50,763 nucleotides of DNA from positions 1 through 50,763 of the forward strand of contig CAMBGQ010000008.1 of assembly GCA_945866215.1 (NCBI GenBank). Reading direction: 5' to 3'. The notes beneath the pieces were generated by a model. The model saw only the letters and a program-made list of their open reading frames with translations. It ran no database searches and was not told the origin of the DNA. The DNA comes from Opitutus sp. GAS368. Lineage in GTDB: Bacteria > Verrucomicrobiota > Verrucomicrobiia > Opitutales > UBA953. Both the position numbers and the translations under genes were made by a program. Within the stretch, counting starts at the first letter, position 1. Every line of letters starts with the position of its first letter. Positions 1 to 50,763 of this stretch are shown piece by piece.

Positions 1-116
1 ACATATTTATCGATGGCGGCGGCGACTAAGAACCCCTCGAAGCGCGAGGAATAGGAAGGCAGGTCGGTGCCGCCTCCGCCGAGGGAGATGCGCAAGGGTG
101 AACGAACGATGATCAT
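1..116 (-). CDS. GHMP-family sugar kinase, N-terminus only (runs off left edge)
   Basis: Reading the minus strand from the ATG at 116 gives an open frame of 38 residues to the window edge. It begins MIIVRSPLRISLGGGGTDLP and continues with an FEGFLVAAAIDKY-like stretch. This is the hallmark start of GHMP kinases of the D-glycero-D-manno-heptose-7-phosphate kinase (HddA) or fucokinase-like type, which phosphorylate the anomeric carbon of a sugar before nucleotidyl transfer. The ATP-binding loop and the rest of the protein lie outside the window. It follows the stop of the next gene upstream (129) by 12 bp, so the two are probably cotranscribed. The family call is good; the sugar substrate is unknown. 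Confidence 0.8.
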   Translation of the reverse strand, partial: MIIVRSPLRISLGGGGTDLPSYSSRFEGFLVAAAIDKY

Positions 117-128
117 GGAAGAAATCGG

Positions 129-1112
129 TTAGGCACGGGCGTCGTAGACCCAGCGGTTGGCCTCGAGCCACCGAAGGGTGCGGAGAATGCCCTCCGCGAT
201 GGTCAATTTCGGCCGCCAGCCGGTGGCCTGAATTTTGGCGGTATCGAGAAAGATAAAGGGGCTATCGCCGACCCATCCGCGCTCGCCGCCGGTATATTCC
301 AAGGTGGGCTGCAGACCCAGGGCGCTGCAGATGTGACCGATGCTCGCGTTGACCTCCACGAACTCCGGCGTGCCCAGATTATAGACCTGGGTGCGGTGGC
401 GGGCCGAGCGCGCCGTGTGAGCGGTGAGCACATGCAGCATGGCGTCCACGCAATCCTGCACATACAGGTAGCTTTTGCGCTGCCGGCCGTTACCAAGCAC
501 GCGCAACCGGTCGGGGTGGTCGATCAACTGCTGATAGAAGTCGAACACATGGCCGTGCGTATACCGTTCGCCCAGGATCGAGACGAAGCGGAACACGTAG
601 GCCTCGTCGAGCTGCCCGCCTTCGGCATAAGCCGAGATGAGGCTTTCGCCGGCGACCTTCGAGGCGGCGTAGAGCGAGGTCTGGATTGGGAAGGCGTCGT
701 TTTCCGGCGTGGGACGGTCGGGCGTCACCAAGGCCTCGCCATAGGTGGAACCCGTGGACGAAAAGGCGATGCGGCGGATGCCGTTGGCACGCATGGCCTC
801 GAGCACGTTGAACGTCGCGATCGTGTTCTGCTCGAGATCCCGGCGCGGATGGGACCAACCGTCGCGGATATCGGCGTTTGCGGCGAAATGGAATACCGTG
901 TCGCAGCCGGCCATCGCCGCCGTCATGCCCGGCAGATCGAGGGTGTCGCCGCGCGCCAGGCGAAAACCCGGCTGGCGCATCGCGCCCTCCAGGAACCGGA
1001 GCTGACCGGTCGAGAGATTATCCCAGCCCAAGACCTCATGGCCGTCGGCAAGGAGCCGGTCGGCCAGGTTGGACCCGATGAATCCGGCGACGCCGGTGAC
1101 AAAAGCTTTCAT
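129..1112 (-). CDS. NAD-dependent sugar epimerase/dehydratase
   Basis: This 327-residue extended short-chain dehydrogenase acts on a nucleotide sugar in the cytoplasm. The NAD-binding glycine motif is at residues 7-13 (GVAGFIG), and the catalytic pair is Tyr148/Lys152 (SLYAASK). The length suits UDP-glucose 4-epimerase and related 4-epimerases or reductases. It sits 12 bp after the glycosyltransferase at 1125 and just before the GHMP kinase start, at the distal end of the CDP-sugar operon. The exact sugar cannot be read from the sequence; it may epimerise a heptose or a deoxyhexose used by this cluster. Confidence 0.85.
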   Translation of the reverse strand: MKAFVTGVAGFIGSNLADRLLADGHEVLGWDNLSTGQLRFLEGAMRQPGFRLARGDTLDLPGMTAAMAGCDTVFHFAANADIRDGWSHPRRDLEQNTIATFNVLEAMRANGIRRIAFSSTGSTYGEALVTPDRPTPENDAFPIQTSLYAASKVAGESLISAYAEGGQLDEAYVFRFVSILGERYTHGHVFDFYQQLIDHPDRLRVLGNGRQRKSYLYVQDCVDAMLHVLTAHTARSARHRTQVYNLGTPEFVEVNASIGHICSALGLQPTLEYTGGERGWVGDSPFIFLDTAKIQATGWRPKLTIAEGILRTLRWLEANRWVYDARA

Positions 1113-1124
1113 GATAAAGAGGTG

Positions 1125-2153
1125 TTACTCGAAGATGAGGTTCACGGGCACGGCTTGCCGCAGTTGCCGCGTTCGGCGACTTTCGCGGGTGAAATTCAGC
1201 AGTCCGATAACGAGCACCGGAGGCCACATCCAGATGCGCAGAGCGAAAAGCTGCTGGAAGAACTCGCGGCCGCGACGGGTAAGCGCGGCGACCACCAGCG
1301 GGGCAGCGGCCTGAGAAAGCGGCTTCATGCGCAATTTCAAATAGGCGAACCAACCCAGACCGTAGCGCTGCCGTACCTCGGGGGCAAAGTGCCTATAGAA
1401 ATCGCGAAAGTCCCGGTAAGAGCGCTGGTTCTTGCGGGAAGCCACGGCAACCTGCTGGCCATGCACACGCGTGAGGGTCCAGTCGTCGTTCACCATGGCG
1501 TAACCATTGGCTTGGACCAAACGAAGCCAGAAAAAGACGTCAAAGTGGACCCAGCGCGGATCAAAGCCGCCGAGCTGCATAAAAACGGAGCGACGGACGG
1601 CGGCCGTGGTCAAGGACGGTAGATAAGGCAGACTACCCTGACGCAAGGCCGGCCCGAGAGTCGAATCAGCCGGATGATAAGCATATTCAGGCTGAGCGTT
1701 CACGGGCGCGGCCATCCGCTCGGCGCGGGTCTCAATCACGCTCTGCCCTGCTTGATTACGATGCGTCTGCCCGTCGGCAAATAAGTGTGCGGGCTGATGC
1801 CCGATCAACGCGCACTCCTTCCCTTCCAGTCCGGCGATGACTCCGGCCAACGCCGCGATGGCTCCGGGTCGGAGCAGGTCGTCATGGCAGAGCAGCTGCA
1901 CCCATTCCTGCCGGCAGAGCTGGACGGAGCGAGTCACGTTCTCCGCCTGACCGAGCAAGACTTCGCTCCGCACAAGGCGCACCCGGGAATCCTTCGCAGC
2001 AAATTCCCGGACGATATCGGCGGTCGCATCTGAAGAGCAATTATCAGCGACGACGATTTCCGCCAAGGCCGGCCCCTGACCTACCAGACTTTCCAAGGCT
2101 TCACGGAGGAAGTTAGCCCCGTTGTAAACGGGTAAGGCGACGGAAATTGTCAT
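1125..2153 (-). CDS. Family 2 glycosyltransferase
   Basis: The protein has 342 residues and starts MTISVALPVYNGANFL, the classical N-terminal strand of GT2 (GT-A fold) enzymes. An AEIVVADNCSSDAT segment and a CHDDLL acidic motif (DXD-like) follow. It probably transfers a sugar from a nucleotide donor to the lipid-linked repeat unit on the cytoplasmic face. The ATG at 2153 is chosen because it forms an ATGA overlap with the stop of the upstream methyltransferase; an in-frame extension of 36 codons lies entirely within that gene. The C-terminus is basic and could sit at the membrane. Donor and acceptor are unknown. Confidence 0.85.
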   Translation of the reverse strand: MTISVALPVYNGANFLREALESLVGQGPALAEIVVADNCSSDATADIVREFAAKDSRVRLVRSEVLLGQAENVTRSVQLCRQEWVQLLCHDDLLRPGAIAALAGVIAGLEGKECALIGHQPAHLFADGQTHRNQAGQSVIETRAERMAAPVNAQPEYAYHPADSTLGPALRQGSLPYLPSLTTAAVRRSVFMQLGGFDPRWVHFDVFFWLRLVQANGYAMVNDDWTLTRVHGQQVAVASRKNQRSYRDFRDFYRHFAPEVRQRYGLGWFAYLKLRMKPLSQAAAPLVVAALTRRGREFFQQLFALRIWMWPPVLVIGLLNFTRESRRTRQLRQAVPVNLIFE

Positions 2154-3394
2154 CGGCTTGATTGGCTGATAAGTTTCAGCTGCGGGACGGGCGTGACAAA
2201 GACTCCACCCGCCGCGAGATAGGCCTGCTGTTGGATGATGATTTCTTCGGCGAAATTCCAAACCAAGAGTAGCGCGAAGTCCGGCCGACGGGCGACCAGT
2301 TCCTCGCTGGAGACAATCGGGATGTGCGCCCCTGGGCTCAACTTCCCTTGCTTGTATGTACTGCGATCGGCAATGAAGCGGATGTGGCCCGAGGGCCGGC
2401 CCAAGTAGTTCAGTAAAGTGCTTCCTTTGGCCGAAGCACCATAGGCGGCGATGGTTTTCCCGGCCGCCTGCTGCTCATCAAGAAACTGGCTGAGCTCAGC
2501 CCGGATACTTTCTGCGGCGTTGTTAAATTGAGCGTAAAATGCCAAGCCATCGACCCCCAGCGCACGCTCCTGGGCCAGCGTTGCTGACACCTCGTTTTTT
2601 ATGCGCTGGCGCCCAGCGTGGGCCACGGAAATACGCAATGAGCCGCCATGGATTTCTAGCCTTTCGACGTCAAAAATCTCGAGGCCGTGACGCGCGAAGA
2701 CCGGGATCAGCGGGGTGAGATTCAGGTAGAAAATATGTTCATGATAGATGGTGTCGAACTCGACCTTCTGGAGCATATCCACTGCATAAGGGAACTCGAG
2801 GATGGCCCAGCCGTCCTCGGCGAGGAGCGCTTGAATTCCCGCGACGAAATCATTGATGTCCGGGGCATGGGCAAACACGTTATTCCCTAGAATGAGATCC
2901 GCCGGGCCTTGTTCGGCGCGGATGCGTTCGGCCGTCTGCTGGCCAAAAAATTCGCAGAGGGTGGGCACGCCCGCCTTGCGAGCAACCTCGGCGATATTGG
3001 CCGCCGGCTCCACCCCGAGACAGGGGACGCCCCGGTGCACGAAGTTTTTCAGCAAATACCCGTCATTACTAGCGACCTCGACGACGAAGCTTTTTGAACC
3101 AAGGGATTTTTCTTGGGTGTAGCGAGTCGCGGCTTCGGCGGCATGACGCAGCATGTGCGCAGAAAACGAAGAGAAATATACGTACTCGGCAAACATCCGC
3201 ACGGGCGGGACCGTGAAGCCGAGCTGCATAAGCCAGCACTTCTCGCAAACCCGGACGTCCAAAGGGAACCGCGGTTCGGCGGTCACCGAGTCGTTCGGGG
3301 CGAGTAAATTATTGGCCAACGGCTGTAGCCCGAGGTCAATGACCAGGCTTAGTTCCGCCGAACCACATGCACGGCAGTGCTCGAGTATGCTCAT
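2150..3394 (-). CDS. SAM-dependent sugar C-methyltransferase (TylCIII/NovU type)
   Basis: The 414-residue protein has the three-part layout of C-methyltransferases acting on 4-keto-6-deoxy sugars. An N-terminal zinc-type cysteine set is visible (C7, C10, C50, C53). The SAM-binding segment is near residues 104-118 (VVEVASNDGYLL), and a C-terminal domain contains a GASAKGSTLLNY stretch. Such enzymes methylate C-3 of a nucleotide-linked keto sugar to make a branched sugar. It overlaps both neighbours by 4 bp (ATGA at 2150-2153 and 3391-3394). With rfbF and rfbG upstream, the likely substrate is CDP-4-keto-6-deoxyglucose or a derivative; that step is inference. Confidence 0.85.
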   Translation of the reverse strand: MSILEHCRACGSAELSLVIDLGLQPLANNLLAPNDSVTAEPRFPLDVRVCEKCWLMQLGFTVPPVRMFAEYVYFSSFSAHMLRHAAEAATRYTQEKSLGSKSFVVEVASNDGYLLKNFVHRGVPCLGVEPAANIAEVARKAGVPTLCEFFGQQTAERIRAEQGPADLILGNNVFAHAPDINDFVAGIQALLAEDGWAILEFPYAVDMLQKVEFDTIYHEHIFYLNLTPLIPVFARHGLEIFDVERLEIHGGSLRISVAHAGRQRIKNEVSATLAQERALGVDGLAFYAQFNNAAESIRAELSQFLDEQQAAGKTIAAYGASAKGSTLLNYLGRPSGHIRFIADRSTYKQGKLSPGAHIPIVSSEELVARRPDFALLLVWNFAEEIIIQQQAYLAAGGVFVTPVPQLKLISQSSR

Positions 3395-4314
3395 GGCTGG
3401 TAATAATTATTCTCAGTGGCGGCAAGCATTGCCTCCACCGTCTTGGCAACGCCCGCCGTCAAAGAAGTCCGCACTATTTTAGGGGCCATCATTTGGTTTA
3501 TTTTTTGGACCGAGGGGGCATAAAAAGGCGAATCATGGGCAGAGGGCGGACGGGCGTCATAGCGGGCCTCCAGCACTAATTGATGCCGCAGTAAGGCGGC
3601 CCCTACGCACTCCACGAACTGACGGACGGGAAGCACGACGCCGGAGCCGACGTTGGCAACCTCCCAGGAAGGTTGCCTCGAGGCGGCCAACCCGGAACAA
3701 ATCAGCAGATTGGCGACATCGTCGACATAGCTGAAATCACGCATCTGCTCGCCGGAAGAGAGCAGCGCCGGGGCTCCCGCCCGCGCCGATTGGATTAGGT
3801 AGGGCGTCAGCCGCTGGGATGCTTCTCCCGGCCCGTAAATATTGAAAAGTCGTAACCAGGTCAGGGACAGCTGGGCCTTGAAACTTTCGGCGACCAAAGC
3901 TGCCGCGGCCTTGGATTCCCCATATGGCGAGCTGGGGCCGAGTGCATCGTCCTCCGTCAGCAGACGATGTTGGGACGCATATTCGGCTCCGGTTCCGGCG
4001 AGGATCACGCGGGGCGGGGCCGCCGACTCACACAGCGTTTGCAATAGTATGCGCGTGCCCTCGACATTCACCTCTCGGAGTTCGTTGGGCGCAATGGAAC
4101 CAGAGGCACCTGCTGCGGCCAAATGCAGCACGTAATGTGGGGCAAAGCCTAACAGGCGTGAACGCCACGCCGAACCCTGACGGAGATCGCCCTCGTCGCC
4201 GCGATTCAACCCGCAGACCTGAGCGCCCCGGTGGTGCAGAATGCTCACCACCCTGCGACCAATGAAGCCGGTATCGCCCGTCACCAACCATCGTGTGTCA
4301 ACCAGATCCATCAT
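3391..4314 (-). CDS. NAD-dependent epimerase/reductase in CDP-sugar operon
   Basis: This is an extended SDR protein of about 307 residues. It has a TGDTGFIG nucleotide-binding motif at the N-terminus and a SSPYGESK catalytic Tyr/Lys motif. In clusters with rfbF, rfbG and a C-methyltransferase, such an enzyme usually does the final C-4 reduction or epimerisation of the CDP-linked keto sugar. The ATG at 4314 makes an ATGA overlap with the stop of rfbG; an ATG at 4311 is also possible, and 4323 would lie deeper in rfbG. The 3' end overlaps the methyltransferase start by 4 bp. Whether it is an epimerase or a reductase is not clear. Confidence 0.8.
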   Translation of the reverse strand: MMDLVDTRWLVTGDTGFIGRRVVSILHHRGAQVCGLNRGDEGDLRQGSAWRSRLLGFAPHYVLHLAAAGASGSIAPNELREVNVEGTRILLQTLCESAAPPRVILAGTGAEYASQHRLLTEDDALGPSSPYGESKAAAALVAESFKAQLSLTWLRLFNIYGPGEASQRLTPYLIQSARAGAPALLSSGEQMRDFSYVDDVANLLICSGLAASRQPSWEVANVGSGVVLPVRQFVECVGAALLRHQLVLEARYDARPPSAHDSPFYAPSVQKINQMMAPKIVRTSLTAGVAKTVEAMLAATENNYYQP

Positions 4315-5402
4315 GAGGCCCAAGTCAGGTTTTGGGAACGTGCCGCCGCAACATAGGCGGCGATATCCGCCTTACTGGCCTCGAGCGAACTCAACTGCTC
4401 ATACCAGCTCGCCGTGCGTTCCACCGTGTGCTGAAAATCCCAGACTGGCTGCCATCCCAGCACGCGCTCGGCCTTCGCGATGGAAAGACTGAGCCGCGCC
4501 GCCTCATGAGGGCCGGCCGGACCGGTCTCGATGCGGAGATCTGGCCAGACTCGGGCAAAGGCTGCGACCAGTTCGCCGACCGTCCGGACCGCCTCGGTCC
4601 GCGGACCAAAATTGTACCCGGAAGCGACCTCCGCCGGGACGCAGGCGCGCGACGGCGAGGCGAGGCACGCCCCTATCCAGAGATAACCCGACAGGGGCTC
4701 GAGAACATGCTGCCACGGCCGGGTGGCGGAGGGATTGCGGATCGCCAGTGTCCGTCCCGCAGCCCGAGCGCGGAGGATATCCGGTACAATCCGGTCCGCC
4801 GCGAGGTCGCCACCTCCGATGACGTTGCCGGCACGCGCCGAAGCGACCCGTACGGGATGATTGGCATCGAAGAATGAGCGCTGGTAGGATGCCACGGCCA
4901 GTTCCGCCATCCCCTTGCTCGCGCTGTAGGGGTCGCGACCGCCCATCGGATCGGCCTCCTCGTGCGGCCGGCCGGTCTCGAGGTTCTGATAGCATTTATC
5001 GGATGTCACCATCACCGCCGCGCACGGCTGCCGCAAATCGCGCAATGCGTCCAGCACGTGCACCGTGCCCATCACGTTCGTCGCCATCGTCTCTGTCGGA
5101 ATCTCATAGGACAAGCGCACCAGCGGTTGCGCCGCGAGATGGAAGACAAAATCCGGCTGGTAGTCGGCGATTGAGCGGCGTACCGCCGCCGCGTCGCGAA
5201 TATCCGCAAACTCCGACTCCAGCCGCGGGCCTAAAGAAAGCCCTCCGAATAAAGGCTGCGCACTATCAGGTGGAAGCGCGTAACCATGCACGTGCGCGCC
5301 GAGAGAGAGCAGCCATTCGGCAAGCCACGCTCCCTTAAAGCCCGTGTGGCCCGAAAGCCAGACGCGCTTCCCTTTATAAGCTTGGTCGAACATGGGTGTC
5401 AC
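4311..5402 (-). CDS. rfbG: CDP-glucose 4,6-dehydratase
   Basis: It converts CDP-D-glucose to CDP-4-keto-6-deoxy-D-glucose, the branch point for CDP-linked deoxy sugars. The 363-residue length is near the family norm of about 360. The N-terminus carries the diagnostic KGKRVWLSGHTGFKGAWL segment, in which the Rossmann motif reads GHTGFKG instead of the usual GATGFIG, and the catalytic motif is DPYSASK. A GTG at 5402 overlaps the rfbF stop (GTGA), and an ATG at 5393 is an alternative start three codons in. It is tightly coupled to rfbF upstream and to the epimerase downstream. No rfbH (3-dehydrase) is present, which argues against a 3,6-dideoxy product. Confidence 0.93.
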   Translation of the reverse strand: MTPMFDQAYKGKRVWLSGHTGFKGAWLAEWLLSLGAHVHGYALPPDSAQPLFGGLSLGPRLESEFADIRDAAAVRRSIADYQPDFVFHLAAQPLVRLSYEIPTETMATNVMGTVHVLDALRDLRQPCAAVMVTSDKCYQNLETGRPHEEADPMGGRDPYSASKGMAELAVASYQRSFFDANHPVRVASARAGNVIGGGDLAADRIVPDILRARAAGRTLAIRNPSATRPWQHVLEPLSGYLWIGACLASPSRACVPAEVASGYNFGPRTEAVRTVGELVAAFARVWPDLRIETGPAGPHEAARLSLSIAKAERVLGWQPVWDFQHTVERTASWYEQLSSLEASKADIAAYVAAARSQNLTWAS

Positions 5403-6169
5403 CAGACTTTCCAGGGAGCGGCCCCGGAAGCCCAGAGATTATCCAGCTGAGCCTTATCGCGCAGCGTATCCATCGGGAGCCAGAAACCTTGGTGGCGGAA
5501 GGCGTGTAACTGGCGTTGTTTAGCAAGGGCTTCCAATGGCGCCTTTTCCCAGACCGTGGCGTCATCTGCGATCAGGTCGAAGACCGAGGGCTCCAGAACA
5601 AAGAAACCTCCGTTGATCCACGAACCATCGCCTTGCGGCTTCTCCGCGAAGGCCTCGACGGTACCAGCGGCGGAAATGGCCAGGGAGCCGAACCGACCGG
5701 GCGGCTGCACCGCGGTAACCGTCGCCTTCCCGCCGTGCTGGCGATGGAAAGCGATTACCTCGGCCACCGGGATATCGCCCACCCCGTCGCCGTAGGTCAG
5801 ACAGAAAGTCTCTGAGCCGACGAGCTCGCGCACACGACGGAGGCGTCCGCCCGTCATGGTCTGCTCCCCCGTGTCGACCACCGTGACCTTCCACGGCTCG
5901 GCATTGTGGCGCAGGACCGTCATCTGGTTGGCCGCGAGGTCAAACGTCACGTCCGAGTTATGCAGGAAGTAGTTCTGGAAATATTCCTTAATCATGTAGC
6001 CCTTGTAGCCGGCGCAGACGATGAATTCATTGATTCCGTGGGCGGCGTAGATCTTCATCACGTGCCAGAGGATCGGGTGACCGCCGATCTCGACCATCGG
6101 CTTGGGGCGCAGATGGGTTTCTTCGCTAAGGCGCGTGCCGAGCCCGCCGGCTAATATGATAGCTTTCAT
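5399..6169 (-). CDS. rfbF: Glucose-1-phosphate cytidylyltransferase
   Basis: The 256-residue enzyme makes CDP-glucose from glucose-1-phosphate and CTP. The N-terminal nucleotide-binding signature KAIILAGGLGTRLSEET is followed by RPKPMVEIGGHPILWHVMK, both diagnostic for RfbF. Length agrees with the family (about 257). It is the first gene of the tightly overlapping CDP-sugar block (rfbF, rfbG, epimerase, C-methyltransferase, GT2). The 306 bp upstream of its start hold only a probable pseudogene (6230-6470), with no repeat of the kind that fills the gaps to the right. Confidence 0.95.
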   Translation of the reverse strand: MKAIILAGGLGTRLSEETHLRPKPMVEIGGHPILWHVMKIYAAHGINEFIVCAGYKGYMIKEYFQNYFLHNSDVTFDLAANQMTVLRHNAEPWKVTVVDTGEQTMTGGRLRRVRELVGSETFCLTYGDGVGDIPVAEVIAFHRQHGGKATVTAVQPPGRFGSLAISAAGTVEAFAEKPQGDGSWINGGFFVLEPSVFDLIADDATVWEKAPLEALAKQRQLHAFRHQGFWLPMDTLRDKAQLDNLWASGAAPWKVW

Positions 6170-6229
6170 GGATGTAAAATTATTGCGGGGTCGGAAGCCC
6201 TGTTAATGGGCAGTTTGGAGCGACTCTGT

Positions 6230-6470
6230 CTAGGCCAAAGCCCGCAAGCGGTCACACACCGCCCGAAAATATAGATTATGGGAGGGTCGAATGGCCACCT
6301 CACGTGCGGCGCCGAGATGATGTGCGCCTCGCGGATGCCCGCGATTATCTGCCCTGAGAGCGGAAAATAGCCTATCGGCATGTCCCACCTGGACGGGCGC
6401 AGCTTGCTCATGGCCTGCGCGGGGGGACGAAAGTGGAGGCGGAACCACCGACGAGGAAAATATCTTTCAT
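6230..6470 (-). pseudogene. Probable decayed remnant of a short gene between the flippase gene and rfbF
   Basis: Just 5 bp after the flippase stop an ATG (6470) opens MKDIFLVGGSASTFVPPRRP and then stops. In the next frame a coding-like stretch runs to a TAG near 6230 and ends HNLYFRAVCDRLRALA. The two pieces look like the N- and C-terminal ends of one operon gene joined by a frameshift and probably an internal deletion. The HHLGAAREVA stretch near the end faintly recalls the last block of SGNH hydrolases, but this is too weak to name the family. The operon-like position of the ATG and the lack of any other gene in the 306-bp gap support a relic. It could also be non-coding. Confidence 0.4.
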
Positions 6471-6475
6471 GGGAA

Positions 6476-7879
6476 TTAAGATTGCCGGAGGGTGCGACGA
6501 TAAATCCAGACGCAGCCCAGGGCGATCAGCGCCGTCGGGAGCAGCCCCCAGTAAAGTCCTTCGGTGTGCGCTACACTAATCTGGGCAAGCAACAAGACGC
6601 AGGTCGCGCCTGCAATACTGAGCCATGTGGGTGCGCTGAGCCAAATGCCGGAGCGCCAGCGAGCAAAGCCGATCATCAAACCCGCATAAATAACGTAACT
6701 ACCACAGAAACCGAGTGCCGCGCCCAGCAGGCCGAAATCGGGGGTCAAGATTAGCGGGAGCACCACCATCACGGCGTTAACGGTGGCCTCGGACACGACG
6801 ACGGCCGACGTAGAACCGCGCGCTAGCAGCCAATAGCCAAGCGGCCACGCGATGAGCCGAAGAAATATGCCCCAGACCATCCACGATAGCAACGGAATGG
6901 CGGCGTCAAACGAGTCAGCATAGAGCAGATGAAGACAGAAACGCCCCATCGTCAGGAGCCCCGCGAGCAAAGGTAGCCCCAACAATAGTCCGGCTTGAAT
7001 CTGCTTCTCGGCGAGATGAGCCGCTTCCTTCTCATCACGGGCCTCAGATATCCGCCGGAAAAAATCAGCCCCCATTGCGACGATAACAAACCCTCCAAGA
7101 TTACCCGCGATGGCGAAGGCAGCCTGATAATGCCCAGCAGATTCCAGCCCATAACCGCGAATGATGGTCAGTCGGACCAAGTAGGACGAAAGTTGGGCGA
7201 GCCAACCGACCGCCATGAGGGCGCCACCGAGATGCAATAACTGACGAATATCAGCCGCATTCGCTGGAACCGAATCCGCAGGATAATGCCGGCGGGCGGC
7301 TTGCCAAAGAGCGGCGGCGAGAACTGCGGCTGCCAATAAAATACTCAGGGCCACGCCGAAAGTGCCGCCGAAGTAGATCAACGGTAAGCCGAGGAGCAGT
7401 CCAGCGAACGCCCCAAAGACCTGAATTTTAGCCAAGGTCTTCAATTGTCCCGTTGACTGAAGGATGGCCGACCAAGCCGCTGATGCCACGACGCAAGGCA
7501 CCGCTAGGCCAGCTATAGCGAGTTCAAGCGTATATTCATCCGAAGCAAAAGTGACGCGGCCCATTGGCCAGAACAAGATCAGCGCGACTGCCAGACCGAG
7601 CCAGCTGAGCCAGCGACCCAGGTATCGCACGGCTGAAACCCTAACCGGTCTCTCCGCTTCCGAAGCGCCGGCGATGACGCGTACTCCCGAAGCGGATAGA
7701 CCCCAGGCGACGAAAGATGAGATGTTTCCACTGAAGGAATTTAGCACACCAATGAGTCCGATGCCTGACGCCCCGAAGACCATCGCTACCACCTTTGCGC
7801 GGACAAATCCGGCAGCGAGCGAGACGACCTGGGCTCCGCCCATGAGCGCACTGGAGCGGAGGATGCGAGCGAAGGGCAC
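6476..7879 (-). CDS. Wzx-like lipid-linked oligosaccharide flippase
   Basis: The 467-residue protein is strongly hydrophobic, with roughly a dozen predicted membrane segments. It begins with a RILRSSALMGGAQVVSLAAG-like region typical of the polysaccharide biosynthesis (MOP/Wzx) superfamily. It should move undecaprenyl-linked repeat units across the inner membrane. Its partners here are the Wzy-like protein (17948-19315) and the ligase-like protein (30509-32179). It lies 5 bp after the rfbB stop, so it is cotranscribed with rfbB. No catalytic motif is expected in this family. The flippase call is firm as a superfamily assignment; substrate is unknown. Confidence 0.85.
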   Translation of the reverse strand: MPFARILRSSALMGGAQVVSLAAGFVRAKVVAMVFGASGIGLIGVLNSFSGNISSFVAWGLSASGVRVIAGASEAERPVRVSAVRYLGRWLSWLGLAVALILFWPMGRVTFASDEYTLELAIAGLAVPCVVASAAWSAILQSTGQLKTLAKIQVFGAFAGLLLGLPLIYFGGTFGVALSILLAAAVLAAALWQAARRHYPADSVPANAADIRQLLHLGGALMAVGWLAQLSSYLVRLTIIRGYGLESAGHYQAAFAIAGNLGGFVIVAMGADFFRRISEARDEKEAAHLAEKQIQAGLLLGLPLLAGLLTMGRFCLHLLYADSFDAAIPLLSWMVWGIFLRLIAWPLGYWLLARGSTSAVVVSEATVNAVMVVLPLILTPDFGLLGAALGFCGSYVIYAGLMIGFARWRSGIWLSAPTWLSIAGATCVLLLAQISVAHTEGLYWGLLPTALIALGCVWIYRRTLRQS

Positions 7880-7884
7880 GGTGT

Positions 7885-8940
7885 TTACTTAGATTTTCCA
7901 AGACGCTCGAGGCGGTAAGAGCCATCGAGGATGCCTTGGGTCCAGGCTGGATGGTCGAGATACCAGCGGACAGTCTTGCGGAAGCCGCTCCGGAAGTCTT
8001 CCTGCGGAGACCAGCCGAGTTCGGCGCGGGCGCGGCGGGCGTCGACGGCGTAGCGAAGATCGTGACCCGCGCGATCGGTGACGAAAGCGATCGCGGTGTC
8101 GTGCTTCTTGCCATCAGCGCGCGGACGGAATTCGTCGAGCAGACCGCAGAGTTCGCGGACGAGGTCGATATTCCGGCGTTCGTTGTCGCCGCCGATGCAA
8201 TAGGTGCGGCCTGGGACTCCCCTCTCCGCCGCAGCGAGTAGCGCGCGGGCATGGTCGTCGACAAAGAGCCAGTCACGGATGTTCTCTCCCTTTCCGTAGA
8301 CAGGAATAGCTTCTCCGCGTAGCGCCTTGAGGATGACGACCGGGATGAGTTTCTCGGGGAACTGATAGGGGCCGTAGTTATTCGAGCAGTTCGTCACCAC
8401 GACCGGCAGGTCGTAGGTATCCATCCAGGCGCGGGCGAGGTGATCGCTGGCGGCCTTGGAGGCGCTATAAGGAGAGTGCGGGTCGTAAGCGGTCGTCTCG
8501 TTGAAAGCGGGGGCGGATGGACCGAGGGAGCCGAAAACCTCGTCGGTCGAGACGTGGACGAAACGGAAAGTATCCCGAGAGGAGCCGGAAAGAGTCCGCC
8601 AATAGCCGAGCGCGGCCTGCAGGAGGGTAAACGTTCCGGTGATATTAGTGGAAATAAATTCTCCAGGGCCATCGATGGAGCGGTCGACATGGGACTCGGC
8701 CGCAAGGTGCAGGACTTTGTCGGGGCGGGCATCCATGAAGACGCGACGCATGGTCTCGGCGTCGCAGATGTCAGCCTGGATAAAAGTGAAGCGGGGCTGG
8801 CCAAGCAGGTCGACGAGCGACGACATATTGCCGGCGTAGGTCAGCTTATCGACGACCGTGATCTCGTGTCCGGCGGCATGCGCGAGCCGGGTGAGATTCG
8901 ATCCGATGAAGCCGGCGCCGCCGGTGATGAGGAGTTTCAT
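7885..8940 (-). CDS. rfbB: dTDP-glucose 4,6-dehydratase
   Basis: It converts dTDP-D-glucose to dTDP-4-keto-6-deoxy-D-glucose. The 351-residue sequence has TGGAGFIGSN at the N-terminus, a HLAAESHVDRSI segment, a VSTDEVFG motif and YSASKAASDHL with the catalytic Tyr/Lys, all typical of RmlB/RfbB. The companion thymidylyltransferase (rmlA) and the rhamnose genes rmlC and rmlD are not in the window. The product may therefore feed the aminotransferase at 9862 to give a dTDP-4-amino-4,6-dideoxyhexose rather than rhamnose; that route is inference. The gene precedes the flippase by 5 bp. Confidence 0.95.
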   Translation of the reverse strand: MKLLITGGAGFIGSNLTRLAHAAGHEITVVDKLTYAGNMSSLVDLLGQPRFTFIQADICDAETMRRVFMDARPDKVLHLAAESHVDRSIDGPGEFISTNITGTFTLLQAALGYWRTLSGSSRDTFRFVHVSTDEVFGSLGPSAPAFNETTAYDPHSPYSASKAASDHLARAWMDTYDLPVVVTNCSNNYGPYQFPEKLIPVVILKALRGEAIPVYGKGENIRDWLFVDDHARALLAAAERGVPGRTYCIGGDNERRNIDLVRELCGLLDEFRPRADGKKHDTAIAFVTDRAGHDLRYAVDARRARAELGWSPQEDFRSGFRKTVRWYLDHPAWTQGILDGSYRLERLGKSK

Positions 8941-8958
8941 GGGGTTTCTGCTGCTGAC

Positions 8959-9594
8959 TTAGGCATTTGGCTTTAACGCCTCGAAGCCGAGCGCGCCTTC
9001 CCAGCGATGCAAGGACTCTACTTCGGAAAAATCCTTATACGCGGAATCTCCAAACTGCGCCCGGCGGACGGAGACAAAGCCCGCGGTGGTCAATTCCGCC
9101 GACATAGCGGGATAGTCCCACATCCAAAGATGGAAGGAGCGAGAAAAGAGCCTCCGGAGTTTTTCGATCCCGTAAGGGGTTTCTTCCAGGCCCATGTGCG
9201 TGTCACGGATGAATTTCAAGGCGGCGGCGGGATCAGTGTCGCAAGAGTCAAGATACTGACGACAGATGAAACGGATATCTGGCAAAACCGCCCGAAAACT
9301 TCCGCCTGGTTTTAATATCCGGAAGGTTTCCTTTAGGGCGATCCGGCAATCTCCCAGCGAAAGATGCTCCAAAGTGTGAGAGCAATATGCGAGATCGGCC
9401 GATCCGGAATCTACCGGGAGCCCCTTGACCACGTCGCCGTAGACGACGGTTTTGGGATACGGTGCCCCGCGGCGAGCCAGGGGCAGCAGGTTGAGGAGCG
9501 GCATTCGTTGCAGTCTCAGCATGGGACTAGAATCGAAATTTCGCCAATTCGAGGGTCCGCAGAGACCTGCGCCATATTGAATATTGATACTCAT
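8959..9594 (-). CDS. Class I SAM-dependent methyltransferase
   Basis: This 211-residue protein is of the Methyltransf_11 type. The core shows VVYGDVVKGLPVDSGSADLA followed by YCSHTLEHL, the usual post-II region, and a FRILKPGGSFRAVLPD strand. The ATG at 9594 is preferred because the preceding 18 in-frame codons are low-complexity and the sequence MSINIQYGAG matches the usual start. It may O- or N-methylate a sugar in the repeat unit. It lies 18 bp upstream of rfbB on the minus strand. Upstream, a 267-bp gap with repeat B separates it from the aminotransferase gene. The specific target is unknown. Confidence 0.75.
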   Translation of the reverse strand: MSINIQYGAGLCGPSNWRNFDSSPMLRLQRMPLLNLLPLARRGAPYPKTVVYGDVVKGLPVDSGSADLAYCSHTLEHLSLGDCRIALKETFRILKPGGSFRAVLPDIRFICRQYLDSCDTDPAAALKFIRDTHMGLEETPYGIEKLRRLFSRSFHLWMWDYPAMSAELTTAGFVSVRRAQFGDSAYKDFSEVESLHRWEGALGFEALKPNA

Positions 9595-9674
9595 GGATGT
9601 AGAATTGGGGTGGGTGGTAGGGCAGCAAAGGGTTGAACAGCAGTGCAAGGGTGCAAATGCGGGATACAGAGAAC

Positions 9675-9824
9675 TTTTCGGGTCACAGGTCTCGGCCGTC
9701 GGGAGCCAGGTTCAGGTGTTCAGGTTCGGGTACAGGTTCGGGATCTGAATTTCACCCCCCTACCCGCACCTGTCCCTGACGGCCCGCACCTGAGACCTGA
9801 GGGCCGAGACCTGGGACCCGAAAC
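9675..9824. repeat. Repeat B, copy 1 (palindromic intergenic element)
   Basis: The first of three B copies (others at 26876 and 32558). The ends are inverted: it begins TTTTCGGGTC and closes with GGGACCCGAAA. Inside are GGTCTCGGCCGTCGGGAGCC on the left and GGGCCGAGACC on the right, plus a run built from CAGGTTCAGG- and ACAGG-like words facing CACCTG-like words. The whole should fold into one long imperfect hairpin on either strand. It occupies most of the gap between the methyltransferase and the aminotransferase. No coding potential is seen. Confidence 0.75.
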
Positions 9825-9841
9825 TGTTTCTTGCAGACTAA

Positions 9842-9866
9842 GTCAGCACGCAGTGCTGACCCTACC
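9842..9866 (-). repeat. Repeat C (REP-like) single unit at the 3' end of the aminotransferase gene
   Basis: On the minus strand it reads GGTAGGGTCAGCACTGCGTG followed by CTGAC: a GGTAGG head then an 8-bp perfect stem (GTCAGCAC/GTGCTGAC) with a 3-base loop. The TAG stop of the aminotransferase gene (9862-9864) is supplied by this head. The head-plus-palindrome layout is that of REP sequences. It could act as a 3'-end stabiliser, but it has no U-tract and so is not a classic terminator. Confidence 0.7.
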
Positions 9867-10995
9867 TGTTAAATGTCTTCACGACCGTGGTTATCACGCG
9901 GTCGCGATCTTCGGAGGACATGCCGGCGCCGGAAGGGAGGCAGAGGCCTTGGTCGAAGAGGCGTTCGCTGATTTTGCCGCCATGCATCTCGGCAGAAGCA
10001 AAGACGGGCTGGAGGTGCATGGGCTTCCAGACGGGACGGGCTTCGATGTTCTCAGCCTCGAGCGCGAGACGGACCTGCTCGCGGGTGACTCCGGCGAGGA
10101 CGGGATCGATGGTGAGGCAAGTGAGCCAGTGGGTCGATTGTCCCCACGAGGCTTCGGGCTGCATGGTCACGCCGGGCAGAGTCTTGAACGCTTCGGCGTA
10201 GGCTTTGAAGTGTCCACGACGCCGAGAGACTTTGCCGGAGAGACGCGTGAGCTGGCCGAGGCCGATACTGGCCGAGATATTACTGAGTCGGTAGTTATAG
10301 CCGATGGTAGAATGCTGATAATGCGGAGCGGCGTCGCGGGCCTGGGTAGCGAGGAAGCGCGCTTGCTTGGCCAATTCGGCATCATCGGTAACGAGCATAC
10401 CGCCGCCACCGGTGGTGATGATTTTGTTGCCGTTAAAGGAATGGATGCCAGCGAGTCCGAAAGAACCAGGTGAAGCTTCGCCATAAGTCGCGCCAAGCGC
10501 CTCGGCCGCATCTTCGATGAGCTTTACGCCATGTTTATCACAACAGGCTTTGATGGGCGTGATATCAGCCGATTGGCCATACAGATGCACGAGGACGAGG
10601 GCCTTGGGCGTCTTGCCGACCTTGGCCTTCTGCTCGATGACCGCGCACGCCAGCGCGGGATCGATATTCCAGCTAAGTTCTTCGGAATCGATGAAGACGG
10701 GCTTGGCCCCGAGATAGGTAATGGGCGCGGCGGAGGCGACGAAGGTCAGCGAGGAACAGAGGACTTCGTCGCCTGGACCGACGCCAGCGAGTCGCAGAGC
10801 AAGATGCAAGGCCGCAGTGCCGGAAGAAACAGCGACGGCATGTTTCGAGCCGACGAGTACAGCGAAATCTTGTTCGAAGGCATCGAGATTGGGCCCGGCA
10901 GGTGCAATCCAATTGGATTGGAAAGCTTCTAGGACGAGTTCAATTTCGGTACTACCTACGTCTGGAGGGGAGAGGTAAAGGCGAGGGAGAGACAT
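9862..10995 (-). CDS. DegT/DnrJ/EryC1-family sugar aminotransferase
   Basis: The 377-residue PLP enzyme transfers an amino group to a keto sugar nucleotide. The substrate-loop motif AVSSGTAALHLAL is at about 54-66 and the PLP-binding lysine is Lys191 in SFNGNKIITTGGGG. EDAAEALGA at 161-169 provides the aspartate that contacts the PLP ring nitrogen. The sequence resembles PglE-type enzymes that make UDP- or dTDP-4-amino-4,6-dideoxy sugars. RfbB (7885) could supply dTDP-4-keto-6-deoxyglucose, and the NeuD/PglD-like acyltransferase at 12391 could acylate the new amine. The stop codon lies inside a REP-like unit. The donor nucleotide is inferred, not proven. Confidence 0.88.
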   Translation of the reverse strand: MSLPRLYLSPPDVGSTEIELVLEAFQSNWIAPAGPNLDAFEQDFAVLVGSKHAVAVSSGTAALHLALRLAGVGPGDEVLCSSLTFVASAAPITYLGAKPVFIDSEELSWNIDPALACAVIEQKAKVGKTPKALVLVHLYGQSADITPIKACCDKHGVKLIEDAAEALGATYGEASPGSFGLAGIHSFNGNKIITTGGGGMLVTDDAELAKQARFLATQARDAAPHYQHSTIGYNYRLSNISASIGLGQLTRLSGKVSRRRGHFKAYAEAFKTLPGVTMQPEASWGQSTHWLTCLTIDPVLAGVTREQVRLALEAENIEARPVWKPMHLQPVFASAEMHGGKISERLFDQGLCLPSGAGMSSEDRDRVITTVVKTFNR

Positions 10996-11015
10996 GAGAT
11001 TAAGGGGGTAAAAGC

Positions 11016-11658
11016 TTCGGGTGGCAGGTGGCGGCCTCAGGTGGCGGGTGGCGGGAAAGGCGAATGCTTAGCGCCAAAGGGAAACCGGAGACTGGATAGT
11101 TAGCTGAGGTAAAAGTTTCGGGTGGCGGGTGGCAGCCCCGGGTGGCGGGTGGCGGGAAGTGCCTAGGACGCAGTGAGGAGTGTCTGTGATTTAACGGAAG
11201 GTCAGAGAGACAATAGTGACTCTATGTGTGCTGCACCTGTTGAACTTCGTGTCCTTGTTCTAGCGAATGAGCTTTCCGAAAGAATCTATCGCCTAACTGA
11301 TGGCCGCGAATATCGGGGAGACGGCGTGCTGAGGAATCAGATTCGAAGGGCGGGGCTTTCTGTCTCCAGCAATATCGCCGAGGGCGACGGAAGGAGATAC
11401 AGCAAGGAAGGGATGCGGTTCTTTCAGATTGCGATCGCCTCGGCCGAGGAATGCAAAAGCCAGCTTAGCGTAGCAGGCAAACTGGGCGCTATTCCCCGAG
11501 ATGAGGCAGCGCGCGCGATTGATGACTTTTCCGTTGTTTGCAGGATGCTGAATCGGCTCATCGTGTCCCGTAAATCTAGGGGCGACGGCCTAGAATAGCC
11601 CGCCACCCGAAATGGGCCGCCACCTGCCACCCGAGGCTGCCACCCGCCACCTGAAACT
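11016..11658. repeat. Repeat A1: palindromic element enclosing a four-helix-bundle protein gene
   Basis: Two left arms (11016-11055 and 11116-11156) carry TTCGGGTGGC and GGCGGGTGGCGGG words. The right arm (11599-11658) is their inverted complement, with CCCGCCACCCG, GCCACCTGCCACCCG and a CACCTGAAACT end. Between the two left arms is an A-type core (AAACCGGAGACTGGAT). Other A elements have loops of about 10 to 100 bp. This one contains the plus-strand gene 11224-11598, whose TAG stop is followed at once by the right arm. Type 'repeat' is used because mobility is not shown. Confidence 0.85.
11224..11598 (+). CDS. Four-helix-bundle protein (23S rRNA intervening-sequence protein / S23 family)
   Basis: The 124-residue protein has the family hallmark LRNQIRRAGLSVSSNIAEG followed by GRRYSKEGMRFFQIAIASA. 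An N-terminal helix (VELRVLVLANELSERIYRLT) and a C-terminal helix complete a predicted four-helix bundle. Relatives are encoded inside 23S rRNA intervening sequences and resemble the Avd accessory protein of diversity-generating retroelements; their biochemical role is poorly known. The ATG at 11224 gives the family's normal length; an in-frame start at 11173 is less likely. It is the only plus-strand gene between 1 and 38 kb and lies wholly within an A-type palindrome, its stop touching the right arm. Confidence 0.9.
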   Translation: MCAAPVELRVLVLANELSERIYRLTDGREYRGDGVLRNQIRRAGLSVSSNIAEGDGRRYSKEGMRFFQIAIASAEECKSQLSVAGKLGAIPRDEAARAIDDFSVVCRMLNRLIVSRKSRGDGLE

Positions 11659-11666
11659 GTTCATTC

Positions 11667-12389
11667 CTACTTCCACTTCTGATCCACAAACACTCCCAGC
11701 CTGCTAAGCTCGTTAAACAGTATGCTGTTCGCGGGATCTGCAATTAATTCCTCGACCCTTTGGCCGCTGGAGATGCGGACAAACATCTGCTCATTTTTCT
11801 GATTAATTCCATACGCCCGAATATCTTTCCAGACGAGGGGTAAGCGTTCGAGTCGACCAATAATTCCATTCCTCCAACCGGCTTGCTGATCTTGGTAACG
11901 ATTAGGTTCACCGTTCACGAGATGCCAAAAGGCGACATTCTGCTTCCCTCCGTTGGGCACGATATATTGGCCATATTCATACGGCAGGAGCTCGCGCTCC
12001 CCCACTCTGCCGGGCACGGCGTATAGTCGCTCGGTACGTACGCAGCCGTTATTCACCCAGCATGAATCGGGATTATGCGAGCCGGCATCGACGACCGATA
12101 CTTTGCCGGGCTCCCAGTAAGCGACGTAGACGAGCATCTGGACGCCGCCACGGGAGTAAAGGACCTGCTTTGCCTGGCTGAAATTAAGGATGCCCTGCGC
12201 GCTGGCCAGCGCGGCCGATGTGCCCGCAATGGGAATCTCGCGACGCGTCCAGCCAGGGACTTCCGGCAAAGTCGCCCCGAGCTCGCCAGTAAAACCCCGC
12301 GGGCGCGCCGGCGCGAACTCCGAAAGGAGCACGAGGGCCAGCAGGCCGGCCAGCATGACGCCACCGAAGATGAGCAGGGCTTTCCGCAT
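11667..12389 (-). CDS. Exosortase-associated EpsI-family protein
   Basis: The protein has about 240 residues with one N-terminal membrane segment (ALLIFGGVMLAGLLALVLL, near residues 3-21), then a periplasmic domain. Visible family features are LPEVPGWTRREIPI, VAYWEPGKVS and HNPDSCWVNNGC, matching the EpsI (DUF3485) pattern of a conserved tryptophan followed by an H-P-x-x-C stretch. EpsI proteins accompany exosortases in exopolysaccharide loci; their biochemistry is unclear. The ATG at 12389 directly follows the acyltransferase stop with a 1-bp gap. No exosortase gene is seen in this window. The right arm of repeat A1 lies 8 bp beyond its stop. Confidence 0.7.
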   Translation of the reverse strand: MRKALLIFGGVMLAGLLALVLLSEFAPARPRGFTGELGATLPEVPGWTRREIPIAGTSAALASAQGILNFSQAKQVLYSRGGVQMLVYVAYWEPGKVSVVDAGSHNPDSCWVNNGCVRTERLYAVPGRVGERELLPYEYGQYIVPNGGKQNVAFWHLVNGEPNRYQDQQAGWRNGIIGRLERLPLVWKDIRAYGINQKNEQMFVRISSGQRVEELIADPANSILFNELSRLGVFVDQKWK

Positions 12390-12390
12390 G

Positions 12391-13017
12391 TCAGAGGATT
12401 CGCGCCGGAATACCGACGACGGTGACGCCCGCCGGGACATCTCTCACGACGACGGCGCCAGCGCCGACGATCGAACGACTGCCGACGGACTTGCCGGGGA
12501 TGATGCTGGCCCGGCTACCGAGAAAGACGCGGTCCGCCACGCGCACGTGGCCGGTGATATCACACTGGGCGCTGAGTGAGGTCCAAGGTCCGAGCGAAGC
12601 ATCGTGGCCGATAGTGGAATTGAGGTTCACCATGGCGAAATCGCCGATTTCGATATCAACGGAGAGGATGGCCCCGGGGCAGATGACCACGCCTTGGCCG
12701 AGTTTCACCCGGGCGCCGAGATGGGCTTGGGGGTGGACGAAGGTAAGAAATTCCGCCCCTGCGGCGACGAGCGGCGCGACAAGCTGCTCCTTGAGCGAGG
12801 GCATGCCGAGGCCAGCGAGGTAGACGGTGTCCGCCGAGGGCTTGTGGCCGGCAAGCGCATGCACGGGTGCGAAGCGTCCGAAAGGGGCGAGGGCGTCCGC
12901 GTTGTCGTCCAGAAAGCCAGCCAAGGTCCAAGCACGGCCGCAGTCCGGATGCTGGCTGGCCCAGACGTAGAGTTCGCGGCCGAAACCGCCGGCGCCGACG
13001 ATCAGGAGTTTTTTCAT
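12391..13017 (-). CDS. NeuD/PglD-family sugar acyltransferase (left-handed beta helix)
   Basis: The 208-residue protein has an N-terminal Rossmann-like PglD domain (LLIVGAGGFGRELY) and a C-terminal hexapeptide-repeat helix with GARVKLGQGVVICPGAIL-like turns. The catalytic base is probably His138 in STIGHDA. The family acylates the amino group of 4-amino sugars (PglD) or hydroxyls of sialic acid (NeuD). It overlaps the acyl carrier protein start by 4 bp, and KAS III follows upstream. A carrier-bound acyl group rather than acetyl-CoA may therefore be the donor. That specificity is inference from gene order. Confidence 0.85.
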   Translation of the reverse strand: MKKLLIVGAGGFGRELYVWASQHPDCGRAWTLAGFLDDNADALAPFGRFAPVHALAGHKPSADTVYLAGLGMPSLKEQLVAPLVAAGAEFLTFVHPQAHLGARVKLGQGVVICPGAILSVDIEIGDFAMVNLNSTIGHDASLGPWTSLSAQCDITGHVRVADRVFLGSRASIIPGKSVGSRSIVGAGAVVVRDVPAGVTVVGIPARIL

Positions 13018-13238
13018 GAGAGGGAGGAGTTAAGATTAAGGATGTCAGCGACGGTGCGACAGGCCCGGACCTGCGCGCCGGTGATCTCGAGGTCATGGAC
13101 ATGCTCGAAGTGCGAGACAACAAGAAGGATCGCGAGAGAGTCCCACTGCGGCAAGGCCGCGAGGACCGTGGCTTCGTCGGCTTGCGCGAGCGCATCGACA
13201 TCGGTCCGGAGGGCGGCCAGCTGTTCGGCGCGGGTCAT
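13014..13238 (-). CDS. Acyl carrier protein (first of two)
   Basis: The 74-residue protein has the phosphopantetheine attachment motif WDSLA with Ser34. A LVVSHFEHVHDLEITG helix and a RTVADILNL end follow, all usual for ACPs. It carries an acyl chain as a thioester. It overlaps KAS III upstream and the sugar acyltransferase downstream by 4 bp each, so the three are surely translated together. This is a specialised ACP rather than the housekeeping AcpP, since no fab operon surrounds it. Confidence 0.88.
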   Translation of the reverse strand: MTRAEQLAALRTDVDALAQADEATVLAALPQWDSLAILLVVSHFEHVHDLEITGAQVRACRTVADILNLNSSLS

Positions 13239-14299
13239 CGAGGGAGGGAAAGAATGGGGGCAATGGTCAGCGGGCCGATTTCGCCGGCGAACGCACCCCA
13301 GGAGAGGCCGACGCCGAAGCCGCAGCCGACGATCTTCAGCGGTCCGGCTTCAAGTCGGTCGGCGAGGCCGTGAATCAGGGCACAAGGAATCGAAGCGGAA
13401 CTCTGGTTACCGAAATGTTCGACGACCGACATAGGAGTCTGGGCTTCGGAGAAGCCGGTCTTCTTCGCGAGGGTGGACAGGATGAAACGGTTGGCCTGGT
13501 GCAGGACCAGGGCATCGGTCGTCGCCGGGCTATAACCGGCGTGACGCATCACGGACTCGATCGCCCCAGGCACCTCGCGAAGGGTGAAGCTGAAGACATT
13601 GGGCCCGTTCATGACGAGATTAGCCTCGTGGGTACGGTTACCTTCAGCATCCGTACGCTCGGTGAGCGGCCCGGCGGGCTGACGTGCCCCGCCCTGCTTC
13701 ACCATGATGGCTTCGGCGCCAGAACCATCAGCCCCGAGGACGAAGTGCAGCGGCGTGGAACGTCCGGTTTTCTCGATAAGCGTGGCCGAGCCGGCGTCGC
13801 CGAACAGCGGATCGGCCGAGCGGTCTCCCGGATTAGTGAGGCGGCTGAGCGTATCGCCGGCGCAAAGCAGCACGCGGGCGGCGCCGCCGTGCGCACAGAG
13901 CAAGGACGCCTGGTGTAGCCCGGTAACCCAGCCGGAACAACCCATTGCCAGATCGTAAGCCGGGGCCGATTTGCTCAGGCCGAGGCGACCATGCAGGAGC
14001 GAGGCGTTATTGGGCTGCGGGTAATCCGGGGTCTGGGTGACGAAGATGATCGCGTCGATGGAGCTGGCGTCCAAGCCCATCTCGGAGAGCAGGCGTGTGG
14101 TCGCATCCGCACAGAGATCCAGGGCGGTGATACCTGCGATGGCGACGCGACGTTCGCGAAGACCGATGGTCTTCGCCGTCCGCTCCAGCGCAGCGCGGTC
14201 AATGCCCGCAGCCAGACCGTCCGCGATAAAATCGCGCACGACCGATCCCGTCGTCACGGCGAGACCAGCGATGCGGATATTAGAGAGAGAGGAGTGCAT
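13235..14299 (-). CDS. 3-oxoacyl-ACP synthase III (KAS III / FabH-like)
   Basis: The 354-residue condensing enzyme of the thiolase fold shows the complete triad: Cys121 in AMGCSGWVTG, His267 in LVLHQANRF and Asn298 in FGNQSSASIP. It should condense an acyl primer with malonyl-ACP, making a short 3-oxoacyl chain. Its neighbours are an ACP and a NeuD/PglD-like acyltransferase, with an SDR reductase at 21026. The likely role is to make a small hydroxyacyl group for sugar decoration, as proposed for viosamine-type islands. The gene overlaps the ACP by 4 bp. It begins 55 bp from repeat A2, with a family F leader in between. Confidence 0.9.
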   Translation of the reverse strand: MHSSLSNIRIAGLAVTTGSVVRDFIADGLAAGIDRAALERTAKTIGLRERRVAIAGITALDLCADATTRLLSEMGLDASSIDAIIFVTQTPDYPQPNNASLLHGRLGLSKSAPAYDLAMGCSGWVTGLHQASLLCAHGGAARVLLCAGDTLSRLTNPGDRSADPLFGDAGSATLIEKTGRSTPLHFVLGADGSGAEAIMVKQGGARQPAGPLTERTDAEGNRTHEANLVMNGPNVFSFTLREVPGAIESVMRHAGYSPATTDALVLHQANRFILSTLAKKTGFSEAQTPMSVVEHFGNQSSASIPCALIHGLADRLEAGPLKIVGCGFGVGLSWGAFAGEIGPLTIAPILSLPR

Positions 14300-14309
14300 T
14301 TTGGTTTAG

Positions 14310-14344
14310 GGGACAAGCTGGCAAGTGGGCATGTGGGCAAGGGG
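14310..14344. repeat. Leader repeat F upstream of KAS III
   Basis: The plus strand reads GGGGACAAGCTGGCAAGTGG followed by a second GGGCA and CAAGGGG word. The same pattern (GGGGGCAAG-TGGCACG-GGACAAGGGG) precedes the starts at 21712, 24677, 32179 and 34715, always between an A element and the start codon. In the coding direction it is pyrimidine-rich with no Shine-Dalgarno. Confidence 0.55.
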
Positions 14345-14354
14345 CGACGAATCG

Positions 14355-14447
14355 TTTCAGGTGGCGGGTGGCGGCCTCAGGTGGCGGGTGGCGGGCTATT
14401 CATTTCCTGCCACCTGGGGCCCGGGGCCGCCACCCGCCACCCGAAGC
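14355..14447. repeat. Repeat A2 (short form)
   Basis: The left arm TTTCAGGTGGCGGGTGGC continues with a GGCCTCAGGTGGCGGGTGGC word. A short loop (CTATTCATTT) follows, then the right arm CCTGCCACCTGGGGCCCGGG and GCCACCCGCCACCCGAAG. The arms are near-perfect inverted complements about 40 bp long. The element is followed directly by a pair of C units. Confidence 0.85.
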
Positions 14448-14455
14448 TGTTTCTT

Positions 14456-14548
14456 GGTAGGGCTGACCATCCTTGGTCGGCCGCGGTCGAGCAGGGATGC
14501 TCGACCCTACCCAAGGCTGCTAGGACAGCACGTGGTGCTGTCCCTACC
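14456..14548. repeat. Repeat C group (three REP-like units) after the asparagine synthase gene
   Basis: The plus strand starts GGTAGGGCTGACCATCCTTG and ends its first pair with the inverse TCGAGCAGGGATGCTCGACC and CTACC. This gives two head-to-head units, each a GGTAGGG head plus palindrome, with an enclosing GGTAGGG/CCCTACC stem. A third unit (14523-14548) faces the asnB stop: GGACAGCAC/GTGCTGTCC followed by CTACC. In the coding direction this third unit begins 2 bp after the asnB stop. Confidence 0.75.
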
Positions 14549-14550
14549 TG

Positions 14551-16452
14551 TTAGCGCCCAGCAAACTGCCTGACCCAGGACTCAAGGCACAGAATACCGA
14601 GGAGCGGATAAGCGGCGTCGATTTCGCCGCGCTTATCGGCTTCGAGTAAGGCGATCGCGCCTTCGCCCGAGAAGAGTCCGGTCGCATCGAGGCGGCCAGA
14701 GTGAGCGAGCTCGCGCAGGCGCTTGCCGTATGCCCCATGGATAAGCTGACGCAACGGCAGGCCGAACCCGGACTTGGGACGTGTGATGATCTCGTCGGGG
14801 AGCACACCGCGCATGGCCTGGCGGAGGACGAACTTAGATTCGCCTCCGCGGAGCTTGAGTGCATCCGGGAGGCGCTCGGAGAAGGAGACGAGATCCGGAT
14901 CGAGGAATGGCACGCGGACCTCGACGCCGTGGGCCATGGCCATCTTATCGGTGTAGTTGAGGTTATGGTCCGCGAGAAAGTGGGAGCGCTCGAGGTGGAG
15001 CATCTGGTTCAGACGGCTGACGCCAGAGGGCAGGCCATCCAGGGAGTGTAAGAGCAAGTCGACAGGGCGATGCGTTCCCATGCTTTCGCGCAACAAGGGA
15101 CTCAGCGCAGGAGATAAAGCTTCTTGTCCGATCCAGAGGAAGTAGCTGGCGAGACGTTCGGCGGGAGCCTCATCGGCGTAACGGAAAAGCTTGGCCAGTC
15201 GGCGGCTCAGCGGAACGGTCGTGGAGGTGGAAGCGAACCCGCGGCGGAGGAGGACCCGCGCGGAAGCCGGCGCCCATCCCCAATAACGTTCGGAGCGCAG
15301 CGCTAAATGCCGACGGTAACCAGTAAAGAGGTCGTCGCCACCGGCGCCGGAGAGGAGCACTTTTACCCCTTGACGACTCGCATGGCGGCAAATCGCCTGC
15401 GCAGCAAAGGCGGCGACATCGGGCGTAGGCTCGTCGAGCGTCCAAACTAAAGTGTCGATATCATCGATGGCCCGGGCGTCGAAGTCGGCCACCTGTAAAG
15501 TCGTCCCGAGATTCGCGCTCATCCGCTGGGCGAACGGGAAGTCTTCGGCGAAACCTTCGGCGGAAAGACCCTTAAGTTCCGCAGCACCGATAGTGTAACA
15601 AGGGTATCGTTCCGGACTCCCAAGCGCCTTCACTGCATAATGCGCGATGGCCGAGGAATCGAGCCCGCCCGAAAGGAAACCTCCGAGCGGGACGTCAGAG
15701 ACGAGCTGACGGCGGACGGCTTGGCCAAGATAATGACGGCACGCCTCGACGGCGTCCTTCTCCTTGAATGGCTGGATCTCCTGCGCGTAGTGCGCGGGGA
15801 CGAAACTGGCCGTATGCACGCTGCCGTCGGAGCGCCATTCGGTGAACGTGCCGGGGAGAAGTTTGCGGACGCCTTTCGCCGGCGTGAGCTCGCCGGGAGC
15901 GTAGAGGAGCGTGAGGTAGGCCGAGATCGCTTCCGGATCGAGGCTCCAGTCGACGCCGGGAATACCTTTCAGCGACTTGAGTTCCGAGGCGAAGACGCGA
16001 CCTTCAGGCGTTGCCGCCCAATAGAGCGGCTTCACGCCAGCGGCATCTCGCGCAAGCAGGAGCTTCTGCTCAGCGGGAACCCAGGCGGCGAAGGCGAAGA
16101 TACCGTTGAGCCAGGGCAGGCACTCGGTGCCATAGCACGCGAGGAGATTGGCCAGCACCTCGGTGTCGCTGTCGCCGCGGAAGGCGATGCCGCGACGCTC
16201 AAGGCGGACGCGGAGTTCGCGATAATTATAAATCTCGCCGTTGAAGCTGAGCACCACCCTTCCAGATGCATCCGGCATCGGCTGTGCGCCGGTCGACGAG
16301 AGATCGAGGATTGCGAGCCGCACATGCGCCAAGCCCGCCTGCGCGTCGTGCCATTCGCCCGACCCGTCAGGCCCGCGATGGCCTTGGGCACGATTCATCT
16401 GACCCAGCAAGGTGGGCCTGAAACGACCGACATATCCGGCGATGCCACACAT
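14551..16452 (-). CDS. asnB: Glutamine-hydrolysing asparagine synthase-like amidotransferase
   Basis: The 633-residue protein starts MCGIAGYVGRF, with Cys2 as the N-terminal nucleophile of the class II glutaminase domain. RGPDGSGEWHD and SFNGEIYNYRELR complete that domain, and a C-terminal synthetase domain contains SGGLDSSAIAHY, the PP-loop for ATP. Proteins of this length are common in exosortase-type polysaccharide loci, where they probably amidate sugar uronic acids or similar groups rather than aspartate. The ATG at 16452 is fixed by the Met-Cys start. It follows the glycosyltransferase stop by 2 bp. WecC (27133) could supply uronate substrates; this is speculative. Confidence 0.9.
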   Translation of the reverse strand: MCGIAGYVGRFRPTLLGQMNRAQGHRGPDGSGEWHDAQAGLAHVRLAILDLSSTGAQPMPDASGRVVLSFNGEIYNYRELRVRLERRGIAFRGDSDTEVLANLLACYGTECLPWLNGIFAFAAWVPAEQKLLLARDAAGVKPLYWAATPEGRVFASELKSLKGIPGVDWSLDPEAISAYLTLLYAPGELTPAKGVRKLLPGTFTEWRSDGSVHTASFVPAHYAQEIQPFKEKDAVEACRHYLGQAVRRQLVSDVPLGGFLSGGLDSSAIAHYAVKALGSPERYPCYTIGAAELKGLSAEGFAEDFPFAQRMSANLGTTLQVADFDARAIDDIDTLVWTLDEPTPDVAAFAAQAICRHASRQGVKVLLSGAGGDDLFTGYRRHLALRSERYWGWAPASARVLLRRGFASTSTTVPLSRRLAKLFRYADEAPAERLASYFLWIGQEALSPALSPLLRESMGTHRPVDLLLHSLDGLPSGVSRLNQMLHLERSHFLADHNLNYTDKMAMAHGVEVRVPFLDPDLVSFSERLPDALKLRGGESKFVLRQAMRGVLPDEIITRPKSGFGLPLRQLIHGAYGKRLRELAHSGRLDATGLFSGEGAIALLEADKRGEIDAAYPLLGILCLESWVRQFAGR

Positions 16453-16454
16453 GG

Positions 16455-17630
16455 TCAGGCGCGGGACGGAGCCTCCACGTAGATTCGCATGGTCGCCCGG
16501 GCCAAGGCTTCCCAATCGTGGACGCGATGCGCGTGGGCCTGACCGGCGAGGCCCTGGGCACGGGCGCGGGCGGGATCCGCAAGTAATGGTGCCAAGGCCG
16601 CGGCGAGCGCGTCGGCGCCCTGCTCGCACTGAATGAGGGCATGCGTGGCCGCGGCCTCGGCCATATAGCAACCGCGGGTGGCGACGACGGGTAGGCCGGC
16701 CGACATGGCTTCGAGGATGGCTAGGGCCATGCCCTCGGATTCGGAGGCGTGGACAAAAACATCCGCCGCCGCATAGGCCGCGGATTTGGCGGCCTCGTCG
16801 AGGAAGCCGAGCCAGTGCACGCGCGCCGCGCAACCGCAGGCGCGCACAATGCGGAAGAGTGCCTCACCATAGTCAGGCTCGGCTGTGGGCGAGCCCGCGA
16901 TGAAGAGGTGTGGCGCCGAAGCGCCCAACAGGCTGAGTGCTTGAATGATGTCTTCTAGGCGCTTCTTGGGCGTGATACGTCCGATGAAGAGCATGACCCG
17001 GTCTGAGGCGTCCAACCCGTGGCGGCGCCGTAAAGCGAGACCCTGCTCCGGAGAGGCGACCGTGACCGATCGGATACCGTTGGGGACGACATGAATCGGC
17101 GCGGTGATGCCGAGCGAAATGAGCTGATTACGCTCGAGCGGCGTGAGCGCGAAGACACCGGCGGACTTATTCAAGTTTGGGCCACTCGCGGCGCGGATAT
17201 AAAGGCGCTTCTTCAGCGACTTCGGACTCCAATCCGAGAAGAGCGCGGGATCGAGGGCGCCATGCGGGTGATAGAAGGCCTTGAGTCCGTGCTCCGCAGC
17301 CGCGGCGCCGACCTGCAGGTTGAGCGGGTTGAAGGTATTGTGCGCGTGCAGGATGGCTGTCTTCGGTAGGGTTGCGATCTCCTGCCTGAGCCGGAAGGAA
17401 CGGGCCAAGCCCAGTAAAGGGTTGGAAGCGAAGTAGCGGATCGGCAGCTCGTCGAAGATTTCCGTTGAACCCGCGCGCAGCGCGTCCGGCGTCCAGATCT
17501 CGACGTCCGCGCCCAGGCGCCGCTGCGCCGAAGCCAGCTCGAATACCATCTTTTGCACACCTCCGGCATAAGCACCGGGAAGGCATTCATAGACGAGGTG
17601 ACGGATGGAAGGCACGGGGCAGGAGGACAC
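16455..17630 (-). CDS. Family 4 glycosyltransferase
   Basis: The protein has about 391 residues in a GT-B fold. The N-terminal domain includes GAYAGGVQKMVFELASAQRR. The C-terminal domain has LFIGRITPKKRLEDIIQALS and the donor-binding segment HASESEGMALAILEAMSAG with the E-x7-E pattern. It probably extends the lipid-linked repeat unit in the cytoplasm. A GTG at 17630 is the first start in frame, and a GTG at 17615 is an alternative. It is coupled to asnB downstream (2 bp between them). Its 5' side faces repeat A3 through a 134-bp leader. Confidence 0.9.
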   Translation of the reverse strand: MSSCPVPSIRHLVYECLPGAYAGGVQKMVFELASAQRRLGADVEIWTPDALRAGSTEIFDELPIRYFASNPLLGLARSFRLRQEIATLPKTAILHAHNTFNPLNLQVGAAAAEHGLKAFYHPHGALDPALFSDWSPKSLKKRLYIRAASGPNLNKSAGVFALTPLERNQLISLGITAPIHVVPNGIRSVTVASPEQGLALRRRHGLDASDRVMLFIGRITPKKRLEDIIQALSLLGASAPHLFIAGSPTAEPDYGEALFRIVRACGCAARVHWLGFLDEAAKSAAYAAADVFVHASESEGMALAILEAMSAGLPVVATRGCYMAEAAATHALIQCEQGADALAAALAPLLADPARARAQGLAGQAHAHRVHDWEALARATMRIYVEAPSRA

Positions 17631-17764
17631 GAGGGCCGGAGAGATACGCTTAGAAGAGGCTTAGAGGGACGCAGGAGTTGAACAGTTGATCGGTTGGCCA
17701 GTTGGCCAGGGAGACGAACTAGCTGGCCAGTTGACAAGTTGACTAGGGGGCAAGGGAGGAAACG

Positions 17765-17942
17765 TTTCGGGTGGCGGGTGGCAGCCTCAGGTGGCGGGTG
17801 GCGGGAGAAAGATGGCACCCAAGGGGAGGCCGGATGATTGGCTGGGGATATTATGACCGAAGCAAACTTTCCGGTTCCCGGTCTCCCTTTGAGTGCAAGT
17901 TATCCTGCCACCTGGATCCCGAGGCTGCCACCTGCCACCCGT
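17765..17942. repeat. Repeat A3 (long form) in a 317-bp gap
   Basis: The left arm is TTTCGGGTGGCGGGTGGC and the right arm ends GCCACCTGCCACCCG. The 95-bp core includes GGCCGGATGATTGGCTGGGG, GATATTATGACCGAAGC and TTTGAGTGCAAGTTATCC. Cores nearly identical to this are in A5 and A12. The rest of the gap (17631-17764) holds short words of TTGGCCAGTTGGCCAG and AGTTGACAAGTTGAC type and no gene. Confidence 0.85.
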
Positions 17943-17947
17943 AGCGA

Positions 17948-19315
17948 TTATCTTCCTTGGATTTGCTGCCGGCGGGCCTCTTCTTGAGCAATCTCCTCTT
18001 CTTCCTCGCCGGCGAGTGGATCGGCGGCGGGGCGATCTAGGGATTTCTTGGCGAAGCCGGGAATCATGTGGCAGATAAGGGCGAACAGCATCGGCATATT
18101 ATGCACGATGGTGAAAAGAAAAATGGAAAGTAGGCCGTCCCGGAAGGTCTGCACGAGCGCCATAAAGATGACGAGATAGACGTAGCGGCTCAGGCGTTGC
18201 ATCGGCCCGGTCACCGCATGGAGGCAATAGACCGTCAGCAGATAGCCCATCAGGGCCGGGATTAGGAAGAAGCCGGCGTAGCCGAAATTGAGGTACGATT
18301 CGCCGAGGTAAGTAATGATGCGCCCCTCGGCAGCGTAATTGCGGCCGGAGGTGGTGATTTCCTGCACGTGGTCGGCTAGGCCCGGCTTACCGGGCCACCA
18401 CGCACGCGGAATCGGCAGGGTGATGATGGCCACGTAGGTCGAGCCTAGAAACTTTCGCCCATTATAGTCGATCAGGGTAAGGCCACCTGCGAACTGGTCG
18501 AGGAACTCTTCGGTGGCCGCATCTTCCTTATCCTTACCTCCGAAGGTGAACGATTGGGCCAACAGTGCAACGGCGTCCTGCGTGTCGCCATTTTCTACCG
18601 CTCGACCGATGTATTTGAGGCGCGGGAAGACGAGGAAGACGCAGAGCAGCCCGACCAAAATTGGCCAGGTCGGCCAACGGCGACGGGTGGTCTGCAGGTA
18701 ATAGCCCACAAAGAACAACAGCGGAAGCACGAGCATGAACCGGTGATAGCCCTGCAAGGCGACGCTCCCGAGGAAGAAGACGACAAGCCCGAAGAGATAC
18801 CAGCGGAAGCCGAAGGCAAAGACGAGGAGCCCAAGGGCACCGATGGGCCACATAGCGGCGACCTGCAGGTAGTTGCTTGCGGCGCTTTCCGACAATAAGT
18901 TGAACGCCTCGGCCTTAACGCCGAAGAAGAAAAAAGCGCCGATGGGTAGGCAGCAAATGCCGATGGCGCGCGCGATATTGGGGTTCATCACCCGGCGCAC
19001 AACGGGGCGCTCCGCCTTGGCGTCGAAATACCGATGGGCCAGCCAACTGGCGAAGGCGAAGACGATCAGGCCGATATCCGCCCAGAGCATGGCGCGGCTA
19101 ATCTCCTCGGGGGTGATGGCCTCTCTATTTGACTGACCAGTATACATCAGCGGCGCGCCGTTGATGAGCTGAAACAGGCGGTGGCTAAAGCTGTAGAGAT
19201 GGAACAGCAAGTAGGCCGTCAGCGGATGCCAGAACGCCATGTACCGGAACATCACGAAGATGACCGTGGCGATGACGATGACGTCGAGCAGGAGGTAGGG
19301 GAGGAAGGAATCCAC
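17948..19315 (-). CDS. Wzy-like O-antigen/oligosaccharide polymerase
   Basis: The 455-residue integral membrane protein has about ten to twelve hydrophobic segments and a large loop near residues 230-310 (GRAVENGDTQDAVALLAQSF and onwards). The layout fits O-antigen polymerase-like proteins, which join repeat units on the periplasmic face. Sequence motifs are weak in this family, so the call rests on topology and position in a polysaccharide cluster. The GTG at 19315 is the best available start. The C-terminus is acidic (EEEEEIAQEEARR) and may be cytoplasmic. It is a single-gene block with A3 downstream and A4 upstream. An O-antigen ligase remains an alternative call. Confidence 0.7.
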   Translation of the reverse strand: MDSFLPYLLLDVIVIATVIFVMFRYMAFWHPLTAYLLFHLYSFSHRLFQLINGAPLMYTGQSNREAITPEEISRAMLWADIGLIVFAFASWLAHRYFDAKAERPVVRRVMNPNIARAIGICCLPIGAFFFFGVKAEAFNLLSESAASNYLQVAAMWPIGALGLLVFAFGFRWYLFGLVVFFLGSVALQGYHRFMLVLPLLFFVGYYLQTTRRRWPTWPILVGLLCVFLVFPRLKYIGRAVENGDTQDAVALLAQSFTFGGKDKEDAATEEFLDQFAGGLTLIDYNGRKFLGSTYVAIITLPIPRAWWPGKPGLADHVQEITTSGRNYAAEGRIITYLGESYLNFGYAGFFLIPALMGYLLTVYCLHAVTGPMQRLSRYVYLVIFMALVQTFRDGLLSIFLFTIVHNMPMLFALICHMIPGFAKKSLDRPAADPLAGEEEEEIAQEEARRQQIQGR

Positions 19316-19334
19316 GAGTGGAGAGACGATTGAG

Positions 19335-19490
19335 TTTCGGGTGGCGGGTGGCAGCCTCAGGCGGCGGGTGGCGGGAGAAACATGTCACCCGAAGAATATA
19401 AATGAAGCAAACTTCCCGGCTCCAGGTCTCCCTTTGAGTGCAAGTTATCCTGCCACCTGGAACCCGGGGCCGCCACCTGCCACCCGGAAC
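19335..19490. repeat. Repeat A4 (long form with shortened core)
   Basis: It starts TTTCGGGTGGCGGGTGGC and ends GCCACCTGCCACCCGGAAC. Its core keeps the right half of the A3 core (CTCCCTTTGAGTGCAAGTTA) but lacks the GGATGATTGGCTGG part, so it looks like an internal deletion of the long form. Confidence 0.85.
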
Positions 19491-19500
19491 TTGTTATCTT

Positions 19501-20823
19501 TTACCTCACTTTCTTCATCCTCTCGCCGCTGACGGAGGGGACGAAGGTGACGCGGGTGGGAATTTTATGACGGGCGAGGTGTTCGCGACAGGCCGTACGA
19601 ATGGCGGAGCGTAAGGCTTCCTGATCGGTCGTAAAGCTAACGACATCAACGGCGACGGTCTGACCGGTGAGCGGATGGGCTTCGCCGTGCACACGGCAAT
19701 CGGCGACACCTGGGACGCCGAGGACGACGGATTCGACTTCGGCGGGCATGAGCTTCTCGCCACCGACATTAATCATCTCGCCCATCCGACCGAGGATCCG
19801 AATCGTGCCGTTAGGCCCCTGCTCTACTTTATCGCCCGTGCGGAACCAGCCATCAGCGGTAAAACGTTCGTTGCTGGCGTTGAGATACCCCGCGATTTGC
19901 GTGCGGCTGCGGAGCCAGAGCTCATCATCGATGACCTTCCATTCGAGATCCGGGTCCTCGAAGCGCAGGAAGGTGGAACCAGCCTCGGGGCTTACCGTCC
20001 GGGTGATGCCGGTCTCACTGGTACCGAAGGTCTGGATGAAACGGACCCGGGGGAAGGCGGCCTTCAGGCGGACAAGCAGGCTCTCCGGCATCGGCTCGGT
20101 GCCGTAAGTGATGACGCGTAATGAGGCGAGGTCGCCGGCGACACCGGCGGCGAGGAGTAGGTTCAGGAATGTCGGCGAGGCTGGGAGGATAGCAACGTGA
20201 TGCCGGGCGATGGTCGCAGCAACGTCCGCGGGTGAGCGTGAGGCAGGGACGGCCAGCAAGGAGCCCGCGGCGAGCGTGTTGAGTAACGTGTTCAGGCCTC
20301 CGATGTGGTCAAAGCCGAGAAGCGCCAGCATCGCGAGGTCGCTCTCATGACGCGATTCATAGGACGCCAGCAGCTTGCCGAAATTCTGCACCATCGCCTT
20401 GGGGGCTCCGCTGGTGCCGCTGGAGAAGAGGATGAGTCCCGGGAATCCCTGATCCCGTAACTGCTGGAACAGCGGGTGAGCGGAAGGCTCGTCGACCCGC
20501 GGGAGGAGCTTCCATTCCAAGGCGTCGGCGACTATAATCCACTGGGCGTTAATCAGCGCGAGCTTGGCCGGGTGCTCGGCGGCATTACCAGAAAGCGGCG
20601 CCACGAAATGGCCAGCTTCCGCAAGGGCGAGCAACCATGCCGTCGAGGCGGGGCCATGCTCGCCGACGAGGCCAAAGACGGTGGGGCGATCGAGCTTGAG
20701 CTGCACAAGTTCGCGACGCGCCTTGGCGATTAGTTCGGTAAGCTCGGCATACGTCACGACGCCCCACTCTCCGGCCAAGGCAGGCTTGGCGGAGTAGGAA
20801 GAGAAGCGGGAGAGGAGAGACAT
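19501..20823 (-). CDS. AMP-forming acyl-CoA/acyl-ACP ligase-like enzyme
   Basis: This 440-residue protein is of the ANL superfamily, somewhat short for the family (about 500-550). The phosphate-binding loop LILFSSGTSGAPKAM is clear, with a later FRTGDKVE motif and MINVGGEKLMPAEVE. The C-terminal GERMKKVR supplies the catalytic lysine. It activates a carboxylic acid as an acyl adenylate and passes it to CoA or a carrier protein; the ACP at 21889 is the obvious acceptor. The ATG at 20823 (MSLLSRF) excludes 23 codons that lie inside repeat A5. The likely role is to load a starter acid for sugar acylation. Confidence 0.85.
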   Translation of the reverse strand: MSLLSRFSSYSAKPALAGEWGVVTYAELTELIAKARRELVQLKLDRPTVFGLVGEHGPASTAWLLALAEAGHFVAPLSGNAAEHPAKLALINAQWIIVADALEWKLLPRVDEPSAHPLFQQLRDQGFPGLILFSSGTSGAPKAMVQNFGKLLASYESRHESDLAMLALLGFDHIGGLNTLLNTLAAGSLLAVPASRSPADVAATIARHHVAILPASPTFLNLLLAAGVAGDLASLRVITYGTEPMPESLLVRLKAAFPRVRFIQTFGTSETGITRTVSPEAGSTFLRFEDPDLEWKVIDDELWLRSRTQIAGYLNASNERFTADGWFRTGDKVEQGPNGTIRILGRMGEMINVGGEKLMPAEVESVVLGVPGVADCRVHGEAHPLTGQTVAVDVVSFTTDQEALRSAIRTACREHLARHKIPTRVTFVPSVSGERMKKVR

Positions 20824-20838
20824 TTGAATCAGATTTCG

Positions 20839-21019
20839 TTTCGGGTGGCAGGTGGCGGCCTCAGGTGGCGGGTGGCGGGAGAAAGATGGCACCCAAGGGG
20901 AGGCCGGATGATTGGCTGGGGATATTATGACCGAAGCAAACTTCCCGGTTCCCGGTCGACCTTTGAGTGAAAGTTATCCTGCCACCTGAATCCCGGGGCT
21001 GCCACCTGCCACCCGAAAC
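20839..21019. repeat. Repeat A5 (long form)
   Basis: The arms match A3 (TTTCGGGTGGCAGGTGGC and GCCACCTGCCACCCGAAA). Its core is almost identical to that of A3, including GGCCGGATGATTGGCTGGGG and CGAAGCAAACTTCCCGG. It separates the ligase gene from the reductase gene. Confidence 0.87.
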
Positions 21020-21025
21020 TTTGTC

Positions 21026-21712
21026 CTAAAATTCGCCGAAATACTCCACACTGCCGGATTTAAGATCGGCGGCGGAGAGACGGCTCATGAAGAAATCCAC
21101 GGCTTGCGCCATCGTCGTTCCCTCCGGGCGACCGATAGCGTCATTAATCTTGGACAAGGCCGCCTTCGGGACGGCGCGCGTGAGCTTGGTATCGACCGGA
21201 CCGAGACCCAGCGCCACGACGCGGACGCCTTGGGTCGCCAATTCCTTGGCAGCGACTTTAGTCAGGGCTTCGACCGCGGCCTTGCTCGCGACATATGCCG
21301 CTTCGCCTTCGAGCGACAGCGGTACGGCGACGGTGGTCAGGTTGACGACCAGTCCGCCGCGCTGGCGGACCATCACCTTGCCGACGGCCTGAAGGCAGTG
21401 AAAGGTGCCGAGATAGTTCACGCGCATGAGGTTCTCGGCGACAGATCCGGGCGTGAGCAGGAAAGCATTCAGCGCCGCGGCCCCGGCATTATTGATCAGT
21501 AGGTCAATCCGACCGGACTCGGCGACGATCGCCACGGCAGCACGGACGGACAACTCGTCGGTGACATCGACGGCGTGTGCGCGGAAGCGCTCATGCGTGA
21601 TTGTCTGCGCTCCGCGGGCGAATCCATGCACGGTCCAGCCGTCGGCCAGCAATCGTTCAGCCAAGGCGAGGCCAAGGCCTTGGGAGGTGCCAGTGATGAG
21701 AGCGGTGGGCAT
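21026..21712 (-). CDS. Short-chain dehydrogenase/reductase (possible 3-oxoacyl reductase)
   Basis: The 228-residue classical SDR has TGTSQGLG as the NAD(P)-binding motif, NNAG at 74-77 and the catalytic pair Tyr140/Lys144 (YVASK). The usual catalytic serine position is occupied by threonine in NLTTVAVPLSL. It is bracketed by an acyl ligase gene and an ACP gene, and KAS III lies at 13235. A role as the 3-oxoacyl-ACP ketoreductase of the acyl pathway is therefore attractive but unproven. The ATG at 21712 is chosen; the 20 preceding in-frame codons come from the F leader. It is a one-gene block between A5 and A6. Confidence 0.85.
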   Translation of the reverse strand: MPTALITGTSQGLGLALAERLLADGWTVHGFARGAQTITHERFRAHAVDVTDELSVRAAVAIVAESGRIDLLINNAGAAALNAFLLTPGSVAENLMRVNYLGTFHCLQAVGKVMVRQRGGLVVNLTTVAVPLSLEGEAAYVASKAAVEALTKVAAKELATQGVRVVALGLGPVDTKLTRAVPKAALSKINDAIGRPEGTTMAQAVDFFMSRLSAADLKSGSVEYFGEF

Positions 21713-21722
21713 TTGATTTATA

Positions 21723-21758
21723 GGGGGCAAGTTGGCACGTGGGCACGGGGACAAGGGG
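21723..21758. repeat. Leader repeat F upstream of the SDR gene
   Basis: The plus strand reads GGGGGCAAGTTGGCACGTGG then GCACGGGGACAAGGGG. It lies 11 bp before the SDR start codon and 18 bp from repeat A6, the same arrangement as for wecB and kdsB. Confidence 0.6.
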
Positions 21759-21775
21759 AGAGACGGAGGCAAAGC

Positions 21776-21868
21776 TTCGGGTGGCGGGTGGCAGCCTCAG
21801 GTGGCGGGTGGCGGGGCTAAATATTTCCTGCCACCTGGACCCCGGGGCCGCCACCTGCCACCCGGAAA
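21776..21868. repeat. Repeat A6 (short form)
   Basis: It has a left arm TTCGGGTGGCGGGTGGC, a loop of about 10 bp (TAAATATTTC) and a right arm CTGCCACCTGGACCCCGGGG with GCCACCTGCCACCCGGAA. The near-perfect hairpin would be about 90 nt. It separates the SDR gene from the second ACP gene. Confidence 0.85.
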
Positions 21869-21888
21869 TGGTTAGGGTACCAGGCCTC

Positions 21889-22185
21889 TTACTTGCTGGT
21901 TATCTCCACGATATACTCCGCGAGTAAATCTACTCGTCGGAAGGGCGAGGTAAGCCGGCTCATGGCTTTTTCGTCAGCCAGGGTAACGGTCTTGCCGGTG
22001 GCGACGCGGATATCTTCCTCGAGATCGGCGATGAGCGTGACGAGTCCGATGCTATCCAGCGCAGCAGTTTCGCCGAAGAGGCGGGTTTGTCCGTCGGCCT
22101 GTTCGAGGGCTGGTTTGCCGAGTTCTTTTCCGAGGGCGGCGAGGCGACGGAGCACGAGGGCGAGGGCTTGTTCGCGGGTAAGCAT
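21889..22185 (-). CDS. Acyl carrier protein (second)
   Basis: The 98-residue protein has the carrier motif ALDSIGLVTLIADLEEDI, with Ser45 as the phosphopantetheine site. The helical pattern agrees with an ACP, though the C-terminal region (SPFRRVDLLAEYIVEI) is longer than in AcpP. It follows the GT4 stop by 3 bp and shares a block with it. Having two unlike ACPs in one sugar cluster suggests two loading steps: one from the ligase (19501) and one from KAS III (13235). Confidence 0.8.
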   Translation of the reverse strand: MLTREQALALVLRRLAALGKELGKPALEQADGQTRLFGETAALDSIGLVTLIADLEEDIRVATGKTVTLADEKAMSRLTSPFRRVDLLAEYIVEITSK

Positions 22186-22188
22186 AAA

Positions 22189-23406
22189 TTAGAGGGGAAT
22201 AGCTTCGAGGGTCGCGATGAAGCGATCGGCCAAGAGCGGGCGGGCGAACTCTTTTTCCGCGAGGTCGCGGCCGGCGTCTCCCATGGCGCGCCGTCCTGCC
22301 GAATCGGCGGCGAGAGATTGGAGCGCGTCGGCGAAGGCGGCGACATTGCCCGGCGGGACGACGATTCCGCAACGATACTCCGTGATGAGGCCGGCGAGCC
22401 AGCCGGGGTAATTGTTTACCACGGGAATCCCAGCAGCGATATAATCGAAGAACTTATTCGGAGAAGTACCGCGGTAGAAGGCAGGGATGTCCTTCAGGAC
22501 CATCAGTCCGCAATCGAGCGAGGCGGTGATGGCGCCGAGCTCAGTCTTGGGAACGGGCGGGAAGAAGAGACAGTTCGTGAGGCCGAGTTTCGTCGCTTTG
22601 GCCGCAAGCCGTTCCTTCTCCTTGCCGTCGCCGATGAAGGCGAACTTCACGCGGGTATCACCGCGGCGTTTGAGTTCTTCGGCGACGTCGAGCAGCGCGT
22701 CGAGTCCGTTGGCGACGCCGTGGGCGCCAGTGAAGCCGGCGACGAAGTCATCGGGCCCGATGCCGGGCAGGGTCAGGCGCGCGCGCTTGGCCGGATTGAA
22801 GACCTCGAGGTCGCAGCCGTTGGGAATCATGGCGACCGACTGACGTTCGTCGGCCCGCGAACGGATGCCTTCGACGATCCCAGGCGAAAGGCCGATGCAG
22901 GCGTTGGCCGAACGGTAACCGAGGAGCTCTAGGAGCGACATACCTCCGAGGAGGAACGGATTACGCAGGCCGAGCGCCCGCGGAAGCTCCGGCCAGAGAT
23001 CGCGGACCTCAAAGACGAAGGGCTTACCCCGCAGCCATTTGGCAGCGAGACCTGGGATGACGGCCGTGATCGGCGTCGAGGTGGCAAAGACCAGGTCGCA
23101 ATCCAACGTGAGCGCAAGGCGGACGGAACGCAGGGCGAAGCGGACGTAGGCGAGGCCGCGTCGCACGAGCGAATCGCGATTCGAATAGGCGAGCGGGAGT
23201 GAGATGACGTCTATGCCGTCGACATTACCACGATGCCAACCCTTGGCTTCGTCATAAGGAAGGTCCAGCCCGCTGAGCTTATGGGCACCGCAGATCATCG
23301 TCACCTGATGCCCACGCGCGATCAGCGCCCGCGCGAATTCATAGGAGCGCGTACCGGACGAACCCTGAGGGGTCGCGAAATGTTGATGGAAATAGAGGAG
23401 GCGCAA
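22189..23406 (-). CDS. Family 4 glycosyltransferase (WbuB-like)
   Basis: The 405-residue GT-B enzyme begins RLLYFHQHFATPQGSSGTRS, as in WbuB-type N-acetyl-fucosamine transferases. It has FEVRDLWPELPRALGL in the N-terminal half and VAGFTGAHGVANGLDALLDV at the start of the donor domain. A SPNKFFDYIAAGIPVV segment provides the donor contact. The reading frame opens with TTG at 23406; no ATG or GTG is placed better. It probably adds an early amino sugar to the repeat unit. It is coupled to the ACP gene (3 bp) and faces repeat A7. Confidence 0.88.
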   Translation of the reverse strand: MRLLYFHQHFATPQGSSGTRSYEFARALIARGHQVTMICGAHKLSGLDLPYDEAKGWHRGNVDGIDVISLPLAYSNRDSLVRRGLAYVRFALRSVRLALTLDCDLVFATSTPITAVIPGLAAKWLRGKPFVFEVRDLWPELPRALGLRNPFLLGGMSLLELLGYRSANACIGLSPGIVEGIRSRADERQSVAMIPNGCDLEVFNPAKRARLTLPGIGPDDFVAGFTGAHGVANGLDALLDVAEELKRRGDTRVKFAFIGDGKEKERLAAKATKLGLTNCLFFPPVPKTELGAITASLDCGLMVLKDIPAFYRGTSPNKFFDYIAAGIPVVNNYPGWLAGLITEYRCGIVVPPGNVAAFADALQSLAADSAGRRAMGDAGRDLAEKEFARPLLADRFIATLEAIPL

Positions 23407-23429
23407 CTAATTAGGGGGCAGTATCAAAC

Positions 23430-23520
23430 TTCGGGTGGCAGGTGGCGGCCGCAGGTGGCGGGTGGCGGGTAATTTACTTCCTGCCACCTGAATCCCGGGG
23501 CTGCCACCTGCCACCCGGAA
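23430..23520. repeat. Repeat A7 (short form)
   Basis: It has a left arm TTCGGGTGGCAGGTGGC, a loop TAATTTACTT and a right arm CCTGCCACCTGAATCCCGGG with GCCACCTGCCACCCGGAA. The central GGCCGC in the left arm replaces the usual GGCCTC. It lies between wecB and the glycosyltransferase gene. Confidence 0.85.
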
Positions 23521-23531
23521 CTTGTTTCGGC

Positions 23532-24677
23532 TTATACCGCCGCTTCCATCACTCGCGCAATCTTCGCCGCTGCAGTTCCATCCCCATACGGATTACGGAG
23601 CTGGGAACGGCGGGCGTATTCGGCGGGATCAGAAAGTAGACGGGTAGCAGCGGCGACGATGCGGGCGGCATCCGTGCCGACGAGTTCGCTGGTGCCGGCG
23701 GCGAGTCCTTCCGGACGCTCGGTATTATCGCGCATGACGAGCACGGGTTTGCCGAGAGATGGGGCTTCTTCCTGCACTCCACCGGAATCGGTGAGCACGA
23801 ACGTCGAGCGGTCCATCAGCCAGACGAAATCCTCATAGGCCGCCGGCGCGGCGAGTGCGATGCGCGGATGGCCGCCGAGGAGGCGACGCACCGGCTCTTG
23901 GACCTGCGGGTTGAGGTGCACGGGGTACACGACACCAAGATCCGGGTGCGCGTCGACGAGCTGGCGGATGCCGCGGCAGAGATTTTCAAAGCCCGGTCCA
24001 AAGGATTCGCGGCGATGTCCCGTGACCAGGATCCAGCGCGACTTCGAGGAAGAGAGATGCGAGGCGACGAACGTCGGGGCGATGCCGAGTCGAGCGCCGA
24101 CCGCGGCGGCCTCGAGGCCGCCAATGCGCGCCCGGGTGGCGAGCAAGGCGTCGATGACGGTGTTGCCGGTGACGTGGCAGTGCGCTGCGGGAATCCCTTC
24201 GCGCAGGAGATTGGCCTTGGCACCTTCGGTCGGGCAGAAATGCCAGCGAGCCAGCGTGGAAGTCACGCGGCGGTTCATCTCCTCGGGGAAGGGCGAACGG
24301 AGGTCGTCCGTGCGCAGGCCGGCTTCGACGTGTCCGACCGGGATACCGGCATAGAAGGCCGCCATCGCGGAGCCGAGTACGGTGGTCGTGTCGCCCTGCA
24401 CAATGACGGCATCAGGCTTGGCTTCAGCGAGCCAGGCAGAGACGCCAGTGAGTACGCGCGAGGATAGTTCAGGTAAAGACTGCCCGGGCTGCATCAGAAC
24501 GAGATCGATGTCGGGCTTGAGTCCGAATGAACCCAATGCCTGATCGAGCAGTTCACGGTGCTGGCCAGTGGAGACCAGGAGTGGACGCACCTTGCCCGCG
24601 CGACGCAGCTCGGCATACACCGGCGCGAGCTTGATGCACTCGGGGCGAGTTCCGACAATGAGGGCGAGGGAGAGCAT
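23532..24677 (-). CDS. wecB: UDP-N-acetylglucosamine 2-epimerase (non-hydrolysing)
   Basis: It interconverts UDP-GlcNAc and UDP-ManNAc. The 381-residue protein shows GTRPECIKLAPVYAEL at the N-terminus, then HVEAGLRTDD, GHRRESFGPGF and DSGGVQEEAPSLGKPVLVMR followed by NTERPEG, all diagnostic. The ATG at 24677 is used; 20 earlier in-frame codons derive from the F leader. With wecC (27133) it gives UDP-ManNAcA, implying this sugar in the polymer. The gene forms a single-gene block between A7 and A8. Confidence 0.95.
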   Translation of the reverse strand: MLSLALIVGTRPECIKLAPVYAELRRAGKVRPLLVSTGQHRELLDQALGSFGLKPDIDLVLMQPGQSLPELSSRVLTGVSAWLAEAKPDAVIVQGDTTTVLGSAMAAFYAGIPVGHVEAGLRTDDLRSPFPEEMNRRVTSTLARWHFCPTEGAKANLLREGIPAAHCHVTGNTVIDALLATRARIGGLEAAAVGARLGIAPTFVASHLSSSKSRWILVTGHRRESFGPGFENLCRGIRQLVDAHPDLGVVYPVHLNPQVQEPVRRLLGGHPRIALAAPAAYEDFVWLMDRSTFVLTDSGGVQEEAPSLGKPVLVMRDNTERPEGLAAGTSELVGTDAARIVAAATRLLSDPAEYARRSQLRNPYGDGTAAAKIARVMEAAV

Positions 24678-24687
24678 TTTTAGTTCA

Positions 24688-24724
24688 GGGGGCAAGCTGG
24701 CACGGGGACATGGGGACAAGGGGG
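24688..24724. repeat. Leader repeat F upstream of wecB
   Basis: The plus strand reads GGGGGCAAGCTGGCACGGGG then ACATGGGGACAAGGGG, 11 bp from the wecB start. It is the clearest F copy, differing at only a few positions from the one at 21723. Confidence 0.6.
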
Positions 24725-24740
24725 AAAAGGGGGACAACGC

Positions 24741-24830
24741 TTCGGGTGGCGGGTGGCAGCCTCAGGTGGCGGGTGGCGGGATTGATATGCCTGCCACCTG
24801 AACCCCGGGGCCGCCACCTGCCACCTGAAA
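24741..24830. repeat. Repeat A8 (short form)
   Basis: It has a left arm TTCGGGTGGCGGGTGGC, a loop ATTGATATG and a right arm CCTGCCACCTGAACCCCGGG with GCCACCTGCCACCTGAAA. It separates wecB from the heparinase-like gene. Confidence 0.85.
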
Positions 24831-24838
24831 CGATGTCT

Positions 24839-26770
24839 CTACTCCAGCGGATACTCTTCTCCGTCGGCGAAAAAGCTGTGGGTTTCGAGGCGCAGAGAAC
24901 AGCCGAGGGCGGTGACGAAGGTGATGTCATTGCCGGTGGCGGTGATGCGGCGACACCAGGAGGGCTCTTTCGATCCGTAATGCGTCGAGTGCCACCCTTC
25001 CCCGCCTTCGGGAAGCGCGGTGACAGTTTCTTCCGTCGAGGGCGCGGAGCAGGCGACGGTCAATTGTTTGAGGCCCTCACGGGTGCGGCCATGCCAGCGC
25101 AAGGTGAAGCGACCGTCTTGCTTCAGGAGGCCCGTCAGGCGATCGATGATCACGAAGCCTTGAGGGACTTTTACCACACGACGCTGGGCCTTGAAGCCCG
25201 GGAAGCCGAGGTGCGAGGCGGAGACGCCGTCGAACTGCCAGCGCACCTTACATACGACCCACGGCAGCCAGAGAAAGCGCCTGACTCGGCGCATGGAGTC
25301 AAATTCGCCGACCGAGACGACATTGTGGAAGCGGGAGCCGGCGAAACCATCCCAACCGCCAGGGGCATTGTAAGAATACGTACCCGGGTCTTCGGTGATC
25401 CACTCGCCGTCCCAGCGGAGCGAGACGTGCAACTGGTCGGCGTGCGAGGGGCGCGTGCGAAATTCCGCCGGGGCGCGGAAGAAGAGCGTGCCGCGCGGAT
25501 GGCGAAGCTGGAAGATGCCGGCATCGCGGAATTCGGCAGGAGGCCGTAACGACGGGGCGGCGCTCGCGGAGATCGGCCCCATCAAAAGAAGCGCCACTTC
25601 ATCCCAAGGACCGGCAGGCAGGCGTTCACCCTTGAAGAGCGCGAGGGCCGCACCGACCGACGGACGAAAGTCTTCGAAAGGACCACCACTCAACGGAAGG
25701 AGGTTCGCTCCGTCGTCGGCGCCATAGCGCGCAACGGTACCGTCGGACTCCATCAAAGTAGCCAGGAAGTCGGTCGCGGCGATGGCCTGAGCGCGCACCT
25801 CGACGGGTAAGGTACTACCATCGGATCTTTCGACGACCTCGGACCAGGTCAGGAGCTGGAGCAGCAGCCGATGATAATTCGTGGAGTGCTGGCTGAAGCC
25901 GCCATCGGGACCGATGAGTTCAGCGCACTGCTTTGCGAGCGCCTCCACTCCAGCGTGATACCAATGCGGAGAGCCGCTGAGACTCGGCCAGAACGTGGCG
26001 GCGGTCTGCAGGCCGATGGCTTCGGAGATGCCATGGTTGTTCTGCTGCGAAAGCGCGTAATCCAGATGGAACGCGATGCGCTGGCTGGTGGCATCGGCGA
26101 ATCGGGCGGCGAGCGTCAGACGCATGTCGGTCGTCGACGGGTGGTCGCGGAAGGCTTGGACAGCGAAGGTGACGGCAATCAGGCGGAAGGCGGCTTCCTG
26201 CCCGCACATCCAGTTCGGCCCACGGTTCGGCGGATTACGCGTCATCCAGTCCTCGAGCGTCGACCAGAAGAGCTCGACGTGGCGTTCATCTCCATCGCGC
26301 AACCAAGCGCGGACGAGGGCGGAAGCCCAAGAGAAGCGGGAGAGTTCCCAGACTCCCTTGATATCGTCGGACCCCGTATCACGGAGGCGGGACCAATGCT
26401 TGTAAGGATCGGTCGAATGTCCGGTGAGGACGCTACGCGTCCAACGGTCGGGGCGGCCGACTTCAACCAGCTGATGGGAGAAAATGCGGGCGTACCCGCG
26501 GGCGAAAGCGTCCGCTTCCGCAACCGGCGTGCAGCCGGATTCGACGGACCAAGCTTCGAGCTGCGGCGACAGGTGGAGCCGATCTAATTTCGCGATCGTA
26601 AGGCGCGGCGCGGACTGGCGCCAGGCGATGGGGTTGAAGTTCTTCGCGAAATCCTTCCACGGACGCATCGGCGAACGCCATTCCAAGAGCCCGAGCTTAC
26701 GCTCACACGCCCAACGCACGCGACGGGCAAGCCAGCGCGGACCGAGGTGATGGAGGAGAGGAAGGAGCAA
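24839..26770 (-). CDS. Heparinase II/III-family polysaccharide lyase-like protein
   Basis: The 643-residue protein has an N-terminal alpha-toroid region with WMCGQEAAFRLIAVTFAVQA and LSQQNNHGISEAIGLQTAA. A C-terminal beta-rich heparinase II/III domain follows (HADQLHVSLRWDGEWITEDPG). These features are typical of uronate lyases and the related proteins found in exopolysaccharide loci. It may trim or turn over the uronic acid-containing polymer, perhaps ManNAcA made by WecB and WecC. No clear cleavable signal peptide is seen, so export is uncertain. The frame opens at TTG 26770. It is a one-gene block between A8 and A9. Confidence 0.85.
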   Translation of the reverse strand: MLLPLLHHLGPRWLARRVRWACERKLGLLEWRSPMRPWKDFAKNFNPIAWRQSAPRLTIAKLDRLHLSPQLEAWSVESGCTPVAEADAFARGYARIFSHQLVEVGRPDRWTRSVLTGHSTDPYKHWSRLRDTGSDDIKGVWELSRFSWASALVRAWLRDGDERHVELFWSTLEDWMTRNPPNRGPNWMCGQEAAFRLIAVTFAVQAFRDHPSTTDMRLTLAARFADATSQRIAFHLDYALSQQNNHGISEAIGLQTAATFWPSLSGSPHWYHAGVEALAKQCAELIGPDGGFSQHSTNYHRLLLQLLTWSEVVERSDGSTLPVEVRAQAIAATDFLATLMESDGTVARYGADDGANLLPLSGGPFEDFRPSVGAALALFKGERLPAGPWDEVALLLMGPISASAAPSLRPPAEFRDAGIFQLRHPRGTLFFRAPAEFRTRPSHADQLHVSLRWDGEWITEDPGTYSYNAPGGWDGFAGSRFHNVVSVGEFDSMRRVRRFLWLPWVVCKVRWQFDGVSASHLGFPGFKAQRRVVKVPQGFVIIDRLTGLLKQDGRFTLRWHGRTREGLKQLTVACSAPSTEETVTALPEGGEGWHSTHYGSKEPSWCRRITATGNDITFVTALGCSLRLETHSFFADGEEYPLE

Positions 26771-26786
26771 TGGACGAAAAACTGGC

Positions 26787-26868
26787 TTCGGGTGGCGGGT
26801 GGCAGCCTCAGGTGGCGGGTGGCGGGAGAAAGATAGCAGCCAAGGGGGACCGGATGATTAGCTGAGGG
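26787..26868. repeat. Repeat A9 (left arm and core only)
   Basis: The left arm TTCGGGTGGCGGGTGGC runs to 26826, followed by an A core (CCGGATGATTAGCTGAGGG). The right arm is missing; repeat B copy 2 begins in its place. The 362-bp gap 26771-27132 is thus filled by A9, B2 and C2 in a row and holds no gene. Confidence 0.8.
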
Positions 26869-26875
26869 AAACACA

Positions 26876-27024
26876 TTTTCAGGTCTCGGGTCTCGGCAGC
26901 CGGGAGCCAGGTTCAGGTGTTCAGGTTCGGGTACAGGTTCAGGACCTGAATATTGCCCGTACCCGCACCTGTACCTGATAACCCGTACCAGAGACCCGAG
27001 GGCCGAGACCTGGGACCCGAAAAT
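26876..27024. repeat. Repeat B, copy 2
   Basis: It begins TTTTCAGGTCTCGGGTCTCG and ends GAGACCTGGGACCCGAAAA. The inner words (GGGAGCCAGGTTCAGG, GTACCTGATAACCCG) match copies 1 and 3. It forms an imperfect long hairpin and follows A9 directly. Confidence 0.78.
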
Positions 27025-27031
27025 GTTTCTT

Positions 27032-27088
27032 GGTAGGGCTGACCATCCTTGGTCGGCCGCGGTCGAGCAGGGATGCTCGACCCTACCC
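27032..27088. repeat. Repeat C pair, copy 2 (REP-like)
   Basis: It is essentially identical to the pair at 14456: GGTAGGGCTGACCATCCTTG on one side and the inverse unit ending GATGCTCGACCCTACC on the other, joined by GGCCGCGG. Predicted fold: an outer 7-bp stem with two inner hairpins. Confidence 0.78.
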
Positions 27089-27132
27089 AAGGCCATCACT
27101 CCTCCGATACTCTATACTCGATACTCCATACT

Positions 27133-28356
27133 CTAACGACCGACCACTCCCCGTGTATCAATCAACTTCTTGCCTTTGAGTTGGGCGAGAGTGAGGCCAG
27201 CGAAAGCACGATGATCGACGAGCAGGACGATGACGGTGGCGCGAGCGAGCGCGTCGGTAAGCGAGACGAGTTCCGCCCTGCCCTGCAGCGACTTGGGTAA
27301 AGCGGTGACGTGCGGCTCGACGGCGAGAACCTTGAGGCCGGCGTCAGCGAGGTGCGCAGCGATCTCGACCGCGGGAGATTCACGCAGGTCGTCGACATTC
27401 GCTTTGAAGGCAAGGCCAAGGCAGGCGACGACAGCATCCTGGCCGGCGGCGGCGCGGACCTGCGCGACGACGTGATGCGGCTTCGAATCGTTGACTTCGC
27501 GGGCCGTGCGGATGAGGCGAGCTTCGGCCGGAGCGGCATCGACGATGAACCAAGGGTCGACCGCGATACAATGTCCGCCGACTCCTGGGCCCGGCTGGAG
27601 GATTTTCACGCGCGGGTGGCGATTCGCCAGGCGGATGAGTTCCCAGACATCGATGGCGAGCTTATCGCAGATCAGCGAGAGTTCGTTGGCAAAGGCGATG
27701 TTCACGTCGCGGTAGGCGTTCTCGGTCAGCTTGGCCAATTCGGCCGTACGCGCGTCGGTGAGGAAAATCTGCGCGGTGCAGAAAGACGCGTAGAGGTCGC
27801 GAGCCTTCTCAGCGGCCGCGGGAGTGAGTCCTCCGCAGATGCGGTCGTTGGAGACCAGTTCCTTGAGCATCTGGCCCGGGAGGATGCGTTCGGGGCAATG
27901 GGCGAAGAGCAGGCCGTCGATCGGGCGGCCAAGTTTCGTGAGTTCGGCTTCAAGCCAGACTTTCACCTTTTCGGTCGTACCGACCGGCGAAGTGGACTCG
28001 AGGATGATGAGATTACCTGCGGCGACGAACGGGGCAATCGAGCGGGTAGCGGCCTCGACGAACGAAAGATCCGGCACGCGGGCGCCGTCGGCCGAGGCGA
28101 TGAACGGGGTCGGGACCGCGAGGATGAAGATATCGGCCGCCGCGGGGTTGGTCGCAGCCTTGAGATTACCCGACTGCACCGCCGCGCGGACGAGGACGTC
28201 GAGGTCGGGCTCCTGGATGTGGATGCGGCCGCTATTGATTGTCTCAACCACCGAGGCGGAGACGTCGACACCGAGGACGCGGCGTCCCTTCGTCGCGAAG
28301 ATGGACGCGGTCGGGAGGCCGATATAGCCGAGGCCGAGGACGCAGAGGGAGGGCAT
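27133..28356 (-). CDS. wecC: UDP-N-acetyl-D-mannosamine dehydrogenase
   Basis: It oxidises UDP-ManNAc to UDP-ManNAcA with NAD. The protein has 407 residues with LGLGYIGLPTASIFATKG at the N-terminus. An ESTSPVGTTEKV segment and the active-site cysteine in GVGGHCIAVDPWF follow; GLAFKANVDDLRESPAV marks the C-terminal NAD-contact domain. The ATG at 28356 matches the family start. It pairs functionally with wecB (23532) although the heparinase-like gene lies between them. It is a one-gene block between the A9/B2/C2 mosaic and A10. Confidence 0.95.
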   Translation of the reverse strand: MPSLCVLGLGYIGLPTASIFATKGRRVLGVDVSASVVETINSGRIHIQEPDLDVLVRAAVQSGNLKAATNPAAADIFILAVPTPFIASADGARVPDLSFVEAATRSIAPFVAAGNLIILESTSPVGTTEKVKVWLEAELTKLGRPIDGLLFAHCPERILPGQMLKELVSNDRICGGLTPAAAEKARDLYASFCTAQIFLTDARTAELAKLTENAYRDVNIAFANELSLICDKLAIDVWELIRLANRHPRVKILQPGPGVGGHCIAVDPWFIVDAAPAEARLIRTAREVNDSKPHHVVAQVRAAAGQDAVVACLGLAFKANVDDLRESPAVEIAAHLADAGLKVLAVEPHVTALPKSLQGRAELVSLTDALARATVIVLLVDHRAFAGLTLAQLKGKKLIDTRGVVGR

Positions 28357-28418
28357 GGGAGTCGAGGAAAGGAGGGGATGGTGGACAAGAGGGCCGGAGG
28401 ACAAGGAGAGACGAATCG

Positions 28419-28480
28419 TTTCGGGTGGCGGGTGGCGGCCTCAGGTGGCGGGTGGCGGGGATATTGGCAGCCACCTGAGG
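28419..28480. repeat. Repeat A10 (right arm truncated)
   Basis: A complete left arm TTTCGGGTGGCGGGTGGC is followed by a short loop (GATATTGGCA). The right arm is cut to GCCACCTGAGG, which still pairs with CCTCAGGTGGC of the left arm. The element is about 60 bp. Confidence 0.75.
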
Positions 28481-28490
28481 TTAAGTTTTA

Positions 28491-30506
28491 CTAAGCTTTC
28501 ATTCCCTGCATCCGAATACTCCAACGGGAGATTTCTTCGATTTCATCGAGCGGAGTTAAGGAGGTACCAGCAAGGAAAGTGGTGAGGGCTTCGGCATGGC
28601 CTTTGCCTCGAGCGGGACCACCGAGCCAGGCTGGAAGCGCCGAAGCGCCGGGGAGGTTCGTCGAACGGAGGGATTTCCAGTTTTCAATTTCGGCGGACCA
28701 ACCTTCGCCAGCGACGGAGAGACGTTCCTTGGGCAGATGGGCGGGGAGATTGGTACGGTAATTGAGCGCGGCGACATCGCCGTTAGCTAAAGTGAGTTCG
28801 AAACAACCGCCGTCCTGTCCATCGCGGTCGCGCGACAAGGCGCTCGCCGCGACGATGGCAGAGCCGGAGAGGAAACGGAGTAGGTCGACGAAATGGCAGG
28901 CCTCGCCGACAATCCGTCCCCCACCCTGCTGCGAATCGAGCGTCCAATGACTGGCAGGTAGGCGGCCCGCGTTGATATCGACGGTGAAGCGGCGCGGTCC
29001 AGTCTGCACGGCCAGAGCGGAGCGGAGGCGGACAGCGAGCGGGGCGAAGCGGCGATTGAAGCCGACGGCAAGGTGACCGGAGGAAGAACGGGCGACGACC
29101 AGCGTGGCGTCGAGGTCGGCCTCGGTGAGTGCGAGCGGCTTCTCGACCCAGACGTTCTTCCCGGCCCGCAGTGCGGCACGGGCAAGTTCGCCGTGTTCAT
29201 CATGTCGGGTCGCGATGAAAACCGTCGCGACGCCGGGATGGTCAAGCAGCGCAGAGGTTTCGGTGGTCGCCGTGGCAGCAACTCCGGCGAGGAGTTTTGC
29301 GGAAAGCCCGTTGGCGGAGGCGAAGACTGAAGGCGAGGCACCTTGACGACGGAGCACAGGCACCAGGACCCGGGCAGCGAAGTTGCCGCAGCCGATAATC
29401 CCGATGCCGCCGACGGTCCGGCTGTCTAAATCCGCGCCCGAGAGTGTGCGGACGAGTGCCTCGTTCGGGACCGCGTATTCGATGAGCAGACCGTAGGCGC
29501 CCGGACGACGGAGGTCGTCGTAGATCTGAGGGGCCGATGCGAACGGGTGACGTGAAGTCAGCAGCGGAGCGACATCGAGTGCGCCTGAAGCCATCAGGGC
29601 GAGGACTTCGTCGAAATTGGCGTGCGCGGACGAAGGGTCGGCCGCATCGGCGGAACCGTAGGAGCGCGAGACCTGGAACGAGACCTCGTTCTCGTAGAAG
29701 TCGGCGCGGTTGAGCGTGAGGCCCGTCACGCCGACCAACACCACGCGACCACGGCGACGGCAGAGGCGCGCCGCCTGATTGACCGGCTCGTCGGAGGAAG
29801 TGCTCGCCGTGATGAGCACGCCGGCAGCGCCGCCAGGAAGGAGCGTGGACAGAGGTGTCCCCAACACGGGGACCAAGGCGCCGGCCTGTTTTGCATCGGC
29901 GAGTTTCGCTTCGTCGGGATCGACGCCGATGACGTTGACGCCGCGGGCGCGGAAAAGACGAACGGCGAGCTGGCCGATGAGCCCAAGGCCCATGACCACC
30001 ACCGTCTCGCCCGATTTGGCGTCAAGCAGACGGAGGCCTTGAAGTGCGACGGCCGCGAGCGGCGTGAAGGCCGCGTGTTCGTCGGATACCGCCGACGGAA
30101 TCCGAGCGGCGAAGGCGGGCGACGCCGAGACCACTTCGGCGTGCGGAGAATTGGAGACCACGCGATCGCCGGCGGCGAAGCCAGGGACTTCGCCCGCATC
30201 GAGCACTTGACCCACATGACAGTAACCCAGCGGGATTGGCTGCGCGAGCTTGCTCCGGACCGCGCCGACCGTGGCCAAGAGGCCTTCAGAGCGAATCTTC
30301 GCGAGCACTGCGCGGAATTTTTCCGGCTGCTGGCGGGCTTTGCTCAGCCAGCTGCCGCGACCGAACTCGACCAACATCCGTTCCGTGCCAAGCGAGACCA
30401 GCGAGCGCGTCGCGCGTACGAGCAGGCGGCCGCGACGCGGACCGGGCGCGGGCACGTCGATGAGCTCAGTGCGACCCGAGCCCAGATGCTGGACGATCTG
30501 GCGCAA
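28491..30506 (-). CDS. Two-domain oxidoreductase: zinc-type alcohol dehydrogenase plus Gfo/Idh/MocA
   Basis: The 671-residue fusion has a medium-chain dehydrogenase-like N-terminal half (VSLGTERMLVEFGRG, VVVMGLGLIGQLAVRLF near 180). The C-terminal Gfo/Idh/MocA half has a second Rossmann fold (GIGIIGCGNFAARVLVPVL) and WVEKPLALTEADL. Such fusions recur next to heparinase II/III genes in polysaccharide clusters and may oxidise or epimerise a sugar; the reaction is unknown. The start is taken as TTG at 30506, reading (M)RQIVQHLGSGRTEL, which matches the family start and lies 2 bp after the ligase stop. Any earlier start would run into that gene. Confidence 0.85.
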   Translation of the reverse strand: MRQIVQHLGSGRTELIDVPAPGPRRGRLLVRATRSLVSLGTERMLVEFGRGSWLSKARQQPEKFRAVLAKIRSEGLLATVGAVRSKLAQPIPLGYCHVGQVLDAGEVPGFAAGDRVVSNSPHAEVVSASPAFAARIPSAVSDEHAAFTPLAAVALQGLRLLDAKSGETVVVMGLGLIGQLAVRLFRARGVNVIGVDPDEAKLADAKQAGALVPVLGTPLSTLLPGGAAGVLITASTSSDEPVNQAARLCRRRGRVVLVGVTGLTLNRADFYENEVSFQVSRSYGSADAADPSSAHANFDEVLALMASGALDVAPLLTSRHPFASAPQIYDDLRRPGAYGLLIEYAVPNEALVRTLSGADLDSRTVGGIGIIGCGNFAARVLVPVLRRQGASPSVFASANGLSAKLLAGVAATATTETSALLDHPGVATVFIATRHDEHGELARAALRAGKNVWVEKPLALTEADLDATLVVARSSSGHLAVGFNRRFAPLAVRLRSALAVQTGPRRFTVDINAGRLPASHWTLDSQQGGGRIVGEACHFVDLLRFLSGSAIVAASALSRDRDGQDGGCFELTLANGDVAALNYRTNLPAHLPKERLSVAGEGWSAEIENWKSLRSTNLPGASALPAWLGGPARGKGHAEALTTFLAGTSLTPLDEIEEISRWSIRMQGMKA

Positions 30507-30508
30507 GG

Positions 30509-32179
30509 TCAGGGAAGATCGTGCACCTCTTGCGACGATGAGCGGTCGGTGAGACAGGTCATCGCGGAAGCCACGAAGGCCGCCGTGAACATCAGCGGCG
30601 TGAACCAGAAAAGCAGGTCGACCGTAGCGTGCAACCCGAGCAGAAGGAGGGCTATCGCAAGCGGATAAGTCTCGGGATGGCCGCCGCGGAAGGCGCGGAC
30701 GAGGTGGCGGCCCAGCCAGCCGAGCGCCGCGAGCACAGGTAGCAGTCCAAGAATGCCCCAGTCGGCAAGCATTTCCATCCAATCATTATGCGCGTAATGG
30801 AAGCGATAGTACAGCTTCCCGTCCCGCTGCATCTCCTTCTGCTGCGCTTGATAAGGCGGAGAAATCCAGCGATAGGAACCCGCGCCGTAGCCAATCCAGA
30901 CCCGGCCCGACGGAACCCCATCACTAATCAGGGCCCAAGTCGCCCGTCGCAGTGGCGCCCGATCGTCGGTACCGGTTTGCTGATAGGCATCCGCCTTATT
31001 CTTAAAGCGCTCAAATACCGGTTTCAGGTCGACCATTGCAACGATGGCAACGGCGGAGAGAAGTACCGCGATACCCGTGGCGAACATCGTATGCTGGCGC
31101 GAACCGCGAGAACGAGGAAAGCCGAAATAATAGGCCAAAGGGACGGAGACAAGAAAGAGGATAAATACCATGCCAATACCGCCCGTACTTTTAGTTAACG
31201 TGACGAGTGTCGTCAGGATGAAAGCGAGGAACGCGGAGACGAGGTGAGGTCCGCCTTTCAGCCAGTTCCCGCCGCGGCGGCGGATATGCCAGAACGTCAG
31301 CGCCAACGCCAGGGCCGCATGCAGGTAAAAATAGACGCCCGCGTGATTGCGGTTAAGGAACGGGCCGAAGCATTTCGTGGTGCGGGGAACCGGGTAGCCG
31401 AGAATCGTGCCTTCGGACAACTGATTCAGGAGGCCGAAGGCGCCGACGGCGCACGCCATCAGGACGGTAATCCAGGCGAGCGCAATGTAGCCACGGCGCC
31501 GACGCAGGCCGATGCTCAAGGCGCAGAGTAGAAGCCACGGCGCACCGAGGATCATCATCTGGCGCCACGCGTTCATCGGCGGCTGCGACGTATCGGCGGC
31601 CGAGAACGGCGCATTCAAACCGGACGGCAGCCAGTGCAAATAGGGCTGGGGGCGGACGTCGAACTTGCCGACTTCGATACCAGGCAGGCCTTGCCTCGAC
31701 CAGAAGGTCTCGCGATCGACCACGACGCCCCAGGCATTGAAGTCCTGAACGGCGAAATAGGTGAACAGCGCGACGCCGGCCCAGAACGGCACTGAGCGGA
31801 AGAGCTCGCGACGGAGCTCCGCCGCCGGCCGCGACACCAGGTCGCGAGAGAGCAGGAAGGCGGCGATGGCTGATCCGACGAGCGCGAAGGCCGGGAAGCA
31901 GACATAGTCGAGCCAACGATAGGTCCACGGGGCGGCGCCTTCTACGGAAGCACCATAAAGGGAGAGGAACAGGCCAAGGAGCCAGACGACCATCGCATGG
32001 CGTTGCGTACGGGCTTCGGCGAAAGTCGCGACAAAGGCGGCGGCCGCAAGACCGAGCATCGCGGCGACCGTCCAGAGCACCACCCCGGCCCAGCCCCACG
32101 GAGCCAGCACCAGGATGAGTCCAGCGAGGATCATCACGGTCAGTTCACGAGAAGTGAATTTGGGGGAGGAGGGAGGCAT
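30509..32179 (-). CDS. O-antigen ligase/polymerase (WaaL/Wzy_C family)
   Basis: The 556-residue membrane protein has about a dozen hydrophobic segments. It contains the ligase-type region RNHAGVYFYLHAALALAL. A large periplasmic loop holds SGRVWIGYGAGSYRW and the FHYAHNDWMEMLADWG motif, equivalent to the conserved H-N-D of O-antigen ligases. It would transfer or polymerise lipid-linked glycan in the periplasm. The C-terminal segment (LAIALLLLGLHATVDLLFW) is membrane-embedded. With the Wzy-like gene at 17948 it may divide ligation and polymerisation. Its stop is 2 bp before the next gene's TTG. Confidence 0.85.
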   Translation of the reverse strand: MPPSSPKFTSRELTVMILAGLILVLAPWGWAGVVLWTVAAMLGLAAAAFVATFAEARTQRHAMVVWLLGLFLSLYGASVEGAAPWTYRWLDYVCFPAFALVGSAIAAFLLSRDLVSRPAAELRRELFRSVPFWAGVALFTYFAVQDFNAWGVVVDRETFWSRQGLPGIEVGKFDVRPQPYLHWLPSGLNAPFSAADTSQPPMNAWRQMMILGAPWLLLCALSIGLRRRRGYIALAWITVLMACAVGAFGLLNQLSEGTILGYPVPRTTKCFGPFLNRNHAGVYFYLHAALALALTFWHIRRRGGNWLKGGPHLVSAFLAFILTTLVTLTKSTGGIGMVFILFLVSVPLAYYFGFPRSRGSRQHTMFATGIAVLLSAVAIVAMVDLKPVFERFKNKADAYQQTGTDDRAPLRRATWALISDGVPSGRVWIGYGAGSYRWISPPYQAQQKEMQRDGKLYYRFHYAHNDWMEMLADWGILGLLPVLAALGWLGRHLVRAFRGGHPETYPLAIALLLLGLHATVDLLFWFTPLMFTAAFVASAMTCLTDRSSSQEVHDLP

Positions 32180-32188
32180 TGAAAATTA

Positions 32189-32224
32189 GGGGGCACGCTG
32201 GCACGGGGGCCAGGGGACAAGGGG
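32189..32224. repeat. Leader repeat F upstream of the O-antigen ligase-like gene
   Basis: The plus strand reads GGGGGCACGCTGGCACGGGG then GCCAGGGGACAAGGGG, 10 bp from the ATG at 32179. It follows the same pattern as the copies before wecB and the SDR gene. Confidence 0.55.
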
Positions 32225-32232
32225 AAGAATCG

Positions 32233-32325
32233 TTTCGGGTGGCAGGAGGCGACCTCAGGTGGCGGGTGGCGGGAGAAAGATAGCAGCCAAGGGGAAACCG
32301 GAGACCGGATGATTGGCTGGAGTCA
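32233..32325. repeat. Repeat A11 (left arm and core only) in a 585-bp repeat mosaic
   Basis: A variant left arm (TTTCGGGTGGCAGGAGGC) ends at 32273. The A core follows, with AAACCGGAGACCGGATGATT and GGCTGG. The right arm is replaced by repeat D. The gap 32180-32764 has no gene and consists of F, A11, D1, C3 and B3 in series. Confidence 0.8.
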
Positions 32326-32330
32326 TTTAT

Positions 32331-32480
32331 TCAGGTGACGGGTGACGGCCGCGGGCATCGGGGATTCAGGTTTCGGCTTCTCGGCCATCAGCCGCGGGTG
32401 CCTGGAGCCGGCTGCCGAAGGCTGAACGGTTGATTCCCGAAAGGCCGACGACCCGGTGGCCGTCACCCGTCACCCGAAAC
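32331..32480. repeat. Repeat D, copy 1
   Basis: Inverted ends: TCAGGTGACGGGTGACGGCC on the left and GGCCGTCACCCGTCACCCGA on the right. Inner words include TCGGCCATCAGCCGCGGGTG, CCTGGAGCCGGCTGCCGAAG and GAACGGTTGATTCCCGAAAG. A second copy is at 39911. The architecture resembles A but with different words (GGTGACGG instead of GGTGGCGG). Confidence 0.75.
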
Positions 32481-32488
32481 TGTTTCTT

Positions 32489-32544
32489 GGTAGGGCTGAC
32501 CATCCTTGGTCGGCCGCGGTCGAGCAGGGATGCTCGACCCTACC
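32489..32544. repeat. Repeat C pair, copy 3 (REP-like)
   Basis: Near-identical to the pairs at 14456 and 27032: GGTAGGGCTGACCATCCTTG, then GGCCGCGG, then the inverse unit with GAGCAGGGATGCTCGACCC. It lies between D1 and B3. Confidence 0.78.
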
Positions 32545-32557
32545 AAAGGCAGAGACA

Positions 32558-32717
32558 TTTTCAGGTCACGGGTCTCGGCAGTCGGGAGCCAGGTTCAGGT
32601 TTTCAGGTACAGGTACAGGTACAGGTACAGGTTCTGGATCTGAATTTTACCCCGCACCCGCTCCTGTACCTGATAACCCGTACCTGAGACCTGAGGGCCG
32701 AGACCTGAGACCCGAAA
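32558..32717. repeat. Repeat B, copy 3
   Basis: It begins TTTTCAGGTCACGGGTCTCG and ends GAGACCTGAGACCCGAAAA. A four-unit run of the hexamer ACAGGT at 32605-32630 makes its left half longer than in the other copies and suggests slippage. Confidence 0.78.
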
Positions 32718-32764
32718 ATGCATTGCCTCTGGCCCTCAGATTCTCTGGCCCTCCGGTCCTCCAA

Positions 32765-33739
32765 TCAAACAATCCCTGCCTGATAAATATCGTGGATACG
32801 AATGAGGCCGAGGCAGCGATTGGTGGCGGCGTCGGTGACGGGCAACACGGAGATTTGCGAGGGGCGGTCTTCCATGATGCGCGCGGCTTCGCCGAGCGAC
32901 ATGGGTGCGTGAGCGCGGACGGGGTTGACCGTCATGATATCGGCGGCGCGGGCGGTGTTGATGTCGACGCCGCGACCAAGCGCGCGGCGAAGGTCGCCGT
33001 CGGTGATAAGTCCAGCGAGCGTGCCGTCAGCCGCGAGAACGCAGGCCGCTCCGTGCGGGTGGCGAGTCATCGCAATGACGGTATCGCGCAGGGCGTCGCC
33101 GGGCTGAGCGCAGGCGCAACGGGCGAGCGGCTGAAGCGCTTCGCCGACCGTGAGGGCCAGGTTACGCCCAAGCTGGCCGGCGGGATGAAGCCGGGCGAAG
33201 TCGGAAGGGCCGAAGCCACGCTTCGTCATCAGGGCAGCCGCCAGCGCGTCGCCGAGCGCGAGCGTCAGAAGCGCGCTGGTCGTGGGGACGAGGCCGAGCG
33301 GGTCGGCTTCCGGGCGGGCGCCGATATCAAGGACCAAGTCAGCCTGCGTCGCCAAGGGCGACTGCGTGTTGCCGACAATGGCGATGATCGGTGACTTGAA
33401 GGAACGGAAGACCGAGGTGAGCCGAACCAGTTCGGCGGTCGTGCCTGAGCGTGAAATCAGGATGACGGGGTCGCCGGCCTGCAGGATGCCGAGGTCGCCG
33501 TGCACAGCATCGGCGGCGTGGAGGAAGATAGCGGGCGTGCCCGTGCTGCAGAGCGTCGCGGCGATCTTCTGCCCGATGAGGCCGGACTTACCGACGCCGC
33601 AGAGGACGACCTTGCCCTGGTGGGCGGCAATCAGATCGACGGCCTTTGTGAAGGAGCCGTCGAGGCGCGTGGCGAGTTCGGCGAGCGCGGAAGCTTCGGC
33701 CTGGAGAAGGGCGCGAGCGGAGTCGAGGGGAGTAGGCAT
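32765..33739 (-). CDS. kpsF: Arabinose-5-phosphate isomerase (KpsF/GutQ/KdsD)
   Basis: It converts ribulose-5-phosphate to arabinose-5-phosphate, the first step to Kdo. The 324-residue protein has an SIS domain with VVLCGVGKSGLIGQKIA, STGTPAIFLHAADAVHGDLG and ILISRSGTTAELVRL. Two CBS repeats occupy roughly the last 120 residues. Length is typical. With kdsB (33981) it supports CMP-Kdo supply, but kdsA and kdsC are not in this window. It is a one-gene block, with A11 and the other mosaic repeats downstream and A12 upstream. Confidence 0.95.
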   Translation of the reverse strand: MPTPLDSARALLQAEASALAELATRLDGSFTKAVDLIAAHQGKVVLCGVGKSGLIGQKIAATLCSTGTPAIFLHAADAVHGDLGILQAGDPVILISRSGTTAELVRLTSVFRSFKSPIIAIVGNTQSPLATQADLVLDIGARPEADPLGLVPTTSALLTLALGDALAAALMTKRGFGPSDFARLHPAGQLGRNLALTVGEALQPLARCACAQPGDALRDTVIAMTRHPHGAACVLAADGTLAGLITDGDLRRALGRGVDINTARAADIMTVNPVRAHAPMSLGEAARIMEDRPSQISVLPVTDAATNRCLGLIRIHDIYQAGIV

Positions 33740-33787
33740 GGCGGGAGAGAATAAGGGGTAGGGACAGGGGTGGGGGTAGGAAAATTG

Positions 33788-33968
33788 TTTCGGGTGGCGG
33801 GTGGCGGCCTCAGGTGGCGGGTGGCGGGGAAAGATGGCACCCTAGGGTAGACCGGATGATTGGCTGGGGATATTATGACCGAAGCAAACTTTCCGGTTTC
33901 CGGTCTCCCTTTGAGTGAAAGTTATCCTGCCACCTGGATCCCGAGGCTGCCACCCGCCACCTGAAACT
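33788..33968. repeat. Repeat A12 (long form)
   Basis: The arms are TTTCGGGTGGCGGGTGGC and GCCACCCGCCACCTGAAA. The core is near-identical to A3 and A5, with GACCGGATGATTGGCTGGGG, GATATTATGACCGAAGC and TTTGAGTGAAAGTTATCC. It lies between kdsB and kpsF. Confidence 0.87.
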
Positions 33969-33980
33969 ATGTTTGCGGAG

Positions 33981-34715
33981 TCACATCATCTTCCGCGCGG
34001 CTTCGAGATCCTCAGGAGTATCAATCGCAATAGGATGATAATCGGTGACGACGGTCTGGAAAGTAAGACCGTGGGCGAGGAAGCGGAGCTGCTCGAGTGA
34101 TTCGACGGCCTCGAGTTCGGTCGGCTTCAGCTGAGCGTAGCCGGCGAGCGTCGCGCGGTCGTAACCATAGACGCCGATGTGCACCCAGTAATCACGATGC
34201 TTCACCCATTCGGACGGGTCGACGCCGCGAAGGTACGGGATTGGGCTGCGGGAGAAATAGATCGCTTCGCCATTCTCGGCGCGGACGACCTTGACCACGC
34301 TCGGGGCGAGGAGGCGTTCGGTCGCATGGATTTTCGAGACTGCGGTGACCAGCGGGCACTTGGTCTCCTTCCAGCGCGTGATGAGCCCATCGAGAAGGTC
34401 AGGCTGGATGAAAGGTTCGTCGCCCTGGACGTTAAGGAAAAACTCGCCCGGTAGATGATCGATGACGCTGGCCATGCGGGCGGTACCGGAAGGACAGGCC
34501 GGATCGGTCATCAGGACCTCGGCGCCAAAACCACGCGCAACAGCAGCGACTTCTTCTGAGTCCGTGAGTAGCACTACGCGGTCCGCCTGGCGGACCTGCT
34601 TGGCGCGCTCCCAGACATGTTGCACGACCGGCTTACCGCCGAGATCGAGCAGGACCTTACGCGGCAGGCGTGTGGAGGCGATGCGAGCAGGAATGCAGAG
34701 AGTGACGGAGGGCAT
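33981..34715 (-). CDS. kdsB: 3-deoxy-manno-octulosonate cytidylyltransferase
   Basis: The 244-residue enzyme activates Kdo to CMP-Kdo for lipopolysaccharide or capsule. Visible family motifs are CIPARIASTRLPRKVLLDLG, PSGTARMASVI, FFLNVQGDEPFI and YFSRSPIPYLRG. Length matches KdsB (about 245-250). It is a one-gene block flanked by A12 and A13, with an F leader 9 bp from its ATG. This may be a second, cluster-specific copy if the genome also has a housekeeping kdsB. Confidence 0.95.
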   Translation of the reverse strand: MPSVTLCIPARIASTRLPRKVLLDLGGKPVVQHVWERAKQVRQADRVVLLTDSEEVAAVARGFGAEVLMTDPACPSGTARMASVIDHLPGEFFLNVQGDEPFIQPDLLDGLITRWKETKCPLVTAVSKIHATERLLAPSVVKVVRAENGEAIYFSRSPIPYLRGVDPSEWVKHRDYWVHIGVYGYDRATLAGYAQLKPTELEAVESLEQLRFLAHGLTFQTVVTDYHPIAIDTPEDLEAARKMM

Positions 34716-34724
34716 TTTAGTTCA

Positions 34725-34760
34725 GGGGGCGAGGGGGCACGTGGGCACGTGGACAAGGGG
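34725..34760. repeat. Leader repeat F upstream of kdsB
   Basis: The plus strand reads GGGGGCGAGGGGGCACGTGG then GCACGTGGACAAGGGG. It lies between the kdsB start and A13. The first part deviates from the other copies, but the GGCACGTGG and GGACAAGGGG words are conserved. Confidence 0.5.
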
Positions 34761-34819
34761 AGATACGAAGTTGATGAGTTGACCAGGGGCTTGGAGGATC
34801 AGGAGAGAGGCGATTTAAC

Positions 34820-34907
34820 TTCGGGTGGCAGGTGGCAGCCTCAGGTGGCGGGTGGCGGGTAAATAATCCTGCCACCTGGGACCCGGGGCCGCCACCTGCC
34901 ACCCGAA
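34820..34907. repeat. Repeat A13 (short form)
   Basis: It has a left arm TTCGGGTGGCAGGTGGC, a loop TAAATAAT and a right arm CCTGCCACCTGGGACCCGGG with GCCACCTGCCACCCGAAG. It separates kdsB from the fcl-gmd block. It is the promoter-proximal end of the A series. Confidence 0.85.
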
Positions 34908-34916
34908 GCGATGCCT

Positions 34917-35857
34917 TTACTTCCGTGCTTCAGCCGAATTCGCGAGATACCAAGCGTAGGCACTGCGGATACCTTCCGTGAGCGCGATGCGCGGTTTCCA
35001 GCCGAGGGCGCGGATCCGCGAGACATCCATCAGTTTGCGCGGCGTACCGTCGGGCATCGAAGAATCGAATTCGAGCCGGCCGGTGAAGCCGACCACCTGA
35101 GCAATCAGGTCGGCCAGCTGGCGGATAGAAAGTTCTTCGCCCGAGCCCACGTTAATATGGCCGGCCTGCGAGTAGCGCTCGAGCAGAAGCACGCACGCTT
35201 CAGCAAGGTCGTCGGCGTGCAGGAATTCGCGGAGCGGCGTGCCCGTGCCCCAGAGACGGAGCGAGGCGTCGCCGCGGAGCTTGGCCTCGTGCATCTTGCG
35301 GATGAGGGCCGGCAACACGTGCGAGTTCTCCAGTGAGAAGTTATCGCCCGTGCCATAAAGGTTACAGGGCATCGCGCTGATAAAGTCGCAGCCATACTGG
35401 GCGCGCGCGTGATCGCAGAGCTTGATGCCAGTGATCTTGGCGATTGCGTAGGCCTCGTTGGTGACCTCGAGGGGGCCCGTCAGGAGGGACTCCTCGCGCA
35501 TCGGCTGCGGCGCCATCTTGGGGTAGATGCAACTCGAGCCGAGGAAGAGCAACTTGCGGACCCCGGCGCGGCGAGACCCATCGATGACGTTGGCCGCCAT
35601 CATCAGGTTATCGTGAAGGAAATCGTAGGGCTCGCTCGAGTTGGCCTTGATGCCGCCGACGCGCGCGGCGGCCATGACGACAGTGGCCGGCTGTTCGGCG
35701 GCGAGAAACGCACGGGTCGCGGCGCCGTCGCGGAGGTCGAGCTCGGCGGACGTGCGCGTGATGACAGCCGTATGGCCTCCGGCAAGGAGCGCGCGGACGA
35801 TGGCGGAGCCCACCATCCCGCGATGGCCGGCGACGTAGATTTTTGCGGCGCGATCCA

Positions 35858-35858
<1 letters not shown>
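34917..35858 (-). CDS. fcl: GDP-L-fucose synthase
   Basis: The 313-residue extended SDR (GMER) epimerises and reduces GDP-4-keto-6-deoxymannose to GDP-L-fucose. It has VAGHRGMVGSAIVRAL at the N-terminus, the family's LFLGSSCIYP segment and YAIAKITGIKLC with the catalytic Tyr/Lys. Its ATG overlaps the gmd stop by one base (TGATG). It completes the GDP-fucose route with gmd, implying fucose or a related 6-deoxy sugar in the polymer. Confidence 0.96.
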
Positions 35859-36919
<1,061 letters not shown>

Positions 36920-36946
36920 ATCAGAAGGATTTTATTGAGGAAGGGA

Positions 36947-37384
36947 TCAGGCGGAAGGTTTTTTTACGCCCGCGATGATGCGCGAGCTGCTGTCGATTTT
37001 GGCACCGAGGCCGTCGATGAGCTTCGCGCCATGTTTGTTCAGGATGGTCATCTCAGGGATATTGCCGGCGTTACGGTCGCCGCCTTTGCAGAAGATGGCT
37101 TCATGACCCTGGGCTTTGGCTTCGCCGATAAGCCAATCGAGCGTGGCGCAGACCGACCCGTCGGTATCGATCGAGAGCACGGCGCGATCGACGACACGGA
37201 GAGCGGAGGTCACCGCAAGGCGCGTGTCCTGGTCGATGAAGGCCTTACCCTTCTTGAGGGCCGCTTGGGCGTCGGTGTTGACGATGACCCAGAGCAGGTC
37301 ACCTTGGGCGCGGGAGAGCTCAAGCAGCTCGAGGTGACCGCGGTGCATCGGGTCGAAATAGCCGGAAGTGATGGCGATACGCAT
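36947..37384 (-). CDS. Cytidylyltransferase-like protein (RfaE C-terminal / HldE type)
   Basis: The 145-residue single-domain nucleotidyltransferase starts RIAITSGYFDPMHRGHLELL. This carries the HxGH motif of the superfamily as HRGH, and a later ISSR-like element appears as DSSSRII. It resembles the adenylyltransferase half of HldE and glycerol-3-phosphate cytidylyltransferases. A sugar-1-phosphate, possibly a heptose given the HddA-like kinase at the left edge, is a plausible substrate. The ATG at 37384 is chosen; the 45 preceding in-frame codons come from repeat E. It is the first clear structural gene of the polysaccharide cluster downstream of the regulator. Confidence 0.8.
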   Translation of the reverse strand: MRIAITSGYFDPMHRGHLELLELSRAQGDLLWVIVNTDAQAALKKGKAFIDQDTRLAVTSALRVVDRAVLSIDTDGSVCATLDWLIGEAKAQGHEAIFCKGGDRNAGNIPEMTILNKHGAKLIDGLGAKIDSSSRIIAGVKKPSA

Positions 37385-37397
37385 GAGGAGACGAAAG

Positions 37398-37543
37398 GTG
37401 TTAGCGGTTAGCGGTTGGCGGTAAGCGGATGGGGAAATCCTGAACAAGGCAGGGGCTGGGGATTTATGAGGCCGTGAAATATTGGTTCGGGGCTTTCGGT
37501 TGTTTGGCCTAACCGCCAACCGCTACCCGCTATCCGCTACTAC
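37398..37543. repeat. Repeat E, copy 1
   Basis: The left side is GTTAGCGGTTAGCGGTTGGC and the right side TAACCGCCAACCGCTACCCG with TATCCGCTAC. The arms are inverted complements around a core of about 80 bp. It has the same plan as A but with AGCGGTT words. It lies between the nucleotidyltransferase and the regulator. A second, partial copy encloses D2 near 40 kb. Confidence 0.75.
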
Positions 37544-37643
37544 CTATTTTTTACTTACCCGGGCAGGCTACCGCACGTGGAGGCGAAATTCGCGGGCACG
37601 TACGGGCAGGAAAGACTGTCACCGGCCGAGCCGGCAGAAAGGG

Positions 37644-38165
37644 TCAGGCTCCCGGAGGCGGGAGGAGCAAAGGTGCGAGCTCGAGGGCTCGGCTGTTCCA
37701 GCGGTTGAGGCGGCTGAGCCGCTCAATCACTTCGGGCTGGGCACCGCGCGCTTGGGCGTCCGCAAGGACACGCTGAAGGCCGGGTTGGGCTTGTTCGAGG
37801 GCGGGCAATACTTGGCTACGTAGGAGGGCGACGAGGGAAGCGGCCAAGGAGGGGGTGGGTTGCCAGCGTTCGCGGCGGGCGCCCTTTTCCTTGACCGACA
37901 GGATCATCTCGTGACCCCTAAGGAACTTAAGTCCTTGACTGACAGAGCCTTTACTAATTCCCAGGCGCCCTTGAATATGGTCAAAATCAAGGGGGCTGGA
38001 GGCGATATAGAGGAGCGCGTAGATCTCGGCGACTGAGCGGGGGACGCCCAGGATACTGGCCATCCGTACAAAGAAATCGGATAGCTCGATTTCGTGCGGT
38101 TTTAGGGGCTCGAAAGAAGGGCGACAAGGGCGTCGTCCGGCAGATTTATCTGAAGGGGGTTTCAT
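37644..38165 (-). CDS. GbsR/MarR-family transcriptional regulator
   Basis: The 173-residue protein has a winged-helix DNA-binding domain at about residues 45-110. The recognition region is DHIQGRLGISKGSVSQGLKF, followed by a wing (RRERWQPTPSLA) and a helical C-terminal dimerisation part. The GbsR-type opening ELSDFFVRMASILGVPRSVAEIYALLYI is clear. It lies at the promoter-proximal end of the polysaccharide cluster, in the same direction, so it is a candidate cluster regulator. Close relatives occur next to exopolysaccharide loci in other bacteria. An AT-rich dyad 38 bp upstream of its start might be its operator. Confidence 0.8.
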   Translation of the reverse strand: MKPPSDKSAGRRPCRPSFEPLKPHEIELSDFFVRMASILGVPRSVAEIYALLYIASSPLDFDHIQGRLGISKGSVSQGLKFLRGHEMILSVKEKGARRERWQPTPSLAASLVALLRSQVLPALEQAQPGLQRVLADAQARGAQPEVIERLSRLNRWNSRALELAPLLLPPPGA

Positions 38166-38203
38166 CGGGGTTGGTCCCAGTGGGGGGAGGGACCTCCTGA
38201 TGT

Positions 38204-38219
38204 TTCATTAAATTTTGAA
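38204..38219. promoter_or_regulatory. Candidate operator dyad upstream of the GbsR-like gene
   Basis: TTCATTAAATTTTGAA is an imperfect 16-bp dyad (TTCA-N8-TGAA), the most AT-rich stretch of the region. It sits 38-54 bp upstream of the regulator's ATG, where autoregulation would be expected. Only one copy was seen, so this is a suggestion. Confidence 0.3.
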
Positions 38220-38240
38220 CCTAGGCAAGGGGCAATGTGC

Positions 38241-38268
38241 CCGACCTGGCAATTGGGTCAGCCCTACC
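38241..38268 (-). repeat. Repeat C-like unit between the regulator and tRNA-Glu
   Basis: On the minus strand it reads GGTAGGGCTGACCCAATTGC then CAGGTCGG. The head GGTAGGGCTGACC is shared with the other C units, but the loop is different and the second half of the pair is absent. It begins 21 bp after the 3' end of the tRNA gene. Confidence 0.55.
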
Positions 38269-38288
38269 CCGCCCTCAAAGCTTCCACC

Positions 38289-38366
38289 TGGCGCCCCCTT
38301 GGGGATTCGAACCCCAGTTACCTCAATGAAAACGAGGTGTCCTGGACCGGGCTAGACGAAGGGGGC
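38289..38366 (-). tRNA. tRNA-Glu (TTC)
   Basis: Reading the minus strand gives a complete 78-nt cloverleaf. The acceptor stem is GCCCCCT/AGGGGGC. The anticodon arm CCTCG-TTTTCAT-TGAGG has anticodon TTC. The T arm is CTGGGGTTCGAATCCCCAA, and an encoded CCA follows a discriminator G. A likely promoter lies just upstream (38384-38411). It is a stand-alone gene at the border of the polysaccharide cluster, a place where integration is common, but no attachment site is apparent. Confidence 0.95.
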
Positions 38367-38383
38367 GGTCGGTGGAAGTGAGG

Positions 38384-38411
38384 AACGTAGGAACGAAGTC
38401 CCACTGGTCAA
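38384..38411 (-). promoter_or_regulatory. Probable promoter of tRNA-Glu
   Basis: On the minus strand TTGACC (38411-38406) and TACGTT (38389-38384) are separated by 16 bp and lie about 18 bp before the mature tRNA 5' end. The -35 match is good and the -10 match is fair. Confidence 0.45.
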
Positions 38412-38452
38412 GTTTTTAGGAAACCCCTGCGGGCGGCCTCCGCCGCCGCTAT

Positions 38453-38635
38453 TTAACGTCCGAACAAGCTGCGGTCTTCGTAGGGATCCTTGGGCTTACC
38501 GTCGGATTTCGGCCCGTAGAGACGCTGCTGCTTTACGCCGAACCAAGACATGAAGAGCGCGGAGCCGACGAACAGGATCAGGAACGTGCGGATCACCAGT
38601 TTACGCCGCGGAGACGAATCAGGAACTTCACTCAT
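38453..38635 (-). CDS. Small single-pass membrane protein, unknown function
   Basis: The 60-residue protein has a basic N-terminus (SPRRKLVIR), one hydrophobic segment (TFLILFVGSALFMSWFGV, about residues 15-32) and a polar tail (DPYEDRSLFGR). The charge pattern predicts the N-terminus in the cytoplasm and the tail outside. It is transcribed toward the tRNA-Glu gene, and the response regulator gene diverges on the other side. No family is recognised; coding is supported by a normal start and codon pattern. Confidence 0.6.
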   Translation of the reverse strand: MSEVPDSSPRRKLVIRTFLILFVGSALFMSWFGVKQQRLYGPKSDGKPKDPYEDRSLFGR

Positions 38636-38730
38636 GGAAAGACAGGATGAGGGAATTAATGAGGCTTGGCAATCCTGCGGAGTTTTTTACATAAGTGAAA
38701 ACCCCTAGTCCAACCCCTTTCCGATTCTGC

Positions 38731-39504
38731 ATGAGCCCCAAGCAGAAGCCCCTGGTGGTCATTATTGAAGACAATCGCAGCCTCGCCGCCACGCTTGCCG
38801 ATCAACTCCTGAACGCCGGCCTCGCCACCCAAGTCTTTCACAAAGGCGCCACCGCGCTGAAGTTCGTGGGGGAATCCTATGTGCATCTCGTGCTCCTCGA
38901 CCCGAGCTTGCCGGACTTGGACGGCTTGGCGGTGCTCGACAAGATCCGCCGACTGAGCCACTCGCCGGCGGTCATCTTCCTCTCCGCGCAATGCGAAGGG
39001 CACCATGTCGCGCAGGCGCTTGAGGCGGGGGCGGACGACTTCGTCGGCAAGCCCCATCACCCAGAGGAACTCGTCGCGCGCATCCGGGCCGTCTTGCGCC
39101 GGAGCGAGACCGCCGGCGACAGTCGCCTCACCGACAACGCCGCGCTTGGTACCGGTGTCTTCCTCTTCAACGGCGCGGAAGTACACCCCGAGCGGCTCGA
39201 GATCGTCTTCGCTAACGGCAAGAAGCGGAAACTCGGCCGCAAGGAGCTGGGCATCCTCTACCACCTGCATGCGAACCCCGGCGTCATCATCAGCCGCCAT
39301 AGCCTGATTCACGCCGTCTGGGGCGTGCATGCCGATATCCGCAGCCGCTCGCTCGACCAGTATATCGCCAAGATTCGCGATACCTACGCCGATCACGGCC
39401 GCTCGCTCGCCTGCCTCCGGACGATCCACGGCATCGGCTACTGGTATGAGCCTGCGACCACCAATGGCAGCGTCCCGTCGACGAAAAAGCGCCGCCGGGC
39501 TTGA
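38731..39504 (+). CDS. OmpR/PhoB-type response regulator (orphan)
   Basis: The 257-residue protein has a receiver domain with acidic residues E13-D14 (VVIIEDN), phospho-acceptor Asp57 (VLLDPSLPDLDG) and a VGKPHHPEE lysine. A C-terminal winged-helix domain (about 155-245) follows, with IIIS-RH and HGIGYWYEP elements. No histidine kinase gene is adjacent. The ATG at 38731 is preferred by homology; a GTG at 38695 extends it by 12 codons, and neither has a strong ribosome-binding site. It is divergent from the small membrane protein gene at 38635. Confidence 0.88.
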   Translation: MSPKQKPLVVIIEDNRSLAATLADQLLNAGLATQVFHKGATALKFVGESYVHLVLLDPSLPDLDGLAVLDKIRRLSHSPAVIFLSAQCEGHHVAQALEAGADDFVGKPHHPEELVARIRAVLRRSETAGDSRLTDNAALGTGVFLFNGAEVHPERLEIVFANGKKRKLGRKELGILYHLHANPGVIISRHSLIHAVWGVHADIRSRSLDQYIAKIRDTYADHGRSLACLRTIHGIGYWYEPATTNGSVPSTKKRRRA

Positions 39505-39535
39505 TTAACCACGGTGGGAAGGCATTGATAGGGAC

Positions 39536-39871
39536 ATGAATATCCGTTGTTACCTCAAACCCAGCTGCGGCTGGAGCAACGGCGTCCGTGCCATCATGGC
39601 GAAATACGCCCTCACCTACCAGGACGTCGATATCATCAACCGCCCGGAGAACTACGCCGAGATGGTCGATAAGAGCGGCCAGCGTCTCTCCCCTTGCGTC
39701 GAAATCGACGGCGTCATGCTCCCCGACATCTCTGGAGCCGAAGTCGAACAATACCTCCTCGCGAACCAGCTCGTGGTCCCGAACGATAAGGCTCCGGCCG
39801 TACCGATCGATGCCCCGTGCACAGACGCCGAGCACGAGAAGATGCGGGTGAAGACGGTTAGGTTTTTCTGA
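39536..39871 (+). CDS. Glutaredoxin-like protein
   Basis: The 111-residue protein of thioredoxin fold begins MNIRCYLKPSCGWSNGVRAI. The redox motif is CGWS, so it has one active cysteine (monothiol-like) instead of the CPYC pair. The conserved substrate-binding stretch follows as SPCVEIDGVMLPDISG, where the usual cis-proline TVP is altered to SPC. The C-terminus ends VKTVRFF. It lies 31 bp after the response regulator on the same strand and may be cotranscribed. It probably reduces a protein or glutathione disulfide; the target is unknown. Confidence 0.75.
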   Translation: MNIRCYLKPSCGWSNGVRAIMAKYALTYQDVDIINRPENYAEMVDKSGQRLSPCVEIDGVMLPDISGAEVEQYLLANQLVVPNDKAPAVPIDAPCTDAEHEKMRVKTVRFF

Positions 39872-39891
39872 GAGACAAAGGTGTTAGCGGT

Positions 39892-40131
39892 GGGCGGTTA
39901 GAAATGAATTCCAGGTGTCGGGTGACAGCCATGGCTGTCGGCGACTCAGGAGTCGGCTTTGCAGCCATCAGCCGCAGGAACCTGGAGCCGGTTGCCGAAG
40001 GCCGAACGGCTGACACCCGAAAGGCCGATGCCCTGGTGGCCGTCACCCGTCACCCGAAAAAGAACCCCGGCCTATCATCCGGTCTCCGGTTTCCCTTTGA
40101 GTTAATTCCAGCCGCCAACCGCCAACCGCCA
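39892..40131. repeat. Repeat E, copy 2 (interrupted by repeat D2)
   Basis: The left end GTTAGCGGTGGGCGGTTAG and the right end AGCCGCCAACCGCCAACCGC are inverted. Before the right end is an A-type core fragment (CCGGTTTCCCTTTGAGTTAA). Repeat D2 lies between the two ends, so D appears nested in E. The gap between the glutaredoxin-like gene and the aminotransferase contains nothing else. Confidence 0.65.
39911..40058. repeat. Repeat D, copy 2
   Basis: It begins CCAGGTGTCGGGTGACAGCC and ends GGCCGTCACCCGTCACCCGA. The inner words (TTTGCAGCCATCAGCCGCAG, CCTGGAGCCGGTTGCCGAAG) match D1 at 32331. It is the only D copy outside the main cluster. Confidence 0.72.
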
Positions 40132-40138
40132 AAACCTT

Positions 40139-41299
40139 TTATTCACTCTTCCCGGCGGCGAAATCAGCGAGGGAGTCGGCCACCCACTGGCGCTGCTCCG
40201 GCGTGAGCTCGGGGAAAATCGGGATACTGAGCACCTCGGCGGAAAGCTGCTCGGAGACCTTGACGCTGTCGGTGCCGCGATAGGCTTGGGCTGAAAAACA
40301 CTCCTGGCGGTGCAGCGGGATCGGGTAATAGATCTCGCAGCCGATCTTGCGCGCAGTGAGGAACGCCTTGAGCGCATCGCGACGGCCGCCCGTCACGCGG
40401 AGGGTGAACTGATTCCAGATACCTTGGCCGGAGAAGTCGACCGGCAGGAGGATCTTGGCGCCCTTATCGGCACCCGCCCGGTTCTCGGCGATGCCGGCGA
40501 TGCCCTTAAGGGCCGTGTGGTAGAAGATGGCGTTGCCCGCGCGAGCGCAGTTATACGAAGGAAGGTGCGGAAGCTTGAGGTGCAGTAGTGCCGCCTGGAG
40601 CGGATCCATGCGGAAATTCGCGCCGACTTCGCGATGATAATACTTCGGCTGCATCCCATGGACGCGCAAGATGCGCGCGCGCTCAGCGAGCGCGTCGTCC
40701 TGCGTGGTGACGAGGCCCGAGTCGCCCATGCCGCCGAGGTTCTTGGACGGGAAGAAACTGGTCGCGCCGAAATCACCCAAGGACATCGTGCTGCGTCCCT
40801 TCCAGCGGGCGCCCATCGACTGGGCGGCGTCCTCGATCACGCGGAGCTTGTGGGCAGAGGCAAACGCTTGAAGCGCGTCGAGATCGAGAGACTGGCCGAA
40901 GAGGTACACCGGCATAATCGCGCGGGTCCGCGGCCCGACCTTCCGGGCGGCGTCCGCCAGGTCGAGGTTGTAGTCATGCGGATTGACGTCGACCCAGACC
41001 GGGGTGGCGCCGAGCCGAACGACGGAGCCAGCGGTGGCGAAGAAAGTGAACGCGGGGAGGAGGACTTCGTCGCCCTCGCCAATATCGAGTGCCATGAGCG
41101 CAAGAAGGAGCGCGTCCGTGCCGGAAGAGACGCCGAAGGCGTGCTTCACGCCGAGGAACGCAGCGCAATCCTTCTCGAAGGCCTCAATCCGCGGGCCCAT
41201 GATGAATTGATTGGAGCGGAGAACGTCACGGAAGGCGGCCTCGAACTGCGCCTCGAGGGCGCGGTTCTGGGGGCCGAGATCAAGGAGTGGGACGTTCAT
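40139..41299 (-). CDS. DegT/DnrJ/EryC1-family sugar aminotransferase (WbpE/FdtB-like)
   Basis: The 386-residue PLP enzyme has GVSSGTDALLLALMAL, EDAAQSMGARWKGR and the PLP lysine Lys186 in SFFPSKNLGGMGDSG. These residues resemble 3-amino-sugar transaminases such as WbpE and FdtB. The start MNVPLLDLGPQ at 41299 fits the family; another ATG lies one codon before. It is separated from the main cluster by several kilobases including a tRNA, and lies 45 bp after lgt. It may still supply an amino sugar to the same polymer. Confidence 0.88.
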   Translation of the reverse strand: MNVPLLDLGPQNRALEAQFEAAFRDVLRSNQFIMGPRIEAFEKDCAAFLGVKHAFGVSSGTDALLLALMALDIGEGDEVLLPAFTFFATAGSVVRLGATPVWVDVNPHDYNLDLADAARKVGPRTRAIMPVYLFGQSLDLDALQAFASAHKLRVIEDAAQSMGARWKGRSTMSLGDFGATSFFPSKNLGGMGDSGLVTTQDDALAERARILRVHGMQPKYYHREVGANFRMDPLQAALLHLKLPHLPSYNCARAGNAIFYHTALKGIAGIAENRAGADKGAKILLPVDFSGQGIWNQFTLRVTGGRRDALKAFLTARKIGCEIYYPIPLHRQECFSAQAYRGTDSVKVSEQLSAEVLSIPIFPELTPEQRQWVADSLADFAAGKSE

Positions 41300-41344
41300 C
41301 ATGGCGCAAAGGAGTTTTCCCACTGTCCGCCCGCACGGGCAACA

Positions 41345-42148
41345 TCATTCAGCCGCACGACGGGAGCGCAGAACGAGGAACAGCCCCAGCGCGGCGAGCG
41401 GTAGCGTCCAGAACTGCCCGGCCGTGAGCCCGAGCACATAGCCGTCTTGGGCGGAGCGGAAACATTCGGAGACGATACGTCCGGCAGAGTAAAGCAGGAG
41501 GAACTCGCCGGCGAGACGGCCGGGCGGCAGACGCCGCGGAAGGCGGACGAGCACCCAGAGCAGCGGCAGCAAGCCTTCGCCGAAGGCTTCGTAGAGCTGC
41601 GATGGGTGCCGGGGTTCGGGACCTTCGCGCGGAAAGATAACCGCCCAGGCGACCGAAGTCGGGTTGCCAACTAGTTCGGCGTTCACGAAATTGGCGAGGC
41701 GGCCAAAGAAGAGCCCCGCCGGCGCGATAGCGCAGAGCAGGTCTCCGACCGAGAAGAAATCCACACGCGCGCGTCGGGCGAACCAAACGCCGGCGAGGAG
41801 CACGCCCAGGAAGCCCCCATGGCTGGCCATGCCGCCCTGCCAGATGCGGAAGAGCATCAGCGGGTCAGCGGCGAATTCGGCGCGGGCGTAGAGGAGGACG
41901 TGCCCGAGCCGGCCCCCGGCGATAACGCCGACCATCACGGCCGTGAGGAGCGTGGATTCATCGAGGGCCGAGCGCAGGGGCGTGAGTCCGGCGCGCCGCC
42001 AGTAACCGAGAAGACCGGCCGCGACCAAAAAGCCCGCCGCATAGGCGAGCCCATACCAATGGACCCCGGCCAAACCCCACCCGGCGGGGAAACGGAACGC
42101 GACCGGATCAAGGTCGTGCGTCCAAAAGGCCAGCGCGGCGGCGATCAT
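41345..42148 (-). CDS. lgt: Prolipoprotein diacylglyceryl transferase
   Basis: The 267-residue integral membrane enzyme transfers diacylglycerol from phosphatidylglycerol to the lipobox cysteine of prolipoproteins. The Lgt signature FFGRLANFVNAELVGNPT is intact, and HPSQLYEAFGEG provides another conserved region. About seven hydrophobic segments are visible. It overlaps the CBS-domain gene upstream by 4 bp (ATGA at 42145-42148). It is a housekeeping gene at the edge of the cluster. Confidence 0.95.
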   Translation of the reverse strand: MIAAALAFWTHDLDPVAFRFPAGWGLAGVHWYGLAYAAGFLVAAGLLGYWRRAGLTPLRSALDESTLLTAVMVGVIAGGRLGHVLLYARAEFAADPLMLFRIWQGGMASHGGFLGVLLAGVWFARRARVDFFSVGDLLCAIAPAGLFFGRLANFVNAELVGNPTSVAWAVIFPREGPEPRHPSQLYEAFGEGLLPLLWVLVRLPRRLPPGRLAGEFLLLYSAGRIVSECFRSAQDGYVLGLTAGQFWTLPLAALGLFLVLRSRRAAE

Positions 42149-43242
42149 GTGCCGACCTTGGGCGGCGGCTCCGACCCCGGACGACGCGCGACCCGATGGC
42201 CGCGTTGGCGAGCCAGCTCTCGCATGTCGGGGTGCGGGTCGTCCTTCTCGTAAATCTCCAGTCCCAGGAGCGACTCGAAGACATCCTCGAGCGTGATCAC
42301 ACCGGCGAACGCCCCGAATTCGTCGACCACCACGGCGAGGTGCTGGTGCGCCCGGACCAAGTCATGCAGCGCATCCGCCAGCGTGGCGTTCTCCGGTACG
42401 ACGTGCGCCTTACCCATCAGTTCGCGGATACGGACCTCGCGCCGATTGTCACCAGCAGCCTTGAGGATGTCGCGGCGACGGACGACGCCGACAATCCGAT
42501 CAGGATTCTGTTCCCAGACCGGCAAGCGGCCATGGGGCACGCTGGGATAAAGGCGGAGCACATCGCCCACGGTGAGATCGGCCTCGACGGCCGTAACGAC
42601 CGGGCGGGGCGTGAGCACATGTGAGACCGGGATATCATCGAGGCGGACGGCGTTGGCGACGAGGTTGCTCTCGGCTTGGGTGATCTTACCTTCGCGAGCG
42701 GCGGCCTGGGCGAGGCTGCCGATATCGGCATCGGCGCGGTCGATGCCAGGTTCTTCGGGCGGGGCGAGCGAATCATGCAGCTTCCCAATCATGCGCAGAA
42801 TCTTGGCGGCGCCGCGGACGAGCGCGAGGGCGGCGGCGATACGGGGAGCGAGGACGAGACGGAAATGCATGCCGAGCTTGCGCGGGAGCATCATCGTCAG
42901 CCAAGCCATGAAGAAGGAGACCGCGATGACCGCGATGACCGTCAGCAGCCCGGTCGACCAGCTTTCGGAGAGTCGACCCAAGAAGCGGGCGCCGAGGAGG
43001 AAGCCGCCCAGCAAGGCGCTCATCCCGACGAAGGCCCCAGTCAGGACTTCGAGCGCCGCGAGGGTGTTGCCCTGATCGCCGCGGGAGCGCTCAATCGAGA
43101 CTGCGGCCTTGGCATCCTGCCGGCGGAGGTCTTCGAGTTCGGTATGGGAGAGGGCGGAGACGACCCCAGCCACGAGCGAGATGCCCGCCGCGGTGCCATT
43201 GAGGAGGATGAAGGCCGACCAGAGATACCAAGCAGAATCCAT
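42145..43242 (-). CDS. CNNM/CorB-type membrane protein with DUF21 and CBS pair
   Basis: The 365-residue protein has an N-terminal membrane domain (about 1-150: LWSAFILLNGTAAGISLVAG, LTGAFVGMSALLGGFLLGA and others). Two CBS repeats (about 205-335) include SHVLTPRPVV, GRLPVWEQNPDRIVGVVRRR and EFGAFAGVITLEDVFESLLG. The family takes part in magnesium or other cation homeostasis and is often misnamed hemolysin. The C-terminal CorC domain is absent or very short. It overlaps lgt by 4 bp. Confidence 0.85.
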   Translation of the reverse strand: MDSAWYLWSAFILLNGTAAGISLVAGVVSALSHTELEDLRRQDAKAAVSIERSRGDQGNTLAALEVLTGAFVGMSALLGGFLLGARFLGRLSESWSTGLLTVIAVIAVSFFMAWLTMMLPRKLGMHFRLVLAPRIAAALALVRGAAKILRMIGKLHDSLAPPEEPGIDRADADIGSLAQAAAREGKITQAESNLVANAVRLDDIPVSHVLTPRPVVTAVEADLTVGDVLRLYPSVPHGRLPVWEQNPDRIVGVVRRRDILKAAGDNRREVRIRELMGKAHVVPENATLADALHDLVRAHQHLAVVVDEFGAFAGVITLEDVFESLLGLEIYEKDDPHPDMRELARQRGHRVARRPGSEPPPKVGT

Positions 43243-43329
43243 GTCCTCTCCAAATAAGACTGACCGTTAGGCTTGGCGAGGGAGAATCCCGGCGTTGACC
43301 CTGCGGAAGCGGCTCGAAATACTATCTGC

Positions 43330-43710
43330 ATGACCCCTCGTGAGCTCCAGATTGTCTCCGCTCTGGCCGTATTCCTTTCCGCCGCCCTGCCGGCGGCGGC
43401 TGGTGCCATCGCCTTCCGCGCCCAGCCCATCCTGGCCGCGATGCTACAAAACGGCACAGGCACCCTGCCCGGGCTCACCGATCTCTACTTCAATCACTTC
43501 ACCAGCGCCCTACTGGTCTTGCTCGTCGTCAGTCTCGGCATCACCGCCTACGCGGGGCGCGCCCATCTCCGTCGCGACGAAGAGCCCGTCGTGCGGATGG
43601 CCAAGCTCTTGGTTGCGACCTGCTTCTCCGCCTTGGCGAGCGTCATCTTCCTCGGGCTGCTCGTGCTCGCGACGGCGATGCCAGTCTACGCGAAGCTGAT
43701 GCAGCGCTGA
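43330..43710 (+). CDS. Three-helix membrane protein, unknown function
   Basis: The 126-residue protein has three hydrophobic stretches at about residues 6-25, 58-75 and 90-118, and a periplasmic-looking loop after the first. The ATG at 43330 (MTPRELQIVSALAV) is preferred over an earlier one at 43273 because the first segment follows it directly. No family is recognised. It converges with pabC and overlaps its 3' end by 25 bp, so the two messages are antisense at their ends. Confidence 0.55.
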   Translation: MTPRELQIVSALAVFLSAALPAAAGAIAFRAQPILAAMLQNGTGTLPGLTDLYFNHFTSALLVLLVVSLGITAYAGRAHLRRDEEPVVRMAKLLVATCFSALASVIFLGLLVLATAMPVYAKLMQR

Positions 43711-44540
43711 TCTCGCCATGCGGCGAGCCCGGCGAGGGCGCGCGTGACTTCGGTCGGCGCGCCCGCTGATTGCCAAATGAGCCTTCCCTCGGCGTGATAG
43801 GAGCGGGCGAGCACGGCGCCGTCGGCAAACGTCGAGCGCAAGACCACCAACGACTCCGCGTTCATCGGGAAGCCCGGCCAGGAAACATCGCGGACCGGTC
43901 GGCCGGCCTGGGCCAGCACCGAACGAAATTGCGCCATCGCCGTACCGGGCAGGCGACCTGTCTCGACGGCCGGGAAGTTCCAGGAAGCACCATCCCACCA
44001 AGCGAAAGAACTACGCGGCCCTTCGCTGAGGCAGCCGCGCGCGTCGAACTGCACACCTTCGGCCTCAGGCCGGTCGGCGATACCGCGTAATTCGCGCCAT
44101 GCCTCGGAGGAGTTCCGCCACGGTCCGCTTTTGGGTCGCGGCAGCCATTCGGGCGCATCGCGACAAAGCGACAGCGCGTAGAGGTCGAGGGCCGAAGGCG
44201 TGGGCGGCAGCGGCCGGACCGTCAGCCATTCCGTGGCCAGCCCGTCGCCGCGGGGCGCGACGAGCAGGCGCACGATCGCCTCCGTCAGCGCATTGCGACC
44301 GAGCAGGCCGCCGAGTGGCGCCGACCAGACCGGCGCAGCGGCGGTAGCGAGCATGAGTCGGGCGGGATCGAGACCGAGGCGCGGGCAGGCAGCGGCGAGG
44401 CGGTCGAGATGGTCGGCGAGGCAGGCGATGCGACCCGCGCGGACAGCGAAGGTCTCGAAGAGCGACGGGCCCGGAACCAAAGCCGCGACTTCGGCGCCGG
44501 CGGGTAGCGTGACCCATTCCCCCTGACGCCAACCGATCAT
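43686..44540 (-). CDS. pabC: 4-amino-4-deoxychorismate lyase (class IV aminotransferase fold)
   Basis: The 284-residue protein of PLP fold type IV has GPSLFETFAVRAGRIACLADHLDRL and a late WPGFPMNAESLVVLRSTFADG segment. The presumed PLP lysine region is in LPRPKSGPWRNSS. Such enzymes release 4-aminobenzoate and pyruvate in folate synthesis. It overlaps pabB by 4 bp (44537-44540), supporting this call over branched-chain aminotransferase. The lyase assignment is mostly from context. Confidence 0.78.
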   Translation of the reverse strand: MIGWRQGEWVTLPAGAEVAALVPGPSLFETFAVRAGRIACLADHLDRLAAACPRLGLDPARLMLATAAAPVWSAPLGGLLGRNALTEAIVRLLVAPRGDGLATEWLTVRPLPPTPSALDLYALSLCRDAPEWLPRPKSGPWRNSSEAWRELRGIADRPEAEGVQFDARGCLSEGPRSSFAWWDGASWNFPAVETGRLPGTAMAQFRSVLAQAGRPVRDVSWPGFPMNAESLVVLRSTFADGAVLARSYHAEGRLIWQSAGAPTEVTRALAGLAAWRDQRCISFA

Positions 44541-46009
44541 GGGAGTACGGCCGCGCGGGCGGCGGCGAGCAGTGGGGCCTGGGCCTTGCGCAGGCTTTCG
44601 GCGTATTCGCGGGTCGGGACCGAATCGGCGACGATGCCGGCCCCCGCCTGGACAAAGGTGCGGCCTTCGGCGGACCAGAGCGAACGGATGATAATATTGA
44701 GGCAGAGATCGCCGGAGGCGCCGAGCCAGCCGAGGGAGCCCGTATAATAGCCACGGCTGAACGGCTCGAGCTCCGCGATGATCTGCATCGTGCGGACCTT
44801 CGGCGCGCCCGTCACCGTACCGCCCGGGAAAAGCGCGCGGATGACGTCGGCCGGACCAGCCGAGGCCTGCAGGACCCCTTCGACCTGCGAGACAAGGTGC
44901 ATCACGTGCGAATACCGCTCGACCGCCATGAATTCCGGGACATGGACCGAACCGGGTCGGGACACGCGACCCACGTCGTTCCGGAGCAAATCGACGAGCA
45001 TCAGGTGCTCGGCCTTCTCTTTACTGTCATTGGAAAGTTCGGCGGCCCAGGCGCGGTCGGCCGCTTCGTCGGCGCCGCGGGGGCGCGTCCCAGCGATCGG
45101 GCGGGAAGCGATGCGCCCCGCGGAGACCTCGACCAATAGTTCGGGCGAGCCGCAGGCCAGCGTCGCGCCAGGCAGGCGCACCAAGCCCATGTAGGGCGAA
45201 GGGTTAGCGGAGCGAAGGGCTTCGTAGGCGAGGAGCGGTTCGACCGGCGCCACTTCGAGGCGCGTGGAAAGATTCACCTGATAAGTGTCGCCGGCGGCGA
45301 TGTATTCCTGGCAGCGGGCGACCGCGCGGACGAAACCCGGCTCATCGAGCGAGCAGGCGAGCGGCGCGGCCGGCGCGGCGGGCGGCGGTAAGGAAGGCGC
45401 CGGTTGGGCGCAGGCAGCATCCCAACGGGCAGCGAGATCGAGGGCGCGGGCGCGGGCCGCACGCAGCGCGGAGTTGGGCGAGCCGACGGGACAAAGCACC
45501 ACCACCGTCAACTCGCGCTGCGCGGCGTCAAAGACGCAGGCCTCGTGGGCCTCGAGGAAGGCCGCCACGGGCGTACGCACATCGGTGGGCGCGGATTTCA
45601 CCGGCTCGAACTGCGTGGCGAGCTCGTAGCCCAGCAGCGCGATGAGCCCGCCCTGGAAAGCAGGCCAGCCGGCGAGGCGCGGCGCGCGCGTCTCGCGCGA
45701 CCAGCGGCGCAGGTAGGCGAGCGGCTGCTCGGCGGCCTCCTCGTGAGCGCCATCGGCCGCGTGCAGGACCACGCGCCCATCGGCGAAGAACAACGTCGCG
45801 CGGGCGGCGGCGGGGACCGCGATGGTAAAGCTGCCGGACCGGCCGCTCTCGAGCACCGCGTGGTGTCGGCCCGTGAAGAAACCCTCCCACGAAGCCGGCA
45901 GGCGGTCGGCACGAAAACGCGCGAGGTAAGGCAGGTGGGTCCAGCCCGGACCAGCGGCGATCCAGTCGGCGGCAGTGACTTCGGCGACGATGGCGGGAAT
46001 CTCACTCAT
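44537..46009 (-). CDS. pabB: Aminodeoxychorismate synthase component I (chorismate-binding)
   Basis: The 490-residue enzyme uses chorismate and ammonia to make 4-amino-4-deoxychorismate. The C-terminal chorismate-binding domain has GDTYQVNLSTRLEV, RPIAGTRPRG, LRNDVGRVSRPGSVHVPEF and the TVTGAPKVRTMQII segment, all well conserved. It overlaps pabC downstream by 4 bp and the small gene upstream by 8 bp. Anthranilate synthase (TrpE) is the alternative, but no tryptophan gene is adjacent and pabC is. Confidence 0.88.
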   Translation of the reverse strand: MSEIPAIVAEVTAADWIAAGPGWTHLPYLARFRADRLPASWEGFFTGRHHAVLESGRSGSFTIAVPAAARATLFFADGRVVLHAADGAHEEAAEQPLAYLRRWSRETRAPRLAGWPAFQGGLIALLGYELATQFEPVKSAPTDVRTPVAAFLEAHEACVFDAAQRELTVVVLCPVGSPNSALRAARARALDLAARWDAACAQPAPSLPPPAAPAAPLACSLDEPGFVRAVARCQEYIAAGDTYQVNLSTRLEVAPVEPLLAYEALRSANPSPYMGLVRLPGATLACGSPELLVEVSAGRIASRPIAGTRPRGADEAADRAWAAELSNDSKEKAEHLMLVDLLRNDVGRVSRPGSVHVPEFMAVERYSHVMHLVSQVEGVLQASAGPADVIRALFPGGTVTGAPKVRTMQIIAELEPFSRGYYTGSLGWLGASGDLCLNIIIRSLWSAEGRTFVQAGAGIVADSVPTREYAESLRKAQAPLLAAARAAVLP

Positions 46010-46298
46010 CGGCGAAGTTCAGCTTGTAGCCGGAGAAATCTGGGCCCGAGAGGATTTCGCCGACCCTTTCAGCCGTGAGTCCGTAGACATGAAGTTCTTG
46101 GCGCGAGCCCTTGGAAACGACCGTGATGCGCAGACCGCCGCCGAGCTTCATCACCTTGATCGAAAGCGTCTTTGCGCCGACGCGCGCGCTGATCACGCCG
46201 CGGGAGACGCGGCCATGGCGCTCGAGGGCTTCGGCCACGGGACGGGCGGCATCCGTCAGCGACGTGTGCGTGCCCGCCCTGCCCCGCCCTTTGGCCAT
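46002..46298 (-). CDS. Small conserved protein, possibly DUF2103-like
   Basis: The 98-residue protein has a basic N-terminus (MAKGRGRAGTHTSLTDAARP), a central HGRVSRGVISARVGAKTLSI strand region and KLGGGLRITVVSKGSRQELHV, which recalls DUF2103 proteins. The function of that family is not known. It is coupled to pabB by an 8-bp overlap and to the peptidase gene upstream by a 2-bp gap, so it belongs to the same operon. The family match is tentative. Confidence 0.5.
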   Translation of the reverse strand: MAKGRGRAGTHTSLTDAARPVAEALERHGRVSRGVISARVGAKTLSIKVMKLGGGLRITVVSKGSRQELHVYGLTAERVGEILSGPDFSGYKLNFADE

Positions 46299-46300
46299 GC

Positions 46301-47485
46301 TCAGGCGATCTCCCAGTTATAGGGATGGGAGGACAGTGCAGCGCTGCCCTTCTGCGTGACTACCACGCAATCCTCGAAGCGGCAGCCGCCGAGTCCGGGA
46401 TAATAAAGCCCTGGCTCGACCGTGACCGCGTTACCCGCGATGAGCGGGTGCGGATTGCGGATGGAGAGCGCCGGCTCTTCGTGGATGTCGTAGCCGAGCC
46501 CGTGGCCCGTGCCATGGAAGAAGCCCACGTAGACGCCCTTCTTCAGGCCGGTCTGGTAGCCGAGGGATTTGAAATATTCTTGCACCACCGTATGCACCTT
46601 GGCGCCCGTCACGCCTGCGCGGATCGCCTTAATCGCGCGACGCTGGGCCTCGAGCACCGCATGGACCATCTTGCGCTGCTTTGCGCTGGCCTTCCCCTTG
46701 AGATAAGTGCGGGTCATATCGCCGTAGTGATGTGAAGCGATATGGCGGGGATAGATGTCGCAGACGATGAGCTCGTGGGCGCGGATCGGGCCAGAGCCAG
46801 AGCAGTGGCAATCGACCGCCTGGTCGCCCGGGGCGATGATGAGGCCGATGTCGCACAGGCCGCCCTGGCGCAAGATCGCGACCTGCGCTTCCTCCTTTAG
46901 GATCTCGGCCGTGAGCGTCTGGCCGTGCCACTGCAGAACGCCCTTTTTGTCCGCCTCGGATTCGGCGAGCACCTTCTCGATGGCCTTGAAGCCCGCGACC
47001 GCGGCGGCATTACCCGCGCGGATACCGGCGAGCTCCGCCTTCGACTTTACTTGGCGAGCCGGGAAAAGTTCAGGTAAGCCGCGCTCGTTGAGCTGGGCGC
47101 CGACCGGATGGAGCTCGAGGCCGAGCTGGCGCAGGCGCTCATAGAGTCCCACCGGGAAATCGGCCGGCACGCGGAAGCGATGGATGCCCTGCTGGAGCGC
47201 GGCGAAGACGATGGCGTCGGCTACGCCCGCCTTCGGGTTGGTCCTACGGAGATCGGTGATGGTGGCAGTGAGGTTAAGGACTTCATCAAAGGCGGACTCG
47301 TCTTTGGCACGCCCGACTTCCATCCCCGGGAGCAGGCCGATGCGGCGGCCGCCGACGGAGAACGCCGGGAACGGGTCGGAGGCGTGGAAACCTCCGAACC
47401 AGCGCAGGTCGGCGTTCTTGGAGGGAGTCGCCATCATGAGCACGTCACGAACGGCTGGGGCGGAGGGGCGAGCGGAGCGAGCCAT
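46301..47485 (-). CDS. M24-family aminopeptidase (Xaa-Pro type)
   Basis: The 394-residue protein has the pita-bread metallopeptidase domain in its C-terminal part. Expected metal ligands can be placed: Asp in IVCDIYPRH, Asp in HYGDMTRTY, His in GFFHGTGHGLGYDIHEEP, and two Glu in VTVEPGLYYPGL and FEDCVVV. It probably removes N-terminal residues before proline in cytoplasmic peptides. The ATG at 47485 is used; an in-frame 91-codon extension would run across the tRNA-Gly(CCC) gene and is rejected. Confidence 0.88.
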   Translation of the reverse strand: MARSARPSAPAVRDVLMMATPSKNADLRWFGGFHASDPFPAFSVGGRRIGLLPGMEVGRAKDESAFDEVLNLTATITDLRRTNPKAGVADAIVFAALQQGIHRFRVPADFPVGLYERLRQLGLELHPVGAQLNERGLPELFPARQVKSKAELAGIRAGNAAAVAGFKAIEKVLAESEADKKGVLQWHGQTLTAEILKEEAQVAILRQGGLCDIGLIIAPGDQAVDCHCSGSGPIRAHELIVCDIYPRHIASHHYGDMTRTYLKGKASAKQRKMVHAVLEAQRRAIKAIRAGVTGAKVHTVVQEYFKSLGYQTGLKKGVYVGFFHGTGHGLGYDIHEEPALSIRNPHPLIAGNAVTVEPGLYYPGLGGCRFEDCVVVTQKGSAALSSHPYNWEIA

Positions 47486-47628
47486 GGACACAGGATGACG
47501 GAACTCGGTCCTGCGTGAAGCGCAAACGGCGGCGCCTAGGCGCATGAAAGGGGCGACACGACGGCGCCCGCCGCACTCCGGCTTGACGGACCAAAGGGGC
47601 CAGGCAGGATGGCCACATTCTTGAGAAC

Positions 47629-47702
47629 GCGGGTATCGTTCAGTGGTAGGACCCCACTTTCCCATAGTGGTGACACCAGTTCGAATCTGGTTACCCGCTC
47701 CA
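47629..47702 (+). tRNA. tRNA-Gly (CCC)
   Basis: The 74-nt cloverleaf has acceptor stem GCGGGTA/TACCCGC, anticodon arm CCACT-TTCCCAT-AGTGG with anticodon CCC, T arm ACCAGTTCGAATCTGGT and encoded CCA. It differs from the next tRNA mainly in the anticodon arm and variable region, so one was probably derived from the other by duplication. TTGACG at 47584 could be a -35 element, but no good -10 follows. Confidence 0.95.
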
Positions 47703-47723
47703 GGAGTAGCCCCGGGCCGAGGC

Positions 47724-47752
47724 TTGACCCGGGACTCGTGGCGGGGAATAGT
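47724..47752 (+). promoter_or_regulatory. Probable promoter of tRNA-Gly (TCC)
   Basis: TTGACC (47724-47729), a 17-bp spacer and AATAGT (47747-47752) end 16 bp before the mature tRNA at 47769. The spacing is ideal. It suggests the second glycine tRNA gene has its own start even though the two lie only 66 bp apart. Confidence 0.55.
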
Positions 47753-47768
47753 GAACATCCTTGGTTTC

Positions 47769-47842
47769 GCGGGTATCGTTCAGTGGTAGGACACCACTCT
47801 TCCAAAGTGGATACACCAGTTCGAATCTGGTTACCCGCACCA
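47769..47842 (+). tRNA. tRNA-Gly (TCC)
   Basis: The 74-nt cloverleaf has the acceptor stem GCGGGTA/TACCCGC, anticodon arm CCACT-CTTCCAA-AGTGG with anticodon TCC and encoded CCA. The D and T arms are identical to those of tRNA-Gly(CCC) upstream. It lies 16 bp from the 3' end of the convergent HNH gene. Confidence 0.96.
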
Positions 47843-47858
47843 AGGAAAACGCCGGGCC

Positions 47859-48476
47859 TCAGTTCCGCCAAGGCAGCTGGCCGGCGGGCGTGACCTCGAG
47901 GAATTCCTTCCAACACTCGACCTCGTCGGCCGACAGGGATGAGGCGACGACCAGGCGCCACTTCGGTTTGGTGGGCGCGTGGCGGAGGGTCATCCCGGCC
48001 TGCTCCGGCAGACGATTGGCCTTACGCGAATTACAGCGGACGCATGCGGTGACGATGTTTTCCCAGTTCGTCTTGCCGCCGCTATCGCGAGGGACGACGT
48101 GGTCGAGGTTGAGCTCCTCTTCGCGGAACTGGCGACCGCAATACTGGCAGGTGTTCGCGTCGCGCAGATAGACGTTGCGGCGGGAGAAACGGATCTCCCG
48201 ACGCGGCACGCGATCGTATTCGCCGAGGAGCAAGACGCGCGGGATGCGGAGTAGGATGCAGGGCGAACGGACCGCTTCGGCGGCGGGGGGCGGCGTCTCC
48301 ACGGAAAAGCGCATCCACTCCTCGGCGCTCAGCACACGATGACCAGACGGGTCGGCATGAATCGCCGCAGCCCGGCCCCGGAAGAGTAGGCTCATCGCGC
48401 GCAAGACGCCCACGATGTTAACCGGCTGCCAGAGACGGTTAAGGACGAGGACGCGTTGTTCGAGGCGCGATGGCAC
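47859..48476 (-). CDS. HNH endonuclease family protein
   Basis: The protein has about 205 residues with an HNH domain: CQYCGRQF (first CxxC), LNLDHVVPRDSGGKTNWENI (the DH and N of the motif) and ACVRCNSRKANRLP (second CxxC). The N-terminal part VLVLNRLWQPVNIVGVLRAM is shared by a widespread family of stand-alone HNH proteins of unknown target. A GTG at 48476 is preferred. A TTG at 48512 extends the frame by 12 codons, but its TTGACC and a TTATCT at a 16-bp distance look like promoter boxes. Confidence 0.8.
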   Translation of the reverse strand: MPSRLEQRVLVLNRLWQPVNIVGVLRAMSLLFRGRAAAIHADPSGHRVLSAEEWMRFSVETPPPAAEAVRSPCILLRIPRVLLLGEYDRVPRREIRFSRRNVYLRDANTCQYCGRQFREEELNLDHVVPRDSGGKTNWENIVTACVRCNSRKANRLPEQAGMTLRHAPTKPKWRLVVASSLSADEVECWKEFLEVTPAGQLPWRN

Positions 48477-48522
48477 GTGGAAAGAGATAAGCCGCCAGCG
48501 GGGGACGGTCAACTCCCTCGGT

Positions 48523-48855
48523 TCAAGGATTTTTCTTCGGCCCAGGAATAGCCCCCGCCGCTGGCGAGCCCGTCAAAGCATCGGGCAAGGCGACGTGCAT
48601 CGCGCCCGTCACGGAAGCGGGTATCGGGAAGGGCACGCCGTCGATCTTCACCCGCAGGTGCTCGACCGCCGAGGACCGGAGCTCACTGGCCCCTCTCACG
48701 TTAATGACCACGGGCTTATCGCGGGGCGAGAGCATGCCGTAGCCGGGCACCTCACCGGTCTCGAGTTCGATGACCTGGTAGCGAATCCCGGTCTTGACGG
48801 AGCTAAGCGTGATCTGGTGTGTCCGGCTCGCCGGCGGCGCCAGGACCGCAACCAC
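48523..48855 (-). CDS. Hypothetical protein, possibly beta-rich
   Basis: The frame of about 110 residues starts at GTG 48855 and may begin further upstream, since the frame is open for some way. It contains several beta-strand-like stretches (HQITLSSVKTGIRYQVIEL, KPVVINVRGASEL, VEHLRVKIDGVPFPIPASV). No signal peptide is clear from this start and no family is recognised. It lies between the HTH protein gene and the HNH gene in the same direction. Confidence 0.45.
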   Translation of the reverse strand: MVAVLAPPASRTHQITLSSVKTGIRYQVIELETGEVPGYGMLSPRDKPVVINVRGASELRSSAVEHLRVKIDGVPFPIPASVTGAMHVALPDALTGSPAAGAIPGPKKNP

Positions 48856-48896
48856 CGCACTCGGGTCAGGCTGCGTCCGGCGCGCCGAGGGCGAGC

Positions 48897-49292
48897 TTAG
48901 GAAAAAACCAGCGCGAGGACGATGGCGAAGAAAGCGATGCCGATGATGACATACACCAGCATATCGCGACTCACTGCGAGCGGGACGCCAGCGGAGACGG
49001 GCTCGAAGGCCGCTTCCTCGTCGACCCCAGCTTCGAGCGGGCGACGCGAGGCCTTGGCGGAATGGTGCGTGTTGAAATCGGCGCCAGCCTTCTCGTCATC
49101 GAGGCGGAGATACTTGGCGTAGAGTTTCACGAAGCCGCGCTTGTAGACATCGGCGAGCGGGATGGATTCAAACTGTCCGGCCTCCATGGACTGGAGGTAG
49201 TCGGTGCGGATCTTGGTGAACTCCGCCGCTTCGCGGAGGGTCACGCCCAGTCGTTGACGGGCTTCTTGGAGACGTTCGCCGAGGGTTTGCAT
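48897..49292 (-). CDS. RodZ-like helix-turn-helix membrane protein
   Basis: The 131-residue protein has an N-terminal HTH_25/Xre-type domain (TLGERLQEARQRLGVTLREA, TKIRTDYLQSMEAGQFESIP, YKRGFVKLYAKYL), a linker of about 40 residues and one C-terminal membrane segment (MLVYVIIGIAFFAIVLALVF). RodZ has this order plus a periplasmic domain, which is missing here. It may be a shortened cell-shape protein or a membrane-tethered regulator. The ATG at 49292 fits the family start better than the one at 49310. Confidence 0.75.
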   Translation of the reverse strand: MQTLGERLQEARQRLGVTLREAAEFTKIRTDYLQSMEAGQFESIPLADVYKRGFVKLYAKYLRLDDEKAGADFNTHHSAKASRRPLEAGVDEEAAFEPVSAGVPLAVSRDMLVYVIIGIAFFAIVLALVFS

Positions 49293-49353
49293 AAGCCGAC
49301 TTTCGCCCACAGGCGGCGAATAGGCAAGCCTCTCGTGGCCCGGGCTCCCCGTT

Positions 49354-50010
49354 TCACATCAGTTGGCCGAGCAAATTCCAAAGCCCGAACCACGGCGCCG
49401 CGACCAGCTGAACGGCCTGACTCATGAATTCCCGGAAGAAAGGCAGATTGATCGCAATCAAGAGAATCACGAAACCCCATCGGGCGAGCGATAGGAACAG
49501 CTCTTCGGAGTAGAGGCCTAACCGAACGGCGAGACGCGAACCGTCGAGCGGCGGGATGGGGATGAAATTGAAGACAACGAGCCCAGCATTAAGGAAGATG
49601 CCGCTGACCAAGAACTTAAGGATAAGGGCGTCCTGCTTGGGGTCGAACGAGCCGAAAGCGCCGATGAGGCTGAAGACCAAGCACAACACCACATTCATGC
49701 CTGGCCCCGCCAGCGTGATCAGGATGTCATCCATACGCCTGGTCTGGGGGTTGGGGAGGGAGATCTGGACGGGCTTACCCCAGCCGATGAGGCCGAAGCC
49801 GGGGCTGAGGAAAATCATCACGGCGGGGATCGCGATGGTGCCAATCGGGTCCGTATGGGCGAAGGGGTTGAGGGTCACGCGCCCCTGCATCCGGGGCAGC
49901 GGATCACCGCGGAGGTCTGCGACCCAGGCATGGCCGAACTCGTGGAGTCCGATCGAGATGATCAGAAGGATGAGCTGGAGGGCGCCCCAGCGTAGTTGCT
50001 CGAGGTCCAT
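49354..50010 (-). CDS. Site-2 protease-like zinc metalloprotease (M50)
   Basis: The 218-residue membrane protein has HEFGH (His23, Glu24, His27) in the first segment. Later motifs are RVTLNPFAHTDPIGTI, TLAGPGMNVVLCLVFS and FNFIPIPPLDGSRL, whose Asp is the third zinc ligand. These fit the short site-2 protease group that cleaves substrates within the membrane. The ATG at 50010 is used; the 34 in-frame codons before it lack family features. The substrate is unknown. Confidence 0.88.
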   Translation of the reverse strand: MDLEQLRWGALQLILLIISIGLHEFGHAWVADLRGDPLPRMQGRVTLNPFAHTDPIGTIAIPAVMIFLSPGFGLIGWGKPVQISLPNPQTRRMDDILITLAGPGMNVVLCLVFSLIGAFGSFDPKQDALILKFLVSGIFLNAGLVVFNFIPIPPLDGSRLAVRLGLYSEELFLSLARWGFVILLIAINLPFFREFMSQAVQLVAAPWFGLWNLLGQLM

Positions 50011-50156
50011 CTCAGTGACCGAGGACAGGGCAGAAGAAAACGGAGGAAGACATGGCGGACGGCGATAAACAAATGCGGACGGCGAAGTTAGCCAACCCGA
50101 AAGCATCGACACACTCGCTCCTTGAGCAATCGGGGCAGGCAGTTAGACCTAAGGCA

Positions 50157-50763
50157 TGTCGCTCGCCGTCCGAATCCGACTCGCGCAGACGCGTGGCCTC
50201 AGCCTGCCGGCGGCACGCACGCTGGCCCGCCTATCCACGCCCCAGGCCATCCAGGACTTCCTTGTCGATTTACCGCAGAACTTTGAGCCGGAAGGTGATA
50301 CCGCCCGGTCCGTCGAGCAGACCCTGAAGCATCGCCGTGCCCATTGTATCGAGGGCGCCCTGGTCGCGGCCTTCGCGCTCTGGCTTCAGGGCCACCCTCC
50401 CCTGCTCCTGGACTTCAGCGCCCACCGGGACATGGACCATGTCATCGCGCCTTTCCGCGTGAACGGTAAGTGGGGCGCCATCTCGAAGACCAACTACGTC
50501 TGCCTCCGCTGGCGCGACCCTGTGTACCGTAGCGTCCGTGAGCTCGCGATGTCCTACTTCCATGAATATGCGAAGGGCCCGCGCAAAACCCTCCTTAGCT
50601 ATTCCAAGCCGTATGACCTCAGTCGCCTGCCCCCGGAGAAGTGGGTGAACAACCCCAAGGACTGCTGGGAGATCGCTGACCTCATCACGGACGCACGGCA
50701 TTACGAGATTGTCACCGACGCCGAGTCCAGGGCCTTGCGTCACCGTGATGACGTCGAGTTGCG
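50157..50763 (+). CDS. Transglutaminase-like protein (runs off right edge)
   Basis: An open plus-strand frame begins at ATG 50157 (MSLAVRIRLAQTRG) and continues for 202 codons to the window end. Residues of interest are Cys in HRRAHCIEGALVAAFAL and His in HRDMDHVIAPFRVNGKWGAI, spaced like the Cys-His pair of transglutaminase-like cysteine proteases. KTNYVCLRWRDPVYRSVREL follows. The match is by pattern only, and the C-terminus is missing. It is divergent from the site-2 protease gene with 146 bp between the starts. A minus-strand frame over the same region (50270-50743) looks like a shadow. Confidence 0.7.

Follow-up and report, generated by a model that had tools for sequence, protein, structure and literature searches.

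The window, by which we mean the whole stretch of 50,763 nucleotides analysed here, is a single contig of a 1.9-Mb genome that is 85% complete (G000). We show that the gap between two of its minus-strand genes, encoding a DegT/DnrJ aminotransferase identified by Pfam (9862..10995) and a 257-aa protein without a Pfam match (11667..12440), holds an element, A1 (11,007-11,661), in which a plus-strand gene of the S23/IVP four-helix-bundle family is enclosed by inverted pairs of GGTGGCR heptamers. An initial sequence-only reading had described a complete plus-strand gene of the 23S rRNA intervening-sequence protein (IVP) family in the loop of A1, with the right arm immediately adjoining the TAG stop codon, and both points are borne out. 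The gene, of 124 aa from its probable ATG, occupies 11224..11598; its TAG lies at 11596-11598, and the right arm (11599..11661, plus strand) follows directly, opening with CCCGCCACCCGAAA, a perfect complement of 11116-11129. The inverted arms were also correctly recognized, but the second left arm and the half-element between the left arms had been missed. A1 has two left arms and one right arm: the outer left arm (11007..11057, plus strand), built of tandem GGTGGCR units, is 90% identical to the inner one (11108..11158, plus strand), which pairs best with the right arm, and between them lies a plus-strand half-element of a second hairpin family (11073..11107, repeat family D8, AAAGGGAAACCGGAGACTGGATAG) that carries AAAGGGAAACCGGAGACTGG. 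Units like this half-element make up the arms of S23 genes in G001, G022 and G024, and a related genome, G051, carries three left arms at the A1 site. The main arms of A1 (11111-11155 and 11617-11661) are 45 nt long and 91% complementary. We scored the best inverted repeat between the 300 nt upstream of the S23 domain and the 200 nt downstream of the stop codon, with a threshold of 14; A1 scores 35, while the highest score among 384 randomly chosen positions with identical geometry was 22.5 and only 4 of the 384 reached 14. The A1 observation as such is confirmed. That this would be the only gene on the plus strand between 1 and 38 kb fits our data without being proven by them, given 19 longer plus-strand open reading frames without a Pfam match in that interval, which, at 164-506 aa, are among the longer ones there.

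Membership of the A1 protein in the S23/IVP family is supported by its match to PF05635 (84.3 bits, with a cut-off of 33.8), by its match to TIGR02436 (‘four helix bundle protein’) and by its similarity to a solved structure, PDB 2gsc (E 1.8e-10), described as a homopentameric S23 protein of Xanthomonas (PMC4990558). The reading frame is open from a GTG at 11173, and conservation in G007 is poor 5' of the ATG at 11224; this ATG (MCAAP...), which gives the 124-aa protein, is probably the conserved start. Comparison of the A1 gene with its counterpart in G051 yields a dN of 0.032 and a dS of 0.658, and all 12 S23 gene pairs computed have a dN below 0.1, with a dS that is above 0.6 or not computable. 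The S23 protein is under purifying selection. S23 proteins have no known catalytic role, and no recombinase, nuclease or reverse transcriptase domain was found in the element; both points weigh against the mobile-hairpin explanation developed below. Among the best 80 of 573 loci, the closest S23 genes from named relatives belong to uncultured Opitutae and other Verrucomicrobiota. G000 has a second S23 gene (L001), which is flanked by a different arm pair, CGTGGGGGAACTGCTGGCATGGTGAACTGCTGCG, with a score of 30.

The arms of A1 recur at 12 other loci in the window, as the sequence-only reading had stated, and the corresponding repeat family (D1) comprises 14 left-arm copies, two of them within A1. 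The claim that all 12 loci have the inverted arrangement of A1 holds for the left arms; at 26778..26847, 28411..28480 and 32225..32294, the last in a gap that contains several repeat families, no standard right arm (family D3) is listed. The other nine are gene-free hairpins, with approximate ends for all solo copies. Four of them have been assessed by DNA folding, at 14347..14452 (z -5.8), 21767..21872 (z -4.4), 23421..23526 (z -7.4) and 34811..34915 (z -8.0), and the other five lie at 17757..17947, 19327..19494, 20831..21022, 24732..24838 and, with a longer loop, 33780..33973. The copy at 17757-17947 has a second hairpin nested in its loop (AAGGGGAGGCCGG / CCGGTTCCCGGTCTCCCTTT) and is 96% identical to 20837-21015 and 81% identical to 33785-33963. 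Two further gene-free hairpins (26876..27032 and 32558..32727) belong to a GGTCWC repeat family, whose arm type also flanks S23 genes in G004 and G010. Across G000 the A arm word occurs 77 times and the reversed word 0 times. A separate repeat family of 91-94% identical copies (TTGGTAGGGCTGACCATCCTTGGTCGGC...GTCGAGCAGGGATGCTCGACCCTACC) adjoins A-type repeats at 14420-14517, 26996-27093 and 32453-32550. An Rfam scan of the window returned three tRNAs alone, with nothing on the arms and no rRNA, and a tRNA gene region is duplicated in tandem at 47615-47718 and 47755-47858.

Flanking arms are a general feature of S23 genes in the genus. A score of at least 14 was reached by 120 of 128 S23 genes and by 4 of 384 random positions, and when other open reading frames of the same loci served as controls the numbers were 115 of 123 and 6 of 227. 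Additional open reading frame controls gave 2 of 113 when restricted to frames shorter than 700 bp and 9 of 171 when restricted to neighbours of an S23 gene. From the 138 genus matches, 10 were left out of the random-position comparison for a short flank or a missing stop codon, 15 were left out of the comparison with other open reading frames, and 20, including cases with an internal stop or a short domain, were left out of the comparison of arms with sequence identity described below. Outside the genus, where random positions were the controls throughout, arms accompany 52 of 76 S23 genes in the phylum among the matches listed (controls 2/228; 77 loci, L005 being dropped for too little flank), 34 of 59 in other phyla from the best 80 of 573 loci (3/231), 16 of 30 in Xanthomonadales (0/90) and 11 of 15 on cyanobacterial plasmids (1/90). 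The sample from other phyla is uneven, since it was drawn from the best 80 of the 573 loci that a single peptide pattern retrieved; 3 of the 80 loci had a short flank, 18 Verrucomicrobiota loci stand outside the 59, and the controls come from the 77 usable loci. One Rhodanobacter gene (L305, identical to L408) is counted both there and under Xanthomonadales. The plasmid sample covers 15 of the 33 records, mostly cyanobacterial, that were matched by one S23 query. The same query found no match in 50,697 phage records at E 1e-4, and carriage by phages is thus without support from this one query. The excess over controls in the genus, the phylum, other phyla, Xanthomonadales and cyanobacterial plasmids indicates that the association of S23 genes with arms is general. 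In these four samples outside the genus, 24 of 76 (among the matches listed), 25 of 59 (from the best 80 of 573), 14 of 30 and 4 of 15 S23 genes score below 14, and with a quarter to half of the genes below threshold the association either falls short of being universal or has been lost by decay in many copies. The expectation that PF05635 genes of relatives would be linked to A-type arms is borne out only in its general form: inverted arms are the rule in the genus, but GGTGGC arms on both sides occur in 3 of the 138 genus matches, with GGTGAC arms in 4 more. A1 is nevertheless not a unique locus, and A-armed S23 genes occupy the same site in G007 and G051. Neither of the outcomes named as refuting the initial interpretation, unlinked PF05635 genes in relatives or a unique A1 locus, was observed, and that interpretation is partly supported.

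Comparison of the A1 site, the gap between the DegT and 257-aa genes, across 25 genomes revealed three states. Six sites are empty (4-47 nt), two hold gene-free repeats (a GTGCAAA hairpin in G062 and other repeat sequence in G019), and 17 hold S23 cassettes within gaps of 603-911 nt, with arms of the GGTGGC, GGTGAC, GGGGAAACCGG, GGTCWC or GTGCAAA type. The filled and empty sites for which a comparison of strains had been suggested are thus both found among these genomes, together with the gene-free state. Mapped onto a tree built from both flanking proteins, the states of the 25 genomes imply at least 11 changes, or 7 if filled sites only are counted; with 29 genomes the numbers are 13 and 9, the cassette in each of the four added genomes lying beside a single intact flanking gene (in G063, beside DegT and a fragment of the second gene). 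Cassettes differ between the sister genomes G007/G004, G048/G008 and G024/G046 and, among the added genomes, between G001 and G010. The flanking residues compared are 96% and 94% identical between G048 and G008, 95% and 90% between G000 and G056, and 93% and 88% between G024 and G046, while the S23 domains of these pairs are only 27%, 26% and 27% identical; between G000 and G051, flanks of 91% and 77% identity enclose S23 domains that are 94% identical. Near-identical flanks around S23 domains of 26-27% identity indicate that whole cassettes have been exchanged or re-inserted at the A1 site. Such exchange could also result from ordinary homologous recombination within a cluster of surface-sugar genes, a point that we count against a reading in terms of mobile hairpins. 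The site data also bear on the idea that slippage and fold-back copying alone build arms around any gene, S23 being merely a common small gene. Slippage can produce short tandem units, and the arm units are indeed short and tandem. However, arms at only 2 of 113 open reading frames of similar size in the same loci already disfavour this idea, and the six empty sites leave no room for such arms, so that we find it scarcely credible.

Gain and loss are not confined to the A1 site. Ten other genomes show a largely collinear version of the gene cluster, and 11 measured gaps besides A1 hold the A word in G000. Eight of these 11 gaps are at most 35 nt long, often with gene overlap, in at least one of G061, G021, G057 and G040; of the remaining three, one is long in all four genomes, one is long in the single genome in which it was measured, and one has no measurement. 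Other hairpin families occupy some of the same gaps in other genomes. Of 32 solo hairpins from 11 genomes, 24 match the S23 arm of another genome at a score of at least 16, compared with 3 of 32 reversed controls, and several of the unmatched ones resemble a different kind of repeat. The proposal that A1 is the full form of a hairpin element, with short A copies as its non-coding derivatives, is supported by these matches and by the coexistence of filled, gene-free and empty states. On the other side of the balance, many solo hairpins have no matching S23 gene in their own genome, which we also count against mobile hairpins. Inspection by eye of the flanks of nine solo copies showed no obvious target-site duplication.

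The genome-wide abundance of hairpin words tends to follow the presence of S23 genes. Among 55 genus genomes, the median density of two hairpin words is 16.5 per Mb in the 43 with S23 and 1.46 in the 12 without (p 1.7e-4), and the difference persists in genomes up to 1.9 Mb (13 versus 11 genomes, p 0.003). These tests ignore kinship, and the 12 S23-less genomes, which include one with a short sub-threshold fragment only (G006), are mostly small and not mutually independent. The two words also miss some families, as G040 and G052 have S23 genes but neither word. Again with kinship ignored, the A word is commoner in genomes with an A-armed S23 gene (p 0.013, n=3), and the GTGCAAA word in genomes with a GTGCAAA-armed S23 gene (p 0.0027, n=14). 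The incomplete genomes G016 and G011 have 42 and 32 A words without an A-armed S23 gene having been found, and the presence of such a gene is only a loose guide to A abundance. Among 25 genomes of other groups that carry S23, the word AGGTTATRAGGTTAT occurs 115 and 65 times where the S23 arms contain it (L291 and L323), 6 and 3 times in L327 and L296, whose arms have related GGTTAT units, and once in total across the remaining 21; over the whole set of 25, the reversed word is found twice. These counts bear on the question of whether S23 is a passenger, that is, cargo that survives best inside the loop of hairpins that are mobile by a route of their own. The 77 A words and two S23 genes of G000 speak for this possibility, as does the fact that hairpin families without a cognate S23 gene in the same genome are common. 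We nevertheless consider it unlikely, given the rarity of arms at other genes (6/227 far open reading frames, 2/113 under 700 bp, 9/171 next to S23), the scarcity of hairpin words in S23-less genomes and the agreement between arm word and S23 arm type in other phyla.

The arms themselves have a distinctive composition and mode of change. S23 arms are tandem arrays, with a best unit of 7 or 14 nt in 38 of 52 arms in the phylum (among the matches listed), 26 of 34 in other phyla (from the best 80 of 573 loci) and 12 of 16 in Xanthomonadales; in the genus, units of 6, 7, 8, 12 and 16 nt are common. On the gene strand the left arm has more G than C in 123 of 126 cases in the genus, 45 of 52 in the phylum, 30 of 34 in other phyla and 16 of 16 in Xanthomonadales, and it is over half purine in 123, 48, 26 and 15 of the same sets, the phylum and other-phyla figures again being for the matches listed and for the best 80 of 573 loci. 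Since the unit is palindromic, this tendency to a purine-rich 5' arm holds on both strands. As an exception to the simple inverted plan, the S23 gene of Pseudanabaena galeata (L441 1839-2518) has AAAAGCT/AAAAGCC heptamer arrays in the same direction on both sides and inverted ones further out. Among 118 genus genes, arms are mostly common to both members of S23 pairs that are at least 70% identical. At 55-70% (547 pairs) and 40-55% (2,683 pairs) domain identity, the median score between arms of different genes falls to 11 and 10, which is background, while the score between the left and right arms of the same gene stays at a median of 22.5. Left and right arms thus vary in concert while the genes keep 40-70% identity, and either a copying process through the hairpin or replacement of whole cassettes must act on them.

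A related system is the intervening sequence (IVS) of the Coxiella 23S rRNA, described as a 28-bp stem that is excised by RNase III, with tandem heptamers upstream of an S23 open reading frame (PMC4990558). According to the same source, this IVS is sporadically distributed, its mobility had been suggested by earlier authors cited there, and its S23 open reading frame is decaying. A1 resembles an rRNA IVS in having complementary arms around one S23 open reading frame and tandem heptamers upstream of it, and units of the A1 kind likewise have a sporadic distribution. A1 differs in location, as an IVS sits in a 16S or 23S rRNA helix and A1 lies between two protein genes, and it is therefore not a member of the rRNA IVS family as defined; Rfam found no rRNA in 20 named S23 loci. 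The A1 family further differs from the Coxiella IVS in its many gene-free copies, its genome-specific arms and the purifying selection on its gene. The common plan raises the possibility that the arms act in RNA, with RNase III cutting the stem and so removing the unit from host transcripts, and the co-directional placement of some units within operons would suit such a role. However, stem mismatches in 113 stems include 166 G.U pairs on the gene strand and 170 on the other, an even split, without any sign of selection at the RNA level. In addition, A1 runs antisense to the genes on either side, and Rfam found no rRNA in the window or in the 20 named loci. Action of the arms in RNA is, in our judgement, quite improbable.

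Miniature inverted-repeat transposable elements (MITEs) and REP/RAYT systems consist of short palindromes between genes, for which movement in trans has been proposed. The solo A hairpins are MITE-like in having terminal inverted repeats and no transposase, but, unlike in MITEs, their proposed full-length partner encodes S23 rather than a transposase. They differ from both MITEs and REP/RAYT systems in that this partner is a four-helix bundle and in that their arms are tandem arrays that change together, and Y1 transposase has no match in the 85%-complete G000. PF05635 has also been described as resembling Avd, a related four-helix bundle that is the accessory protein of the reverse-transcriptase systems known as DGRs (PMC10053308). 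In contrast to DGRs, RVT_1 has no match in 54 of 55 genus genomes, G000 among them. Movement in trans by a reverse transcriptase or a REP-type Y1 transposase would draw on the likeness to Avd and on the presence of Y1_Tnp in 28 of 55 genus genomes, but RVT_1 occurs in 1 of the 55, Y1_Tnp was found neither in G000 nor in the 99%-complete G019, and G049 has Y1_Tnp with neither S23 nor either hairpin word. We regard movement in trans as very unlikely here, and reverse-transcriptase-based movement as unlikely in its own right.

Our data offer good support for the view that S23 genes belong to mobile hairpin units, in which two inverted arms of short tandem units, often of 7 nt, surround one S23/IVP gene, and gene-free hairpins would be derivatives sharing the arms of full units. 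Such units are gained and lost in intergenic gaps, and whole gene-plus-arm cassettes replace one another at the same site. We infer that the S23 protein may move or maintain these hairpins. In the mechanism that we propose, the bundle, whose solved relative 2gsc is pentameric, would bind the arms in their DNA form and assist the replication or repair machinery of the host in copying them into new gaps, with unequal copying giving rise to tandem units and fold-back copying to matched arms. The explanation as a whole, a mobile hairpin family with S23 in which A1 is full-length, gene-free hairpins are derivatives and S23 acts on the arms, is one that we consider somewhat better than evenly supported. 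On our best reading, these are mobile hairpins and free-living relatives of rRNA intervening sequences.

Arms of this kind may also account for repeats described elsewhere. In Xanthomonas, inverted GGGAATC heptamer arrays have been reported, with 70 and 75 close inverted pairs in two genomes (PMC4692102); searches of the main text of that article give no hit for ‘S23’ or ‘four helix’. We found arms of GGGAATC or GGGATTC at the Xanthomonadales S23 genes L403 and L408. A link between cyanobacterial heptamer repeats and S23 arms is a lead, based on the plasmid arms, on published accounts of heptamers in Calothrix and Nostoc and on the wider literature. In the parts seen of the open-licence, non-preprint literature (PMC4990558, PMC4692102, PMC4679880, PMC10053308, PMC10910872 and PMC11637426), we did not find S23 genes tied to inverted tandem repeats outside rRNA. 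It is tempting, if still somewhat short of an even bet, to hypothesize that S23/IVP proteins mark out a class of bacterial transposable elements in its own right. Elements of this class would occur in many phyla, lack any known recombinase, encode a single small bundle protein and have self-rewriting hairpin arms, and they would be the shared origin of the orphan inverted heptamers in Xanthomonas, of rRNA intervening sequences and possibly of the cyanobacterial heptamer repeats. Gene-plus-hairpin units and gene-free copies in many bacteria point to a little-noticed kind of mobile DNA. S23/IVP proteins are annotated in many genomes as ‘four helix bundle protein’ without a function; should they be part of mobile hairpins, direct tests of their role become feasible. 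Two old puzzles, the role of the S23 open reading frame in rRNA IVSs and the origin of inverted heptamer repeats, would then join.

Several cyanobacterial S23 genes lie within CRISPR operons, for which relatives without S23 exist. Picosynechococcus PCC 7003 carries, between cas10 and cmr3, an S23 gene whose inverted arms are short (score 14.5), and in PCC 7002, whose Cmr3 is 91% identical, 12 nt take the place of the unit; no target-site duplication was seen in this one close comparison, in which the left junction is blurred. Anabaena sp. 90 has an S23 gene with AGGTGAC/AGGGAAC heptamers between cas6 and cas4, and in Dolichospermum UHCC 0315A, whose Cas4 is 98.5% identical, this site is filled by another sequence of 245 nt that lacks S23; the cas6-cas4 site measures 23 nt in Nostoc UHCC 0302 and 5 nt in Stanieria cyanosphaera PCC 7437. 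A figure legend on CRISPR-linked genes spells out ‘23S rRNA IVP’ (PMC10910872). If the mobile-hairpin explanation is true, caution is warranted in assigning the S23 genes of CRISPR operons to the CRISPR machinery, as they may be passengers. The S23 genes seen in this setting are L425 1977-2345, L429 1977-2333 and L441 2054-2413, in the order cas6-S23-cas4 twice and cas10-S23-cmr3 once. At the position of the Anabaena sp. 90 unit, Dolichospermum (L439 2237-2482) has a GTTGGGTTGACGC.../...GCTTAACCCAAC repeat, so that one gap holds different repeats in the two genomes.
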